Below, one piece after another: positions 1 to 64,000 of a DNA stretch of 64,000 bases. Both the position numbers and the translations under genes were made by a program. Origin of the DNA: Arcobacter ellisii (GTDB lineage Bacteria > Campylobacterota > Campylobacteria > Campylobacterales > Arcobacteraceae); the NCBI RefSeq assembly GCF_003544915.1, contig NZ_CP032097.1, positions 2,108,001 to 2,172,000 on the forward strand, written 5' to 3'. The notes under the pieces are model-generated. The model did no database searches. It was given only the letters and a program-made list of their open reading frames with translations, and had not been told where the DNA came from. Each line of letters opens with the position of its first letter. Positions within the stretch are counted from its first letter, which is position 1.

Positions 1-4
1 ATTT

Positions 5-89
5 GCGGTTATGGTGGAACGGTAGACACACTACCTTGAGGTGGTAGCGCCCTACGGGTGTGCGAGTTCAAATCTCGCTAACCGCACCA
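5..89 (+). tRNA. tRNA-Leu (anticodon GAG)
   Basis: A full cloverleaf can be folded. The acceptor arm GCGGTTA pairs with TAACCGC, the anticodon stem CTACC/GGTAG encloses the loop TTGAGGT with anticodon GAG, and a long variable arm of the leucine type is present. A GTTCAAAT T-loop and an encoded CCA end (87-89) complete it. It ends about 135 bases before katG on the same strand. Confidence 0.95.
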
Positions 90-130
90 CAAAAAAACTC
101 AAAATTTATTCAATAAAAAATCTTTAAAAA

Positions 131-144
131 TAATAATTATCATT
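131..144. promoter_or_regulatory. Putative Fur/PerR-type operator upstream of katG
   Basis: TAATAATTATCATT resembles the A/T-rich Fur/PerR family box (repeats of ATAAT/ATTAT). It lies about 80 bases upstream of the chosen katG start. Family knowledge: catalase genes of Campylobacterota are often under peroxide-responsive PerR. Which regulator binds here is inference. Confidence 0.4.
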
Positions 145-179
145 TAACTTATTTTTTAGTTTCATTATGCAAGACTTAA

Positions 180-2417
<2,238 letters not shown>

Positions 2418-2420
<3 letters not shown>

Positions 2421-2444
2421 GTAAAAGGGTTTCCCTTTTACTTA
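2418..2444 (+). terminator. Hairpin after katG
   Basis: A 12-bp perfect stem (TAAGTAAAAGGG pairing with CCCTTTTACTTA) with a TTT loop lies just after the katG stop. It is followed by A residues rather than a U-run, so it may be a transcript-end stabiliser or weak terminator. A second hairpin (2467-2487, ATTGGAAAA/TTTTCCAAT) follows. Confidence 0.5.
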
Positions 2445-2484
2445 AAAAAATAACAAACTTTTCCTCATTGGAAAAAAATTTTCC

Positions 2485-2530
2485 AATAATAACTATTATT
2501 AATTAATATTTAAGTTTATTCCTATATAAT
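2485..2530 (+). promoter_or_regulatory. Promoter region of the peroxiredoxin gene with Fur/PerR-like box
   Basis: AATAATAACTATTATT (2485-2500) is a 7-2-7 near-palindrome of the Fur/PerR type. A TATAAT -10 hexamer lies at 2525-2530, about 50 bases before the start codon. Regulation by Fur or PerR is inferred. Confidence 0.4.
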
Positions 2531-2579
2531 TTCACTACAAAATATATAAAAATTTATAAAATAAAAAAGGATTTAAAAA

Positions 2580-3176
2580 ATGTTAGTTACAAAAAAAGCT
2601 CCAGATTTTACAGCAACAGCTGTACTTGCAGATGGTCAAATAGTTGAAGATTTTAATTTATATAAAAATATTGGGAAAAAAGGTGCAGTATTATTTTTCT
2701 GGCCTTTAGATTTTACTTTCGTTTGTCCATCAGAAATCATAGCTTTCTCAAAAAGAGTTGATGAGTTTAACTCAAGAGGAATTCAAGTAATTGGTTGTTC
2801 AGTTGATTCACAATTTTCTCACTTTGCTTGGAGAGAAACAGCAGTTGAAAATGGTGGAATTGGAAGAGTTAAATTCCCAATGGTTGCTGATTTAAGTAAA
2901 CAAATTTCAAGAGATTATGATGTTTTATTTGGTGAATCAGTTGCATTAAGAGGTTCATTCTTAATTGATGCAGATGGAACAATTAGACATGCAGTTATCA
3001 ACGATTTACCACTTGGAAGAAATGTAGATGAAATGATTAGAATGGTAGATGCTATGTTATTTACAAATGAGCATGGTGAAGTTTGTCCTGCTGGTTGGGC
3101 AAAAGGTGATGAAGGTATGAAAGCAGATACTGCTGGTGTTGCAGAATACTTAGCTAAAAATGAAAATAAATTATAA
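2580..3176 (+). CDS. ahpC: 2-Cys peroxiredoxin (AhpC/Tsa family)
   Basis: A thiol peroxidase of 198 residues that reduces hydrogen peroxide and alkyl hydroperoxides. The peroxidatic Cys49 lies in DFTFVCPSE and the resolving Cys169 in EVCPAGW, the typical 2-Cys arrangement. The C-terminus ends in KNENKL without the YF motif linked to over-oxidation sensitivity. AAGGATTTAAAAA ATG gives a clear ribosome site. Thioredoxin starts 18 bases downstream, and a thioredoxin is a plausible reductant, since no AhpF gene is nearby. The symbol follows common use in Campylobacterota. Confidence 0.93.
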   Translation: MLVTKKAPDFTATAVLADGQIVEDFNLYKNIGKKGAVLFFWPLDFTFVCPSEIIAFSKRVDEFNSRGIQVIGCSVDSQFSHFAWRETAVENGGIGRVKFPMVADLSKQISRDYDVLFGESVALRGSFLIDADGTIRHAVINDLPLGRNVDEMIRMVDAMLFTNEHGEVCPAGWAKGDEGMKADTAGVAEYLAKNENKL

Positions 3177-3194
3177 AAAATAGGAATAATTATT

Positions 3195-3512
3195 ATGGGA
3201 AAATATATAGAATTAAATCAAAATAGTATGGAAGAAACAATTAAAGAAGGAGTTTCTTTAGTTGATTTTTGGGCACCTTGGTGTGGACCTTGTAGAATGA
3301 TAGCTCCTGTTATAGACCAACTTGCAGTTGAGTTCGAAGGAAAAGCAAAAATTTGTAAAGTAAATACAGAAGAAGAGCCTGAGTTAACGGCACAATATCA
3401 AGTACGTTCAATTCCAACAATTCTTTTCTTTAAAGATGGAAAAATAGTTGAGCAATTAATTGGTGCTACAAATAAAGCTACACTAGAAGAAAAAATAAAT
3501 AAATACTTATAA
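3195..3512 (+). CDS. trxA: Thioredoxin
   Basis: A 105-residue single-domain cytoplasmic thioredoxin with the redox motif WCGPC (Cys30, Cys33) and the cis-proline region RSIPTILFF. It lies 18 bases after the peroxiredoxin gene, so the two are probably co-transcribed and this protein may recycle the peroxiredoxin. No signal peptide is seen. Genomes of this group carry more than one thioredoxin, so trxA is assigned by family and not by locus. Confidence 0.9.
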   Translation: MGKYIELNQNSMEETIKEGVSLVDFWAPWCGPCRMIAPVIDQLAVEFEGKAKICKVNTEEEPELTAQYQVRSIPTILFFKDGKIVEQLIGATNKATLEEKINKYL

Positions 3513-3521
3513 AATCTAAAA

Positions 3522-3549
3522 TAGCTAAAGACACTTTTGTCTTTAGCTA
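3522..3549 (+). terminator. Hairpin after the peroxiredoxin-thioredoxin pair
   Basis: A 12-bp perfect stem (TAGCTAAAGACA with TGTCTTTAGCTA, loop CTTT) lies 10 bases after the thioredoxin stop. A clean U-run is missing, so termination strength is uncertain. Confidence 0.6.
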
Positions 3550-3627
3550 AATCCTCTTTCAATAAACTAAGTTAAGTTTAACTAATTATAAAAATACTAT
3601 AATTTCCAAAATCTATAAAGGAATTTT

Positions 3628-5517
3628 ATGTCAAAACTCTATAAAAATTTATTTATAATTTTATTTCTACCCCTTTTAATATTTGCTGAAGATATTCAAA
3701 CTCCAACTACACCTGTTAAACTTTTAATAAAAGAGAGTCAACAAACAACAACTCTAAAAGCTGAACAAACTAATACTAAAGAAGTTAGTCAAAGTATTGA
3801 AGAACAAATTGATTCACAAACTAAATTATTAGAGGAAATAATCAATAATATAAATAATGAATCTTATTTAACTACATTGCCTGAAAAAAATTATTATGAT
3901 AATGAGATTAATTTTTTAACAAATAGAATAAATGCAAATAATCTTCAAGGAAATTCACTTGCTGTAAAAAGAGATGAGATTAAACTTGAATTTTTAAAAG
4001 AAAAAGCAACTTATGAAACAACTTTAAAAAATATCATTATTGGAAAACAAGAGTTTAAAAATAAAAAATATTTTGAAGAACTTTTAGATACAAATATAAA
4101 ATTTATTCAAACTTTTAATTTAGATGAGTATAAATTTTTATATGATAGTGAATTAAAAAATGTAAATACAAACAAAGTCTCTTCTGATTTGGTTGATAAT
4201 TATATTGAACTTTACAATCAAAAACATACTCAACTTTTTGTTTTACAATATTTATATTCAAATATACAAAAATTTAGAGCTTCAAACTTTTTTATTGATG
4301 AATTTAATCTTAAATATTTTATGAACAAAATTGATAATATAAAAGGTATCTCTTTTGTATCTTCATTAACTTCTTATCATTTTAATTTTTCAATTGGTGA
4401 ACTAACTATTGCTTTATTAATAATTCTATTTTTTAGATTAATTAATAGATATCTAATAGTTTTAATCACAAACTTTTTATCAAAATTTTTTATCAAAAAC
4501 AATAAAAAGAATTTAGAAGAGAATATTTTATATCATATAAAAGATGCCATAAATACACCATTAATTTATAGTTTATATCTTTTTTCTATTCAACTTTCAA
4601 TGTTTATTTTAGTAAAAGACCAAACTTTTATAAACAATTTAATGCCTTGGATAAATACAATTTATATGGCTTTATTAACATGGGCAATTTATGCAATTTT
4701 AGATAATAGTATCTCTATATATGCACAAAATCTACTTGAAAAATATCAAAATGTAAGAAAAGAGATGATTGTTTTTATTTTAAAAATAATCAAAGTAATG
4801 TTAATTTTGATAGTTGTTTTATTTTTATTTACTCAACTTGGAATTGATGTAAAAGCTATTGCTGCTTCTCTTGGAGTTGGAGGTATTGCTATCGCACTTG
4901 CTGCTAAAGATACTTTAGCAAACTTCTTTGCTTCATTAAATATTATGACTGATAACTCTTTTTCTCAAGGTGATTGGATTAGAACAGATGATTTTGAAGG
5001 AACAGTTGTTGATATTAGAATGAGAACAACAAGAATTAGAACCTTTGATAATGCAATGATTACTGTTCCAAACTCACAAATTGCAAATGCTCACATTATG
5101 AATTGGTCAAAAAGAATAATTGGAAGAAGAATAAAAATGAGTATTGGAATAACTTATGAAAGCAAAATGGAAGATATTATTAGATTAAAACACGACATTC
5201 AAGATATGTTATTAAATCATCCAAAAATCGCATCTAATAAAACAATAAATATTTCAAAAACAAAAGCTTTTGAAGCCATAAAAAAAGAGGATTTAGAAGG
5301 AATAAAAAATACTCTATTAGTTTTTATTGATGAATACTCTAGTTCATCAATTGATATTTTAATTTACTGCTTTTCTAAAAGTCCAGTTTGGGAAGAGTGG
5401 CTTGAAACAAAAGAGGAAGTTATAATTGAAATTGCAAAACTTGTAGAAAAAAACAACTGCGAATTTGCCTACCCTACTCAAACCCTTCATTTAAAAAATG
5501 AAGAAAAATATGAATAA
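3628..5517 (+). CDS. MscS-family mechanosensitive channel with long periplasmic N-terminus
   Basis: A 629-residue inner-membrane channel expected to release solutes on hypo-osmotic shock. An N-terminal signal sequence (to about residue 20) precedes about 230 polar, coiled-coil-prone residues. Hydrophobic segments lie near 255-280, 310-330, 340-360 and 385-405. The pore helix follows, with AASLGVGGIAIALAAKDTLANFF, and then the MscS beta domain (GDWIR...GTVVDIRMRTTRIRT...VPNSQIAN). Large N-terminal extensions are typical of MscK/YbiO-like members. The 3' end overlaps the next gene, a sensor kinase, which suggests translational coupling. Confidence 0.88.
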   Translation: MSKLYKNLFIILFLPLLIFAEDIQTPTTPVKLLIKESQQTTTLKAEQTNTKEVSQSIEEQIDSQTKLLEEIINNINNESYLTTLPEKNYYDNEINFLTNRINANNLQGNSLAVKRDEIKLEFLKEKATYETTLKNIIIGKQEFKNKKYFEELLDTNIKFIQTFNLDEYKFLYDSELKNVNTNKVSSDLVDNYIELYNQKHTQLFVLQYLYSNIQKFRASNFFIDEFNLKYFMNKIDNIKGISFVSSLTSYHFNFSIGELTIALLIILFFRLINRYLIVLITNFLSKFFIKNNKKNLEENILYHIKDAINTPLIYSLYLFSIQLSMFILVKDQTFINNLMPWINTIYMALLTWAIYAILDNSISIYAQNLLEKYQNVRKEMIVFILKIIKVMLILIVVLFLFTQLGIDVKAIAASLGVGGIAIALAAKDTLANFFASLNIMTDNSFSQGDWIRTDDFEGTVVDIRMRTTRIRTFDNAMITVPNSQIANAHIMNWSKRIIGRRIKMSIGITYESKMEDIIRLKHDIQDMLLNHPKIASNKTINISKTKAFEAIKKEDLEGIKNTLLVFIDEYSSSSIDILIYCFSKSPVWEEWLETKEEVIIEIAKLVEKNNCEFAYPTQTLHLKNEEKYE

Positions 5518-7345
5518 ATATGAATATAAAAACCAACTTGAGACTTTACAAGAATTGGCTCATATTGGTCTTTGGGAATTTGATTTAACAACAAAAACTT
5601 TGACTTGGTCAAATGAAATATATAATATTTTTGAAATGGATAATAAAACATTTATTCCAACTTATGAAGATTTTTTTAAAATAGTTCATCCAGAAGATAA
5701 AGAACTACTAGAAAATGCTTATCTTAACTCTTTAAAAACAAAAGAAAAATTTAAAATTAATCATAGATTACTGATGAATGATGGAAGAGTTAAATACGTA
5801 GAAGAGTCAGGTAATACACTTTTTGATGAAAAAGGAAATCCTCTTATATCAAGAGGTACTGTTCAAGATATAACTGAATTATCACTAGCAAAAATAGAAG
5901 CACAAAATGAACATAATAAATTAAAAGCCATTTTAGAAAATATTCCTGATTTATTATGGATAAAAGATGTAAATGGAGTTTATATCACTTGTAACAAAAG
6001 ATTTGAGGATTTTTTTGGAGCTAAAGAAAAAGATATTATAAACAAAACAGATTATGATTTTGTAGATAAAAAACTTGCAGATTTTTTCAAAGAGCATGAC
6101 ATAAAAGCCATGAATTCAAAAAAACCTTTATCTAATTTCGAAGATATTACTTTTGCAAGTGATGGACATAAAGAATATTTACAATCTATTAAATCAAAAG
6201 TTATCGATTCAAATGGTAATATCCTTGGAGTTTTAGGTATTGGTAGGGATTTAACTGAACTTAGAGATAAAGAAGTTAAACTAACTGAACAACAAGAAGA
6301 GTTACAATCTATTTATAACACAACAAAAGATGGTTTGGCAATAGTTGACATGAAAACTAATTTTGTTAAAGTAAATAAAGCATATTGTGAAATAACAGGA
6401 CTTAGTGAAGAAGAACTATTAGGAACTTCTTGTTTAGCTCTTAGTGACCCACAAGATAGAGAAAGAGTAAGTGCTATTATGAATGAATTTATGCAAAAAG
6501 GTGTTATAGATAATTTTGAAAAGGTTTGTATAATAAAAAATAAAAGAATAAATGTTACTTTATCTGCTTCATGGATGCCTGACAAAAAACATATTCTTTT
6601 AAGTATGAAAGATATTACAAAAAATAAACTTTTTGAAGAACAAAGTAAATTAGCTGCAATGGGTGAGATGATAGGAAATATAGCTCATCAGTGGAGACAA
6701 CCTTTAAGTGTTATTACAACTATCTCAAGTAATATCAAACTTCGTAGTGAATATGACCAATTAGAAGATTATGATATTGAATCTGATATGAATATCATAA
6801 TGCAACAAGCACAATATTTATCAAAAACTATTGATGATTTTAGAAACTTTATAAGAAATACAAAAGATGTTCATAAATTAAGTTTAAAAGATACTATTGA
6901 AAAAACTTTATCGATTTTGCACTCAGCAATGATTAATAACTCTATTACAATAATAACTGACTTAAAAGATGATATCGAAATTGAAGGTTATGAAAATGAA
7001 TTAATCCAATCATTTATCAATATAATTAATAATGCAAAAGATGCTGTAAAAGAAAATGTAAAAAATGATGAAAAATTAATTTTTATAGATACAAAAAAAG
7101 AGGATTCTTCTTTAATTATTACCATAAAAGATAATGGAGGTGGAATTTCTGATAATATAATTCATAGAATATTTGAGCCTTATTTTACAACAAAAAATAA
7201 AACTGTAGGAACAGGGATTGGTCTTTCTATGACTTATAAAATGATAACTGAAAGACATAATGCATCAATTGATGTTTATAATGAAGAGTATATTTACAAC
7301 AATAAAAATTACAAAGGTGCTTGCTTTAAAATAACTTTTAAATAA
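5510..7345 (+). CDS. Soluble PAS-domain sensor histidine kinase
   Basis: A cytoplasmic histidine kinase of about 611 residues with no membrane segment. Three PAS domains lie near residues 10-130, 135-255 and 265-380. The first two are followed by PAC-like ends (GTVQDITEL, GIGRDLTEL). The HisKA region contains IAHQWRQPL, whose His near 393 is the phosphoacceptor. The ATPase domain shows NAKDAV (N box), DNGGGI, EPYFTT and GTGIGLSM. The ATG at 5510 is preferred over 5498 because GAAG (5500-5503) is correctly spaced; either start overlaps the upstream mscS gene. No response regulator gene adjoins, so its partner is unknown. Confidence 0.9.
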   Translation: MNKYEYKNQLETLQELAHIGLWEFDLTTKTLTWSNEIYNIFEMDNKTFIPTYEDFFKIVHPEDKELLENAYLNSLKTKEKFKINHRLLMNDGRVKYVEESGNTLFDEKGNPLISRGTVQDITELSLAKIEAQNEHNKLKAILENIPDLLWIKDVNGVYITCNKRFEDFFGAKEKDIINKTDYDFVDKKLADFFKEHDIKAMNSKKPLSNFEDITFASDGHKEYLQSIKSKVIDSNGNILGVLGIGRDLTELRDKEVKLTEQQEELQSIYNTTKDGLAIVDMKTNFVKVNKAYCEITGLSEEELLGTSCLALSDPQDRERVSAIMNEFMQKGVIDNFEKVCIIKNKRINVTLSASWMPDKKHILLSMKDITKNKLFEEQSKLAAMGEMIGNIAHQWRQPLSVITTISSNIKLRSEYDQLEDYDIESDMNIIMQQAQYLSKTIDDFRNFIRNTKDVHKLSLKDTIEKTLSILHSAMINNSITIITDLKDDIEIEGYENELIQSFINIINNAKDAVKENVKNDEKLIFIDTKKEDSSLIITIKDNGGGISDNIIHRIFEPYFTTKNKTVGTGIGLSMTYKMITERHNASIDVYNEEYIYNNKNYKGACFKITFK

Positions 7346-7348
7346 AAA

Positions 7349-7382
7349 TTATTGGTAGAAATTTTTATTTTTCTACCAATAA
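7349..7382. terminator. Bidirectional terminator between converging genes
   Basis: TTATTGGTAGAAA pairs with TTTCTACCAATAA around a T-rich loop. The structure spans the stop codon of the minus-strand gene and follows the kinase stop by 3 bases, so it can serve both directions. Confidence 0.65.
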
Positions 7383-7760
7383 ATCAGCCTTAGAACGAAT
7401 CTTCTTTTTATATAAAAACTCTTTTTCTCGCTCTGTAAACTTTTCTTCTTTTATTGGTTGGCATACTTTTTCTTTTTTTTCTTTTTTTACTTTTTTCTCT
7501 TCAATTTTTTCTTCATTTTTAAACATTGTTAAAAGTAGATATATTGAAAAAACTAAATTAAAAATAATAATCACCCATTTTGAAATAAGAGCAATTTCTA
7601 AATATTGAAGTTTATCTTTTAGTTTTAAATATTCAACAACATCACCATAAATTATATTTGCAAATAGAGCAATAATTAAAAGAAGTGCAACAAAAGTAAC
7701 TCTTTTTCTAAATTTGAATAAATAGTACCAAAAAACTGCAGATTTTACTTGCTTGAACAT
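7365..7760 (-). CDS. Small membrane protein of unknown function with charged C-terminal tail
   Basis: 131 residues, family not recognised. Two hydrophobic segments (about 22-42 and 65-83) are followed by a very Lys/Glu-rich stretch (about 85-110) and a short C-terminal part. TAGGA precedes the ATG. It lies 9 bases after the gene at 7770-8084 on the same strand, so the two form a two-gene unit. The layout suggests an inner-membrane protein with a cytoplasmic tail; no function can be assigned. Confidence 0.6.
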   Translation of the reverse strand: MFKQVKSAVFWYYLFKFRKRVTFVALLLIIALFANIIYGDVVEYLKLKDKLQYLEIALISKWVIIIFNLVFSIYLLLTMFKNEEKIEEKKVKKEKKEKVCQPIKEEKFTEREKEFLYKKKIRSKADLLVEK

Positions 7761-7769
7761 TTTTAATTC

Positions 7770-8084
7770 CTAAACAAAAAAGTTTAAACCTAAAGCTGCA
7801 AGTGCAACCACTAAAGATTTTGTTTTTAAATCATCAACTATTTTTCTCTCTTCATCTGCAATAATTATTTCTAATTCTTCATCACTATAATCATCAAAAG
7901 TTTTATGATTTTCAACTAGTCTAGCTTTTGTTGCAAGAACTGCTTTTTCTCTGATTTTTGAATTTATTGCATCTTTTAGTTGTTGGCTTTTTATTTTTGG
8001 ATAATCAAAAGCTTTCGTAGCATTTTCACTTGCTAAATTTATTAACTTATTAGAATTCTCTTTTAATTTATCTTTTATTCCCAT
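7770..8084 (-). CDS. Small conserved-looking protein of unknown function
   Basis: About 104 residues, mostly charged and helical, with a hydrophobic C-terminal segment (LVVALAALGLNFF) that could insert into the membrane. The start at 8084 (MGIKDK) is chosen because GGA lies about 7 bases upstream, while the ATG at 8096 has no ribosome site. The acidic segment DDYSDEELEIIIADEERKI suggests a helical hairpin. It is followed immediately by the membrane protein at 7365-7760. Function unknown. Confidence 0.6.
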   Translation of the reverse strand: MGIKDKLKENSNKLINLASENATKAFDYPKIKSQQLKDAINSKIREKAVLATKARLVENHKTFDDYSDEELEIIIADEERKIVDDLKTKSLVVALAALGLNFFV

Positions 8085-8170
8085 ATTTTTTTCCATTAAA
8101 ATTTATTTTATTCTAGCATTTAACAATTAACAAAGTTTTAAAAAGTGATTTTTTATGAAGATAAAGAGAT

Positions 8171-8227
8171 TAAATAATGGCTTTAAATAGCCATTATTTA
8201 TAAAAAGTTTTCTAAATTTTAGAAAAC
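8171..8227 (-). terminator. Two consecutive hairpins; terminator after the small ORF
   Basis: The first hairpin read on the minus strand is GTTTTCT/AGAAAAC (8207-8227) followed by TTTTTA, a typical intrinsic terminator for the small ORF at 8232-8345. A second 12-bp perfect stem (8171-8200, TAAATAATGGCT with AGCCATTATTTA) follows directly. Confidence 0.6.
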
Positions 8228-8231
8228 AACT

Positions 8232-8345
8232 TTAAAGAATATACTCCCAACGTGGATAAGCTGCTGCTATTGCTTTCATTTCATCAAATTTGAATACTTT
8301 GATAATTTTGAATCTTCCACTTGTTAAAAATGCTTTTATTCTCAT
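8232..8345 (-). CDS. Putative 37-residue small protein
   Basis: A short ORF that an ordinary length cut-off would miss. It starts MRIKAFLTSGRFKI, has a Lys-rich middle and ends in YPRWEYIL. TAGGA lies about 8 bases before the ATG, and a hairpin followed by a T-run begins 5 bases after the stop, so it has its own ribosome site and terminator. The product is basic and amphipathic with an aromatic C-terminus, and has no membrane segment or signal peptide. I do not recognise a family. Coding status rests on the signals and an amino acid composition unlike random A+T-rich sequence. Confidence 0.5.
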   Translation of the reverse strand: MRIKAFLTSGRFKIIKVFKFDEMKAIAAAYPRWEYIL

Positions 8346-8475
8346 TTTTGAATCCTAGTATTTTCGTAAGTAAATAATATTAAATTTTAAATAATAATAT
8401 ACTTAAATAATATATATTTTTATATATTTTTTTAAATTTTATGATATACTTTTGCATATTATTTTTGGAAGCAAG

Positions 8476-8694
8476 ATGGATAAGGATAATTTTAAATTAT
8501 TATTAAAAAAAGCAAATTTTAATAAACGCACATTTTCAGAGCATTTAGGCTTAAAATATCAAAGTGTAAATTCGTGGGGAAACAACGGAAGAAATGTTCC
8601 TTATTGGGTTGAGTCTTGGCTACATTTGTATATTGACAACAACAAATGTAAACAAATAAAAGATATGTTAAAAGATAGTGGTATTTGTAAATAA
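8476..8694 (+). CDS. Small Cro/CI-like HTH DNA-binding protein
   Basis: 72 residues. The segment FNKRTFSEHLGLKYQSVNSWG reads as a helix-turn-helix. Start 8476 is chosen because GGAAG (8467-8471) precedes it, while the ATG at 8452 lacks a ribosome site. It may be a repressor of a nearby gene or of itself. A stable terminator follows directly, so it is a single-gene unit. Similar in size and style to the HTH gene at 19058-19267. Confidence 0.65.
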   Translation: MDKDNFKLLLKKANFNKRTFSEHLGLKYQSVNSWGNNGRNVPYWVESWLHLYIDNNKCKQIKDMLKDSGICK

Positions 8695-8696
8695 AG

Positions 8697-8722
8697 AAAA
8701 AAGCCTGAACAAAGGCTTTTTT
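8697..8722 (+). terminator. Intrinsic terminator after the HTH gene
   Basis: The stem AAAAAAGCC/GGCTTTTTT with an 8-base loop ends in a T-run, a textbook rho-independent terminator starting 3 bases after the HTH stop. Confidence 0.85.
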
Positions 8723-8768
8723 AAGTATACTATGCGCGAATAAATAAATTATTATAAAGGGAAAATTA

Positions 8769-9068
8769 TTGGAAGCACAATATGAAAAAATCATTGTACT
8801 AATTATTGTAATTACAGCTTCAGCAATGACATGGAAAATGGTAAAAGATTTTTATAGCACAAAATTTCATAAAATTTTTGCCCATTTAATAGCAGTAATA
8901 ACAGGTTCTTTTATGCTGTTATCTTCGATGATTCTATTTGTACCTAAAAACTATCAAAGAGGCGCTGGCCCCGAAGTAGAACTAACTTTTGTAGGTGTTT
9001 TAACTGTAGTTGTAATGTTAGCAGTTTTATATCTATTCTTCAAATATATACCAAATAACAAAAAATAA
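8769..9068 (+). CDS. Small membrane protein with three hydrophobic segments
   Basis: 99 residues, unknown family. Hydrophobic segments at about 7-25, 35-58 and 70-94 make an integral inner-membrane protein. The start is TTG at 8769, preceded by AAAGGGA (8756-8762); the nearby ATG at 8782 is out of frame. The gene lies 21 bases before proA on the same strand and probably shares its transcript, but no link to proline synthesis is visible. Confidence 0.65.
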   Translation: MEAQYEKIIVLIIVITASAMTWKMVKDFYSTKFHKIFAHLIAVITGSFMLLSSMILFVPKNYQRGAGPEVELTFVGVLTVVVMLAVLYLFFKYIPNNKK

Positions 9069-9089
9069 ATTTTAATTGTAGGAATTACT

Positions 9090-10325
9090 ATGCAAGCATT
9101 TTTAGAAGAGGCTAAAAAATCTAGCCGAACTATTGCAAATCTAAGTACTGCTGTAAAAAATAAAGTTTTAAACGAAATGGCAGATGCTTTAATGAATCAT
9201 TGTGATTTTATAATATCTCATAATGAAAAAGATATGAGTGAAGCAAGATTAAATAATCTAGGTGAAGCTTTACTTGATAGATTACTTTTAACTGGTGATA
9301 GAGTAAAAGATATGGCTAATGCAATTAGACAAATTGCATCTCAAGCAGAACCAGTTGGAAGAATACTTGATGGTTGGGTTACAAAAGATGGATTAAATAT
9401 TCAAAAAGTATCTATACCAATTGGAGTAATTGGGATTATTTATGAAAGCCGACCAAATGTTACAAGTGATACAGCAGCTTTATGTTTTAAAAGTGGAAAT
9501 GTATGTGTTTTAAAAGGTGGGAAAGAAGCTGAACACTCAAATAAAGCAATTGCAATGGTTTTAAGAGAAGTTTTAACAAAAAATAGACTTCCAGAACAAG
9601 CTATTTCACTTTTACCTGATTCAAGTAGAGAAGGTGTTGCAAAACTTATAAAACAAGATAAATATGTTGATTTAATTGTACCACGTGGTGGAGAAGCATT
9701 AATAAGATTTGTAAGTGAAAATTCATCAATTCCAGTAATAAAACATGATAAAGGAATTTGCCATATTTATATCGATAAAGATGCAGCTGCTGCTAAAATC
9801 ATTGATATTGTAATTAATGCAAAATGTCAAAGACCAAGTGCTTGTAATTCAATAGAGACTTTACTAATTCACGAAGATATAGCTCCATATATCATAAATG
9901 GTTTAGAAGATGCATTTTTAGAAATGGGAACTATTTTAAAAGGTTGTGCAGAAACTTTAAAATATATCAAAGTAATTCCAGCAACTTTAGAAGATTTTGA
10001 TACAGAATATTTAGCAAATATCTTAAATATTAAAATTGTAAAAAATATCGATGAAGCAATCACACATATTCAAAGACACGGTTCAGGTCACTCTGAATCA
10101 ATTTTAAGTGAAAACTACACAACTGTAAATAAATTTTTAAGTGAAGTTGATGCAGCTTGTGTTTATGCAAATGCAAGTACAAGATTTACAGATGGTGGAG
10201 CATTTGGACTTGGAGCTGAAGTTGGAATTTCTACAAATAAACTTCATTCAAGAGGACCAATGGGAATAAATGATTTAACAACTTTTAAATATAAAGTTTA
10301 TGGTTCAGGTCAAATTAGAAATTAG
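9090..10325 (+). CDS. proA: Gamma-glutamyl phosphate reductase ProA
   Basis: A cytoplasmic NADPH-dependent reductase of proline synthesis, converting L-glutamyl-5-phosphate to glutamate-5-semialdehyde. The 411-residue length fits the family. PIGVIGIIYESRPNVTSD is the conserved cofactor-domain signature and QRPSACNS holds the catalytic cysteine (about Cys252). TGTAGGAATTACT ATG gives a good ribosome site. It stands between a small membrane protein and a GH17-type membrane protein rather than with proB. Confidence 0.96.
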   Translation: MQAFLEEAKKSSRTIANLSTAVKNKVLNEMADALMNHCDFIISHNEKDMSEARLNNLGEALLDRLLLTGDRVKDMANAIRQIASQAEPVGRILDGWVTKDGLNIQKVSIPIGVIGIIYESRPNVTSDTAALCFKSGNVCVLKGGKEAEHSNKAIAMVLREVLTKNRLPEQAISLLPDSSREGVAKLIKQDKYVDLIVPRGGEALIRFVSENSSIPVIKHDKGICHIYIDKDAAAAKIIDIVINAKCQRPSACNSIETLLIHEDIAPYIINGLEDAFLEMGTILKGCAETLKYIKVIPATLEDFDTEYLANILNIKIVKNIDEAITHIQRHGSGHSESILSENYTTVNKFLSEVDAACVYANASTRFTDGGAFGLGAEVGISTNKLHSRGPMGINDLTTFKYKVYGSGQIRN

Positions 10326-10332
10326 GAAAAAA

Positions 10333-12216
10333 ATGAAAAAAATATTTTTAACACTTTGTAGTGTTTTTGTTGCTCTACTTTTTTGGTATTATTTAGGAGC
10401 TAAAGCTATATTAAAAGATGATTCAAACTCTTTTTCTAAACTTCAATGTGTTTCTTACGCACCTTTTGCAAAAGATGAATCACCTTTTTTATTTGATAAA
10501 GGTTTAGTAATTTCAGAAGAGAACGTAAGAAATGATTTAAAACTTCTTTCAAAATATACTACTTGTATTAGAACATACTCAACTGTTGGTTTAGAAATGG
10601 TTCCAAAAATAGCACGTGAGTTTAATCTTCAAATGCTAATGGGAGCTTGGGTTAGTTCTGATGAAAAACAGACAAAAGATGAAATTTCAACTCTAATTAA
10701 ATTAGTAAATGAAAATCCTGAAGTTGTAAGAGCAGTAATTGTTGGGAATGAAGTTTTATTAAGAGGAGATATCTCTGATAAAAAACTTTATGAATATATA
10801 AAAGAGGTAAAATCAGCTCTTCCAAACACAAAAGTAACTTATGCAGATGTTTGGGAATTTTGGATTAAACACCCAAGTATCAAAGAAGTAACTGATTTTG
10901 TAACTATTCATATTTTACCTTATTGGGAAGATGACCCAATGAATATAAATGAGTCAATCAAACATTTAGCTGAAGTTAGACACGAAGTTGAAGGAATTTT
11001 AGGAACTTCTGATATTTTAATTGGAGAAACAGGTTGGCCAAGTGAAGGAAGAATGAGAGAAGATGCCTTCCCGAGTAAAATCAACCAAGCAAAATTTGTA
11101 AGAGATTTTGTCTCTTTAGCTCAAGAAAAAAATTGGAACTACAACATTATTGAAGCATATGATCAACCTTGGAAAAGAGCTAGTGAAGGTGCTGTTGGAG
11201 GATTTTGGGGATTATTTGACAAAGATAGACTTGATAAAAATGTTTTTGCAGGTGATGTTTCAAACTTCCCAAATTATAAATATTTAGCATTTGGTTCGTT
11301 AGTTTTAATCCTTGCTTTTTCTTTATTATTAAGAAACAAAGATATTTCAACTAAAAAAATCTTCTTATTTAGTGTTGTAAATACTTCTTTTGCAATACTT
11401 TATATGTTACAAGTTGAACAATATAATATTATCGCTAGAAATTATTTAGAATTTTCTTGGGCAATAATTGTATTATTAACACAAATTTTTGTTTATTATT
11501 TTATGCTTTCATATATCATAAAAGAGAAAAAAACAGATGTTATTCCAAGTATCTTATTCTATTTAGCTTCGTTTATTGCTTTTATTTTAACTATGAATTT
11601 AGCATTTAATGGAAGATATGAAAACTTTGAAATTTATGGATTTATCATTTTAGCTATTTCATTTATTTGGTTATATAAAAATCAATATGAAAAATTAAAT
11701 TTCGGTAAATTTGAAAAAGTATTAGCTTTAGTTTTAGTTATTGGTTCAATTATTACAATCTACAACGAAACTTTTTTAAATATTTTCTCTAATATTTGGG
11801 TTATTTTAGCATTAGTTTTTGCTTATATTTTAAATAAAGGTACAAACAAAAATATCTCTTTATGTGATTTAAAAAGCTTAGCAATTTATACTTTAGTATT
11901 TGCAGCAATATTTATTGGTTTTAAATATGGATTTGTATCAAATAAAGCTTTAGCAACACAATGTAATTTAGATTCATCATCTTTATCTTGTGGAATAAAA
12001 GATTTAATGGGAGCAGCTGTTTATTTTGGTTATATAGGATTTATTACTATTTTAGTAACGGTAATTGCATTTATAGCAAATAAAAAATCTTACTCTTTAA
12101 TTGCCCTATTCTTTAGTGTAGGTTCATTAATTCTTACAAATACTTTCTTAGGTTCGATTTCATTTTTAATAGCAGTTTATCTTCTTACAAAAGATGAAAC
12201 AAAAAGTTTAAATTAG
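10333..12216 (+). CDS. Membrane-bound GH17-family beta-glucan hydrolase/transglycosylase-like protein
   Basis: About 628 residues. A signal-anchor segment (about 4-20) leads into a GH17-like domain (about 35-310). The likely acid/base Glu140 is in IVGNEVLLRG and the nucleophile Glu232 in IGETGWPSEG, the two GH17 signatures. About nine or ten transmembrane segments follow (about 320-620). Family knowledge: similar GH17-plus-membrane proteins of Proteobacteria are glucan transglycosylases tied to NdvB-type glucan synthesis, so periplasmic glucan processing is inferred. Start 10333 (AGGA upstream) is preferred to an in-frame ATG at 10300 inside proA; the gap to proA is then 7 bases. Confidence 0.8.
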   Translation: MKKIFLTLCSVFVALLFWYYLGAKAILKDDSNSFSKLQCVSYAPFAKDESPFLFDKGLVISEENVRNDLKLLSKYTTCIRTYSTVGLEMVPKIAREFNLQMLMGAWVSSDEKQTKDEISTLIKLVNENPEVVRAVIVGNEVLLRGDISDKKLYEYIKEVKSALPNTKVTYADVWEFWIKHPSIKEVTDFVTIHILPYWEDDPMNINESIKHLAEVRHEVEGILGTSDILIGETGWPSEGRMREDAFPSKINQAKFVRDFVSLAQEKNWNYNIIEAYDQPWKRASEGAVGGFWGLFDKDRLDKNVFAGDVSNFPNYKYLAFGSLVLILAFSLLLRNKDISTKKIFLFSVVNTSFAILYMLQVEQYNIIARNYLEFSWAIIVLLTQIFVYYFMLSYIIKEKKTDVIPSILFYLASFIAFILTMNLAFNGRYENFEIYGFIILAISFIWLYKNQYEKLNFGKFEKVLALVLVIGSIITIYNETFLNIFSNIWVILALVFAYILNKGTNKNISLCDLKSLAIYTLVFAAIFIGFKYGFVSNKALATQCNLDSSSLSCGIKDLMGAAVYFGYIGFITILVTVIAFIANKKSYSLIALFFSVGSLILTNTFLGSISFLIAVYLLTKDETKSLN

Positions 12217-12227
12217 ATTTTAATTAG

Positions 12228-12259
12228 AAGATTGTGCTTTTGCACAATCTTTATTTTTT
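12228..12259. terminator. Terminator between converging genes
   Basis: AAGATTGTGC/GCACAATCTT with a TTTT loop is followed on the plus strand by TATTTTTT. It covers the stop of the minus-strand gene at 12251, so it may act in both directions. Confidence 0.85.
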
Positions 12260-12940
12260 AGGTGCTTTCATCATCTCACCCATCATTTTTTCTTGTTCAG
12301 GAGAAATGTTTGGAAACTCACCTTCACCATCACCAATAATCTCTTCAATTGGTTTTACAGGAAATGAAGGAAGTTTAAATTTATCATCTTTTATATCTAT
12401 ATTAAAAACAGCAAATTTTGCTTGTTGAATTTGAACAATTCCTAAAGATTGACTAACTTGTTTTAAAGGAACTGTATTATAAACCCAGATTTTATCTTCT
12501 CCTAATTGCCAAACTTCACATTTGTAACCTAAAATCTCTTCTGTTCCAAGATTTTTTGCACCCATTTGAATAAATGCTTCATAAGTTTTGATATTTTGTA
12601 TTGGATTTTCTTCATCTAAAACTAATTTTTGAGAATAAATAACCTCATCATTAAAATCAACCGTAAGAAGTTTTTCATTTACAATTTTTGAGATAGTTCT
12701 TTCTTCTTCTTTTTCTCCCATTATTGTTTGAATAATTCTTTCATCTGTTAATTCAAGATTTCCAAAATCTTTAAAATACAACTTACTAGTTCCACTTATT
12801 GTGTCGCCTTTAGCTCCACCTTCTGTGTTTCCTATTATTTCATATTCAACAATACCTGATTTAATGTTATATCTATTTGCTGCAAATAAATCAACAAAAC
12901 CTACTAACAAAAATATAAGTATATATCTTATTTTTCCCAC
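12251..12940 (-). CDS. Periplasmic protein of unknown function
   Basis: 229 residues with a signal peptide ending near FAANRY (about residue 20). The remainder is soluble and beta-rich in appearance, with GGAKGDTISGTSKLYFKDFG and a Met/Lys-rich C-terminus ending in MMKAPKK. Two cysteines flank a Trp (about YKCEVWQLG). It resembles DUF4412-type outer-layer proteins in general style only. The start is GTG at 12940 with GAGG upstream, and a TATAAT lies at 12968-12973 on this strand. It is a single-gene unit. Confidence 0.65.
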   Translation of the reverse strand: MGKIRYILIFLLVGFVDLFAANRYNIKSGIVEYEIIGNTEGGAKGDTISGTSKLYFKDFGNLELTDERIIQTIMGEKEEERTISKIVNEKLLTVDFNDEVIYSQKLVLDEENPIQNIKTYEAFIQMGAKNLGTEEILGYKCEVWQLGEDKIWVYNTVPLKQVSQSLGIVQIQQAKFAVFNIDIKDDKFKLPSFPVKPIEEIIGDGEGEFPNISPEQEKMMGEMMKAPKK

Positions 12941-13065
12941 TTTCTTTTCCTCTTATAAATTGGCGGAATTATACAGCTAATAAAAAAAATATGCAATATA
13001 TTTTTTACATACCACCAAATAAACACCATTTTTATTTAAGATAAAAAAAACAAAAGGAGTTTTAT

Positions 13066-14382
13066 ATGTCTTATACTAAAAAAAGATATTTAGTATATTT
13101 TATTAGCACAATTTCAATAATGCTAATACCTTTTATAACAATAAATGACAACCACTTATTATTGTTATCTTTTGACAAATTACAATTTCATTTTTTAGGA
13201 ATTGTGTTTAATGTTAGTGAACTTTATGTAATGCCATTTTTACTAATGTTTTTATTTATTGGTATTTTTGCTATTACTTCAATGCTAGGAAGAATTTGGT
13301 GTGGCTGGTTATGTCCACAAACTATTTTTAGAGTAATTTATAGAGACTTAATCGAAAGTACAATTCTAGATTTAAGAAAAATCAAAAACAAACAAAAAGA
13401 GATAGATTATAATAAAGGTTCAAATAAAATAAAAAAATATATATCTTTAATTTTATGGGCAGTTATAACATTAATCATCTCTTGTAATTTTATGTTATAT
13501 TTTGTTCCACCTGAAGATTTTTTTGTTTATATACAAGAGCCATTAAATCATAGTTTTATGATTTTATTTATAATCAGTATTGCCCTATTTTTATTTTATG
13601 ATATTGTTTTTATGAAAGAAAATTTTTGTGTATTTGTTTGTCCATACTCAAGAATACAATCTGTTTTATATGATAACAACACAAAACAAGTAACTTATGA
13701 TTTTACTCGTGGTGGAAAAGTTTATGAAAATGGAAATAAATCTATTTTTAAAGTTAAAGATTGGAGTAATAACGAAGAGTGTACAACTTGTGAAGCTTGT
13801 GTAAAAGTTTGTCCAACTCATATAGATATTAGAAAAGGTTTACAAGTTGAGTGCATAAATTGTCTTGAATGTAGTGATGCCTGTGCAAGTGTTATGGGAA
13901 AACTTGGAAAAATATCTTTAATAAATTGGGGAAGTACAAACAAAGTTATAAATAAACAAAATGTTTCACTTTTCACAAAAAGAAATGTTACTTATTTTGT
14001 ATCTTTGTTTTTATGTCTATTTTTAGCTTTTTATTTTTCACTTGAAAAAGAGGATTTTTTAGTAAATGTAAATAAAACAACAGAGCTTTATAAACAAAAT
14101 GAAGAGGGTATTGTTTCAAATAACTATATTTTAACTATTCATAATACAAAAGATGAAACTTTAACTTTTGATATAAAATTAAAAGATGAAAAAAATTATA
14201 AAATCAAAAGATTTGAAAAGTTCTCTTTAGTTGCTGGTGCAAAAACAAAAAAAATATTGATAATCGAAACTTCTAAAGATTATGATAAAAATATAACAAA
14301 AAATTCAAATATAACTATTGAGATATTTTCACAAGATAATAGATATAAAATCACTAAAAATATATCTTTTGTTCATCCATAA
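13066..14382 (+). CDS. ccoG: Cytochrome c oxidase accessory protein CcoG (FixG/RdxA family)
   Basis: A 438-residue inner-membrane polyferredoxin. Hydrophobic helices in the N-terminal half carry WCGWLCPQT (Cys79, Cys83) and, later, CVFVCPYSR. Two cysteine clusters follow (CTTCEACVKVCP and CINCLECSDAC), typical of two [4Fe-4S] sites, then a last transmembrane helix and a C-terminal Ig-like domain. Family knowledge: CcoG supports copper delivery to the cbb3 oxidase, the terminal oxidase of Campylobacterota. AAAAGGAG precedes the ATG. No cco structural genes lie in the window; a histidine kinase/regulator pair converges from the other side. Confidence 0.9.
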   Translation: MSYTKKRYLVYFISTISIMLIPFITINDNHLLLLSFDKLQFHFLGIVFNVSELYVMPFLLMFLFIGIFAITSMLGRIWCGWLCPQTIFRVIYRDLIESTILDLRKIKNKQKEIDYNKGSNKIKKYISLILWAVITLIISCNFMLYFVPPEDFFVYIQEPLNHSFMILFIISIALFLFYDIVFMKENFCVFVCPYSRIQSVLYDNNTKQVTYDFTRGGKVYENGNKSIFKVKDWSNNEECTTCEACVKVCPTHIDIRKGLQVECINCLECSDACASVMGKLGKISLINWGSTNKVINKQNVSLFTKRNVTYFVSLFLCLFLAFYFSLEKEDFLVNVNKTTELYKQNEEGIVSNNYILTIHNTKDETLTFDIKLKDEKNYKIKRFEKFSLVAGAKTKKILIIETSKDYDKNITKNSNITIEIFSQDNRYKITKNISFVHP

Positions 14383-14383
14383 A

Positions 14384-15700
14384 CTAAATTACTTTTTCAA
14401 AAAAGAGGCAAAAACAAGCTCCCTCTTTTTTGTTTTCAACCAAAATTTTTCCACCAAAACTCTCTTCAACAATCATTTTTACCAAATAAAGCCCTATTCC
14501 TGTTCCTTCTATTTTAGTTGTAAAATATGGTTCAAAAATCTTTTTTAGATTTTTTGTTTTTATTCCTCCACCATTATCTGTGATATCTATTTTTACCTCA
14601 GCACTTGAAGAAGAAACCTCTATTTTTATTTTTGGGTTTTTTATATTTTTTAATACATCAATTGAATTTGAAACGATTGAAAATATAACTTGTGAAAGTT
14701 CATTTTTTACCCCAAAAATTTTTATCTCTTCAAAGGTTTGAAAATCTATTTTTAAATCTATATTATGATTTTTTAAATCTGCATCTAAAATCGTAAAGGC
14801 ATTTTCTATGGCTTCTTTTACACTAAAATTCTCTCTTTTTTTAGTTTCATTATAAAACTCTTTAAAATCATCAATTGTTTTTGATAAAAAATCAATCTGT
14901 TCATTTGCTTGATTTATTTTTTTATCAAAATAGAGTTCATCTAAGTTTTTATTTTCAAATCTTTTTTTTAGATTCATTAAAATATAAGAGATATTATTTA
15001 AAGGTTGTCTAAATTGGTGAGTTATATTTGCAATCATTTCACCTGATTTTACAAACTTTGATTGTTGAATTACCATCTTTTCAAAGTTTTTATTTTTTAT
15101 TTTTAAGTCATTATATTTATATGCAATTGAGATTGTAAAAAGCATAGCTTCAATTGCAAAAACCAATAAAACTAAATCAAAATATCCACTTTGTGTATAA
15201 AAATTTTTAAAATCAAAAATAAATAACAAAATACAAAAAACAGACCAACCAATAACATAAATAAGTGCTGGTTTAAAACCTTGTTTTAAATTAAAAATCA
15301 AAGAGACAAATAAAATCGCATAAATGATTGTATAAGGTAAATATTCAAATAAAACATAGTGATAAAATGCCGTTAAAATAACAACATTCAATAAAAAGGT
15401 ATTGATTATTAGTTCTTTATAATTTGTAATTTTTGGTAAAAATTTTCCTTCATAATAATTTATTGCAAAAATCATTGCAAAAATTGAAGCGATAACAAAA
15501 GATAACTCTTGAATAAAATAACTAATTGTAAAAAGTTTACTATATGAGATTATAAAAATCAAAGAAAAAATTTGCATAAAACAATAACTTATATAAAATA
15601 TCTCTTTTGAATACAAATATCTAATAAAGGTATATACAATCGTCATTATTAAAATACCAAAAGTAATCCCATAAAAAAGAATTGTATTAATATCAAACAT
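14384..15700 (-). CDS. Membrane sensor histidine kinase
   Basis: 438 residues. The N-terminal half has about seven hydrophobic helices (about 5-200) with short loops, so the sensor lies within the membrane. The kinase core follows: THQFRQPLNN with the phosphoacceptor His, then the ATPase motifs SNSIDV, DNGGGI, FEPYFTT and GTGIGLYLVK. The start overlaps the response regulator stop by 8 bases, so they form a translationally coupled pair. Its 3' end contains the terminator of ccoG, which reads the other way. Signal unknown. Confidence 0.88.
   Translation of the reverse strand: MFDINTILFYGITFGILIMTIVYTFIRYLYSKEIFYISYCFMQIFSLIFIISYSKLFTISYFIQELSFVIASIFAMIFAINYYEGKFLPKITNYKELIINTFLLNVVILTAFYHYVLFEYLPYTIIYAILFVSLIFNLKQGFKPALIYVIGWSVFCILLFIFDFKNFYTQSGYFDLVLLVFAIEAMLFTISIAYKYNDLKIKNKNFEKMVIQQSKFVKSGEMIANITHQFRQPLNNISYILMNLKKRFENKNLDELYFDKKINQANEQIDFLSKTIDDFKEFYNETKKRENFSVKEAIENAFTILDADLKNHNIDLKIDFQTFEEIKIFGVKNELSQVIFSIVSNSIDVLKNIKNPKIKIEVSSSSAEVKIDITDNGGGIKTKNLKKIFEPYFTTKIEGTGIGLYLVKMIVEESFGGKILVENKKEGACFCLFFEKVI
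14399..14431 (+). terminator. ccoG terminator embedded in the antisense kinase gene
   Basis: AAAAAAGAGG pairs with CCTCTTTTTT across a 13-base loop, and the T-run is part of the stem. It lies 16 bases after the ccoG stop, inside the last codons of the converging kinase gene. Confidence 0.6.
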
Positions 15701-16373
15701 TTATTTTATAACCACTATTTGTAAGATTCAAAATCAAATCTTTTGGAATTTTTGTTTTTAAATTTTTAACCAAAGTTTTTAAAGCATCTTTTGTCATAAC
15801 AGACTCACGCCAAACATAGTTTTCAATCTCTTCATAGGTTACATATCGATTTTTGTTTTTTATAAGAAGTTCTAAAAATAAAATCTCTTTTGCTCTTAGT
15901 TTTACAATTTCATCTTTTATTACTAAGTTTTTATTAAAAGTATCAAAATATATTTCATTTTCAAGTTTTACAATATTTGAATTATCCTCTTGTAAAGAGT
16001 TTACACATAAAAATAAAGCCTCTTCAAACTCTTTTTCTTTTACAGGTTTTATTAGATATTTCACAAGTTGAAGTTCAATAGCTTTTAATAAATAATTTTT
16101 ATCACAAAAAGCTGTGATAATTATGATTTGAGTTTTTTTATCTTTTTGTCTAATTTTTTTTACAAATTCCAAACCATTTAATTTTGGCATTTGAATATCA
16201 GTTATTATAATATCAGGTTTATATTTTTCATAAAGTTGTAATGCAACTATGGCATCACTTGCTTCATAAATAGTTTCAAAAAAGTTTTGCAAATACTCAA
16301 CACCATTTTCTCTAGCTATTTCATCATCTTCAACATATAGAATTTTTATATTTTTATAACTATTTTTTAACAT
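15693..16373 (-). CDS. OmpR-family response regulator
   Basis: 226 residues. The receiver domain (about 8-125) has acidic residues Glu15-Asp16-Asp17, the phosphoacceptor Asp59 in IIITDIQMPKLNG and the conserved Lys in YLIKPV. The C-terminal winged-helix (about 140-225) resembles Trans_reg_C, with LRAKEILFLELLIKN and VTYEEIENYVW. It is the first gene of a pair with the kinase at 14384-15700 (8-base overlap). Targets are unknown; the neighbouring ccoG and ogt genes are candidates only by position. Confidence 0.9.
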   Translation of the reverse strand: MLKNSYKNIKILYVEDDEIARENGVEYLQNFFETIYEASDAIVALQLYEKYKPDIIITDIQMPKLNGLEFVKKIRQKDKKTQIIIITAFCDKNYLLKAIELQLVKYLIKPVKEKEFEEALFLCVNSLQEDNSNIVKLENEIYFDTFNKNLVIKDEIVKLRAKEILFLELLIKNKNRYVTYEEIENYVWRESVMTKDALKTLVKNLKTKIPKDLILNLTNSGYKINV

Positions 16374-16402
16374 TTAAAATTATATCTTATATATGATTAT
16401 GT

Positions 16403-16414
16403 TAAAATTCCGCC
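16403..16414 (+). promoter_or_regulatory. Possible -10 element directly before ogt (short or absent leader)
   Basis: TAAAAT at 16403-16408 is followed six bases later by the ATG at 16415. No Shine-Dalgarno sequence is visible in TTCCGCC. If this hexamer is the -10, transcription would begin at or near the A of ATG. Confidence 0.3.
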
Positions 16415-16945
16415 ATGAGAAAATATAATTTTGAAAACAAAGAAATCATTGTTACAACGACATTTTCAACTCCTTTAGGAGAAATGTTCGCTGCTGCTTC
16501 AAAAAAAGGAATAATTATTTTTACATATTTTGTTCCTTTTCATATAGAAGCAAAAATTGAAGTTTTAAAAAATAGTTTAAATGCCGATGTAATTCCAGGA
16601 AATTGTGAAATATTTGAACTTCTAAAAATCCAACTAGAAGAGTATTTTAATAAACAAAGAACAACTTTTGAAATACCTTTACAACTAATTGGTACTTCTT
16701 TTCAAGTAAAATGCTGGAAAGAGTTACTAAAAATTCCTTATGGTAAAACTCTTAGTTATAAAGAACAAGCAAAAAATATTGAAAATGAAAAAGCTTATCG
16801 AGCAGTTGCAAATGCAAATTCACAAAATATGATTGATATTTTGGTTCCATGTCATAGAGTTATTTCAAATGATAGAACATTAGGTGGTTATAGTGGAGGA
16901 ATTGAAAAAAAAGAGTTTTTATTAAAGTTAGAACAAAATGATTAA
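16415..16945 (+). CDS. ogt: Methylated-DNA--protein-cysteine methyltransferase
   Basis: A suicide DNA-repair protein of 176 residues that removes alkyl groups from O6-guanine. The acceptor Cys146 is in the signature LVPCHRVI, the Arg finger in YRAVANANSQN and the helix-turn-helix around SYKEQAK. It lacks an Ada-type N-terminal regulatory domain, so it is Ogt-like. No ribosome site precedes it. Its 3' end overlaps the phosphomannomutase gene by 8 bases, so the next two genes are probably co-expressed with it. Confidence 0.93.
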   Translation: MRKYNFENKEIIVTTTFSTPLGEMFAAASKKGIIIFTYFVPFHIEAKIEVLKNSLNADVIPGNCEIFELLKIQLEEYFNKQRTTFEIPLQLIGTSFQVKCWKELLKIPYGKTLSYKEQAKNIENEKAYRAVANANSQNMIDILVPCHRVISNDRTLGGYSGGIEKKEFLLKLEQND

Positions 16946-18347
16946 TAAAACAATTTTTAGACAATATGACATTAGAGGTGTTGTAAATGATGATTTAACC
17001 TATGAAAATTCAAAATTAATAGGTTATTATTTAGGTCTTCATATAAAAGAAAAAATTTCATCAACGCCATATATTGTGGTTGGTTATGATGTAAGAACTC
17101 ACTCTCAAATGCTTTTTGAAGCTCTAATCTCAGGACTTAATCTATCAGAGTGTAAAGTTTTAAATATTGGACTAGTTGCAACTGGCGTAAACTATTTTGC
17201 CTCTTTTCAAGAGTTTTTGATAGAAAATAAAACTATAAAACCAACTGCGTCAATTATGATTACAGGAAGTCATAATGCAAAAAAATATAATGGTTTTAAA
17301 ATCACAATAAACAATGAACCATTTTTTGGGGAAGAGCTTTTAGCTTTATATGAAAAAATTAGTAAAAATCAAAATATAGAAATTCCAAATAATTTTGATT
17401 TTATAAAAATTGATGCAAAAAAATTGTACGTAGATTTTATGGTTAATCAATTTTCACATCTAAAAAATTTTAAAACTCCTTTTGTAGTTGATTGTGGAAA
17501 TGGCGTTGCAAATACAGTTTTATGTGATATTTTAGATGAATTAAATCTAAACTATAAAGGTTTACACCTAACTCCAGATGGAGAGTTTCCAAATCATCAT
17601 CCAGACCCAACAAATGAAAAAAATCTTGAAGATATAAAAGCTTTATTAAAAGATGAGTGTAATTTAGGTTTTGCTTATGATGGAGATGCTGATAGAATTG
17701 CTGTTTTAACTCAAAAATATAATATCAAAGGTGATATGTTAGCCCTACTTTTTTCAAAAACTATGAAAAATCCAGTAATTATTGGAGAAGTTACCTACTC
17801 ACAAAATATTTTTGATGAATTAAATAGTGAAGCTAAAACAATAATGAATAAAACTGGTTATTCAAACTTACGATTAAAACTAAAAGAATTAAATGCAGAC
17901 CTTGCAGCAGAAGTTTCAGGACATATCTTTTTTAATGATAGATATTATGGTTATGATGATGCTATTTATGCAACTTTTAGAGTATTAGAACTTTTATATA
18001 AAGGAATAAATTTAGATTTTGAGTTAGATAAACTTCCAAAAGTTTATACAAGTTCTAATATTGAAATAGAAGTTAGTGAAAAAAATAAATTTTTAATTAT
18101 AAAAGAGATTGAAAATAAATTAAAAAAAGTTCAACGAGGATTTCCTATTATAAAAGATATTATAAAAATTGATGGACTTAGAATAAATTTTGAATATGGT
18201 TGGGCATTAATTCGTGCTTCAAATACAAATTCTATAATAGTTACTAAATATGAAGCTAGCACTTACGCAACAGCTATGAGTTATAAAGTTGCAGTTGAAA
18301 ATATTTTAAATGAGGTAATAAATGAAATTAATAACTCTACAAATTAA
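16938..18347 (+). CDS. manB: Phosphomannomutase/phosphoglucomutase
   Basis: A 469-residue alpha-D-phosphohexomutase that interconverts hexose 6- and 1-phosphates to supply sugar nucleotides for surface polysaccharide. The N-terminus FRQYDIRG is typical. The phosphoserine loop is MITGSHNAKKYNG (Ser111), the metal loop AYDGDADRIA and the sugar-binding loop AAEVSGHIFF. The C-terminal phosphate-binding region has IRASNTNS. It overlaps ogt (8 bases) and the downstream amidase (26 bases). Substrate choice between mannose and glucose cannot be read from sequence alone. Confidence 0.9.
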   Translation: MINKTIFRQYDIRGVVNDDLTYENSKLIGYYLGLHIKEKISSTPYIVVGYDVRTHSQMLFEALISGLNLSECKVLNIGLVATGVNYFASFQEFLIENKTIKPTASIMITGSHNAKKYNGFKITINNEPFFGEELLALYEKISKNQNIEIPNNFDFIKIDAKKLYVDFMVNQFSHLKNFKTPFVVDCGNGVANTVLCDILDELNLNYKGLHLTPDGEFPNHHPDPTNEKNLEDIKALLKDECNLGFAYDGDADRIAVLTQKYNIKGDMLALLFSKTMKNPVIIGEVTYSQNIFDELNSEAKTIMNKTGYSNLRLKLKELNADLAAEVSGHIFFNDRYYGYDDAIYATFRVLELLYKGINLDFELDKLPKVYTSSNIEIEVSEKNKFLIIKEIENKLKKVQRGFPIIKDIIKIDGLRINFEYGWALIRASNTNSIIVTKYEASTYATAMSYKVAVENILNEVINEINNSTN

Positions 18348-19044
18348 AACTTCGTTAGATTTTCAAACAAATCTAAATGAATTAAAAGAATTAATAAATT
18401 CGTGTGAAGAAAACTCTTTAATTTTAGCTCCTGAATTAGCTTTGAGTGGATTTTCTTATGATAGAATGGATGAAGCTTCTACTTTTTCAATAAAAGCCAT
18501 TGAAGAGATAAAAGAATTAAGCCAAAATAAAATTATTTCTTTAACATTTATTACAAAAAAAGATGAAAAATATTTTAATACTTTATATTTATTTCACAAT
18601 AAAAAAATCATTCATACTCAATCAAAAATTAAACTTTTTCCTTTAGGAAATGAACTAGAACATTTTAGTGAAGGAGATTTAAAAGATTTAAAAATTTTAG
18701 AAATAGATGGTATAAAAATAGCAGCATTAATCTGTTTTGAACTAAGATTTCCAGAGCTTTGGGAAAAAATAAAAGGTGCAGATATAATTTTAAATCCAGC
18801 AATGTGGGGATTAAAAAGAAAAGAGCATTATGAATCTATTTCAAAAGCTTTAGCTTTAGTGAATCAATGTTTTGTAGTTGCTTGTAACAGTGCTGATTAT
18901 AATATGGCAAAAGGAAGTGCAATCATAAGTCCATTTGGAAATGTAATAAAAGATGATTCTAAAAATAAAATTGAAACAATTTTTGATAAAGATGAGATAA
19001 ATAAAGTTAGAAAATATATTGATATTGGATTAAATAAAAAATAA
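18322..19044 (+). CDS. Carbon-nitrogen hydrolase (nitrilase superfamily)
   Basis: 240 residues with the Glu-Lys-Cys triad of the nitrilase fold: Glu38 in LAPELALSG, Lys104 in SKIKLFP and Cys138 in ALICFELRFPE. Such enzymes hydrolyse amides; the short length and motif style fit the omega-amidase/YafV-like or deaminated-glutathione-amidase group, but the substrate is not known. The start lies 26 bases inside the upstream phosphomannomutase gene, indicating coupled translation. Confidence 0.85.
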   Translation: MKLITLQIKTSLDFQTNLNELKELINSCEENSLILAPELALSGFSYDRMDEASTFSIKAIEEIKELSQNKIISLTFITKKDEKYFNTLYLFHNKKIIHTQSKIKLFPLGNELEHFSEGDLKDLKILEIDGIKIAALICFELRFPELWEKIKGADIILNPAMWGLKRKEHYESISKALALVNQCFVVACNSADYNMAKGSAIISPFGNVIKDDSKNKIETIFDKDEINKVRKYIDIGLNKK

Positions 19045-19047
19045 TGA

Positions 19048-19069
19048 AAAGTAGATTTTAATCTACTTT
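19048..19069. terminator. Bidirectional terminator hairpin
   Basis: AAAGTAGATT pairs with AATCTACTTT around TT, between the amidase stop and the converging HTH gene, whose stop codon lies at the loop. The tail is only weakly U-rich. Confidence 0.55.
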
Positions 19070-19267
19070 CAAAGAATTTCTAATTTCCTCTAAAGGAACG
19101 CCACTTTTTTTAGCAAGAAGTGCTAATTTTGTTATTCTTCTAATATGTGAAGGTATCACTTTATATGTTGTAAAAGTTGATGCTTTTACACCTATTTCTT
19201 CTGCAAATTTACCCTGAGAAGAAAAACCAATTTCCTTGATTATTTTCTTAAATTCTTTCTTTTCCAA
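19058..19267 (-). CDS. Small HTH DNA-binding protein
   Basis: 69 residues. SQGKFAEEIGVKASTFTTYK reads as a helix-turn-helix of the Cro/CI-like kind. The likely start is TTG at 19267; the upstream ribosome site is weak (GAGAA), so the start is uncertain. It is a single-gene unit with its own hairpin. The target is unknown; it resembles the HTH gene at 8476-8694 in size. Confidence 0.55.
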   Translation of the reverse strand: MEKKEFKKIIKEIGFSSQGKFAEEIGVKASTFTTYKVIPSHIRRITKLALLAKKSGVPLEEIRNSLKVD

Positions 19268-19431
19268 TGTCTACTATTCTCATAAAATTTTTTTGGAATT
19301 ATAGTTTGAATAAACTAAATAAATTATTAATCAATTCCCAAAAAACAAGCAAAATATAGTAATATTTGACAAAATTTCAATTTTCAGCTACAATCACCCA
19401 CTTTAAAAAAAGAAAAACAAAGGAGAAAAAA

Positions 19432-19929
19432 TTGAGATTAAGAGTAATTTTACTTATTCTACTATTCATTTCTAATGTTTTTGCATCAGATTTTGATATT
19501 AAAAACTTAACACAACAAGAAATTGAAACACTAAAAGAAATTAAAAAACAAGGTCAACAACACGGACTTAGTTACTCATTAATGGCAATTGCTATTAAAG
19601 AATCAGGACTAGGAAAAGTTATGATAAATATGGATTCAAAAGATTTTGGAATTTATCAAGCTAATATAAAAACAGTAATTAGTAGACAAAATGTAAAAGA
19701 TACTTCTTGGAATAGAAATATGTTTGCTACTAAATTGATTTCTGATTTCCAATTTGCAACAAAAAATGCAATTGATGAATTAGTTTATTGGCAAAAAATC
19801 CACAAAAATGACTGGTCAAAAGTATGGAGCAGTTATAATGGTGGATGGAAATATAATAGTAAAGAAGCAAGAGAATATTCTCAAGAAATAGCAGCAATCA
19901 TTAGAGAGCTTAGAAAAATCGACGTTTAA
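19432..19929 (+). CDS. Lytic transglycosylase-like (SLT-fold) secreted protein
   Basis: About 165 residues. The TTG at 19432 with AGGAG (19421-19425) is chosen over the ATG at 19366 because it puts a signal peptide (LRVILLILLFISNVFAS) at the N-terminus. The domain contains AIAIKESGLGK, in which Glu matches the catalytic Glu of SLT domains, DFGIYQANI, and SSYNGG near the end, all in the usual order. It probably cleaves peptidoglycan glycan strands in the periplasm. It stands alone between an HTH gene and the iron block. Confidence 0.75.
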   Translation: MRLRVILLILLFISNVFASDFDIKNLTQQEIETLKEIKKQGQQHGLSYSLMAIAIKESGLGKVMINMDSKDFGIYQANIKTVISRQNVKDTSWNRNMFATKLISDFQFATKNAIDELVYWQKIHKNDWSKVWSSYNGGWKYNSKEAREYSQEIAAIIRELRKIDV

Positions 19930-19936
19930 AACCTTT

Positions 19937-19959
19937 TTAACTAGGAATTTCCTAGTTAA
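19937..19959 (+). terminator. Hairpin after the transglycosylase-like gene
   Basis: TTAACTAGGA pairs with TCCTAGTTAA around ATT, 8 bases after the stop. No strong T-run follows. Confidence 0.55.
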
Positions 19960-20014
19960 TCCTCTCAACATAAATCTTACAAAAAACAAAAAATCTATAA
20001 ACAAATTATATTTA

Positions 20015-20087
20015 ATTGATAATCATTCTTAATATTAATCAAGAATTAAGTTTTATTCTTATAGTATTTCAATAATGATTATCAATA
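20015..20087 (+). promoter_or_regulatory. Iron-regulated promoter with two Fur-like boxes
   Basis: ATTGATAATCATTCTTAA (20015-20032) and AATAATGATTATCAATA (20071-20087) both match the Fur consensus of GATAAT/ATTATC repeats. A possible -10 TATAGT (20060-20065) lies between them, so bound repressor would cover the promoter. The first gene begins at 20101. A fur gene lies 1.7 kb downstream. Confidence 0.7.
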
Positions 20088-20100
20088 TAAAGGATAAAAA

Positions 20101-20160
20101 ATGTTTGAAAATTTTGAAAATAAAAAAGACCTTGTAAAACCAACCGGTTGTACTTGTTAA
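20101..20160 (+). CDS. Putative 19-residue cysteine-containing peptide (C-terminal CxC)
   Basis: A complete reading frame, MFENFENKKDLVKPTGCTC then TAA, directly after the Fur-like boxes. AAGGATAAAAA precedes its ATG, the same kind of site used by the next gene. The peptide ends Pro-Thr-Gly-Cys-Thr-Cys, which could bind a metal or be modified. It lies 14 bases before the DUF2325 gene and must be on the same transcript. Alternatives are a translated leader that senses cysteine supply, though the next gene has its own ribosome site and no attenuator hairpin is seen in the gap. No RiPP-type maturation enzyme is recognisable in the window. Confidence 0.6.
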   Translation: MFENFENKKDLVKPTGCTC

Positions 20161-20174
20161 AAAAAGGATAAAAG

Positions 20175-20510
20175 ATGAGTATTTTAATTATTGGTGGAGA
20201 TCAAATCTCACAAATTTCAACGATGCTTACTGAACTTGGTGCAAAAACAATAAATCATTGGGATGCAAGAAAAAAATCTTCTGCTCCAAAGAAAAAAGTT
20301 CCACAAGATACAGATTGTATTGTAATGCTTACATCTTTTTTAAATCATAATACTATGCTTAAATATAAAAATGAAGCAAAAAAGAAAAACATACCATTTA
20401 TTTGTGCAAAACGGTCAATAAACTGTGTTTATGATGAATATGTAAAAATAATGGGAATAAAAGATTGCAAAGAGTGTTATGCAAATTGTGATAAGGAATT
20501 AAAATGTTAG
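20175..20510 (+). CDS. DUF2325 protein, cysteine-rich C-terminus
   Basis: 111 residues of the DUF2325 family. It begins MSILIIGGDQISQISTMLTELG, a Rossmann-like start, and contains DTDCIVMLTSFLNHNTM and ICAKRSINC. The tail CKECYANCDKELKC carries four cysteines within 14 residues. Family knowledge: DUF2325 genes occur in iron- or haem-regulated operons but their biochemical role is not established. AAAAAAGGATAAAAG precedes the ATG. The stop overlaps the next start by 7 bases. Cysteine density suggests metal or redox chemistry, which is inference. Confidence 0.75.
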   Translation: MSILIIGGDQISQISTMLTELGAKTINHWDARKKSSAPKKKVPQDTDCIVMLTSFLNHNTMLKYKNEAKKKNIPFICAKRSINCVYDEYVKIMGIKDCKECYANCDKELKC

Positions 20511-21262
20511 AAAATAATTTAATCGGCTTTTCACAAGATAAAGAGTATTTACCAAAAGATTTTGATGAATTTAACTCATTAAATAGATTGAGACAGCTAT
20601 TTTTAAATCTAAGTAACAATATTTTAAATTCTTATTGCAATTTCACAAAATATGAACAAAGAGTTTTATCTAATTATGATTTGGAAAAAGCTTTCATATA
20701 TAAAATAAAAAATATGCAACCATTAAGTTTTGTAAAAATAAATAAACCTAAAAGTAAAAATTTTAGATTTTGTCTAAATTCAACAAAAATTATTAACAAT
20801 TATTTTAATCCAAACAACAAAGAACCTATTTTTATTTCAAATAATAAACTTTTACCTTTAGCAAAATTAATCTCTGTTTGTTATGTAAATAACAAACATC
20901 AATTATTGATTGATAAACATTTACTATTCCATGAATTTGTTTTAAAGAAAATAAAAAAACTTCATAGTGATAAAACTGTTATAGATTTAGGAAACTCTAT
21001 TTGTATCAAATCAGAAGAGTTTGTAGGATTAAAAATTTATACATCTTGGAAAGATATAGAAGTAAAAAAACCAAATATAAAAGATGAACTAGAAAGTGCA
21101 ATTAAATCTATAAAAAAAGGCGAATATTTTCAAATATATTTGGCTTATCCAAAAAATAATGAATTTACAAAACAAATACCTGTTTATGTAGATGAATTAA
21201 AAAATAAAGAGTATCAAATAAAAGCTATTCCTTACTCTTTAAGATCAATTATAAAAAATTAA
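20504..21262 (+). CDS. Unknown protein in the Fur-box-preceded operon
   Basis: 252 residues, soluble, no signal peptide or membrane segment, family not recognised. It is rich in Asn, Lys and Ile with scattered Cys (about 45, 93, 125, 167). A C-terminal stretch (LESAIKSIKKGEYFQIYLAYPKN) precedes a short hydrophilic tail. The start overlaps the DUF2325 gene by 7 bases and flavodoxin begins 21 bases after its stop, so it is a middle gene of the operon. Its position suggests a role under iron limitation; nothing in the sequence names a reaction. Confidence 0.7.
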   Translation: MLENNLIGFSQDKEYLPKDFDEFNSLNRLRQLFLNLSNNILNSYCNFTKYEQRVLSNYDLEKAFIYKIKNMQPLSFVKINKPKSKNFRFCLNSTKIINNYFNPNNKEPIFISNNKLLPLAKLISVCYVNNKHQLLIDKHLLFHEFVLKKIKKLHSDKTVIDLGNSICIKSEEFVGLKIYTSWKDIEVKKPNIKDELESAIKSIKKGEYFQIYLAYPKNNEFTKQIPVYVDELKNKEYQIKAIPYSLRSIIKN

Positions 21263-21283
21263 TATTATTTAGGAGAACATAAA

Positions 21284-21781
21284 ATGGCAACAGCAATATT
21301 TTTTGCAAGTAGTACTGGAAATTCTGAAGAGATAGCAAATAAAATTGCTTCAAAACTTGGAGATATTGAAGTATTTGATTTGGCTGGAACTAAAATCGAT
21401 AGAGTAAATGAATATGATAAATTAATTCTTGGTGGCTCAACTTGGGGAGATGGAGAATTAAATGATGATTGGGAAGATGCGTGGGGCGATTTTTGTAAAT
21501 TAGATTTATCAGGAAAAACTATTGCCCTTTTTGGTTTAGGAGATCAAGAGAGTTATAGTGATGAATTTTGTAGTGCAATGGGTATTATTTATGAACAAAT
21601 AAAATCTAATAATGCAAAAATTGTTGGTTTTACTTCAACTGATGGTTATTATCATGATGGTTCAAAAGCACAAATTGAAAATAATTTTGTTGGACTTGTA
21701 TTAGATGAAGATAATCAAAGTGATTTAACTGATGAAAGAATTGAAAACTGGGTAAATAATATTAAATCTGAGATTTTATAA
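21284..21781 (+). CDS. fldA: Flavodoxin
   Basis: A 165-residue FMN electron carrier. The phosphate-binding loop SSTGNSEEIA lies near residue 10. The loops around GGSTWGDGELNDDW and LFGLGDQESYSDEFCSAMG are typical of long-chain flavodoxins. It can replace ferredoxin when iron is scarce, which fits its place as last gene of the unit with Fur-like boxes. AGGAG precedes the ATG. In Campylobacterota flavodoxin is also the electron acceptor of pyruvate:acceptor oxidoreductase (family knowledge). Confidence 0.94.
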   Translation: MATAIFFASSTGNSEEIANKIASKLGDIEVFDLAGTKIDRVNEYDKLILGGSTWGDGELNDDWEDAWGDFCKLDLSGKTIALFGLGDQESYSDEFCSAMGIIYEQIKSNNAKIVGFTSTDGYYHDGSKAQIENNFVGLVLDEDNQSDLTDERIENWVNNIKSEIL

Positions 21782-21790
21782 ATTAGAAGT

Positions 21791-21819
21791 TAGTATATTA
21801 AGAATTTCTTAATATACTA
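21791..21819. terminator. Bidirectional terminator between fldA and fur
   Basis: A 13-bp stem, TAGTATATTAAGA with TCTTAATATACTA, loop ATT. It lies after the fldA stop and covers the stop codon of the converging fur gene. Confidence 0.65.
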
Positions 21820-22269
21820 TGAATCTTGACAAGTATCACAAGTACCATACAACTGCATAGAGTGACTTGTTATTTTAAACTTATTTTTTTTAGCAATTTT
21901 ATCTTGTCTCTTTTCAATTTCATCATCAATAAACTCAATTATCTTACCACAACTTGTGCATATTAAATGATCGTGATGAGATTTTGCATTACTTTCATAT
22001 TTTTTCCCATCTGTTCCAAATGTGATTGAAGTGATTAAATCTACTTCTTCTAAGAAACTAAGAGCTCTATATACAGTTGCAATTCCTATATTAGAATCTT
22101 TATAATCTTTTTTTATTTGATTATAAATTTCTTCAGCAGTTAAATGTTCTTTTGCATGTAATAAAATATTTAAAACAATCTCTCTTTGTTCTGTATATTT
22201 AAGACCTTTTTGCTTTACTATTTTTTTTAATTCATCAATTATTTCTTCATTATTGTTTTCATTTAACAT
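21817..22269 (-). CDS. fur: Ferric uptake regulator Fur
   Basis: An iron-sensing repressor of 150 residues from the ATG at 22269, which is preceded by AAGGGTG. The frame stays open to 22353, but a TATAAT at 22288-22293 (this strand) lies inside that extension, so the long start is unlikely. The winged-helix domain includes GIATVYRALSFLEEVDLI. The metal-binding domain has SHHDHLICTSCGKIIEF and a second CxxC pair, GTCDTC. It is divergent from feoA and convergent with the flavodoxin unit, both with Fur-like boxes. PerR paralogs look similar, but the CxxC pairs and location favour Fur. Confidence 0.85.
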   Translation of the reverse strand: MLNENNNEEIIDELKKIVKQKGLKYTEQREIVLNILLHAKEHLTAEEIYNQIKKDYKDSNIGIATVYRALSFLEEVDLITSITFGTDGKKYESNAKSHHDHLICTSCGKIIEFIDDEIEKRQDKIAKKNKFKITSHSMQLYGTCDTCQDS

Positions 22270-22287
22270 TAAAATCACCCTTAAAAA

Positions 22288-22293
22288 ATTATA
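22288..22293 (-). promoter_or_regulatory. -10 element of the fur promoter
   Basis: A TATAAT hexamer on the minus strand, 19 bases upstream of the fur start and just before AAGGGTG. No close -35 match was seen. Confidence 0.5.
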
Positions 22294-22375
22294 ACATTTT
22301 AGTATATCTAAAACTTCCCATAAATTACAAATCACTTTATTGACTCTAATCAAGTATAAGCAAGACTAATTGTAT

Positions 22376-22392
22376 TATAATAATCATTATTA
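22376..22392 (+). promoter_or_regulatory. feoA promoter -10 overlapped by a Fur palindrome
   Basis: TATAAT (22376-22381) overlaps TAATAATCATTATTA (22378-22392), a perfect 7-1-7 palindrome of the Fur type. A bound repressor would block the -10 element. feoA starts 19 bases downstream with AAAGGAAA as ribosome site. Confidence 0.7.
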
Positions 22393-22411
22393 ATCTTACA
22401 AAAGGAAACAT

Positions 22412-22639
22412 ATGACGTTAGATGAATTAAAATTGCATGAAAGTGGGCAAATAGTCGCCATTAATTGCGATAGTATTTTAAGAAATAGACTCTACTCTTT
22501 TGGAATTGTAAAAGGTGCAATTGTAACAATAGAAGGTTTAACTCTAACAAAAAGTACAATAGAGATAAAAATCAACCAATCAAAAATCGCATTAAGATTA
22601 AGTGAAGCTTCAAAAATTGAGGTTGAATATGCAAAATAA
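22412..22639 (+). CDS. feoA: Ferrous iron transport protein FeoA
   Basis: A 75-residue SH3-like cytoplasmic protein that assists FeoB. It has the family pattern MTLDELKLHESGQIVAINCD, a central GIVKGAIVTIEG and IALRLSEASKIEVE near the end. It overlaps feoB by 11 bases. The upstream palindrome supports iron-dependent control. Confidence 0.92.
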   Translation: MTLDELKLHESGQIVAINCDSILRNRLYSFGIVKGAIVTIEGLTLTKSTIEIKINQSKIALRLSEASKIEVEYAK

Positions 22640-24737
22640 AGTTATAACTATTGCACTTGTAGGTCAACCAAATGTGGGAAAATCTATGCTTATCAACTCT
22701 TTATCAAATGCTAGATTAAAAGTTGGGAATTTTTCAGGGGTTACAGTTACAAAAGAGGAGGTTTTTTTAGAATACAAAGGTTATCAAATTCAAATTATTG
22801 ATTTACCTGGTGCATATTCTTTAAATAATTATACTTTAGAAGAAAAAGTTACTAAAGAGTTTTTAGATAACTCTCATTATGACATTATTCTAAATGTTTT
22901 AGACTCAACAAACTTACAAAGAAACCTATTTTTAACTGCTGAACTATTAGCTTTAGATAAAAAAATGATAATTGCACTTAATATGAGTGATGAAGCCCAA
23001 AAAGAATCTATAATGATTGACGAAGTTCAACTAAGTAAAATTCTTGGAAAACCTTGTATAAAAACAAGTGCTGCAAAAAAAATAGGGATTCAAAAACTTT
23101 TAGATGAAATTGTTTTTAAATTTGAAAATGAAAAACTTCCAACAAAACTTTTTTTCTCAGATGTAATAGAAGAAGAGATAGAAACTATCTCAAAACTTTT
23201 ACAAGAGTGTAATTATAAAACAAACCAAACATATAGACAAATTGCAATAAAACTTTTAAAAGAAGATACTCAAACTTATAGACAATTAAAAGAAGAACCA
23301 ATATGGATAAAGCTTCAAAATCTTTTAACTGAAGCATTTAAACATTTATATATTCATTATCAAACAAAAAATATGGAAGACATTTTTAATGATGAAAAAT
23401 TTGCTTTTGCAAAAGGTGCAACAACTGAAACTGTAAAACAATCATTAAAAAGAGAAAAAACTTTAACTGAAAAATTTGATTCAATATTAATTCATAAATT
23501 CTTTGGATTACCTATATTTTTATTTTTGATGTGGGGATTGTTTCAATTAACTTTTGAAATTGGGAATATTCCAATGGATTTAATTGATGCCTTTTTTGCA
23601 AGTGTAATTGATAAAACTAAAACTGTTTTAGGAGATAATCAACTCTCTTCAATTATTGGAGATGGGGTTATTGCAGGAGTTGGTTCAGTTATTTTATTTT
23701 TACCAAATATTATGATTCTATTTTTTGGTATTGCTTTACTTGAAACAACTGGATATATGAGTAGAGTTGCTTTTTTACTTGATGGTTTCTTTCATAAATT
23801 TGGACTTCATGGTAAATCTTTTATTCCACTTGTAACAGGTTTTGGATGTTCAGTTCCTGCATATATGGCTGCACGTACTTTAAAAAATGAAAGAGATAGA
23901 CTTTTAACTCTATTTATTATTGGATTTATGTCTTGTGGGGCAAGACTTCCTATTTATGTACTTTTTGTTGGAGCATTTTTTGGAAATCAAAATGCTGGAA
24001 ATGTATTATTTTTAATCTATATTTGTGGTGCCATTTTAGGTTTATTTGCAGCAAAAATATTAAAAGTTATTGTATTTAAAAGTGAAGATGAACCTTTTGT
24101 TATGGAGATGCCAAAATATAGAGTTCCTTCATTTAAACTAATTTGGCATACAGTTTCAAATCAAGCTTTAATGTATCTAAAAAAAGCAGGAACATATATT
24201 CTTGCGGCGTCATTACTTATTTGGTTTGCAAGTAACTACCCAAAACATCTTGATGTTGAAAATGATTTTAATACAAAAATAGAATTAGCACAAAGTGAAG
24301 AAGAAAAAATAAATTTACAAAATGAACTAAGTTTATATAATCTTGAAAACTCTTATTTAGGTTATCTTGGAAAATTTTCAGAACCTCTATTTAGACCTTT
24401 AGGATTTGATTGGAAAATGTCAGTTGCTTTAGAAACAGGACTTGCTGCTAAAGAGATTGTTGTTTCTACTTTATCTATTCTTTATGGTTTAGGAAGTGAC
24501 AATAATGAAACATCAGATAGTTTAGTAGAAAAAATTAAAAATAATATACCTTTTGCTTCAGCAATATCATTTATTGTATTTGTAATGATTTATTTACCTT
24601 GTTTAGCAGCATCAATGGTATTTATGAGAGAAGCAGGAAATTGGAAATATTTATGGTATCTATTTATTTTTACAACATCAACTGCTTGGATTATGTCTTT
24701 TATCACTTATAATATAACTAAATTACTAATAAATTAA
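22629..24737 (+). CDS. feoB: Ferrous iron transporter FeoB
   Basis: An inner-membrane Fe(II) transporter of about 702 residues with an N-terminal G domain: GQPNVGKS (G1), DLPGAYS (G3) and NMSDE (G4). The membrane part has the Gate motifs, including GFGCSVPAYMAARTL with the conserved cysteine, and the second Gate SVALETGLAAKEIVVS. Start 22629 is chosen because GAGG (22619-22622) precedes it and it begins just before the G1 loop. The upstream alternative at 22602 lies within feoA. Co-transcribed with feoA. Confidence 0.95.
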   Translation: MQNKVITIALVGQPNVGKSMLINSLSNARLKVGNFSGVTVTKEEVFLEYKGYQIQIIDLPGAYSLNNYTLEEKVTKEFLDNSHYDIILNVLDSTNLQRNLFLTAELLALDKKMIIALNMSDEAQKESIMIDEVQLSKILGKPCIKTSAAKKIGIQKLLDEIVFKFENEKLPTKLFFSDVIEEEIETISKLLQECNYKTNQTYRQIAIKLLKEDTQTYRQLKEEPIWIKLQNLLTEAFKHLYIHYQTKNMEDIFNDEKFAFAKGATTETVKQSLKREKTLTEKFDSILIHKFFGLPIFLFLMWGLFQLTFEIGNIPMDLIDAFFASVIDKTKTVLGDNQLSSIIGDGVIAGVGSVILFLPNIMILFFGIALLETTGYMSRVAFLLDGFFHKFGLHGKSFIPLVTGFGCSVPAYMAARTLKNERDRLLTLFIIGFMSCGARLPIYVLFVGAFFGNQNAGNVLFLIYICGAILGLFAAKILKVIVFKSEDEPFVMEMPKYRVPSFKLIWHTVSNQALMYLKKAGTYILAASLLIWFASNYPKHLDVENDFNTKIELAQSEEEKINLQNELSLYNLENSYLGYLGKFSEPLFRPLGFDWKMSVALETGLAAKEIVVSTLSILYGLGSDNNETSDSLVEKIKNNIPFASAISFIVFVMIYLPCLAASMVFMREAGNWKYLWYLFIFTTSTAWIMSFITYNITKLLIN

Positions 24738-24773
24738 GAACTTCTCTTAACTTATTAGTAAATAAAAAAGTAT

Positions 24774-25157
24774 TTATTTCAATTCAAATTGAGATGAATA
24801 CTCTTTTCCACTATAAATAATTTTAAAATCCCATTTTCCACCTTCTCTACCATCTAGATATCTATAATCATAAGCTGAACTATCTCCAGCTGGAATTATC
24901 ATCTCTCTTGTTCTTGAGACTTCACCTGTAGGGCTTATCCAATTAATAATTATTAGTTGTTCTTGTTGGGGATCTCTTATAACTTCAAATTTACAAATAA
25001 TTGATTTTTCATCTTCTAAAATTAGACAATCTACATTTGGATTATAAGGTTGTTCTTGTACAACATTTTTTTCAAGTGGTTTTACTTCATTTGTTACTGT
25101 AGCTTCTGCAAAAAGTGTAGCAGTTAAGGCTAAAAAAGATACTAAGTATCTATTCAT
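24774..25157 (-). CDS. Secreted protein of unknown function
   Basis: About 127 residues with a signal peptide (MNRYLVSFLALTATLFAEA). The mature part holds two cysteines (VDCLILEDEKSIICKFEV) that could form a disulphide, and a beta-rich C-terminus with SPTGEVSRTREMIIPAGDSSAYDYRY cut by tight turns. The start at 25157 is chosen for GAGAG upstream and the signal peptide. It overlaps the gene at 25150-25377 by 8 bases and ends the trpA-bpt transcript. Function unknown. Confidence 0.65.
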   Translation of the reverse strand: MNRYLVSFLALTATLFAEATVTNEVKPLEKNVVQEQPYNPNVDCLILEDEKSIICKFEVIRDPQQEQLIIINWISPTGEVSRTREMIIPAGDSSAYDYRYLDGREGGKWDFKIIYSGKEYSSQFELK

Positions 25158-25377
25158 TTTTCTCTCTTTCATCTTCTTCAAGATTTGTAAATTTTATTAA
25201 TACATGTTTTATTGGAGCATAAAATGTTGTCATTGAAACTATTGCAACAATAAGCTGAACAATTTTAAAAAAACTACTCTTTTCTCCAACTGTAAATAAA
25301 GCTAAATAGTAACTCAAAATAAAGGAAATTATAGCACAAATTACAATACTTATAATAATTAAAAAATTATAGTTCAT
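25150..25377 (-). CDS. Small membrane protein of unknown function
   Basis: About 75 residues from the ATG at 25377 (GGA upstream). Two hydrophobic segments (about 4-26 and 37-55) and an acidic C-terminus (EEDEREKNE). It overlaps the bpt stop by 11 bases and the next gene by 8, so all are translated as a coupled unit. Confidence 0.6.
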   Translation of the reverse strand: MNYNFLIIISIVICAIISFILSYYLALFTVGEKSSFFKIVQLIVAIVSMTTFYAPIKHVLIKFTNLEEDEREKNE

Positions 25378-26104
25378 ATTTTTTCCAAATTGGGGTTTCA
25401 TTTAATGTAGCTCTATTTTCTAGAGTTTCAAAAGGTGAATATGCAACTTTATAGCCCATTGAAAAATGATTTTCTATCCAATATCCCAAATAAATATAAG
25501 GGATATTAAGTTCTTTTGCTATTTTTATTTGAGCTAAAATAGAAAATTTACCAATAGATAAATCAGCATACTCATGGTCATAATAACAATAAATAGCAGA
25601 AATTGATTGAGGCAAAATATCTACTAATGCAACTCCTATTAATTTATCATCTCTTACATATAAAAATTCTTTTGCATAATTTTCTGTAGCCTCAACATAA
25701 GAACGTGAATAATCATCAGGTTCAATAGGTGTATAAGGCCAATCCTTTTTATCATTCATAAATCTATGATATTTATCATATAAATTAAGATGTTCCATAG
25801 TCATTGAAGGTGGTCTTATATAAAGTTTTGTATCTCTATTTTTTGCAATTACTCTTTTTTCTGATTTTGAAAATTTATAATTTTTAACATCTATTCTCAT
25901 AGAGACACATTTGTTACATGTTTTACATTCAGGAACAAAATGCATTCGTCCAAATCTTCTCCAACCACGCTCTAACATTTTTTGATATTCAGAAGTTGCA
26001 CAAGAATAAATATACCTATATCTTATATCTGAAAGTTTTTCATTATAATAAGAACAAGTTCTATTCTCTTCTAAAAATTCAACATCTTGATTCAAAATTT
26101 GCAT
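25367..26104 (-). CDS. bpt: Aspartate/glutamate leucyltransferase Bpt (N-end rule)
   Basis: A 245-residue leucyl-tRNA-protein transferase that adds Leu to proteins with N-terminal Asp or Glu, marking them for ClpS/ClpAP. The N-terminal half contains CSYYNEKLSDIRYRYI, the cysteine-rich FVPECKTCNKC and SEKRVIAKN. The C-terminal half is a GNAT-like fold with LIGVALVDILPQSISAIYCYYDHEY and LGYWIENHFSMGYK, both strongly typical of the Ate/Bpt family. It lies 2 bases after the trpA stop. Confidence 0.9.
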   Translation of the reverse strand: MQILNQDVEFLEENRTCSYYNEKLSDIRYRYIYSCATSEYQKMLERGWRRFGRMHFVPECKTCNKCVSMRIDVKNYKFSKSEKRVIAKNRDTKLYIRPPSMTMEHLNLYDKYHRFMNDKKDWPYTPIEPDDYSRSYVEATENYAKEFLYVRDDKLIGVALVDILPQSISAIYCYYDHEYADLSIGKFSILAQIKIAKELNIPYIYLGYWIENHFSMGYKVAYSPFETLENRATLNETPIWKKYEL

Positions 26105-26106
26105 GA

Positions 26107-26847
26107 TTATTCGTTTATTTTTTCTTTTATCTCTTTTGCTATAGAGAAAATTCTTTTAATTTTTTCATCATTTGATAAACTATCATCAATTATATGTTTT
26201 ACAAATGCACTTCCAACAATAACCCCATCAACATCTTTAGCTTTTTCTTTACAAGTTTTTTCATCAACTCCAAAACCAATATAAAGTGGTGTTTGTGAAT
26301 ATTTTCTTACATTTTTTATTATTAAAGATAAATCCTCTTTTTGTCCACTTCCAGTAATTCCAGCATAAGCAACCATATAAATAAATTTTTTAGCATTTGT
26401 TACTAACTCTTTTATTCTCTCTTCACTATCTGTTGGAGCTACAAAAGAGATATTTGCTTTATTATATTTAGTAAATAAATCCTCATAATTTTGAGCCATT
26501 TCAAAAGGAAGATCTGGAATAATTGTTCCTTGAATATTATATTCAGCAGCTTTTTGTAAGAATTTTTCCATTCCATAATGATAAAATGGGTTCATATATC
26601 CCATCCATAAAGTATCAATATCATTTCCAATTTTTGAAGAGATTTCAAATAAATCTTTTAATTTAAAACCATTATTTAAAGCAATTAAATTTGCCTTTTC
26701 AATAACTGGACCATCAGCAACTGGATCTGAAAAAGGTATTCCTAATTCCAAAATATCAACACCAGCTTCTTTTAAACTAAACGCTAAATCTATTGTAAAA
26801 CTATTACTTGGAAGTGATGCAGTTATATAACCTACTAATTTTTTCAA
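26107..26847 (-). CDS. trpA: Tryptophan synthase alpha chain
   Basis: A 246-residue TIM-barrel lyase that cleaves indole-3-glycerol phosphate to indole. The catalytic Glu and Asp lie in ILELGIPFSDPVADGP, and the C-terminal barrel has GFGVDEKTCK and GVIVGSAFVKHI. The start is TTG at 26847 with AGGA 8 bases upstream. trpB is not adjacent; instead bpt follows within 2 bases, so the gene is separated from the rest of the tryptophan pathway. Confidence 0.93.
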   Translation of the reverse strand: MKKLVGYITASLPSNSFTIDLAFSLKEAGVDILELGIPFSDPVADGPVIEKANLIALNNGFKLKDLFEISSKIGNDIDTLWMGYMNPFYHYGMEKFLQKAAEYNIQGTIIPDLPFEMAQNYEDLFTKYNKANISFVAPTDSEERIKELVTNAKKFIYMVAYAGITGSGQKEDLSLIIKNVRKYSQTPLYIGFGVDEKTCKEKAKDVDGVIVGSAFVKHIIDDSLSNDEKIKRIFSIAKEIKEKINE

Positions 26848-26984
26848 AACTGTAATCCTATTTTTTTAAATATTCTATCAAAAATCTTCTTTCAAACTAT
26901 TAATTACTTATGATTATTCTATTTTTTATATTTTAATTCCTATTAAGAAATATTAAAATTTTTATTAAAAAAGTTTGTTTTAGA

Positions 26985-26990
26985 TATAAT
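26985..26990 (+). promoter_or_regulatory. -10 element upstream of panB
   Basis: TATAAT in TTAGATATAATCATTAC, 36 bases before the panB start. The 178-base gap between trpA and panB is otherwise A+T-rich with no gene seen. Confidence 0.45.
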
Positions 26991-27025
26991 CATTACAAAT
27001 TATTAATAATTATTTAGGAAAAAAA

Positions 27026-27835
27026 ATGAGCATTATTAAAAACGATTTTGAAAAAATGAACATCACAAAAATCAAAAAATCAAAAAATCAAAAAAAACTA
27101 ACAGTTATTACAGCTTATGATGCACTTTTTGCAAAACTGTTTGAAGAAATTGCAGATATGATACTTGTAGGAGATAGTCTTAATATGAGTTTTGCAGGTC
27201 GTCTAGACACTCTTTCAACAACTTTAGAGCAGATGATTTATCATACAAATGCTGTTTGTACTGGTGCGCCAAAGGCTTTTGTAATTTTAGATATGCCTTT
27301 TGGAACTTACATAAATAAAGATGAAGCTTTAAAAAATGCTATTGAAGTTTATAGACAAACAAATGCTGCAGCTATTAAAATAGAAGGTGGAGAAGATAGA
27401 GCTGATATTATCAAACATTTAACTTCAAACTCTATTGCTGTTATGGGTCATATTGGACTAATGCCTCAATATGTAAGAAGTGAAGGTGGATACAAAGTAA
27501 GAGGAAAAACAAAAGAGGATGAAGAACAGCTTATTCGTGATGCAATTGCAGTTGAAAAAGCTGGAGCTTTTGCTATTGTTGTAGAAGGAGTTATGAGTAA
27601 TGTTGCAGAAAAAATTACTCAAGCTGTAAATATTCCAATAATTGGAATTGGTGCTGGAAATGTAACTGATGGCCAAGTTTTAGTTTGGTCAGATATGTTA
27701 GGATTTTTTGAAGAGTTTAAACCAAAATTTGTAAGACACTATCTAAATGGTGCTGAACTTGTAAAAGAAGCTGTAAATCAATATAGAAGTGATGTACAAG
27801 ACTCTACTTTCCCTTCAAAAGAGGAAGAGTATTAA
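27026..27835 (+). CDS. panB: 3-methyl-2-oxobutanoate hydroxymethyltransferase
   Basis: The first enzyme of pantothenate synthesis, 269 residues. [42 protein letters not shown] and GHIGLMPQ are the ordered family motifs. The N-terminus is extended by a Lys-rich run ([12 protein letters not shown]) encoded by a tandem TCAAAAAA-like repeat. AGGAAAAAAA precedes the ATG. The stop overlaps the ruvB start (TAATG). Confidence 0.95.
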
Positions 27836-28872
27836 TGGAGCGATTAGTTGAAGTAGAATCTGTATCTTTTGAAGAAGATAATAATGAAATAAGTCTAAGA
27901 CCTTCAAATTGGGATGATTATATAGGACAAGAAAAAATCAAAAAAAATTTAAGAGTTTTTATTGATGCTTCAAAAAAAAGAAAAGAAGCCCTTGACCATA
28001 TTCTATTTTATGGACCTCCTGGACTTGGAAAAACTACTTTATCATATCTTATTTCAAATGAGATGAATACAAATATAAAAGTAACAGCAGGTCCTATGAT
28101 AGAAAAAAGTGGGGATTTAGCTGCAATTTTAACAAATCTTGAAGAAGGAGATATTTTATTTATTGATGAAATTCATAGACTCTCTCCAGCTGTTGAAGAG
28201 ATTTTATACCCAGCGATGGAAGATTATAGATTAGATATCATAATTGGTTCAGGACCAGCTGCTCAAACTGTAAAAATAGATTTACCAAGATTTACTCTCA
28301 TTGGAGCAACTACACGTGCTGGAATGCTTTCAAATCCTTTAAGAGAGAGATTTGGTATGCACTTTAGAATGCAGTTTTATACACATGAAGAGTTAGCAAA
28401 AATTATTCAAAAAGCTGCCATTAAACTTGGTAAAAGTTGTGAAGATGATGCTGCTTTAGAAATTTCAAAAAGAAGTCGAGGAACACCAAGGGTTGCATTA
28501 AGATTACTAAGACGTGTTAGAGATTTCTCTGAAGTTGAAAATGAAAAATATATTCATATGAAAAGATGTCAATACGCTTTAGATGAATTAGGTGTAAATG
28601 AAAGTGGATTTGATGAGATGGATATAAATCTACTTGAATTACTAATTTCAAATAGAGGAAAACCAATGGGATTATCAACTATTGCAGCAGCTCTTAGTGA
28701 AGATGAAGGAACAATTGAAGATGCAATTGAGCCTTATTTACTTGCAAATGGTTATATTGAAAGAACAGCACGAGGAAGAGTTGCAAGTGTTAAAACCTAT
28801 GAAATGTTTAGGCTTTCATATCCTGGAAGTTTAAAATTAGATGATGATGTAAAACAAGGTAAATTATTTTGA
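27835..28872 (+). CDS. ruvB: Holliday junction DNA helicase RuvB
   Basis: A 345-residue AAA+ motor that drives branch migration with RuvA. Walker A is [11 protein letters not shown], Walker [10 protein letters not shown], and sensor 1 [18 protein letters not shown] includes the arginine finger region. The C-terminal winged helix includes TARGRVAS. The first base overlaps the panB stop (TAATG), and its stop overlaps the next gene by 4 bases. Confidence 0.97.
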
Positions 28873-29921
28873 AAGCAGCCTATTTTATAATTGCAATTGC
28901 AATTGTTATGATTTTTTTTATGGTGGAACTGTTTAATCCCTTTCTAAAAGCAATACTTGTATCAATACTATTAACTGTAGCAACAAGTTCTTTAACACAT
29001 TTTTTAGAAAAAAAATCAAGAAGTAGAATAGCTGCAACATCATTTATTACAATTGCCCTTGCTGCTCTATTTTTCATTCCTATTTTATATTGTATTTTCT
29101 CATTTATCAATTTTTTTAATCAAGTTGACCAAGAATTATTAGTAAAAAATCTAGATGATATAAAAACTTTTATACAAGAAAAATCTGTAAATCTAACTTT
29201 TCTAAATAACATTTTAGATAATCTTAGTTCAAAAATTGATGTAGGAAAAACGGTACAAGATATATTTGCAATTAGTGCTTATTTAGGGAAAAACTCTGCT
29301 AAATTTATGATTGACATGGTTATGATTTTAATATTTTTCTTCTTTTTTACTCTTTACTCAACACCTCTTTTAACTTTTATAAAAGAGTTATTACCAATTA
29401 AAAAAGAGGATTCTGTAATATTATTTAGTGAATCATCAAATGTAATGACTGTAGTTTTATACTCTATTTTAGTTACTGCAATATTTGAAGGTTTTTTATT
29501 TGGTTTTTTCTTAACATTTTTTAATTATGATGGATTACTATTTGGAGTTTTATATGGATTTGCATCATTAATTCCAGTTATTGGTGGAGTAATAATGTGG
29601 CTTCCAATAGTGATTTATGAAGCAACAACAAATTCAATAACAAATGCTTTGATTATTGCAATCTATTCTATAGTTGTAATTTCAATATTTGCAGATACCT
29701 TTGTAAAACCAATGATAATAAAATATATAAATAAAAAAGTAGTAAAAACTCCAACAAGTGTAAATGAACTTTTAATATTCTTCTCTATTGTTGCTGGACT
29801 TTCAACATTTGGTTTTTGGGGAATGATTATAGGACCAGCTATGGTGACTTTTTTTATTTCAATAATGCATTTACTGAAAAAATACTCTGATGATTTTAAA
29901 GAAAATGTATCTTATGACTAA
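28869..29921 (+). CDS. AI-2E family (PerM/YdiK-like) transporter
   Basis: 350 residues with about seven or eight hydrophobic segments and the family's central region ([23 protein letters not shown]) plus the C-terminal pair near [12 protein letters not shown] and [21 protein letters not shown]. The start is TTG at 28869, overlapping the ruvB stop. Despite the family name, most members have unknown substrates. The end of the gene forms half of a strong hairpin. Confidence 0.87.
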
Positions 29922-29935
29922 GATACATTTTCTTT
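29898..29935. terminator. Strong bidirectional terminator after the AI-2E family gene
   Basis: A perfect 17-bp stem with loop TGAC (arms 29898-29914 and 29919-29935). The left arm is made from the last codons of the transporter gene and the arms end in TTTCTTT/AAAGAAA, so it can serve the converging gene too. Confidence 0.75.
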
Positions 29936-29940
29936 AAAGA

Positions 29941-30687
29941 TTAATTATCTCCACTCTCTCTTTCTCCACCATAAGAAGAAATCCCATAATCTAGGTTAGC
30001 AACTGATTTAAAACCTAAATCAAGCATTATTCTTTGGCAATATGCACTTCTACTTCCACTATGACAATAAACAATAACAGGAATATCTTTTTGATTATTG
30101 ATTCTTTCTAAAGCGTGATAAAATGATGTAGTTGGTATTAAATAATCTGTTCCTTTAATTCTTGTTCCAACCCACTCCATCCATTCTCTTGTATCAACTA
30201 AGTTAAAATCAACAAATCCTAAATCTCTTGCTTCAAGTAATGATTCAAGTTCTAAAGAATTTATTTCTTCTTTAGTTAATAAATTAGCACACTCCTCTTT
30301 TGTTAAACCTCTAGAATGTGTTGCTATTGCATCGTGTACATCAATTTGTTTTTTAATTTCATTTGCTTTTTGTTCTGTACAAAAAATTCCACAGTGACAT
30401 GAACCTTTTGATGGTATTTCATTTGTTAATGCAGGAGTACAAGGACAAAGTCTATTATCACTATTTTCTTGTTCAGCTGGAGTATTTCCAATAACCATAA
30501 AACATGGGCAAAATCTTTTTCCATAGATTAACTTGTTTCTAGTTAATCCCATTTGAATAGATTCATTAACTTCATCATCAGGATTATAAACTAATCCATG
30601 TTCATCTAAAACCTTATTTGTAAATTGTTTTGTTAATTCAAGTTCTGTTTGAAATTCATCACTATTTATATCTATTTTTCTAATCAT
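29941..30687 (-). CDS. Ferredoxin-thioredoxin reductase catalytic-chain-like domain fused to rhodanese
   Basis: 248 residues in two domains. Residues about 10-115 resemble the FTR catalytic (beta) chain, with Cys60-Pro-Cys62, Cys81-Pro-Cys83, Cys97-His-Cys99 and Cys103. This order of CPC, CPC and CHC binds the [4Fe-4S] cluster and redox disulphide in FTR. Spacings (18 and 13 residues) are longer than the classic 16 and 8. Residues about 140-245 are a rhodanese domain with the active Cys208 in YCHSGSRS. A role in thiol/sulfur transfer is inferred. No FTR variable chain is nearby. Confidence 0.85.
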   Translation of the reverse strand: MIRKIDINSDEFQTELELTKQFTNKVLDEHGLVYNPDDEVNESIQMGLTRNKLIYGKRFCPCFMVIGNTPAEQENSDNRLCPCTPALTNEIPSKGSCHCGIFCTEQKANEIKKQIDVHDAIATHSRGLTKEECANLLTKEEINSLELESLLEARDLGFVDFNLVDTREWMEWVGTRIKGTDYLIPTTSFYHALERINNQKDIPVIVYCHSGSRSAYCQRIMLDLGFKSVANLDYGISSYGGERESGDN

Positions 30688-30778
30688 AAATTATCCTAAT
30701 ATTTTAAAGTTTGTAATAGTAATATAATTTATATTAATATTTGTATTCAATGCAAGAATTGATATTTATATAATAAAT

Positions 30779-30997
30779 TCATTTATCAATCATAGATAAA
30801 TACAGTTTTTCAACTTTCTCTCTTGCCCAGGGAGTTTTTCTAAGAAATTTTAAAGAAGATTTAACGCTAGGGTCATAATTGAAACAATTAATATTAATTC
30901 TTCTACCTAATTCATCCCAGCCATAGTAGTCAACTAAAGAATTTATTATCATTTCTAATTTTATTCCATGTAATGGATTATTTGGATTATTATTCAA
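30779..30997 (-). CDS. VF530-family (DUF2132) protein
   Basis: About 72 residues matching the VF530 DNA-binding family from [21 protein letters not shown] through [20 protein letters not shown] to [11 protein letters not shown]. The start TTG at 30997 is chosen because TTAGGA precedes it by six bases and the domain begins there. The open frame upstream to 31096 is hydrophobic and unrelated to the family, so it is not coding. It lies just downstream of the rRNA operon terminator. Confidence 0.85.
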
Positions 30998-31075
30998 TTT
31001 TATTCCTAATTTTTGATAATTATAACATATAAGAAGTAATACAAAGTAATGTGAAATGAAGAGAAAAAGGCAGGC

Positions 31076-31127
31076 GAAAAAAAAGGCTCTTATCATAACC
31101 CAGAAATACTGAGAAAAGATAAAAGCC
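31076..31127 (-). terminator. rRNA operon terminator
   Basis: On the minus strand GGCTTTTATC (31118-31127) pairs with GATAAGAGCC (31085-31094), and an eight-T tail follows (31077-31084). The stem encloses a smaller hairpin. It lies about 17 bases after 5S rRNA. Confidence 0.8.
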
Positions 31128-31144
31128 TGAATAAAAACTCAAGA

Positions 31145-31260
31145 GCTGGCAGCGGCCTACGTTTCCACCAGGGGACCCGGCAGTATTATCGGCGATGAAG
31201 TGCTTGACTTCCAGGTTCGGAATGGGACTGGGTATTTCCACTTCTCTATAGCCACCAGCA
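31145..31260 (-). rRNA. rrf: 5S ribosomal RNA
   Basis: Minus-strand sequence beginning GCTGGTGGC and ending GCCGCTGCCAGC. The ends pair and the inner sequence has the standard CCCATTCCGAACCTGG segment. Ends are approximate by a few bases. Confidence 0.93.
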
Positions 31261-31324
31261 AAGTTGAGTATTAAATCTAAAAAAAATAAACTTAATACTC
31301 AACTCGTAAGGAGTTAAGAAAAAA

Positions 31325-31351
31325 TAATGTTAAAGTCTTTCACAATTTTTG
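31325..31351. repeat. Right arm of the 23S processing stem (between 23S and 5S)
   Basis: ATAATGTTAAAGTCTTT (31325-31341) is the exact reverse complement of 34518-34534, and AATTTTT (31345-31351) pairs with 34511-34517 after a 3-base bulge. This forms a long stem enclosing pre-23S, the usual RNase III substrate. Confidence 0.8.
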
Positions 31352-31397
31352 TCTATCAAATATATAAGATATACATTTAATAAGATAGTAAACCAAA

Positions 31398-34313
<2,916 letters not shown>

Positions 34314-34635
34314 TTAATAAATAGAGTTAAACTCTATCGCATTTTTGATAATATTCTTTGGCTACTATCTTATTAAACATATTATTTAAAATATATCCAA
34401 TAAAATAATGTTGTGTTCTATCTAATTTCTTAGATATGAAATTTTTTTTGTTTTAAATTATTTAATCTATATAAAAATCTCTTTTTATATCTATTATTTA
34501 ATTCTTACGAAAAAATTAAAGACTTTAACATTATATTTTTAAATATCGTTTTGATTTTGAAAATCAAATATAAATTCAATCTCTTATTGAACTTATATTT
34601 AACTTCTTAAATCTGATGAACTTATTAGTTATAGG
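34314..34635. other. 16S-23S spacer part between 23S and tRNA-Ala
   Basis: About 320 A+T-rich bases with no gene. It holds the left arm of the 23S processing stem (34511-34534). Nothing else is recognised. Confidence 0.6.
34511..34534. repeat. Left arm of the 23S processing stem
   Basis: AAAGACTTTAACATTAT (34518-34534) plus AAAAATT (34511-34517) pair with 31325-31351 on the other side of 23S. Confidence 0.8.
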
Positions 34636-34711
34636 TGGTGGAGAATAGCGGGATCGAACCGCTGACCTCCTGCGTGCAAAGCAGGCGCTCTCCCAGCTGA
34701 GCTAATTCCCC
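34636..34711 (-). tRNA. tRNA-Ala (anticodon TGC)
   Basis: A 76-base tRNA on the minus strand, starting GGGGAATTAGCTCAGC, with anticodon loop around TTTGCAC (TGC) and an encoded CCA. It stands in the 16S-23S spacer as in many bacteria. Confidence 0.97.
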
Positions 34712-34742
34712 AACCTAAATTAATCTTTACTAGATTATTTAA

Positions 34743-34819
34743 TGGTGGGCCTATCAGGACTTGAACCTGAGACCTCACGATTATCAGTCGAGCGCTCTAG
34801 CCAGCTGAGCTATAGGCCC
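34743..34819 (-). tRNA. tRNA-Ile (anticodon GAT)
   Basis: A 77-base tRNA on the minus strand, GGGCCTATAGCTCAGC at the 5' end, loop CTGATAA with anticodon GAT, T-loop GTTCAAGTC and encoded CCA. It is the first tRNA of the spacer, before tRNA-Ala. Confidence 0.97.
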
Positions 34820-34837
34820 CTTTACTACCTATTTAAA

Positions 34838-34859
34838 TAATCTTTATAAACCGAATATA
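34838..34859. repeat. Arm of the 16S processing stem (3' side)
   Basis: Twenty-two bases (around CTTTATAAACCGAATATA) that are the exact reverse complement of 36584-36605 on the 5' side of 16S. The pair encloses the complete pre-16S. Confidence 0.8.
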
Positions 34860-34899
34860 AAATCTCTGGAAGTAAGAAACGAATCTTACTTCTCTCTCT

Positions 34900-36418
<1,519 letters not shown>

Positions 36419-36706
36419 TTATAGAGTTTTTGAAACTGACAAATTTTATAACTCTTCAATTACAAAATTATCACTCAAATTTTATAGACAAGTATTTGTT
36501 TTACCAAATTTTCTTGTTTTTATATTTTTTAACATTTATTCTTATTTTTAATCTAAATAAACATAGATTTTTTATAAGAGTTCTATATTCGGTTTATAAA
36601 GATTACTTTACAAACTTTCATTCATTTTTAAAGATCATTCCAGACTCGATTGAATCGTTTCTCTTCAAGCTTTTCGTTTGAAGCGTTCCAGTCAAATTGG
36701 ACGGGA
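36419..36706 (-). other. rRNA operon leader
   Basis: About 290 A+T-rich bases between the promoter and 16S. It holds the 5' arm of the 16S processing stem (36584-36605) and a small inverted repeat near 36665-36683 (CTTCAAGC...GTTTGAAG). No coding region is supported. Confidence 0.6.
36584..36605. repeat. Arm of the 16S processing stem (5' side)
   Basis: The exact reverse complement of 34838-34859 over 22 bases, located in the rRNA leader about 165 bases upstream of 16S. Confidence 0.8.
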
Positions 36707-36735
36707 ATTATAATAGATTTTTATTTACTTGTCAA
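36707..36735 (-). promoter_or_regulatory. Consensus promoter of the rRNA operon
   Basis: Minus strand TTGACA (36730-36735), a 17-base spacer and TATAAT (36707-36712), both perfect sigma-70 hexamers. A G/C-rich CCCGTCC follows the -10, like a stringent-response discriminator. Bases 36736-36860 upstream hold nothing recognised apart from A+T-rich sequence. Confidence 0.85.
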
Positions 36736-36860
36736 TACCTTACAGCTTAAATCTAGCTAAAATTTTTAAATTTATGCTTTTTACTATTCTTTTATTGCCT
36801 TTTTCTCTCCCATTTTCTCTTTTACTAGGTTTTTATTGCAACTATTATCGATTTTTACTC

Positions 36861-36909
36861 TTGACAAATGAATATTTATGTTCTATTACTACAGACTAAT
36901 TAGTCTGTA
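36861..36909 (+). promoter_or_regulatory. Promoter and palindromic TetR-type operator
   Basis: TTGACA (36861-36866), 17 bases, then TATTAC (36884-36889). Immediately after comes TACAGACTAATTAGTCTGTA (36890-36909), a perfect 20-bp palindrome over the expected transcription start, followed by AAGGAG and the first gene. The TetR-family gene is the third in the operon, so autorepression is likely. Confidence 0.8.
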
Positions 36910-36919
36910 AGGAGTTTTT

Positions 36920-37300
36920 ATGCCATTTATTAGAATATATATTGATAAGTCAATATCAAAAGAGAATAAAAAAGAGATATCAAATGCAATTCATAATAGT
37001 TTGATTGAAAGTTTTAATGTACCTATAAAAGATAAATTTCAAGTATTTATTGAGGTAGATAAAGAAGATTTAATTTTTCCAGTTGAATATTTAGGAAATA
37101 GTTATTCAAATATTCTATTTATTAATATAACTTGTAAAGAAGGTAGAACTAAAGAGCAAAAGAGAAAACTATATGAATTGTGTGCAAAAACTATTAGTGA
37201 AAAAACAAAAATTAAAAAAGATGATATTTTTATAACTATTATTGAAAATAATCAAGATAATTGGTCATTTGGTAATGGTATAGCACAATTAATGGAGTAA
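36920..37300 (+). CDS. Tautomerase-superfamily protein
   Basis: 126 residues beginning Met-Pro-Phe-Ile-Arg, so that removal of Met exposes the catalytic Pro1 of the 4-oxalocrotonate tautomerase superfamily. The length and the end NNQDNWSFGNGIAQL fit the malonate-semialdehyde-decarboxylase/cis-CaaD-like group of fused beta-alpha-beta units. The substrate is unknown. TAAGGAG precedes the ATG. The cupin gene starts 3 bases after its stop, and the operator upstream implies induction by a small ligand of the TetR protein. Confidence 0.85.
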   Translation: MPFIRIYIDKSISKENKKEISNAIHNSLIESFNVPIKDKFQVFIEVDKEDLIFPVEYLGNSYSNILFINITCKEGRTKEQKRKLYELCAKTISEKTKIKKDDIFITIIENNQDNWSFGNGIAQLME

Positions 37301-37303
37301 AAA

Positions 37304-37705
37304 ATGAATAAAGTAAAAAATATTTACAAAATACTAGATACAGCAAATGTTGATGAAAAAGTTGGTGTTAAATTAGCAAGAATCTGTGAAGGTGAAACTT
37401 TTAATTTATATGTATTAGAAATACCTGCTAAAAAAAGAGTTGGTGCTCATTATCATACTATTGGAAATGAAACTTATCAAATTATTCAAGGAAGTGGTTC
37501 TATGATGATAGGGAAAAAAGATAGTGATACTATTATATGGGATGAACCTAAAAATATGAATGAAGGTGAGTGTTTAAATATTAATGCAAATGAAATCCAC
37601 CAATTAATAAATCTTACAGATAAACCACTTATTTGTATAGTTGGATGTTCTAATTCTCATATTACAACAGATAGAATAATGACAAAAGGATATGAAAAAA
37701 TATAA
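37304..37705 (+). CDS. Small cupin-domain protein
   Basis: 133 residues forming one cupin barrel. The first motif is GAHYHTIGNETYQIIQGSG, with two His and Glu as likely metal ligands, and the second is GECLNINANEIHQLINLTDKPL. The role is unknown. It lies 3 bases after the tautomerase stop and overlaps the TetR gene by 14 bases, so it belongs to a small inducible operon, possibly for handling a reactive carbonyl or quinone compound (inference). Confidence 0.82.
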   Translation: MNKVKNIYKILDTANVDEKVGVKLARICEGETFNLYVLEIPAKKRVGAHYHTIGNETYQIIQGSGSMMIGKKDSDTIIWDEPKNMNEGECLNINANEIHQLINLTDKPLICIVGCSNSHITTDRIMTKGYEKI

Positions 37706-38264
37706 TATGAAAACATTAAGAGATAATTTATTAGACATTGCATATGAAGAGTTTTATACAAATGGATATAGTGCAACAGGATTAAATAAAATTTTAGAAA
37801 AAGCGAATGTTGCAAAAGGTGGTTTATATCATCATTTTAATTCAAAAAAAGATTTAGTTATTGCAATTATAAATGAAAGAATTTGTCCAAACTCTTTAAA
37901 AAAATATGCAAGTTTAGATGAAATAGAAGGTAATAAGTTAAATGCTTTACTTGATATACTAGAAAGTAGAAATGAAAACTTTGATAAAGGATGTCCTTTA
38001 GGAAATTTAATTTTGGAACTATCTAATATTGATGATGATATTTTGAAAGCTTTACAAAACTGCATTAACTCTTGGCAAAAAATATTTGAAAATGTAATTC
38101 TTGAAGCTATAAAAAATAAAGAAATAAAAGATATATCTGCATATGATACATCACTATTAATCATTTCAACTATTCAAGGTGGATTGTTATTGTCAAAACT
38201 ATCAAAATCAGATATTGAATATAAGAAGTGTATAAAAATGTTAAAAGATATTTTAATTAAATAA
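37692..38264 (+). CDS. TetR-family transcriptional regulator
   Basis: 190 residues. The N-terminal helix-turn-helix (about 7-55) has GYSATGLNKILEKANVAKGGLYHHFNSKKDLV, a classical TetR signature. The ligand domain contains GCPLGNLILELS, where the cysteine occupies a place used for electrophile sensing in some relatives such as NemR. AAAAGGA lies only one base before this ATG, so the second ATG at 37707 is possible. The gene ends 2 bases from the converging tRNA-Asn cluster. It probably binds the palindrome at 36890-36909. Confidence 0.88.
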   Translation: MKKYNMKTLRDNLLDIAYEEFYTNGYSATGLNKILEKANVAKGGLYHHFNSKKDLVIAIINERICPNSLKKYASLDEIEGNKLNALLDILESRNENFDKGCPLGNLILELSNIDDDILKALQNCINSWQKIFENVILEAIKNKEIKDISAYDTSLLIISTIQGGLLLSKLSKSDIEYKKCIKMLKDILIK

Positions 38265-38266
38265 AA

Positions 38267-38341
38267 TGGCTCCGGCACCTGGATTCGAACCAGGGACCAA
38301 ATGATTAACAGTCATCTACTCTACCGCTGAGCTATGCCGGA
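38267..38341 (-). tRNA. tRNA-Asn (GTT), copy 3 of the array
   Basis: A 75-base tRNA on the minus strand, TCCGGCATAGCTCAGC at the 5' end, anticodon GTT and encoded CCA. Identical to the copies at 38379-38453 and 38487-38561 and last in transcription order. Confidence 0.97.
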
Positions 38342-38378
38342 ATTTGATTTTTATTTATTGTAAGTTTTAATTTATAAA

Positions 38379-38453
38379 TGGCTCCGGCACCTGGATTCGA
38401 ACCAGGGACCAAATGATTAACAGTCATCTACTCTACCGCTGAGCTATGCCGGA
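38379..38453 (-). tRNA. tRNA-Asn (GTT), copy 2 of the array
   Basis: Identical in sequence to its neighbours; separated by 37 bases from copy 3 and 33 bases from copy 1. Confidence 0.97.
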
Positions 38454-38486
38454 ATCTATAAATTATAAGTATCAAAGTCAAAGTAA

Positions 38487-38561
38487 TGGCTCCGGCACCT
38501 GGATTCGAACCAGGGACCAAATGATTAACAGTCATCTACTCTACCGCTGAGCTATGCCGGA
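38487..38561 (-). tRNA. tRNA-Asn (GTT), copy 1 of the array
   Basis: First in transcription order, 29 bases downstream of the -10 element at 38591-38596. Identical to the other two copies including CCA. Confidence 0.97.
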
Positions 38562-38590
38562 ATTTATGACTTTAACTTTAATGGGGTGGA

Positions 38591-38619
38591 ATTATAGTAA
38601 AAAAAGTTTTTATTGTCAA
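38591..38619 (-). promoter_or_regulatory. Consensus promoter of the tRNA-Asn array
   Basis: Minus strand TTGACA (38614-38619), 17-base spacer, TATAAT (38591-38596). It starts 8 bases after the stop of the radical SAM gene, so the array has its own promoter. Confidence 0.8.
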
Positions 38620-38626
38620 GACTTTT

Positions 38627-39544
38627 TCATACATTTTTGTAAAAATCGACTCCACTACTATTTACAATTGATATTTTCTTTTCTTCTAAAAGTTTTAACA
38701 AAATATCTTTTGATTTATCATCAAACATATTTTCTATATCTTCTTTTGTAAGAGGTCTTCTTTTTAACATAAAAAGTACTTCATCTTCACTATAAGTTTG
38801 AATCAATTTTGGTCTATTTTTAAAAACTATATTTACATTTATATTTTCAAATCTATTTGCAACTTTTTCTAAAAATTCATAACTAACTGGATTCACTTTA
38901 TATGCAGGTGGCCTATCAATAGTTCCAATATCAACTCTTTTAGGATTAATTTGTTTTACAGCATTAAACAATAACTCTATTTCTTCATCTTTATCATTTA
39001 CATCTTTAACAAATAAAATTTCTAAAACAAAATTTTTTGTAGTTTTTTGTGAGAATTCAATCATTGAAGGAACTATTTTTTCAATTTCTACACTTTTATT
39101 TTGTCTATCAAGTTTTTTAAAACATTTTTCACTTACACAATCTAAAGATAATTTAACTATATCAATTTTTAATAAAACATTAAAAATCTCTTTTTTATAA
39201 ATTGTACTTCCATTTGATAAAATCAAAGTTTTTGTTTCACCTTTTATTTTATTAATTTCTTCAACTAAATCATTTAATTTGGGATATAAAGTTGGTTCAC
39301 CATTACATGTTATTGTAATCACATCAATTTTTGGATGTTTTTTAAAACTATCTTTTATTGCACTTATAATTTCTTCAACACTTGGAAATATATCCATTTT
39401 TTCAATAGTTTTAGCTGATTCTAATTCACAATATAAACAATCAAAATTACACTGTTTCTTTGATGGCGATAAATCAATACCTAATGATATTCCAAATCTT
39501 CTTGAAGGAATTGGTCCAAAAATAATAGAATTTGAATAAGACAA
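38627..39544 (-). CDS. Radical SAM protein
   Basis: 305 residues. The cluster motif is QCNFDCLYCE (Cys32, Cys36, Cys39), binding the [4Fe-4S] that cleaves S-adenosylmethionine. The N-terminus GPIPSRRFGISLGIDLSP is typical of the Fe-S oxidoreductase group often called YfkA/MJ0683-like. VITITCNGEPTLYPKL resembles the SAM-binding GGEP motif. The C-terminal part has a helical domain (DEVLFMLKRRPLTKEDIE). The substrate is not known. Confidence 0.85.
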   Translation of the reverse strand: MSYSNSIIFGPIPSRRFGISLGIDLSPSKKQCNFDCLYCELESAKTIEKMDIFPSVEEIISAIKDSFKKHPKIDVITITCNGEPTLYPKLNDLVEEINKIKGETKTLILSNGSTIYKKEIFNVLLKIDIVKLSLDCVSEKCFKKLDRQNKSVEIEKIVPSMIEFSQKTTKNFVLEILFVKDVNDKDEEIELLFNAVKQINPKRVDIGTIDRPPAYKVNPVSYEFLEKVANRFENINVNIVFKNRPKLIQTYSEDEVLFMLKRRPLTKEDIENMFDDKSKDILLKLLEEKKISIVNSSGVDFYKNV

Positions 39545-39561
39545 AATAAAAATCCTTTTAA

Positions 39562-39594
39562 ATAAAAAAAGAGAAGCTAAATAGCTTCTCTTTT
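39562..39594 (-). terminator. Terminator after hemE
   Basis: Minus strand stem AAAAGAGAAGCTA/TAGCTTCTCTTTT with a two-base spacer and a T-run, 27 bases after the hemE stop and before the radical SAM gene. Confidence 0.8.
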
Positions 39595-39621
39595 ATAATA
39601 ATTTTCTAAAACAAATTTGTT

Positions 39622-40662
39622 TTATGCTTTTTTTGAAACTCTTTGACACTCTTTTACAAAGTGAATTGCATTTTCAACAGGAACATCAGGTAAAATTCCA
39701 TGACCAAGATTGAAAATATGTCCTTCACCTTTCATTATGTTTTGAATTGCTTCAACACACATAGTTGTAGCAACTTTATCATATAATCTACAAGGTTCCA
39801 TATTTCCTTGTAATACATATTTCTCACCTAATTTTTCTTTTGCAAGAGCCATTGGTGTTCCCCAATCTACTCCAAATACATCGAAGTTTCCATAAACTAA
39901 ACCTCTTTCAATAAATGCAGCTATTCCTTTTGGGAACATAATAACTGGAATATGTGGATATTTCTCTTTTAAATATTCAGCAATTTCTACCATATATTTC
40001 CATGAAAATTCATCATAACGTGCTGGTTCAATTGCTGCTGCCCATGAATCAAAGATTTGAACTACATCAACTCCAGCTTCAATTTGTTTTTCCATATAAA
40101 ACTTAACTACATCAGTTACACGTCTAAGGATTTTATGTAAAAATTCTGGATTCGAATACATCATTTTTTTACAAAGATTGTATGTTTTTGTTCCTTGGCC
40201 TTCAATCATATAAGTAGCAAGTGTCCAAGGAGCACCTGTAAATCCAATTAAAGCTTTATCTTCTGGCAATCTTTGTTTTAAAATTTTAATAGTTTCATAA
40301 ACATAAGTTAATTTATTTGCAGCTTCTTCACCACCAATTAAAGCATCTAAGTCTTCTTCTGTTTTTATTGGTTTATCAAAAACTGGACCTTCACCTTTTA
40401 AAAAATCTAATTTCATTCCCATTTCATTTGGAACAACTAGAATATCACTAAATAAAATAGCTGCATCAACACCAACAATATCTAAAGGTTGAATTGTAAC
40501 TTCAGCTGCAAGTTCTGGATTGTGACATAAATTTAAAAAGTTTCCAGCTTTTGCTCTAACTTCCATATATTCTGGTAAATATCTTCCAGCTTGTCTCATC
40601 ATCCAAACAGGAGTATAAGGAGTCTCTTTTCTAAAACATGCATCTACAAAAATTTTTGACAT
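39622..40662 (-). CDS. hemE: Uroporphyrinogen decarboxylase
   Basis: Haem-synthesis enzyme of 346 residues that removes four carboxyl groups from uroporphyrinogen III. The N-terminal signature is [17 protein letters not shown], followed by [26 protein letters not shown] and the C-terminal [15 protein letters not shown]. The ATG at 40662 is chosen for AAGGA upstream; the frame extends further without a ribosome site. It is the last gene of a long minus-strand run. Confidence 0.97.
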
Positions 40663-40703
40663 TTTAATCCTTAAAATAGTCCCTATTTTAAGGGACAAAT
40701 TAT

Positions 40704-41210
40704 TTAATGTTTTCCTACTTTATTTAAAAAATAAAGTCCTAAAGATAATAGTGCTATTGAAACTGCAAAATAAAGCATCTCTAATGCACCATCATATTTT
40801 GTATGTAAAACTTTTTGGAAAAAGCTTACAATTAATACCATAACAATTACTTTTGCAATTTTATCTTTTAGTTGGTCTAAAGAGTGAATTGCAAGAATAT
40901 TGCTACCACTTGATTCAGCTGCATCTATTTTAGAAATAAATAGTTCATAAATACCAAATGCAAAAATAAGCATAACAACTGCAATTAAATATAAATCAAC
41001 AGCACCTATTATCTTACTTACAATCTCTTCATGAAAATCTTCTGGATGTAATCCATTTATATATACATCAGCTGCATATTTAATAACTTCGTAAATATCC
41101 ATTGAAGCAACAATAAAAAGTATTATCGAACCTAATAATCCAAATATTACCGCAAGCAAAACAAAAAGTCTTGCTTGCCACATTGTAGTTTCAAAAAATT
41201 TTTCTAACAT
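40704..41210 (-). CDS. YqhA family (UPF0114) membrane protein
   Basis: 168 residues with four hydrophobic segments (about 14-36, 70-90, 115-135 and 142-160). The family pattern is seen in [38 protein letters not shown] and [15 protein letters not shown]. No function has been established for the family. It starts 1 base after the asd stop and so is translated with asd. Confidence 0.83.
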
Positions 41211-41211
41211 A

Positions 41212-42249
41212 TTAAATATCGTTTTCCATATCTATCCATTTAAGAGCGATTCTAACTGCATTTGTTGCAGCCCCTACTCTTACTTGGTCAGCTACGTTAA
41301 AATAGTGAACAATGTTTGAAGCATAAACATCTTTTCTAATTCTTCCAACATACGTATAATCAGTGTCAGTTGAAATAATTGGCATTGGATATTTTTTATT
41401 TGGTAAATCATCAATTACTTTTAGATTTTCAAAATTATTTAAAGCTTCTCTTACATCATCTAAATTAACTTCTACATTTTCACCAAAAGTAACTGTAATT
41501 GACTCACTATGAGATCTTAAAACTGGAACTCTTACACAAGTTGCTGCAACTTGAATATTTTTGTGCATAATTTTTTGAGTTTCATTTACCATTTTCATCT
41601 CTTCTTTAGTAAATCCATTCTCTTTTGCAACATCAATTTGAGGAATTACATTTAAAGCTATTTGATAAGGAAAAGCTTTAATTTCTGTTTCATCTAATCT
41701 AAATGCAAAAAAATCTTGCATTTGTTTTACAAGTTCTTCCATACCAGTTTTTCCAGCACCTGAAACAGCTTGATAAGTTGAAACATCAACTCTTTTAATT
41801 CCATATAAATCATCTAAAGGTTTTAAACTTTGAACCATTTGAATTGTTGAACAATTTGGATTTGCAATAATTCCTGTATCTTTCCATAATTTAATATCTT
41901 CTGGATTAACTTCTGGAACTACTAATGGAACTTTTGGATCCATTCTAAAGTGACTTGTATTATCAATTACAACTGCCCCTGCTTCAACTGCAAATTTTGC
42001 AAATTTTTCAGAAACGCTCCCACCTGCACTAAAAAATGCAATTTCAACATCATTTTCTTCAAAAACAGTTTCAGTTAATTCTAAAACTGTAACTTCTTTG
42101 TTCATATATTCAATTTTAGAACCTGCACTTCTTGCACTAGCTAATGGTATTAATTTATTTATTGGGAAATTTACTTCTTCTAAAACTCTAAATAACTCTT
42201 CACCAACTGCACCAGTTGCTCCAACAACTGCAACATTAAACTTTCTCAT
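41212..42249 (-). CDS. asd: Aspartate-semialdehyde dehydrogenase
   Basis: A 345-residue NADPH enzyme at the branch to lysine, threonine, methionine and diaminopimelate. GATGAVGEELFRVLEE binds the cofactor, the catalytic Cys133 is in IANPNCSTIQMV, and AVSGAGKTGMEEL and RSHSESITVTF are also conserved. It starts 3 bases after the gyrA stop. Confidence 0.96.
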   Translation of the reverse strand: MRKFNVAVVGATGAVGEELFRVLEEVNFPINKLIPLASARSAGSKIEYMNKEVTVLELTETVFEENDVEIAFFSAGGSVSEKFAKFAVEAGAVVIDNTSHFRMDPKVPLVVPEVNPEDIKLWKDTGIIANPNCSTIQMVQSLKPLDDLYGIKRVDVSTYQAVSGAGKTGMEELVKQMQDFFAFRLDETEIKAFPYQIALNVIPQIDVAKENGFTKEEMKMVNETQKIMHKNIQVAATCVRVPVLRSHSESITVTFGENVEVNLDDVREALNNFENLKVIDDLPNKKYPMPIISTDTDYTYVGRIRKDVYASNIVHYFNVADQVRVGAATNAVRIALKWIDMENDI

Positions 42250-42252
42250 CTC

Positions 42253-44847
42253 TTACTCTTCCTCATCTTTTTCTAAATTATCATTATTTTCTAAAACATC
42301 TAATAAAGTTTGATTTTTTACATTTGTAGAAATTTCAGTATTTGTTTCTAAAATTTCTCCATCTTCATTGTATCTAATCACATTTCCATTTTCATCAAGT
42401 TCTATCTCTTCATCCTCTTTTGGACATTTTGCAATTGATACAACTTTATCATCTTTATCAACATTTACAATTATTACACCAGAAGTGTTTCTTCCAGCTT
42501 TTCTAATTGTATTCATATCAACTCTAATCATTTTTCCAATTGAAGTTAATAACATTAAATCTTGTGAATCATCAACTAAAACTTCCCCAACAATATTTCC
42601 AGTTTTTGGAGAAAGTTTCATCGCAATAACTCCAGAACCAGCTCTATTTGTAAGTCTGTACTCTTCAACTGTTGTTCGTTTTCCAATTCCTTTTTCAGAA
42701 ACTGTTAAAATCTCTTGATCTTCATGATTAATTACATCAGCATCAACAACAAAGTCAGTATCAATTTTAAATTTAATACCTCTTACTCCTCTTGTGCTTC
42801 TTCCTTGGTCTCTTGTTTTATCAAGTTCAAATCTAATACATTGACCAAGACTTGTAAATATCATAATATATTGAGTTTGTACATCAGCAATTTTTGCTGT
42901 TACTATCTCATCTGCATCATCAAGAACGATAGCTCTTACTCCATTACTTCTGATATTAGAGAATTCATTTAATGATGTTCTTTTGATAATTCCATTTCTT
43001 GTAAAGAATACTAAAGATTTAGATTCATCAAAATCAGGAGTTGGAATAATCTCCATAATCTTCTCATCAGGTCTTAAATTGATTAAGTTAACAACTGCTT
43101 TACCTTTTGCAGTTCTACTTCCTTCAGGAATTTTGTAAACTTTTAACCAATATAATTGCCCCATATTTGTAACAAACATTAAAGTATCATGAGTATTACT
43201 TACGAAGAATTTTTCGATAAAGTCATCATCATGAGTAGTAACGGCAACTTTACCTTTACCACCTCTTTTTTGTTTTTCATAAGATTTAATTGGAACTCTT
43301 TTTACATATCCATTATGAGTAATTGTTACTACCATTGGCTCATTTGGAATTAAATCTTCAACATCAATTTCATCATATGAATCTTCAATTTCTGTTCTTC
43401 TATCACTTGAGAATTTTTCTTGGATTTCAGTTAATTCTTCTTTGATAATTTCATTTAATTTCTCTTCAGATTTTAGAATTGATTCTAATTCTGCAATTAA
43501 TATCATAAGTTCAGCATATTCAGCTTCAAGTTTATCTCTTTGAAGACCTGTTAATCTTCCAAGTCTCATATCTAAAATAGCTTGAGATTGAATTGGACTT
43601 AAACCAAATCTATTTTGTAAACTATCTTTTGCTTCTTGATCGTTTGCACTTGCTCTGATGATTTTAACAACTTCATCAATATTGTCTAAAGCAATTTTTA
43701 AACCTTCTAAAATATGAGCTCTAGCTTTTGCTTTTTCTAAATCAAAAATTGTTCTTCTAATAATTACAGTTTTTCTATGAGATAAGAAAATATTTAATAA
43801 TTGAGGTAAATTAAATACTTTTGGCTCTTTATTATAAACTGCTAATAAAATAATCCCAAAAGTTGTTTCCATTGGAGTTGATTTATAAAGATTATTTAAA
43901 ACAATCTCGCTCATTGCATCTTTTTTAAGCTCAATTACAACTCTAATACCTTCTCTATCAGACTCATCTCTAACTTCTGAAATACCATCAATTTGTTTAT
44001 CTTTTGCAAGGTTTGCGATAAGCTCAATTAATCTTGCTTTATTCACTTGATAAGGTAATTCATCAAGAACTATAATCTCTTTTTTACCTCTTGTTTCAAT
44101 GTGATGTTTAGCTCTAATTCTAACTCTTCCTCGTCCAGTATTATATGCATCAATAATTCCACGTCTACCAAAAATAGTTCCACCCGTTGGGAAATCTGGA
44201 CCTTGAATAAATTGCATTAATTCATCAGCAGTTGCATCTGGATTATCAATTGTGTATAAAACAGCATTTAATAACTCATTAATATTATGAGGAGGAATTT
44301 TAGTAGCCATACCAACAGCAATTCCTTCACTTCCATTTAATAAAAGTGTAGGAACTCTTGTAGGAAGAACTGAAGGCTCTTTCATTGTATCATCATAATT
44401 TGGAACAAAATTTACAGTATCTTTGTCTAAATCTCTTAATACTTCTTCAGCAATTCTAGTCATTCTAGCTTCCGTATATCTCATAGCAGCTGCACTATCA
44501 CCATCAATAGAACCGAAGTTTCCTTGTCCATCAACTAATGGGGCTCTCATTGAGAAATTTTGAGCCATTCTTACTAGTGCATCATAAACAGAAGTATCTC
44601 CATGAGGATGGTATTTACCAATAACATCTCCAACAATTCTTGCTGATTTTTTATAAGCTGATTTTGAAGTAATACTTAAATCATGCATAGCATATAAGAT
44701 TCTTCTATGAACAGGTTTTAAACCATCTTTTGCATCGGGTAATGCCCGACCAATAATAACACTCATAGAGTAATCTAAATAAGAGGCTTTAACTGAGTCC
44801 TCAATATTTATGTCTATAATATCTTGATTTTCGAAAAGGTTTTCCAT
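42253..44847 (-). CDS. gyrA: DNA gyrase subunit A
   Basis: An 864-residue topoisomerase subunit that cuts and rejoins DNA. The active Tyr124 is in AMRYTEARM. The quinolone region is [16 protein letters not shown] with Thr85 and Asp89, the drug-sensitive state in this group (family knowledge). The C-terminal beta-pinwheel has the GyrA box QKRGGKGK. The end is acidic ([12 protein letters not shown]). The start lies about 150 bases after the YdcH-like gene. Confidence 0.97.
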
Positions 44848-44935
44848 AAAAAAAGGCCTTTGTAATATAAAATTGGATTATTGTATCTAAATTGCGCTTA
44901 GCACTTCTTGTAATAAATTTTAATAAAATTAAATT

Positions 44936-44973
44936 ATAAAAAAAGGGGACAAAAGTCAAACTTTCATCCCCTT
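44936..44973 (-). terminator. Terminator after the YdcH-family gene
   Basis: Minus strand GGGGA...GAAAGT TTG ACTTTT...TCCCC forms an interrupted long stem followed by a T-run. It separates the small gene from gyrA. Confidence 0.75.
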
Positions 44974-44996
44974 ATATTTTTAACTAAAATTAAAAA

Positions 44997-45212
44997 TTAT
45001 TTTTCGTTGTTGTGTTTTACAATAATAGAATAAATTTCATCTTTTAATTTTAATTTTTCTTTTTTCTTAGATTCAATTTCAAATTGATCAGCATGTGATT
45101 CTTCAAGTTTAGCAATTAAATCATCTAACTCATTGTGCTTCTCAAAAAGTTTATGAAAATGTGCATCTTTTTGCTTTAACTCTGTAATTACATCTCTATA
45201 TTCGTGAAACAT
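44997..45212 (-). CDS. YdcH family (DUF465) protein
   Basis: 71 residues, highly charged and helical, with the family outline HEYRDVITELKQKDAHFHKLFEKHNELDDLI cut by short turns and LKLKDEIYSII near the end. Small helical-hairpin proteins of this family have no firm function. TAGGATACAAGA ATG supplies a ribosome site. Terminator follows directly. Confidence 0.82.
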   Translation of the reverse strand: MFHEYRDVITELKQKDAHFHKLFEKHNELDDLIAKLEESHADQFEIESKKKEKLKLKDEIYSIIVKHNNEK

Positions 45213-45291
45213 TCTTGTATCCTATATGTTTAAATTTGAATTGGGCGATTATACAATCTAAGTACTTAATCTTTTGTAAAAAAATAATACA

Positions 45292-46482
45292 TTAACTTCT
45301 ATAATCAGCATTAATTTCTACATATTTGTAACCTAAATCACACCCATATGCAGTGAATTTACCATCACCTAAACCAATATCACAAATAATTTTATATTTA
45401 TCTTTTTTTAAAACTTCAGCCGCTTTTGCTTCAGTTTGAGCATCAAAACAAATCTCTCCCTTATTGAATACAACAACATCATTATATGAAATCACTAATT
45501 TTTCATCATCACAATCAATTCTTGAAGCTCCAATAGTTGAAGCAATTCTTCCAAAATTTGGATCTTCTCCAAAAAGAGCTGTTTTTACTAAAAGTGAATT
45601 TGATAAAGCTTTCGCAGCAATTTCAGCTTGTTTATCATCTTTTGCATTTATAACTTCAAATGCAGCAACTTTTTTAGCGCCCTCTCCATCTGCAACCATT
45701 AACATTGCCATATCATGCATTACAAGTCTTAAGGCTTCTTTAAATGCTTCTTTATCATAAGAATTTGATTTTCCATTTGCTAAAACCATAACCGTATCGT
45801 TTGTAGAAGTATCTCCATCAACAGAAATAGCATTAAAAGTTGTCTCTTTATTTATATTTAAAGCCTCTTTAATATCTTCATAAGGAGCAGCTGCATCTGT
45901 ACAAATAAAACATAACATTGTTGCTAAGTTTGGATTTATCATTCCTGCACCTTTTGCAACAGCACCAATTTTAAATGAAGTTCCGTTTTCAAGTTTCACT
46001 TCATAAATACAAGTTTTAGGATATGCATCCGTTGTCATAATTGCTTTTGATAAGTTTTCACCATTTTTAGCTGTTAAATCGAATTTTTTAGCACCTGTTA
46101 CTAATTTTTCAATTGGTAAGGGATTTCCAATAACTCCTGTACTACTCATAACTGGATTAATAAGTTCTAAAGAGCCAAAATCAAGTTGAGAAAATAGAGT
46201 ATTAATAGATTCAATACCTTTTTTACCTGTTAAAGCGTTTGCATTTTTTGAATTTATTAAAACAAAATTTGTTTTGAAATTTTCACCATATTGTAAAAAA
46301 TGTTTTAAAGGTGCTGCTTGAAATCTATTTTCTGTAAAAACAGCTGCAACAGTACAAGCCTCTTTTGTATAAATAAATCCTAAATCATTATTTCCATTTG
46401 GTTTAAGACCTGCATGAATTCCATCACAATAAAATCCATCAATTTGATCAATATAACCTTTTATTGGTAAAATAGTAAACAT
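45292..46482 (-). CDS. argJ: Bifunctional ornithine acetyltransferase/N-acetylglutamate synthase
   Basis: 396 residues of the arginine pathway; ArgJ recycles the acetyl group from N-acetylornithine to glutamate. The self-cleavage site Ala187-Thr188 is in NPNLATML, with Thr188 the nucleophile, and GVIGNPLP, DGEGAKK and LFGEDPNFGRI are conserved. AGAGGAT precedes the ATG, inside the last codons of the channel gene, one base from its stop. Confidence 0.95.
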   Translation of the reverse strand: MFTILPIKGYIDQIDGFYCDGIHAGLKPNGNNDLGFIYTKEACTVAAVFTENRFQAAPLKHFLQYGENFKTNFVLINSKNANALTGKKGIESINTLFSQLDFGSLELINPVMSSTGVIGNPLPIEKLVTGAKKFDLTAKNGENLSKAIMTTDAYPKTCIYEVKLENGTSFKIGAVAKGAGMINPNLATMLCFICTDAAAPYEDIKEALNINKETTFNAISVDGDTSTNDTVMVLANGKSNSYDKEAFKEALRLVMHDMAMLMVADGEGAKKVAAFEVINAKDDKQAEIAAKALSNSLLVKTALFGEDPNFGRIASTIGASRIDCDDEKLVISYNDVVVFNKGEICFDAQTEAKAAEVLKKDKYKIICDIGLGDGKFTAYGCDLGYKYVEINADYRS

Positions 46483-46483
46483 T

Positions 46484-47611
46484 TTATATATCCTCTGGTT
46501 GTTTTGTTAAATTTATAATTCTTTTAGCTCTTGCTATTCCTCTTTGAGAACCAACTAATAATAACTTGCAATTAGTATTTATAGAAGTTGTACCTTTTGG
46601 CATTTGGATAAATTTTCCATTATCTTCAGTTATACCAATAACAGAAACTTTTAATATATCTCTTAATCTTAAATCTTTCAATTCTCTATTTATTACCCAT
46701 GAATTTTCTCTTACAAAAACTTCTTCCATATCAATTGGAGTATCTTTTTTATATAAAAACTCTTCAAGAACATTTTCCATATCTGGTCTTATTGCCATGG
46801 CAGTTACTCTTTTTGCCATTAAAGATGGTGTAGCAACCACTTTATCAGCTCCAAGCTTTTTTAGCCTTATTTTTTCATTTTGTGTTTCTGCATTTGAAAT
46901 AATCAAAAATGGTGGTCTTCCTAACTCTTTTTCATAAAGTCTAACAGAAGCAATTAAAGTAATATTATCTGAAATATTTTTAGATAATGAGATTGCTCCT
47001 TTTGCTGAACTCAAATGTGATTTTAAAAAGGCAATCTCTTTATATGGTTCTTCTTTTACATAATATGGATAATTGTGTTCTTTTGCAATTTGTTCAATAT
47101 CATCACTTGGATCAACAACAACAAAAGGGATATGATTGTCTCTAAATTGTCTAGCTAATTGAGCTGTATATTCATTGTGATAACATATTACGAAATGACG
47201 TCTTAACCTTGCTATTTTATAAAGCATTTTTCTTTCCTTTAATAACTCTAATAATGAACCATTTGCAATAACATCAATTACAATACCCACAGAAAATGTT
47301 AAAATCAAAAATCCTGCAATCATAAGTGTTACAGTAAAAACAATACCTTGATTACTAAAATTTGCTTCATTTAATGCACCAAATCCAGTAGTAGTAAAAG
47401 TATAAGCTGATTGGAAAATTGCATGCATAATTGAATAATCTTCAATATAAACATACCCTAGAGTTCCTATCATCATAACAAGTTGAATAAGGATTAATGG
47501 TAATCTAAAAGGTTTTAATTGGGCATAAATAAGTGGATTTAAATCATATTGGGGTTTGGCTGCTCTTATTTCCCAGCCAATAGTTTTTTTGATCTTACTA
47601 AAGATGCTCAT
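46484..47611 (-). CDS. Two-TM potassium-channel-like protein with RCK domains
   Basis: 375 residues. Two hydrophobic helices (about 38-55 and 89-113) flank a pore loop with Thr74-Thr75-Gly76-Phe77-Gly78, a variant of the usual TVGYG. A TrkA-N/RCK domain (about 138-270) and a TrkA-C domain (about 285-370) follow. In the RCK the glycine-rich nucleotide loop is replaced by VICYHNEYTAQLA, so nucleotide binding may be lost or changed. The gene lies between rpmB and argJ in one operon. It likely conducts K+, but selectivity is uncertain. Confidence 0.82.
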   Translation of the reverse strand: MSIFSKIKKTIGWEIRAAKPQYDLNPLIYAQLKPFRLPLILIQLVMMIGTLGYVYIEDYSIMHAIFQSAYTFTTTGFGALNEANFSNQGIVFTVTLMIAGFLILTFSVGIVIDVIANGSLLELLKERKMLYKIARLRRHFVICYHNEYTAQLARQFRDNHIPFVVVDPSDDIEQIAKEHNYPYYVKEEPYKEIAFLKSHLSSAKGAISLSKNISDNITLIASVRLYEKELGRPPFLIISNAETQNEKIRLKKLGADKVVATPSLMAKRVTAMAIRPDMENVLEEFLYKKDTPIDMEEVFVRENSWVINRELKDLRLRDILKVSVIGITEDNGKFIQMPKGTTSINTNCKLLLVGSQRGIARAKRIINLTKQPEDI

Positions 47612-47634
47612 GAAAGCACTATTCTAGCGCCTTC

Positions 47635-47823
47635 TTATGAGTGTTTTTTAAGAGTTCTTAACTCTTTTGCAGAAATTTTTAACTTAGTTGTTGTTCCATC
47701 TTCTAATGTAACTCTAACTGTTCTAATATTTGGTAAAAATCTTCTTCTAGTTCTGTTTTTTGCGTGACTTACGTTGTTACCAACCATTGGTCCTTTTCCA
47801 GAAATTGCACATTTTCTTGACAT
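47635..47823 (-). CDS. rpmB: 50S ribosomal protein L28
   Basis: 62 residues: [20 protein letters not shown], then [16 protein letters not shown], the standard L28 sequence and length. GTAAGGAAGACAA ATG provides the ribosome site. The potassium channel gene starts 23 bases downstream. rpmG is not adjacent. Confidence 0.97.
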
Positions 47824-47884
47824 TTGTCTTCCTTACGTAGTGAAAAATATTTGCGTATTGTATCTTAAATTTCTTAAGGCAAAT

Positions 47885-48754
47885 TTAAACATTTTCTAGG
47901 ATAAAATTCATTTTATTCAAATTTGCCTCTAATTCGAACTCTTTTGCTAATTTTTTATTCTCTTTTTTTATTTTTTTTAACTCATTTTTATCTAATAAAA
48001 CAGCATCTATTTTAAACGCAATACTTGGATCTGTTGGTGAATCCATTGAAGCAAAAACATCTACAACCTCTTTTGCATCATTATCAATACTTAAAAAAAC
48101 CACACATTTACAATACATCGCTTTTAAAATATTTGATGAAAAAGTTTTATTATAAGTTGGTAATAAAAAAATATCTGAAGCTAAAAATAGATCATCAATA
48201 TTTTTGTAATTTTCTAATAATATAATTTTATCTTGTAAATTTTGATATTTTGGAAGTTGAAATTGCAAAGCAGTTATCTGTTTTTGTTCACCAGCGATTA
48301 TAATTTTAAAATCTGAATAAGTTATAGAAGAACAAATATCTAAAAACTCTTTAACTCCCGAAGTTTTAAAGTTCTTTGCTGTAAATAAAATAAGTTTAGT
48401 TTTAGGATCTATATTTAACTCTTCACAAAGTTTAATTTTTACCTCTTTTGTTTTTTTATATTCAATATTGATTGAAGGATAAATAACCTTTATTTTTTCA
48501 TGGGAAATCTTTGTTTTGGCAATAATATAGTTCATAGATGCAAAAGAATTTACAATTGTGATTTTTGAATTTTTAATATTTTCAATAGACTTTTCATCTA
48601 AATTTCCACTATGAAAATATACATCTGCATATTTTTTTTTGCCAAATAAAGAACTTATAAAATTCTCTTTTTTTAGAACTTCAATATTTTCTTGTTTTTT
48701 TAGATTTTCTATTAATAAATTTGATGATTTGTAAGAAATAGATGTTTTTTTCAT
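47885..48754 (-). CDS. Glycosyltransferase family 4-like protein (short)
   Basis: 289 residues with a GT-B C-terminal domain: KLILFTAKNFKTSGVKEFLD, IIIAGEQKQ, DLFLASDIFLLPTYNKTFSS and later VVFLSIDNDAKEVVD. The acceptor-binding N-terminal half is shorter than usual, and the typical EPFGL glutamate motif is replaced by NKTFSS, so activity is uncertain. It is the last gene of the polysaccharide cluster, 3 bases after the WaaE-like gene. Confidence 0.7.
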   Translation of the reverse strand: MKKTSISYKSSNLLIENLKKQENIEVLKKENFISSLFGKKKYADVYFHSGNLDEKSIENIKNSKITIVNSFASMNYIIAKTKISHEKIKVIYPSINIEYKKTKEVKIKLCEELNIDPKTKLILFTAKNFKTSGVKEFLDICSSITYSDFKIIIAGEQKQITALQFQLPKYQNLQDKIILLENYKNIDDLFLASDIFLLPTYNKTFSSNILKAMYCKCVVFLSIDNDAKEVVDVFASMDSPTDPSIAFKIDAVLLDKNELKKIKKENKKLAKEFELEANLNKMNFILENV

Positions 48755-48757
48755 AAA

Positions 48758-49510
48758 TTATTTTTCTTCACTTTTATTATTTAATTCATACAGTTTTGCT
48801 TCTTTCAAAAATGCGTAAAATGAATTATTCATTGCTGCAATAAAACCTCTCATACCGTTTAAAAATCCTCTTTTAATAATAAATGATTTAAAAAATGAAA
48901 GAGGAAAAACAAAAAGTAATTTAGCAAATGAAGCTTTTTTATTTTTTGCAAATTTCTCATCAGCTCTTAAACTTGAATATTCATTAATTTTACTTAAATG
49001 TGTCTTTAAATCCATTGTTCCGTAATCATAAATAAATCCATTAGCTTTGTTTATTTTACCTTTTACAAGAATTGACTCGTGAACTAATTTATCAGGATAA
49101 TGTCCTACACTTTTTCTGAAAAATCTAATTCTTCTATTAAATTTTGATTTTTCACTATTAAATTTTCCTAAAAACTGACTTGATATTTTTATATCTAAAC
49201 CATCTATTTTATTCTCTTCAATTACTTTTTCAATCTCTTTTTTTAATTCTTCTGTTAATTGTTCATCAGCATCTAAATTTAAAACCCATTCATTTTGACA
49301 TAAACTTTTTGCATACTCTTTTTGCTTGGCAAATCCTAGCCAATCTTGATGAAAAATCTTATTTGTATACTCTTTTGCAATATTTAAAGTATTATCCGTA
49401 CTTCCACTATCAACGACTACAATTTCATCAAAATCTTTAACACTTTCCAGAACTCTTTTTATATGTTTTTCTTCATTTTTACAAATGATATAAACAGAGG
49501 CTTTAATCAT
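48758..49510 (-). CDS. Family 2 glycosyltransferase, WaaE/KdtX-like
   Basis: 250 residues of GT-A fold. ASVYIICKNEEKHIKRVLESV, VVVDSGSTDNT and Asp80-Ala-Asp82 in LNLDADEQL bind the nucleotide sugar and metal. The later KFNRRIRFFRKSVGHYPDKLVHE is typical of LPS inner-core glucosyltransferases of the WaaE type. The start overlaps the deacetylase gene by 4 bases. Sugar specificity cannot be read off. Confidence 0.85.
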   Translation of the reverse strand: MIKASVYIICKNEEKHIKRVLESVKDFDEIVVVDSGSTDNTLNIAKEYTNKIFHQDWLGFAKQKEYAKSLCQNEWVLNLDADEQLTEELKKEIEKVIEENKIDGLDIKISSQFLGKFNSEKSKFNRRIRFFRKSVGHYPDKLVHESILVKGKINKANGFIYDYGTMDLKTHLSKINEYSSLRADEKFAKNKKASFAKLLFVFPLSFFKSFIIKRGFLNGMRGFIAAMNNSFYAFLKEAKLYELNNKSEEK

Positions 49511-50292
49511 AATTTATTCCTAACTCTTGATACTTTTAATAAAAAATCCACAAAATTCTCTGTTCCTAAAATTCCAACTCTTTTAATTGTAAATACATCA
49601 TCATTTTCTTCAAATAAACCTCTTTTTACAACTGTGGCATTTTTGTATCCAACATTTTTAACTGCTTGAACAATTTTATCATCAAATTTTCCGTAAGGAT
49701 AAGCAAAAGCTTCACACTCTTTATTTGTAATTTTTTCAACTTCTTCTTTTGATTTTTTTAATTCATTTAATAGTTGTTCATCATTTATTGTTGATAAATT
49801 TACATGGGATAAAGTGTGAGAACCAAACTCTATTAATCCTGAATTTAGCATCTCTAAAATCTGTTTTTCATTTAAAAGATTTGATAAAACAGAAGTATTT
49901 TTTTCTTCCCAGTGATTTGTTTTTTGATTGGGAACAAGATAAATAGTAGCCTTAAAATCATACTTTTTTAAAATAGGGAAAGCATTTAAATAATTGTCCT
50001 CATATCCATCATCAAACGTAATTACAAATGATTTTTCTGGAATTTCATCTAATTTTGAAAGTTCCGAAATAGTAAATGATTTCCAATTATTTTTATAAAA
50101 CCAATTCATCTGTTTTTCAAAATCTTGAGGTTTCACTCTCCACTTATTATGTTTTTCATTTCCTACATGCTCACGAATACTGTGATACATTAAAACTCTA
50201 GCTTTTTTATAACTTTGAGGGATTCTCCACCAGTTATATCGTAAAGAAATTATTAAAATTAAAATAAATAAAAATATTAAAAAATAAATCAT
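49507..50292 (-). CDS. Membrane-anchored polysaccharide deacetylase (copy 2)
   Basis: 261 residues. An N-terminal anchor (about 1-18) precedes the NodB-like domain. Motif 1 FVITFDDGYEDN gives Asp94/Asp95, and motif 2 GSHTLSHVNLS gives His159 and His163 as metal ligands. Such enzymes remove N- or O-acetyl groups from cell-surface sugars. It is a paralog of the gene at 53309-54121, sharing the RYNWWR/RFSWWR segment after the anchor and the FxITFDDGYEDN region. Confidence 0.88.
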   Translation of the reverse strand: MIYFLIFLFILILIISLRYNWWRIPQSYKKARVLMYHSIREHVGNEKHNKWRVKPQDFEKQMNWFYKNNWKSFTISELSKLDEIPEKSFVITFDDGYEDNYLNAFPILKKYDFKATIYLVPNQKTNHWEEKNTSVLSNLLNEKQILEMLNSGLIEFGSHTLSHVNLSTINDEQLLNELKKSKEEVEKITNKECEAFAYPYGKFDDKIVQAVKNVGYKNATVVKRGLFEENDDVFTIKRVGILGTENFVDFLLKVSRVRNKL

Positions 50293-50297
50293 CTACT

Positions 50298-51284
50298 TCA
50301 CTTTATAAGACTTTTATATGCTTCAACGTATTGTTTAACCATTTTTTCAATACTATATTCTTCTTTAGTTTCTTTAACTTTTCCAAACAACTTTTCATAC
50401 TTTTTGTAATCTTCATAAACATCATTTAATTTATTAACAAAAGCATCTACTCTATTATCAAATACCAACTCTTCACCTAATATCTCTTTATGGTTTGCAA
50501 TATCAGTTGCAACTAGTACTCTAGCATAGAAAATACCTTCAATTAAAGCTAAAGACAAGCCTTCTTCACTTGAAGATATTATTTGTAAATCACTATTATA
50601 TATATAATCTTGAACGTTTCTTACAAATCCAACTAACTCAATTTTATTTTCTAATTTAAGTGATTTGATAAGATTTAATAATTCTTCTTTTTGTTCACCT
50701 TCACCAACAATATTTAATTTAAAATCAAAATTAACTTTAGAAAGTGCGTTAATTAATGTATGAAAACCTTTTACTTGGGCTAATCTTCCAACTCCAACAA
50801 TAGTGAATTTATTTTTATTTTCAAACTCTCTTACTTCTTTAAAAGGTATACCATTTAATATTGTTATGTTTCTTTTTGCATTTGTATAAATTCTAGTCTC
50901 TTCAGAAACTGCAACACCCAAATCAGCCAAAGAGAATTTTTTCTTTACAACAGGATTATGACGACTACCAATAATTGGTACTTTTTTCTTCATAAAAAAT
51001 CTTGCATTATACATAATTTCAAGTTCTTTTGTATTATGAATATGTATTACATCTGGATTAATCTTTTCAACTATTTTTGCAACTTTATATAAAAAAAATG
51101 GGTTATATCTATTCTTTTCAAAATCTAACTCTATAAAATTTACATTTTCTTCTAAATAAGGTTTGATTTTCTCATTTGTTAATAAATAAACTGTATGTTC
51201 TTTTGATAATTCGTTACACAAATCTACACATACTTTCTCAGTTCCAGCAAATTGTACCCAATGTAATGTATGTAAGATTATCAT
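50298..51284 (-). CDS. Glycosyltransferase family 4 (copy b)
   Basis: 328 residues of GT-B fold. The N-terminus has VQFAGTEKVCVDLCNEL and DVIHIHNT, and the donor domain has IVGVGRLAQVKGFHTLINAL, LNIVGEGEQKEEL, LVGFVRNVQDY and the catalytic-region SSSEEGLSLALIEG. It is paralogous to 52326-53312. It overlaps the CgeB-like gene by 4 bases and ends 5 bases before the deacetylase gene. Specificity unknown. Confidence 0.88.
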   Translation of the reverse strand: MIILHTLHWVQFAGTEKVCVDLCNELSKEHTVYLLTNEKIKPYLEENVNFIELDFEKNRYNPFFLYKVAKIVEKINPDVIHIHNTKELEIMYNARFFMKKKVPIIGSRHNPVVKKKFSLADLGVAVSEETRIYTNAKRNITILNGIPFKEVREFENKNKFTIVGVGRLAQVKGFHTLINALSKVNFDFKLNIVGEGEQKEELLNLIKSLKLENKIELVGFVRNVQDYIYNSDLQIISSSEEGLSLALIEGIFYARVLVATDIANHKEILGEELVFDNRVDAFVNKLNDVYEDYKKYEKLFGKVKETKEEYSIEKMVKQYVEAYKSLIK

Positions 51285-52342
51285 ATTTGATTTCCTTGTT
51301 TAAATTTATATTCACTCCACTCATAATTATTTGATTTATCATCTTTAAACAATAATTCCAACATAAATTGAGTTACTCTTTTTGCATTTGCTATTTCATA
51401 AGTTTTTTCTTGACCTTTTTTAGCAATTAATTCATAATTTTTATCTTTTAAATAATATTTTAATTTTTCAAAACAATCATTTGGTGTGTCAAAATAGACA
51501 ATCTCTTCTTTATCTTTATAAAGTTTTTCAAATCCTTTTATTCTAGGAGAAAATGTACAAATTCCTGAACCTAAAAATTGTGCCATTCTATCTGAAGCTC
51601 CAAGAATTTTTTCTTGATTAACTTCATTTAAATTATCATCTCTATTAAAATTTATTGCTATTTTAGTTTGAGCTATAGCTTTGTGAAAATCATTTCCAAA
51701 AATTGCAGGATTTCCAAGTGAAGCATATACTTTCAATTTTATATTTTCTTTGTCACAAAAATCTTTTAATAAAACTGCAAATTTTGTTCTAACATCTTCA
51801 TTGTAATCTCTTGCGATATATATTACATCATTTATTTTTTCTGATTCTAATTTTTTATCAAATGCAGGATCTGAAATGTTTGGAAAAAATGAAAAAACTG
51901 TATTTTGATATTTCTTTGACAAATTTTGTAACTCTTTTGCATTTGCATAGTAAAAAATATCAATACAATCTAATTTATCAAAAAATTCATCTTTCTCTAA
52001 CAAATGATCTACATACCATTGTACAATTTTAATATTTGGCAAAATTTCTCTAATTTTAATTAATGTCTCTTTATCTATTTTTTCAGCTTTTGCTAAAAAT
52101 AAAATATCTGCATCTATATTTTTACAAATATTAATCAGCTTTTGATTCATTTTTTTTAATCCACTATCTTTTATTCTTAAAAAACGTGAATTTCGCTCTA
52201 CATCTCTATAACTAAAATCATAAACAAAGTGTCCATTTTGAATCAATCCATGACTTATTTTTCTCTCAAGTCCATAAAAGAAATTACCATTATCTTTTTC
52301 GTTAAAGATACCACAATGAACTATTTTATAATGTTTTTGCAT
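51281..52342 (-). CDS. CgeB-like glycosyltransferase family protein
   Basis: 353 residues resembling the CgeB/glyco_trans_1_2 group: YGLERKISHGLIQNGH, ADILFLAKAEKID, VQWYVDHLLEKDEF and, in the C-terminal half, INFNRDDNLNEVNQEK, GASDRMAQFLGSGICTFSPR and EIVYFDTPNDCFEKLKYYL. The proteins probably transfer a sugar onto the core oligosaccharide. It overlaps both neighbouring family 4 genes (by 17 bases and by 4), so the three are translationally coupled. Confidence 0.8.
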   Translation of the reverse strand: MQKHYKIVHCGIFNEKDNGNFFYGLERKISHGLIQNGHFVYDFSYRDVERNSRFLRIKDSGLKKMNQKLINICKNIDADILFLAKAEKIDKETLIKIREILPNIKIVQWYVDHLLEKDEFFDKLDCIDIFYYANAKELQNLSKKYQNTVFSFFPNISDPAFDKKLESEKINDVIYIARDYNEDVRTKFAVLLKDFCDKENIKLKVYASLGNPAIFGNDFHKAIAQTKIAINFNRDDNLNEVNQEKILGASDRMAQFLGSGICTFSPRIKGFEKLYKDKEEIVYFDTPNDCFEKLKYYLKDKNYELIAKKGQEKTYEIANAKRVTQFMLELLFKDDKSNNYEWSEYKFKQGNQI

Positions 52343-53312
52343 TAATACAACCTTTGTAATATTCTAATAAATTTTTTGAATAGTCATTGAAATCAAATTT
52401 TTGTTTAAAATGCTCATGTTTTAATTTAAAATCTTCACAAATATTTTCATAATTATTGTAAATTTCACTAATTTTAGTTGAGAAATCTTCAATTTTTACT
52501 AAATAGTCTTTATCTAAAACTTCAACAATTCCTCCAACTGGAGTTGAAATAATTACTGGACTATTCATTATTCCTTCAAGTAAAGTCAAAGGCAAACCTT
52601 CAGTTAAAGAGGAAATTACTTGAAGATGACTACTTGCCAAATATTCTGGAATATTATTTTTAAAACCTAAAAGTGATACCTTCTTTTCTAATTTATTATC
52701 AATAATCAATTTTTCTAATTTTAGTTTTTGAGAACCTTCACCAATAATATTCAATTTAAAATCAAATTCTAACTTTGAAACTTGTTCAATTAATTTATCA
52801 AAACCTTTTATTGGGTCTAATCTTCCTACTGCTAAAATTGTAAAAATCTCATTTTTTTCAAAAATTAAATTCTCACTTTTTTGTATCCCAAAATATAAAA
52901 CTTTACTAGGATTAGTAATAGTTTTTGCAACTTCAGATGAAACACTAATTACGTTTTTAACTTTATTGAAAATTTTCCCTTTTCTTGTATTGTGTTTTGT
53001 TGCTACATGTATGAAAGAAGATATTTTATTTAATAAATAAGTAATTTGTGTAGCCTTAGCACCATGGGTATGAACAATATCATAGTTTTTAATCACATTT
53101 AATACTTCTAAATATAAAAATGGATTATATCTTTTATCATATGATTTATACTCTACAATCTTTACATTTGAAGAGACTTTATCTTTATATCTACAACCAT
53201 TTGGAACAATCAAAGCACATTCATAATATTTACTAATTTCATTTAGAGAATCAACAACAATTTTTTCTACACCACCGTAAATAGATGAACATGAAAAATA
53301 ACAAATTTTCAT
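52326..53312 (-). CDS. Glycosyltransferase family 4 (copy a)
   Basis: 328 residues, GT-B fold. Signatures are SSIYGGVEKIVVDSLNEI, YDIVHTHGAK, ILAVGRLDPIKGFDKLIEQV, LNIIGEGSQKLKL, LLGFKNNIPEYLASSHLQVISS and LTEGLPLTLLEG. It is a paralog of 50298-51284, with many aligned positions. It overlaps the deacetylase at 53309 by 4 bases. Confidence 0.88.
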   Translation of the reverse strand: MKICYFSCSSIYGGVEKIVVDSLNEISKYYECALIVPNGCRYKDKVSSNVKIVEYKSYDKRYNPFLYLEVLNVIKNYDIVHTHGAKATQITYLLNKISSFIHVATKHNTRKGKIFNKVKNVISVSSEVAKTITNPSKVLYFGIQKSENLIFEKNEIFTILAVGRLDPIKGFDKLIEQVSKLEFDFKLNIIGEGSQKLKLEKLIIDNKLEKKVSLLGFKNNIPEYLASSHLQVISSLTEGLPLTLLEGIMNSPVIISTPVGGIVEVLDKDYLVKIEDFSTKISEIYNNYENICEDFKLKHEHFKQKFDFNDYSKNLLEYYKGCINAKTL

Positions 53313-54121
53313 CTATTTCTTCCTTTTTTCATTTTTAAAATAAATGCATATAATCCTTGTCTACCACTAACCATAATTCTTGGTATTTCAAAATTAGAAT
53401 ATTTATTTTTATCAAAAACTCCATTTACAGTTGTAGTTGCATTAGTGTAACCTGTTTTTTCAACTATAGCTACAGAATCTTTATCATAAAAACCAAATGG
53501 ATATGCAAACGAATCACATTTAATATCAAAAATTTCTTCTATTTGTTTTTTAGATTCTATTAATTGTTTCTCTTTCTCTTCTTTATTTAATTTTGGTAAA
53601 TTTACATGATCAAGTGTATGAGAACCAATTTCAATTAATCCACTCTCAAGCATAGTTTTAATTTGTTCATTATTTAACATCTTTTCCTTATTCAATTCAC
53701 TTGAAGCTTTATCTAAATCTTTATCTGTTGCCCAATTATTTTCAAACCTATTAAGTACAATATAAATCGTTGCTTTAAAACCATACTTTTGTAAAAGAGG
53801 AAAAGCATTTGTAAAATTATCTTCATAACCATCATCAAAAGTTAATACTACAGATTTTTCAGGGATATTTTCTAATTGAACTAGCTCACTTAAAGTAAAA
53901 CTCTTAAATCCATTTTCTTTTAACCAAATTAATTGTTTTTCAAACTCTTTTGGTCTAACTCTAAGTCTATTAAATTTTGATTGATTTTTTGGCAAGTGCT
54001 CACTAATCATATGGTACATAAAAACTCTAGGATACGAAAAAGATATATCTTTTCTCCACCATGAAAATCTTAATGAAAAAAATATAAAAACAGCTACTAC
54101 GATAATAATTACATATATCAT
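53309..54121 (-). CDS. Membrane-anchored polysaccharide deacetylase (copy 1)
   Basis: 270 residues with an N-terminal anchor (about 1-17) and a NodB-like domain: VVLTFDDGYEDN (Asp96, Asp97) and GSHTLDHVNL (His168, His172). It is a paralog of 49507-50292. It overlaps the O-antigen-ligase-like gene by 4 bases and the family 4 gene by 4, so it is coupled to both. The substrate is probably a cluster-made glycan. Confidence 0.88.
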   Translation of the reverse strand: MIYVIIIVVAVFIFFSLRFSWWRKDISFSYPRVFMYHMISEHLPKNQSKFNRLRVRPKEFEKQLIWLKENGFKSFTLSELVQLENIPEKSVVLTFDDGYEDNFTNAFPLLQKYGFKATIYIVLNRFENNWATDKDLDKASSELNKEKMLNNEQIKTMLESGLIEIGSHTLDHVNLPKLNKEEKEKQLIESKKQIEEIFDIKCDSFAYPFGFYDKDSVAIVEKTGYTNATTTVNGVFDKNKYSNFEIPRIMVSGRQGLYAFILKMKKGRNR

Positions 54122-55272
54122 ACAGTTTTCCTAAAACTATCAGCATAAACAAAAAAAACAAATATTGTTAAAAAACTAAGTAATTCTTTAGAACCATAAG
54201 CACCAAAATCAAATTGTGTAACTACAATAAAATAAGTAGCAATAGGAAATAAAATGAAATTTTTACTATCATAAATTTTTTTTAAAACTATAAAAATTGT
54301 AAATACACAAGAGATTAAACCAAATAATCCTGTATAAAGTAATATTTCTAAGATTGAATTATGAGGATCAGGAAATTGATTTAAAAAATCATTTGGTAAA
54401 TTTTTAAATGAATTTAATCCATATCCAAAAAAAATCTTTTCTTTTATAAATTCAATAGTATATAACCAAATAGTTGTTCTATTACTTGAATTTCCATTTA
54501 AAAGTTGTTCAAATCTATGCTGAAAAGAATCAAAGCTAAAGTATAAAAGTGCTAAAAAAATCATAAAAAATGAAAAATATACTATATGAGAAATTTTTAT
54601 ATTTTTATAATTTAATGCTAAAAGTATAATAAAAGAAAAACTACTAGCAACCCAAGAAGATCTAGAAAATGAGAAAATCATAAAAAATGAAAATAATAAT
54701 AAAAGAACTAACCCAAAATTTCTTTTATAATTTAATAAATAAAAACTTGTGACAAACCCCATTCCCATCATTAAACCAAAAGCATTTCTATTATTAAGAG
54801 TACCTTTTATTCCTTCTCCCATAACAATATTTGGTTCTTGAATTATTTGATAAACTCCAGTTAATAACAAAAAGAAAAATGAAAATAAAGTAACAACTAT
54901 AATATCTTTTTTTTTAAAAAAATCTAATCTATAAAAGTATGCAAGTATTATTAATATCAATCCATATCTGAAAATAAATGAAAAAATTGTATGCCAAGAT
55001 TTTTTATCTAAAAATTCAGGATTTAGTAGATTTGACAATATCATTGCAAAAATAATAAAAGAAAATCCGATAAATAAATTCTTAGTTTCTTTTAAATTAT
55101 CAAATAGAATGTTAAAACTTCTTGTCTTTAAAAGATGATATAGAAAAAATATGGAAATTAAAACAATTGAAATCTGAAAAACTGCATTTTTAAATGGTAT
55201 TGAAAGAATCCAAATAAAAATTAAAAATTTAAAAATACTACTAGGATTTATTTTATTATAGAGATTTAACAT
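54118..55272 (-). CDS. O-antigen ligase-like membrane protein (WaaL family)
   Basis: About 384 residues with around eleven hydrophobic helices. The large periplasmic loop contains NGNSSNRTTIWLYTIEFIKEK, and NQFPDPHNSILEILLYTG holds the His-containing motif typical of the WaaL/Wzy family. It may join a glycan to lipid A-core. The ATG at 55272 is chosen (AAGG close upstream) over a TTG at 55287. It is the first gene of the minus-strand cluster segment. Confidence 0.8.
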   Translation of the reverse strand: MLNLYNKINPSSIFKFLIFIWILSIPFKNAVFQISIVLISIFFLYHLLKTRSFNILFDNLKETKNLFIGFSFIIFAMILSNLLNPEFLDKKSWHTIFSFIFRYGLILIILAYFYRLDFFKKKDIIVVTLFSFFFLLLTGVYQIIQEPNIVMGEGIKGTLNNRNAFGLMMGMGFVTSFYLLNYKRNFGLVLLLLFSFFMIFSFSRSSWVASSFSFIILLALNYKNIKISHIVYFSFFMIFLALLYFSFDSFQHRFEQLLNGNSSNRTTIWLYTIEFIKEKIFFGYGLNSFKNLPNDFLNQFPDPHNSILEILLYTGLFGLISCVFTIFIVLKKIYDSKNFILFPIATYFIVVTQFDFGAYGSKELLSFLTIFVFFVYADSFRKTV

Positions 55273-55417
55273 ACACCTTAATTCCAATCAAATTTTTCAT
55301 CTTTTTTATAAAGGATTTAATTATATCTTAGTAATCTTAAATTAAAAAAAAATAATAATAAATATAAGAAACAAAGGAAAAATTAGATAAATTTCCAAAT
55401 TAAAAAAGGTTTATAAT
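55273..55417. other. Divergent intergenic region with promoters
   Basis: About 145 A+T-rich bases between two divergent units. AAGG lies shortly before the plus-strand start at 55418. No clear consensus promoter can be assigned; TATATCTT (55323-55330) is a weak candidate. Confidence 0.3.
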
Positions 55418-56896
55418 ATGCTCTTCAACTCCTACGAATTTATCTTCGCATTTCTACCAATAACATTTTTCATTTATTTTTATCTAAATAGTAAAAGATT
55501 AACAATAGCCTCAAAAGGTTTTTTAGTTTTTGCTAGTTTGTTTTTTTATTCTTGGTGGAATATTGCTTATCTACCTTTGATTTTAATCTCTATGTTGTTT
55601 AATTACACTATTGGAAATAGTTTATCAAAGAATGATGGTGAAAATAGAAAAGGTTTAAAAAAAACCTTTTCAAATAAATCTATTTTAGTTTTTGGAATAG
55701 TTTGTAATGTTGCTTTATTAGCATATTATAAATATGCAGATTTTTTTATTGAAAATTTTAATTTAGTAACTTCTTCTAATGTAAATTTTTTGCATTTAGT
55801 TTTACCTTTGGCTATATCATTTTTTACCTTCCAACAAATAGCTTATTTAGTTGATAGTTATAGAGGTGAAACAAAAGAGTATGACTTTTTAAATTATGCT
55901 CTGTTTGTTACTTTTTTTCCACAATTAATAGCAGGTCCTATTGTTCATCATAAAGAGATGATGCCTCAATTTGCATCTTCTTGGAATATGGTAAAAAATT
56001 ATAAAAATATAGCTCTTGGTTTGTTTATATTTTCAATTGGATTGTTTAAAAAAGTAGTAATTGCTGATACCTTTGCAGTTTGGGCAACAGCTGGCTTTGA
56101 TACGGCAACAACTTTAAATCTTTTTGAAGCTTGGGCAACATCTCTAAGTTATACTTTTCAATTATATTTTGACTTTTCAGGTTATACAGATATGGCAATA
56201 GGAATAGCATTAATGTTTAATATCAAACTTCCTATTAACTTTAATTCTCCATATAAAGCAACAAATATCCAAGACTTCTGGAGAAGATGGCATATAACAC
56301 TTTCAAGATTTTTAAGAGATTATATTTATATTCCTCTTGGTGGAAATAAAATCTCAAGTTTTAGAACATACTCAAATCTACTAGCTACTTTTGTAATAGG
56401 TGGACTTTGGCATGGAGCTGGATGGACATTTGTATTTTGGGGATTTTTGCATGGAATGGCATTAATTATTCATAGAATTTGGTCAAACCTAGGCTTTAAA
56501 ATGAATACAATTTTAGCTTGGTTTATAACATTTAACTTTGTAAATGTGGCATGGATGTTTTTTAGAGCTAAAGAGTGGGATGATGCTATTAAGGTTTTAA
56601 AGGGAATGGTTGGTTTATCTGGAGTTGTTTTAGCTGAAAAATATAATACAATTTTTTCTTTTTTAAATAATTATGGAATTATTTTTGATAAAGTAACAGG
56701 AAATATTGGAGATGGAAGTAAAAGTTTAATTTGGATTGGTTTTGGAATATTTTTTATTTTGTTTTTTAAAAATTCTACAGAAAAATCAAAAGAATTTGCT
56801 ATAAATAATAAATCTTTATTTCTTACTCTTATTTATTTCTTAAGTTCAATTTTGTCTCTTAATCAAGTTTCAGAATTTTTATATTTTAATTTTTAA
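55418..56896 (+). CDS. MBOAT-family O-acyltransferase (AlgI/PatA-like)
   Basis: 492 residues with about ten hydrophobic segments. The N-terminus FNSYEFIFAFLPITFF, the block FFPQLIAGPIVHHKEMMPQ, the FWRRWHITLSRFLRDYIYIPLGGN motif and the catalytic His332 in GGLWHGAGWTFVFWG are all AlgI/PatA-type. It transfers acyl groups, often acetyl, across the membrane onto a polysaccharide or peptidoglycan. The SGNH-like gene follows after 9 bases, the usual partner type. Confidence 0.92.
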   Translation: MLFNSYEFIFAFLPITFFIYFYLNSKRLTIASKGFLVFASLFFYSWWNIAYLPLILISMLFNYTIGNSLSKNDGENRKGLKKTFSNKSILVFGIVCNVALLAYYKYADFFIENFNLVTSSNVNFLHLVLPLAISFFTFQQIAYLVDSYRGETKEYDFLNYALFVTFFPQLIAGPIVHHKEMMPQFASSWNMVKNYKNIALGLFIFSIGLFKKVVIADTFAVWATAGFDTATTLNLFEAWATSLSYTFQLYFDFSGYTDMAIGIALMFNIKLPINFNSPYKATNIQDFWRRWHITLSRFLRDYIYIPLGGNKISSFRTYSNLLATFVIGGLWHGAGWTFVFWGFLHGMALIIHRIWSNLGFKMNTILAWFITFNFVNVAWMFFRAKEWDDAIKVLKGMVGLSGVVLAEKYNTIFSFLNNYGIIFDKVTGNIGDGSKSLIWIGFGIFFILFFKNSTEKSKEFAINNKSLFLTLIYFLSSILSLNQVSEFLYFNF

Positions 56897-56905
56897 GGTA
56901 ATAAA

Positions 56906-57949
56906 ATGAAAACAAAAAGATGGATTAATTTATTTATTATATTTTCCTTTTTAGTAATGTTATTGACTATAAGTATTAATTATATAATAGACCCTCTTTG
57001 GACTTTTTCTCATTCTAATAAATTTAATAATGTACAAGATGGCTTTGATGAAAGACAGCAAAAAAGTAATTTTATTTTTAATAATGGATTAAAAAATTTT
57101 GATGGAATTCTTTTAGGAAGTAGTAGAACAACATTTATTAATCAAAACAGCTTTAAAAATATGAGAATTTATAATTATTCATTTAATGCAATGAAACCTA
57201 ATGAATATAAAGACTATATAAATTTTGCAAAAAAATGTAAAGGTAAAGATTTTAAATATATTATTATAGGTTTAGATTTTTTTGGAACAAATCTTTTAAG
57301 TGAAGTAAAAATAAAAGAGCCTAATTATTATATAAGTAAAACTCAAAATTTATTTTATAAATATAAAATGTTATTATCTTTTTCAACTTTAAAAAAATCT
57401 TTAAAAAATATCAGAAATTCTTTATTTGATGAGAAACTATTTTATGATAGAAATAATATAAAATATCAATCTGTAGTAAGTGAAAATGAAAGAATAAAAA
57501 AGTTTTCAATGAACATGATATCTCAACCTTCAAATTTTGATGATTCAAAATATATTTATAATAATGAATATATAAATATTTTAAAAGAATTAAAAAATGA
57601 GAATCCAAATACAAAATTTATAATTTTTACTTCAGCCATTACTTCTGATTTATTAATTTCTATTTTAGAAGATAAAAAAAGGATTAATGAATATGAAAGA
57701 TGGTTAAAAGAAACTCTGGAAGTATTTGGAGAAATAAATCATTTTATGACAATCAATTCCATTACAAAAAATTTAAATAATTATCCAGATGCGGATCATG
57801 CTTACCCAAATATTGTTAGTCTTATTGCCCAAAAGATATCCGAAACAAACAGTGAAGACATACCAAAAGATTTTGGGATTTTACTCACAAAATCAAATAT
57901 AGATAATTTTTTAGAAAATCTAAAAATTGAGATAAATAACTATAAATAA
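56906..57949 (+). CDS. SGNH/AlgX-like periplasmic partner of the O-acyltransferase
   Basis: 347 residues. An N-terminal membrane anchor (about 8-28) precedes a periplasmic domain. ILLGSSRTTFINQ (Ser72/Ser73) matches SGNH block I and DADHAYPN (Asp295, His298) matches block V, so a Ser-Asp-His triad is plausible. Such proteins take the acyl group from the MBOAT protein and place it on the glycan. The gene converges with the glycosyltransferase at 57953, with only 3 bases between them. Confidence 0.72.
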   Translation: MKTKRWINLFIIFSFLVMLLTISINYIIDPLWTFSHSNKFNNVQDGFDERQQKSNFIFNNGLKNFDGILLGSSRTTFINQNSFKNMRIYNYSFNAMKPNEYKDYINFAKKCKGKDFKYIIIGLDFFGTNLLSEVKIKEPNYYISKTQNLFYKYKMLLSFSTLKKSLKNIRNSLFDEKLFYDRNNIKYQSVVSENERIKKFSMNMISQPSNFDDSKYIYNNEYINILKELKNENPNTKFIIFTSAITSDLLISILEDKKRINEYERWLKETLEVFGEINHFMTINSITKNLNNYPDADHAYPNIVSLIAQKISETNSEDIPKDFGILLTKSNIDNFLENLKIEINNYK

Positions 57950-57952
57950 TTT

Positions 57953-59038
57953 TTATATAAACTTAGAATAAACTTTTAAAGTTTTATTTACCATGTTTTC
58001 CAAAGAAAAATTAGAAGCTATATAATTATATCCATCAAAACTTAGATTTCTTGATTTTAAAATCTCACTTGCTAACTCTTTTTCATCTCCCACTTCAAAG
58101 AAAAAGCCATTTTCATTTTCTATAATTATATCTTTTACTCCACCATGATTTGTAGCAATTACAGGTTTATTCATACAAATGGCTTCTGCAACTGCACGTC
58201 CAAAACTTTCTGGTTTTTTTGAACTACTAATTACCACATTACTTAAAGCATAAATTTGCTCGATTTTATTTTGGCTTCCTGTAAAAATGATATTTTCTTC
58301 TAAATTTAATTCTTTTATTAAGTTTTTCAAAGAGTTTAAATAATCCTCTTTATCAATTCTAACCCCACCAACAATTAAACCTACAATATTTGGAATCTCT
58401 TTTTTTACTAGCATTATAGCTTTTATAAAAGTCTCATAATCTTTTAGTTGCGTAACTCTTCCAACACTTGAAACTACAAATTTATCTTCTAAATTAAACT
58501 CTTTTTTAAAATTTTCTATAAAAGTTTCATCAATATTTTTTGGATTAAAAAGTTCTAAATCAATTCCTCTTGGAATTACTGCAATTTTATTTTCATTCGT
58601 TTGATAATGTTTTTGAATGTACTCTTTTATACTATTACTCACACAAATTACAGCATCTGCTTTTTGCATGATTGAGCTATAAAATCCAACACTATTAAAA
58701 CCATGAACAGTACTAACTACTTTTATTTTTAGGCTTTTATTTGCGAAATAAACAAGCCAAGCAGGAACACGACTACGTACATGAATAATATCAGGTTTTA
58801 TCTCTTTTAATATTTTTTTTAAACCATTCACTCTTGAAATAACTGTAAAAATATTTTTACTACAAACATCAAATTTTATAAAAGTTCCACCATCAAGATT
58901 TATTTGTTTTTCTAGTTTTCCACCAGCACTTATTACAAAAGAGTCTATTCCTTTTTTTACAAATTCACGATTTAGTTCTACAACTCCTCTTTCTACTCCA
59001 CCCTCATTTAACTCAGGTAATAATTGAACAACTCTCAT
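57953..59038 (-). CDS. Glycosyltransferase family 4
   Basis: 361 residues of GT-B fold. LPELNEGGVERGVVELNREF near the N-terminus, PDIIHVRSRVPAWLVYFA, the linker VIPRGIDLELFNP and the donor site SVGRVTQLKDYETFIKAI, GLIVGG and SSKKPESFGRAVAEAICMNKP are strong family signatures. It is 3 bases after the ELM1-type gene and probably adds a core sugar. Confidence 0.92.
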   Translation of the reverse strand: MRVVQLLPELNEGGVERGVVELNREFVKKGIDSFVISAGGKLEKQINLDGGTFIKFDVCSKNIFTVISRVNGLKKILKEIKPDIIHVRSRVPAWLVYFANKSLKIKVVSTVHGFNSVGFYSSIMQKADAVICVSNSIKEYIQKHYQTNENKIAVIPRGIDLELFNPKNIDETFIENFKKEFNLEDKFVVSSVGRVTQLKDYETFIKAIMLVKKEIPNIVGLIVGGVRIDKEDYLNSLKNLIKELNLEENIIFTGSQNKIEQIYALSNVVISSSKKPESFGRAVAEAICMNKPVIATNHGGVKDIIIENENGFFFEVGDEKELASEILKSRNLSFDGYNYIASNFSLENMVNKTLKVYSKFI

Positions 59039-59041
59039 ATA

Positions 59042-59920
59042 TTATATTTTAACTTTTTTTAATAATTTTGCAAAATTAATTTTTTCATTATCCATATCTT
59101 CAATTATATTTACCAATCTATGGAATTTTGTATTCTCTTTTTTTGAATCTAAATCTATAATATTAATTTTTGCATCACTATTTGCTCTTACTTCACTTAA
59201 CATTGAAGTTGAATCTGTTGTAATAAAAAACTCATCACAAACTGCAATAAAATCACCAATTGGATTTATATTTGGTTCTTTTGAATAAATAAGTTTATAA
59301 TCAAATTTATATTTATCAACTAAATTTTCAATCAATTTAGAAGTTCTTCTTGAAGTCGTAACATATTTTAAATAATCAGGATATTTTTCAAATATATAAT
59401 CTAACTCATCTTTGATTAATTCATATTCCATATTAAATACATCATTATCTCCACCAATAATTACAGCTAAAGATTTTTTATTTTCAACTTTTTTTACATA
59501 ACCTTTTTCTTTAGGATAAGAAAGATTTAAAGGAAGAGTCAAAATATTATCTAATCTTACAGGATTATCGTGTTCTTGAGCGATTATATAATAAAAGTTT
59601 TTGAATTTATAAGATTTTGGAAGCATTAAAGCAATTGATTTTTTATTATATTTTTGACCTATAAATTTGTTAAAATAATAAGTTCCTGAACCAGTACTAA
59701 CAACTGCATCATAAAAATCAAAATAATACTTTTTATAATCATCAAATAAAAAATCTGTAAAAAAATCAAATCTATCAAAAAGATATGATAAGGCTTTATG
59801 AAATTTAGATTTAAACTTTACTTCTAAAATATCATAACTTACATCTTTAATTTTACAAAAAGCTATTGATTGATTTAAGTGTCCTGGCTTACCATCACTT
59901 ATTATTAAAATTCTTTTCAT
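59042..59920 (-). CDS. ELM1-family (DUF1022) GT-like protein
   Basis: 292 residues. The N-terminus RILIISDGKPGHLNQSIAFCK and GSGTYYFNKFIGQKYNKKSIALMLPKS are typical of the mitochondrial-fission ELM1 (DUF1022) family, whose bacterial members sit in LPS and lipid A operons. FFITTDSTSMLSE is a conserved late motif. The fold is GT-B-like and the reaction is not established. It overlaps the acyltransferase gene by 26 bases. Confidence 0.8.
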   Translation of the reverse strand: MKRILIISDGKPGHLNQSIAFCKIKDVSYDILEVKFKSKFHKALSYLFDRFDFFTDFLFDDYKKYYFDFYDAVVSTGSGTYYFNKFIGQKYNKKSIALMLPKSYKFKNFYYIIAQEHDNPVRLDNILTLPLNLSYPKEKGYVKKVENKKSLAVIIGGDNDVFNMEYELIKDELDYIFEKYPDYLKYVTTSRRTSKLIENLVDKYKFDYKLIYSKEPNINPIGDFIAVCDEFFITTDSTSMLSEVRANSDAKINIIDLDSKKENTKFHRLVNIIEDMDNEKINFAKLLKKVKI

Positions 59921-60806
59921 ATATCTCTCTATAATGACTTTTAAATCTTTTATGTGGCCAGAACCACTGTTTTTTATCTTCTTTTATTATAGCAGATATT
60001 GCATTAGCTTCTAATTGAGAAATAATTTTTATATCATTTTTCTCATCATCTGTTTTAACTGGAATTATTGGTTCATAAATTTTTATTTTATATGTGTAAT
60101 TTTCTTGATTAAAAATTGCAAGAGGAACAATATAAGCATCAAATTTTCTAGCTAGTGAAGCACTTGAAGCTGATTGATATGCTTTTTTACCTAAAAATTC
60201 AACCTCTTCTCCATCTCTTGCATTTATATTTTGGTCAATAATCAAAGAGATAGCCTCTTTTTTCATCATTGCTTTTACAAGTTTTTTTAATGCCCCATCT
60301 CTAAAAACAATTTTACTTCCTGATGCTTCCCTTGCTTTTACAATAAACTCATCAATTTCACTAAAATTTGATTCTCTGGCTACTTGATGTAAAGGTATTA
60401 CAAATTTATTTATATAACAACTCAACATCTCCATATTTCCAAAATGTGCAGAAATTAAAATAATTGGTTTATTCTCTTTTTTTAAATTTAAAAGAATCTC
60501 TTCATTTTCAATTTTAACTGTTTTTTTTAACTCTTCATCACTTACATCTAAATTTTCTATTAAAGATTGAACCCATAAAATCATATTAAAATATGAATAT
60601 TTTTGAATACTTTTTATTTCATCATTTGATAAAGAGTTATTAAAAACAAATATTAAATTTGTTTCTATAATTTTATTTGTATTTTTTGCAAACAAGTAAC
60701 CACAAGTTGCAATAAATCTAAAAAAAGCTCTTCTTATTGATTTTGGAAGTTTTCTTAAAATAAAAACAACTACCAAAAAAAGTCTATAAACTACTTTTTT
60801 CATCAT
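59895..60806 (-). CDS. Lipid A biosynthesis acyltransferase (LpxL/HtrB family)
   Basis: 303 residues with an N-terminal membrane segment (about 5-20). The active HX4E motif is SAHFGNME (His121, Glu126). FRDGALKKLVKAMMKKEAISLIIDQN is the second conserved block. It adds a secondary acyl chain to lipid A. It overlaps Ppx by 4 bases upstream and ELM1 by 26 bases downstream. Whether it is LpxL or LpxM type cannot be told. Confidence 0.9.
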   Translation of the reverse strand: MMKKVVYRLFLVVVFILRKLPKSIRRAFFRFIATCGYLFAKNTNKIIETNLIFVFNNSLSNDEIKSIQKYSYFNMILWVQSLIENLDVSDEELKKTVKIENEEILLNLKKENKPIILISAHFGNMEMLSCYINKFVIPLHQVARESNFSEIDEFIVKAREASGSKIVFRDGALKKLVKAMMKKEAISLIIDQNINARDGEEVEFLGKKAYQSASSASLARKFDAYIVPLAIFNQENYTYKIKIYEPIIPVKTDDEKNDIKIISQLEANAISAIIKEDKKQWFWPHKRFKSHYREIYEKNFNNK

Positions 60807-62271
60807 AAAATCTTTATTTCTAAATTCTCAGGAGTTTCAAGTTTATCAATATTTGATTCAATCAAAAATGATTTGTTTGGTAGATTTATTTCTAAAAGAT
60901 TATCTTTTAAACTATATTCAACATTTGGTCTTGAAAAATCTTGATTTACTGCAATATTTAATGAAATCATAAATGACATCCATTGCATAACTCTCAATGA
61001 TGGTAATAAATCCTCATATTTTGAAATATCACTTTTTGTTGGAAGCGATTTTTTTGAGAATTTTATAGTATGAGCAACAACCATTCTTGAAGTATGTAAA
61101 AAATCATAATTTAAACCATTTAAAATAAAATCAAAAGCATTATCATTTGATTTATAAAAATTCAGTGTTGAACCAATAGAATGAAGTTTTGAAGAAATTA
61201 CAAGTAAACTTCTAGATTTTTCATCTAAATTATGAAGTGGTTTTAAAACATCAAATATCTTTTTTGCATTATTACCTAAATATGCACTTTGTTTATCATC
61301 AATTTCAAATCTATCAAGTAAACTTCTAACACTTACATTGAAGTTTTCAGGGAATTTATGATTTGAATTTCTCAATAAATCAGTTAAATAAACACCTTCT
61401 CTAACACCAACTCCTGAAGTTACAACTTTTTCTATCTTTAATTCATCTAAAATTGTTTTAAAGATAAATGCACCCTCTTTTATGGTATCAAATCTATCTT
61501 TTTTTACCCCAAAAGATTTTAAATCATCATTATCTTTTGCTCTTGAAATTCTATCAAATAAAGAGATTTCATTTTTTACATCATAAGTAAAGCCATGTAA
61601 AATATCTAATGGATACTGATTTTTAACCATTACAATTTTTGATAATGCTCTAATACTTCCACCAATTCCTACAACTTTTTGAGGAATTTCAATATCTAAA
61701 TCAAAAATCTTTTTTAAATTATCAAATATATAATTTTTTGCACCTTCGATATTATTTTTATTAAAATAAAGCTCTTTTATTCTTACAGTTCCAATATTTA
61801 ATGAAATTGATTTTTCAATTTTTCCATTTCTAACAAATGAAAATTCCGTTGAACCACCACCAATATCAACTGTTACAAATGTATCATCATGTAATAAATT
61901 TGAAGCTGCAACTCCACCAAAATATGCCTCTTTTTCTCCATCAATTACTTTAATATTTAGACCTAATTCATTTCTTACTCTGTTGATAAAAACTTTTGAA
62001 TTTGGAGCATCTCTTAAAGCAGATGTAGCAACACATATAATTTTTCTTGATTTTAATGCATTTGATATATTTAAAAAAGATTTTAAAGATTCATAAGCTC
62101 TTTGCATTGGAATATCCTGAAGATTACCATCATTTTCATAACAACCTTCAGATATTTTCACCCTACTTTTAGTCTCATTTATTAGACTAAATGCAAATCT
62201 ACTACTCTTTTGTAAGACAACCATTCGCATTGAGTTTGAACCAATGTCGATGATTGTAGTCACTTTAGACA

Positions 62272-62272
<1 letters not shown>
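60803..62272 (-). CDS. Ppx/GppA-family phosphatase
   Basis: 489 residues of the exopolyphosphatase/pppGpp phosphatase family. The ASKHA ATPase fold is seen in TTIIDIGSNSMRMVV and TVDIGGGSTEFSFV, with a conserved SLNIGTVRIKE. The C-terminal part is HD-domain-like (LLVISSKLHSIGS). Substrate choice between polyphosphate and pppGpp cannot be decided. The start overlaps the ferredoxin stop (TAATG). Confidence 0.9.
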
Positions 62273-62547
<275 letters not shown>

Positions 62548-62569
62548 TTAATTGTCTTGGAGTTATAAC

Positions 62570-63322
62570 CTAAAATTCTTTAATAATTTCTTTAAGTAAG
62601 TTATATCTTTCTTTATTTTTTGTTATAAATAAATATTCATTTGTTTTATAAATATATAAATCTTTACAAATATATAATGCAGCTGCAATATCAAATTCTC
62701 TTAAATTTCCACCATATAAAACAAATTCATAATTAAAGGCATTACTTAAACTAAGTGCAACTGCTCCTAAAGTTCTAAATTTTATATGATTTGATGTAAG
62801 TTTTTCACAAATTTTTGGATAATTATAAGCTCTTTCAAAAATTGATATTTTATTTTTTGGAACTTCAATTATATTTTTGTATTCCATTTTTTCTAAAGAA
62901 AAAAATTTAATATCATTTTCAAAGGCTCTATAAGTAATAATTCCAGAGATTAAATTTGTAACAAATCCAGCAATTGTTTCATTGTTTTTTTGTAAAGCAA
63001 TTGAAGTACCAAAATATGGTAAATTTGAATAAAAATTATTACTTCCATCAAGTGGGTCAATCACAATTGTAAACTCTTTATCATTTGATAATAATCCTGA
63101 CTCTTCAGAATAGATATTCCCAAATTTTTCAAGATGTTTTATAAAGATATTTTCAGCAGTTAAATCCATATTTAAACAATTGTCTCCACCAAAACCGATT
63201 TGATTTGTATATTGGAAATCATTTAAAGATAGATTGTTATTTATGTAAGTATATAATTCTTTATTTGCAAGCTTTACAGCCTCTATAAAAGAATTTTTAT
63301 ATAAGGCTGTAATATTTTTCAT
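62570..63322 (-). CDS. Inositol-monophosphatase family protein
   Basis: 250 residues. NIYSEES and VIDPLDGSNNFYSNLPYFG carry the metal-binding Glu and Asp residues, and REFDIAAALYICKD matches the WDxAA region. The first motif GDNCLNMDLTAENI is also family-typical. Substrate unclear: IMP, 3'-phosphoadenosine phosphate or fructose-1,6-bisphosphate type. The gltD stop lies 4 bases upstream, so they are co-transcribed. Confidence 0.85.
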   Translation of the reverse strand: MKNITALYKNSFIEAVKLANKELYTYINNNLSLNDFQYTNQIGFGGDNCLNMDLTAENIFIKHLEKFGNIYSEESGLLSNDKEFTIVIDPLDGSNNFYSNLPYFGTSIALQKNNETIAGFVTNLISGIITYRAFENDIKFFSLEKMEYKNIIEVPKNKISIFERAYNYPKICEKLTSNHIKFRTLGAVALSLSNAFNYEFVLYGGNLREFDIAAALYICKDLYIYKTNEYLFITKNKERYNLLKEIIKEF

Positions 63323-63326
63323 TTTA

Positions 63327-64000
63327 TTATGCTAAATCTCTTATGATAGCTTTTGCAGCTTCTCTTCCATCAACTGCAGCAGTTACAGCTAAGTGAGCAC
63401 CTCTTCTACAATCTCCACCAGCATAAACTTTTTTATTTGAAGTTTTGAAATTAGAATCAATTACAATTCCACCCCAAGAGTTAGTTTCAACATTTAATTC
63501 TTTTAAAAATGCTGGAACTTCTGGAGAGAAACCAAGTGCTAAAATCACAACATCAGCTTCTTCAAGATATTCACTACCTTCATTTATTACAACTTTTTGT
63601 CTTCCTGAAGAATCTGGTTCACTCATTGAAGTTTCAAGTAATTCAACTGCAACAGCAGAGTTATTTTCTACTTTGATAGATTTAGGTGCAACATTAAATA
63701 CAAATTCAACACCCTCTTCTTTAGCATTAACAACCTCTTTTTTAGATCCAGGCATATTTTTTTCATCTCTTCTATAAAGACATTTTACAGTTTCCGCACC
63801 TTCTCTAACAGATGTTCTAACACAGTCCATTGCAGTATCTCCACCACCAATAACAACAACTCTTTTATCTTTAACATCAATGTAATCTACATTTTTACTT
63901 CCAAGATTTCTTTTTTGAATTCCTGTTAAAAAATCAATTGCAAAATATACATTAGATGCATTTTCACCATCAATTTTAACTTTGTTACTTGCTGTTGCAC
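63327..64000 (-). CDS. gltD: Glutamate synthase small subunit, 3' part only
   Basis: The gene continues past the window end; only the C-terminal about 224 residues are present. VVVIGGGDTAMDCVRTSVRE is the NADPH-binding loop. VKCLYRRDEKNMPGSKKEV and the FAD-binding end VYAGGDCRRGAHLAVTAAVDGREAA are both typical of GltD and related beta subunits. It supplies electrons for glutamate formation from glutamine. The open frame runs through position 64000, so no start is visible here. Confidence 0.88.
   Translation of the reverse strand, partial: ATASNKVKIDGENASNVYFAIDFLTGIQKRNLGSKNVDYIDVKDKRVVVIGGGDTAMDCVRTSVREGAETVKCLYRRDEKNMPGSKKEVVNAKEEGVEFVFNVAPKSIKVENNSAVAVELLETSMSEPDSSGRQKVVINEGSEYLEEADVVILALGFSPEVPAFLKELNVETNSWGGIVIDSNFKTSNKKVYAGGDCRRGAHLAVTAAVDGREAAKAIIRDLA

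Follow-up and report, generated by a model that had tools for sequence, protein, structure and literature searches.

The Peptide Gene and Its Locus

The locus described here begins with a gene for a peptide of only 19 residues, which is followed by genes encoding a DUF2325 protein, a 252-amino acid (aa) protein and a flavodoxin. The main features, in coordinates of the window (the whole 64-kb stretch of DNA that was analyzed), are as follows:

20018 to 20036, + strand, Fur-like box 1, GATAATCATTCTTAATATT, 14 of 19 positions matching the Escherichia coli consensus GATAATGATAATCATTATC
20060 to 20065, + strand, candidate -10 element TATAGT between both boxes, predicted from the sequence
20071 to 20089, + strand, Fur-like box 2, AATAATGATTATCAATATA, 16 of 19 positions matching the E. 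coli consensus; abuts the Shine-Dalgarno site of the peptide
20090 to 20094, + strand, Shine-Dalgarno site AAGGA of the peptide, ahead of the ATG at 20101
20101 to 20160, + strand, peptide gene, MFENFENKKDLVKPTGCTC, 19 codons plus stop; homologs in 41 distinct loci
20164 to 20168, + strand, Shine-Dalgarno site AAGGA of DUF2325, nucleotides 4 to 8 past the peptide stop; DUF2325 ATG at 20175
20175 to 20510, + strand, DUF2325 protein (Pfam PF10087, E 1e-16; AlphaFold2 pLDDT 80.5)
20504 to 21262, + strand, 252-aa protein with a predicted McrC fold (AlphaFold2 pLDDT 84.7; Foldseek match to McrC 6ut7_G, E 2e-4)
21284 to 21781, + strand, long-chain flavodoxin, FldA type (TIGR01752, 209.8 bits)
21817 to 22269, - strand, convergent Fur-family regulator (PF01475, E 6e-43)
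22412 to 24737, + strand, feoA-feoB, ferrous iron transport (FeoA PF04023, E 5e-18; FeoB-like ORF 22602-24737)

A direct reading of the sequence places the ATG of the peptide at 20101 and its TAA stop at 20158-20160, and the complete 19-codon ORF with its own AAGGA and a Pro-Thr-Gly-Cys-Thr-Cys tail that the first-pass annotation had reported is indeed present. The Pfam and NCBIfam scans likewise bear out the DUF2325 gene, the unannotated 252-aa protein and the flavodoxin that it had placed downstream. No named family had been proposed for the peptide; no Pfam or NCBIfam model matches it, and a Pfam search (including DUF2946) with three members also gave no match, 21-aa queries having little power.

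The DUF2325 protein is predicted to have a small Rossmann-like fold and a Cys-rich tail. Its structure was considered as a clue to function and discarded, the fold being a common one and the best match (Z 8.9) uninformative. The modeled 252-aa protein is predicted to have the McrC fold, with a VIA Z of 14.7 over 241 residues against the Thermococcus McrC and of 10.3 and 9.9 against the McrBC entries 7vsr and 6ut6, respectively. No McrB gene adjoins it, and the usual nuclease catalytic lysine motif seems to be absent from its sequence. Judging from the gene order, it is probably a relative of Campylobacter jejuni Cj1383c. The best NCBIfam model for the convergent regulator is a Fur of the Helicobacter type, with a score under the model cut-off. 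Elsewhere in the window, positions 32001-34000 have a GC content of 0.47, compared to about 0.25-0.29 in the surrounding DNA, as an rRNA operon or foreign DNA would give.

Promoter and Fur-Like Boxes

The two Fur-like boxes around a candidate -10 element, which the first-pass annotation had described, are confirmed, and the pair recurs, about 53 nt apart, in both the relatives that have the peptide and those that lack it. Box 2 is the best-scoring 19-mer of the window. Boxes that match at 14 of 19 positions are commonplace by chance in AT-rich DNA, a Markov background predicting about four per window when the forward strand alone is counted. What exceeds chance is the constant spacing of the pair together with the conserved ORF, not the single boxes. 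Members of a Fur regulon have boxes over the promoter, and two boxes are conserved in the peptide-bearing leaders of the Arcobacteraceae.

In C. jejuni, fldA lies next to Cj1384c-Cj1383c. Iron strongly represses both Cj1384c, which encodes a DUF2325 protein, and its neighbor Cj1383c, and the two genes are up in a fur mutant; Fur repression of Cj1384c is evident in published RNA-seq, and the gene has a Fur repression motif (PMC3815106, PMC4491227). Violet-blue light induces Cj1384c more than any other gene (PMC9426514), and DUF2325 is among the C. jejuni genes with the strongest induction under oxidative and iron stress (PMC9426514, PMC3815106). The Arcobacter locus resembles Cj1384c-Cj1383c, where the DUF2325 gene is Fur-regulated and strongly iron-responsive (PMC3815106, PMC4491227). 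From this homology and from the box pair, we infer that the Arcobacter operon is under Fur control.

Peptide Homologs and Coding Constraint

Relatives of the DUF2325 gene were collected from 104 Arcobacteraceae genomes, named GTDB contigs and other families of the order, and the DNA upstream of each was read. Peptide homologs precede DUF2325 in 41 distinct loci, 40 in the Arcobacteraceae and one in another family of the order. The carriers comprise about 40 species of the Arcobacter family, including Arcobacter caeni (L048), Poseidonibacter lekithochrous (L057), P. ostreae (L062) and Malaciobacter halophilus (L068). The homologs are 18-24 residues long (the length of L065, which is partly N-masked, is unsure) and start with ATG in 38 copies and TTG in three. 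A Shine-Dalgarno site is present before the peptide in all 41 copies and was found before DUF2325 in 39 of them.

The N-terminus of the peptide varies in both length and sequence (5-9 variable residues). The tail that follows is mostly [NK][KR]x[DEN]L[VI][KE]P[TS]GCTC, with NKxDL[VI]K-PTGCTC nearly fixed, and 39 of the 41 peptides end exactly at GCTC. The remaining two, L025 and L079 (Poseidonibacter-type), have lost the stop and kept GCTC, reading GCTC-MWGK and GCTC-LWER. In these two, the stop after GCTC is now ATG or TTG, and a single nucleotide separates the end of the ORF from the DUF2325 ATG; the losses could be two independent events or one shared event. Seventeen of the 41 peptides have an additional Cys, located around positions 4 to 7 (L025 and L079 are left out, where their own GCTC had been counted). 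This third Cys takes the form MxxC in L002-L004, L012, L014-L016, L018-L022, L024, L026, L058 and L076 and is at position 7 in L039; the peptide of the window lacks it.

Substitutions in the tail are mostly synonymous. Over the last nine codons, pN/pS is 0.12 (35 distinct DNA versions). The GCTC codons display five extra third-base states and no amino acid changes, the zero being partly by construction since GCTC belonged to the pattern used to find the copies; other CxC variants were sought upstream of DUF2325 and none was found. Synonymous change is free in three of the four GCTC codons, and the Thr codon varies twice. Tail positions 1 and 3-8, which are outside the search pattern, have on their own an excess of third-base change (15/28, p 0.02). 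No conserved RNA structure was found in the leader, the mean fold z being +0.36 against shuffles for 23 leaders. The constraint on the peptide tail is a coding constraint.

Short ORFs are frequent in AT-rich DNA, and one could ask if this one arose by chance or is a DNA or RNA element taken for coding. Because the substitutions are mostly synonymous and the frame and start are conserved in the 41 loci, we consider the peptide to be a genuine gene and not a chance ORF. The homolog outside of the Arcobacteraceae and the absence of RNA structure point the same way, and the chance explanation is excluded in practice. The first-pass annotation had said that a frame or Cys codons unconserved in relatives would count against the peptide; both are conserved, as a real coding gene would have them.

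The same substitution pattern bears on the suggestion that the tail senses cysteine. According to this explanation, slow Cys codons would report the supply of cysteinyl-tRNA, and hence of iron-sulfur, and the two invariant Cys codons beside the stop would suit such an attenuator. However, Leu, Val/Ile, Lys, Pro, Thr, Gly and the Thr that separates the cysteines are also conserved, with free third bases, which would be superfluous for a codon sensor. Furthermore, alternative hairpins are absent, as the fold scores given above indicate, and the gap to DUF2325 is about 13 nt. A pure cysteine-codon sensor is therefore disfavored, and we consider it highly improbable.

Presence, Absence and Linkage to DUF2325

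The peptide has a clean pattern of presence and absence. Where box 2 and DUF2325 are 45 nt or more apart, 40 of 43 leaders contain it, 39 of them as the first ORF found; in the other, L083, an upstream overlapping ATG was taken first by the ORF picking. The three long leaders without it are L070, L107 and L118. Among leaders shorter than 45 nt, none of 28 has the peptide, and DUF2325 mostly starts about 10 nt past box 2. Many close relatives, including the A. cryaerophilus group, are without the peptide, and no decayed copies or remnants were found in the peptide-less relatives. Comparison of the leaders suggests that these species have lost the entire cassette, the Fur boxes then preceding DUF2325 at the same distance. 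On a DUF2325 tree, built on few columns and with many of its forks unresolved, the presence label needs 6 changes compared to 26 in shuffles, which fits an early origin followed by several losses.

The linkage to DUF2325 is strict. A motif scan of 397 Campylobacterota genomes found the peptide only ahead of DUF2325, in the Arcobacteraceae and in G040 (described below), plus one stray match (L136); apart from that match, there were no copies elsewhere in the genomes or in viral contigs. Outside of the Arcobacteraceae, none of the DUF2325 genes examined had the peptide, G040 excepted. The same succession of DUF2325, McrC-like and flavodoxin genes recurs at L114, a locus from a different family of the order. 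An Arcobacter sp. plasmid, p133_LEO_107 (CP134847.1; L138, 2501-3622), has a DUF2325 gene followed by HNH endonuclease and HipA-family genes, and plasmids of Aliarcobacter faecis and A. cryaerophilus have partial DUF2325 matches.

The neighborhood of the pair is more variable. In L042, L087 and likewise L024, the McrC-like and flavodoxin genes are missing, and the peptide and DUF2325 remain. In the L024 draft genome, the DUF2325 gene at 1501 stops after 28 residues with the peptide intact, possibly a sequencing error. G040 (L116), the carrier from another family of the order, encodes the peptide MLKIKARDDLIKGNGCTC with its own AAGGAG. The gene order there is the end of a gene that, as far as can be judged from that end, looks like an outer-membrane protein gene, then the peptide, a 31-nt gap and DUF2325-feoA-feoB, with the DUF2325 ribosome site starting about 20 nt past the peptide stop. 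A second genome of the same family had no DUF2325 match. Co-variation of the peptide with the Cys-rich tail of DUF2325 was considered and set aside, G040 having the peptide and a DUF2325 without the tail.

The contexts of G040, L042 and L087 imply that the peptide is not tied to the first place in the operon, to the McrC-like gene or to the flavodoxin gene, and DUF2325 is its constant partner. The earlier statement that the peptide heads a Fur-box operon therefore stands for the Arcobacteraceae and is not general, the G040 peptide lying inside another operon.

These contexts also bear on the idea of a modified tail, i.e., a RiPP-like precursor whose PTGCTC core would be processed by an operon enzyme into a metal chelator. 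A conserved Cys/Thr C-terminus within an iron-starvation operon and a DUF2325 neighbor of unknown chemistry are what one would look for. However, none of the operon proteins matched YcaO, radical-SAM, MNIO or a protease, no exporter adjoins the peptide, and the peptide is retained where DUF2325 alone stands before fur or feo genes. Since the operon is without a maturase, the RiPP-like product that the first-pass annotation had allowed for is disfavored, and we regard it as improbable.

Comparison with Known Systems

The FbpA, FbpB and FbpC proteins of Bacillus subtilis are Fur-controlled small proteins of iron sparing that are made in iron starvation. They resemble the peptide in being small proteins under Fur control, but they are longer, basic and without a CxC tail; we know of no sequence resemblance between them and the peptide. 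TnaC is a leader peptide of 24 aa. Leaders of the TnaC type share with the peptide a similar length, a variable N-terminus and a fixed C-terminal block before the stop. However, the peptide is without the Trp, Asp and Pro-stop determinants of TnaC, and it is not followed by a long leader or a terminator region. TnaC-type leaders have the stop right after the conserved block; 39 of the 41 homologs do so too, but L025 and L079 add four codons, a further difference.

CruR and CutF (DUF2946) are also small proteins with a Cys motif encoded before metal-related genes. CruR is 145 aa long and exported, with a CXXC (CXXXC in CutF) that precedes a RAPP/proline arrest motif by about 45 residues (PMC9426467, PMC9973294). 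In contrast, the peptide is 19 aa long with CxC at the very end, and its setting is iron, not copper. All 41 homologs have their CxC at the C-terminus or close to it, none has a RAPP-like arrest motif, and a reading of the sequences for an export signal found no hydrophobic stretch. A search of one literature library for Arcobacter small proteins and Fur-linked CxC peptides found nothing. Fur-controlled small proteins and leader peptides with a Cys motif are known kinds; what is new here is the family and its motif.

A Possible Leader Peptide or Trans-Acting Microprotein

The main alternative to a working peptide is a cis-acting leader, in which the nascent chain or its termination would control DUF2325 and the operon, at the level of translation or transcription, and the released peptide would have no job. 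The ribosome could stall around GCTC-stop, where it would cover the ribosome site of DUF2325, or the two genes could be coupled. A variable N-terminus ahead of a fixed block of 13 codons resembles arrest-type leader peptides, and the stop is 9-20 nt before DUF2325, whose Shine-Dalgarno site falls in the footprint of a halted ribosome. The peptide is also the first gene of the operon in the Arcobacteraceae and always has DUF2325 behind it.

Several observations are difficult to explain in this way. L025 and L079 run four residues beyond GCTC, and in G040 the gap is 31 nt, the DUF2325 ribosome site being about 20 nt downstream of the stop. The gap has neither structure nor terminator, and no known arrest motif is present. 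Moreover, a 19-residue chain would be wholly inside the exit tunnel, where metal sensing of the CruR type is hard to picture; the roughly 45 residues between motif and arrest in CruR/CutF exceed the length of the peptide, which weighs against a leader. We consider a cis-acting leader unlikely, but to be taken seriously.

We lean, by a little over even chances, toward a genuine Fur-controlled microprotein, a trans-acting thiol peptide that works beside DUF2325 in the iron-starvation regulon of the Arcobacteraceae. Iron-loaded Fur on the two boxes would shut the promoter; when iron falls, production would begin with the peptide and go on to DUF2325, the McrC-fold protein and the flavodoxin. The translated peptide would most likely act in trans, alongside DUF2325, with the variable, lysine-rich N-terminal part as a tether and two thiols presented by the fixed tail, DL(V/I)K-PTG-CTC. 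The peptide probably acts through these CxC thiols, which may serve as ligands for a thiophilic metal (ferrous iron, cuprous copper or zinc) or alternate between free and disulfide forms. The tail possibly docks on DUF2325. Against this reading count the many close relatives that do without the peptide and the likeness of its conserved C-terminus to that of arrest-type leaders.

A broader proposal, which we put forward tentatively and think somewhat doubtful, is that the peptide represents a new class of thiol microproteins, or of nascent-peptide regulators, under Fur control, in which metal binding by Gly-Cys-Thr-Cys adjusts the activity or expression of DUF2325. If true, this would give the iron-starvation operon a second, metal-reading layer behind Fur.

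Genes of this length often escape annotation. The family with the invariant Cys-Thr-Cys tail would be an overlooked part of iron homeostasis in much of the Arcobacteraceae, and the related species with and without the peptide permit a natural comparison. The peptide may also provide a handle on DUF2325, a widespread protein of unknown function.
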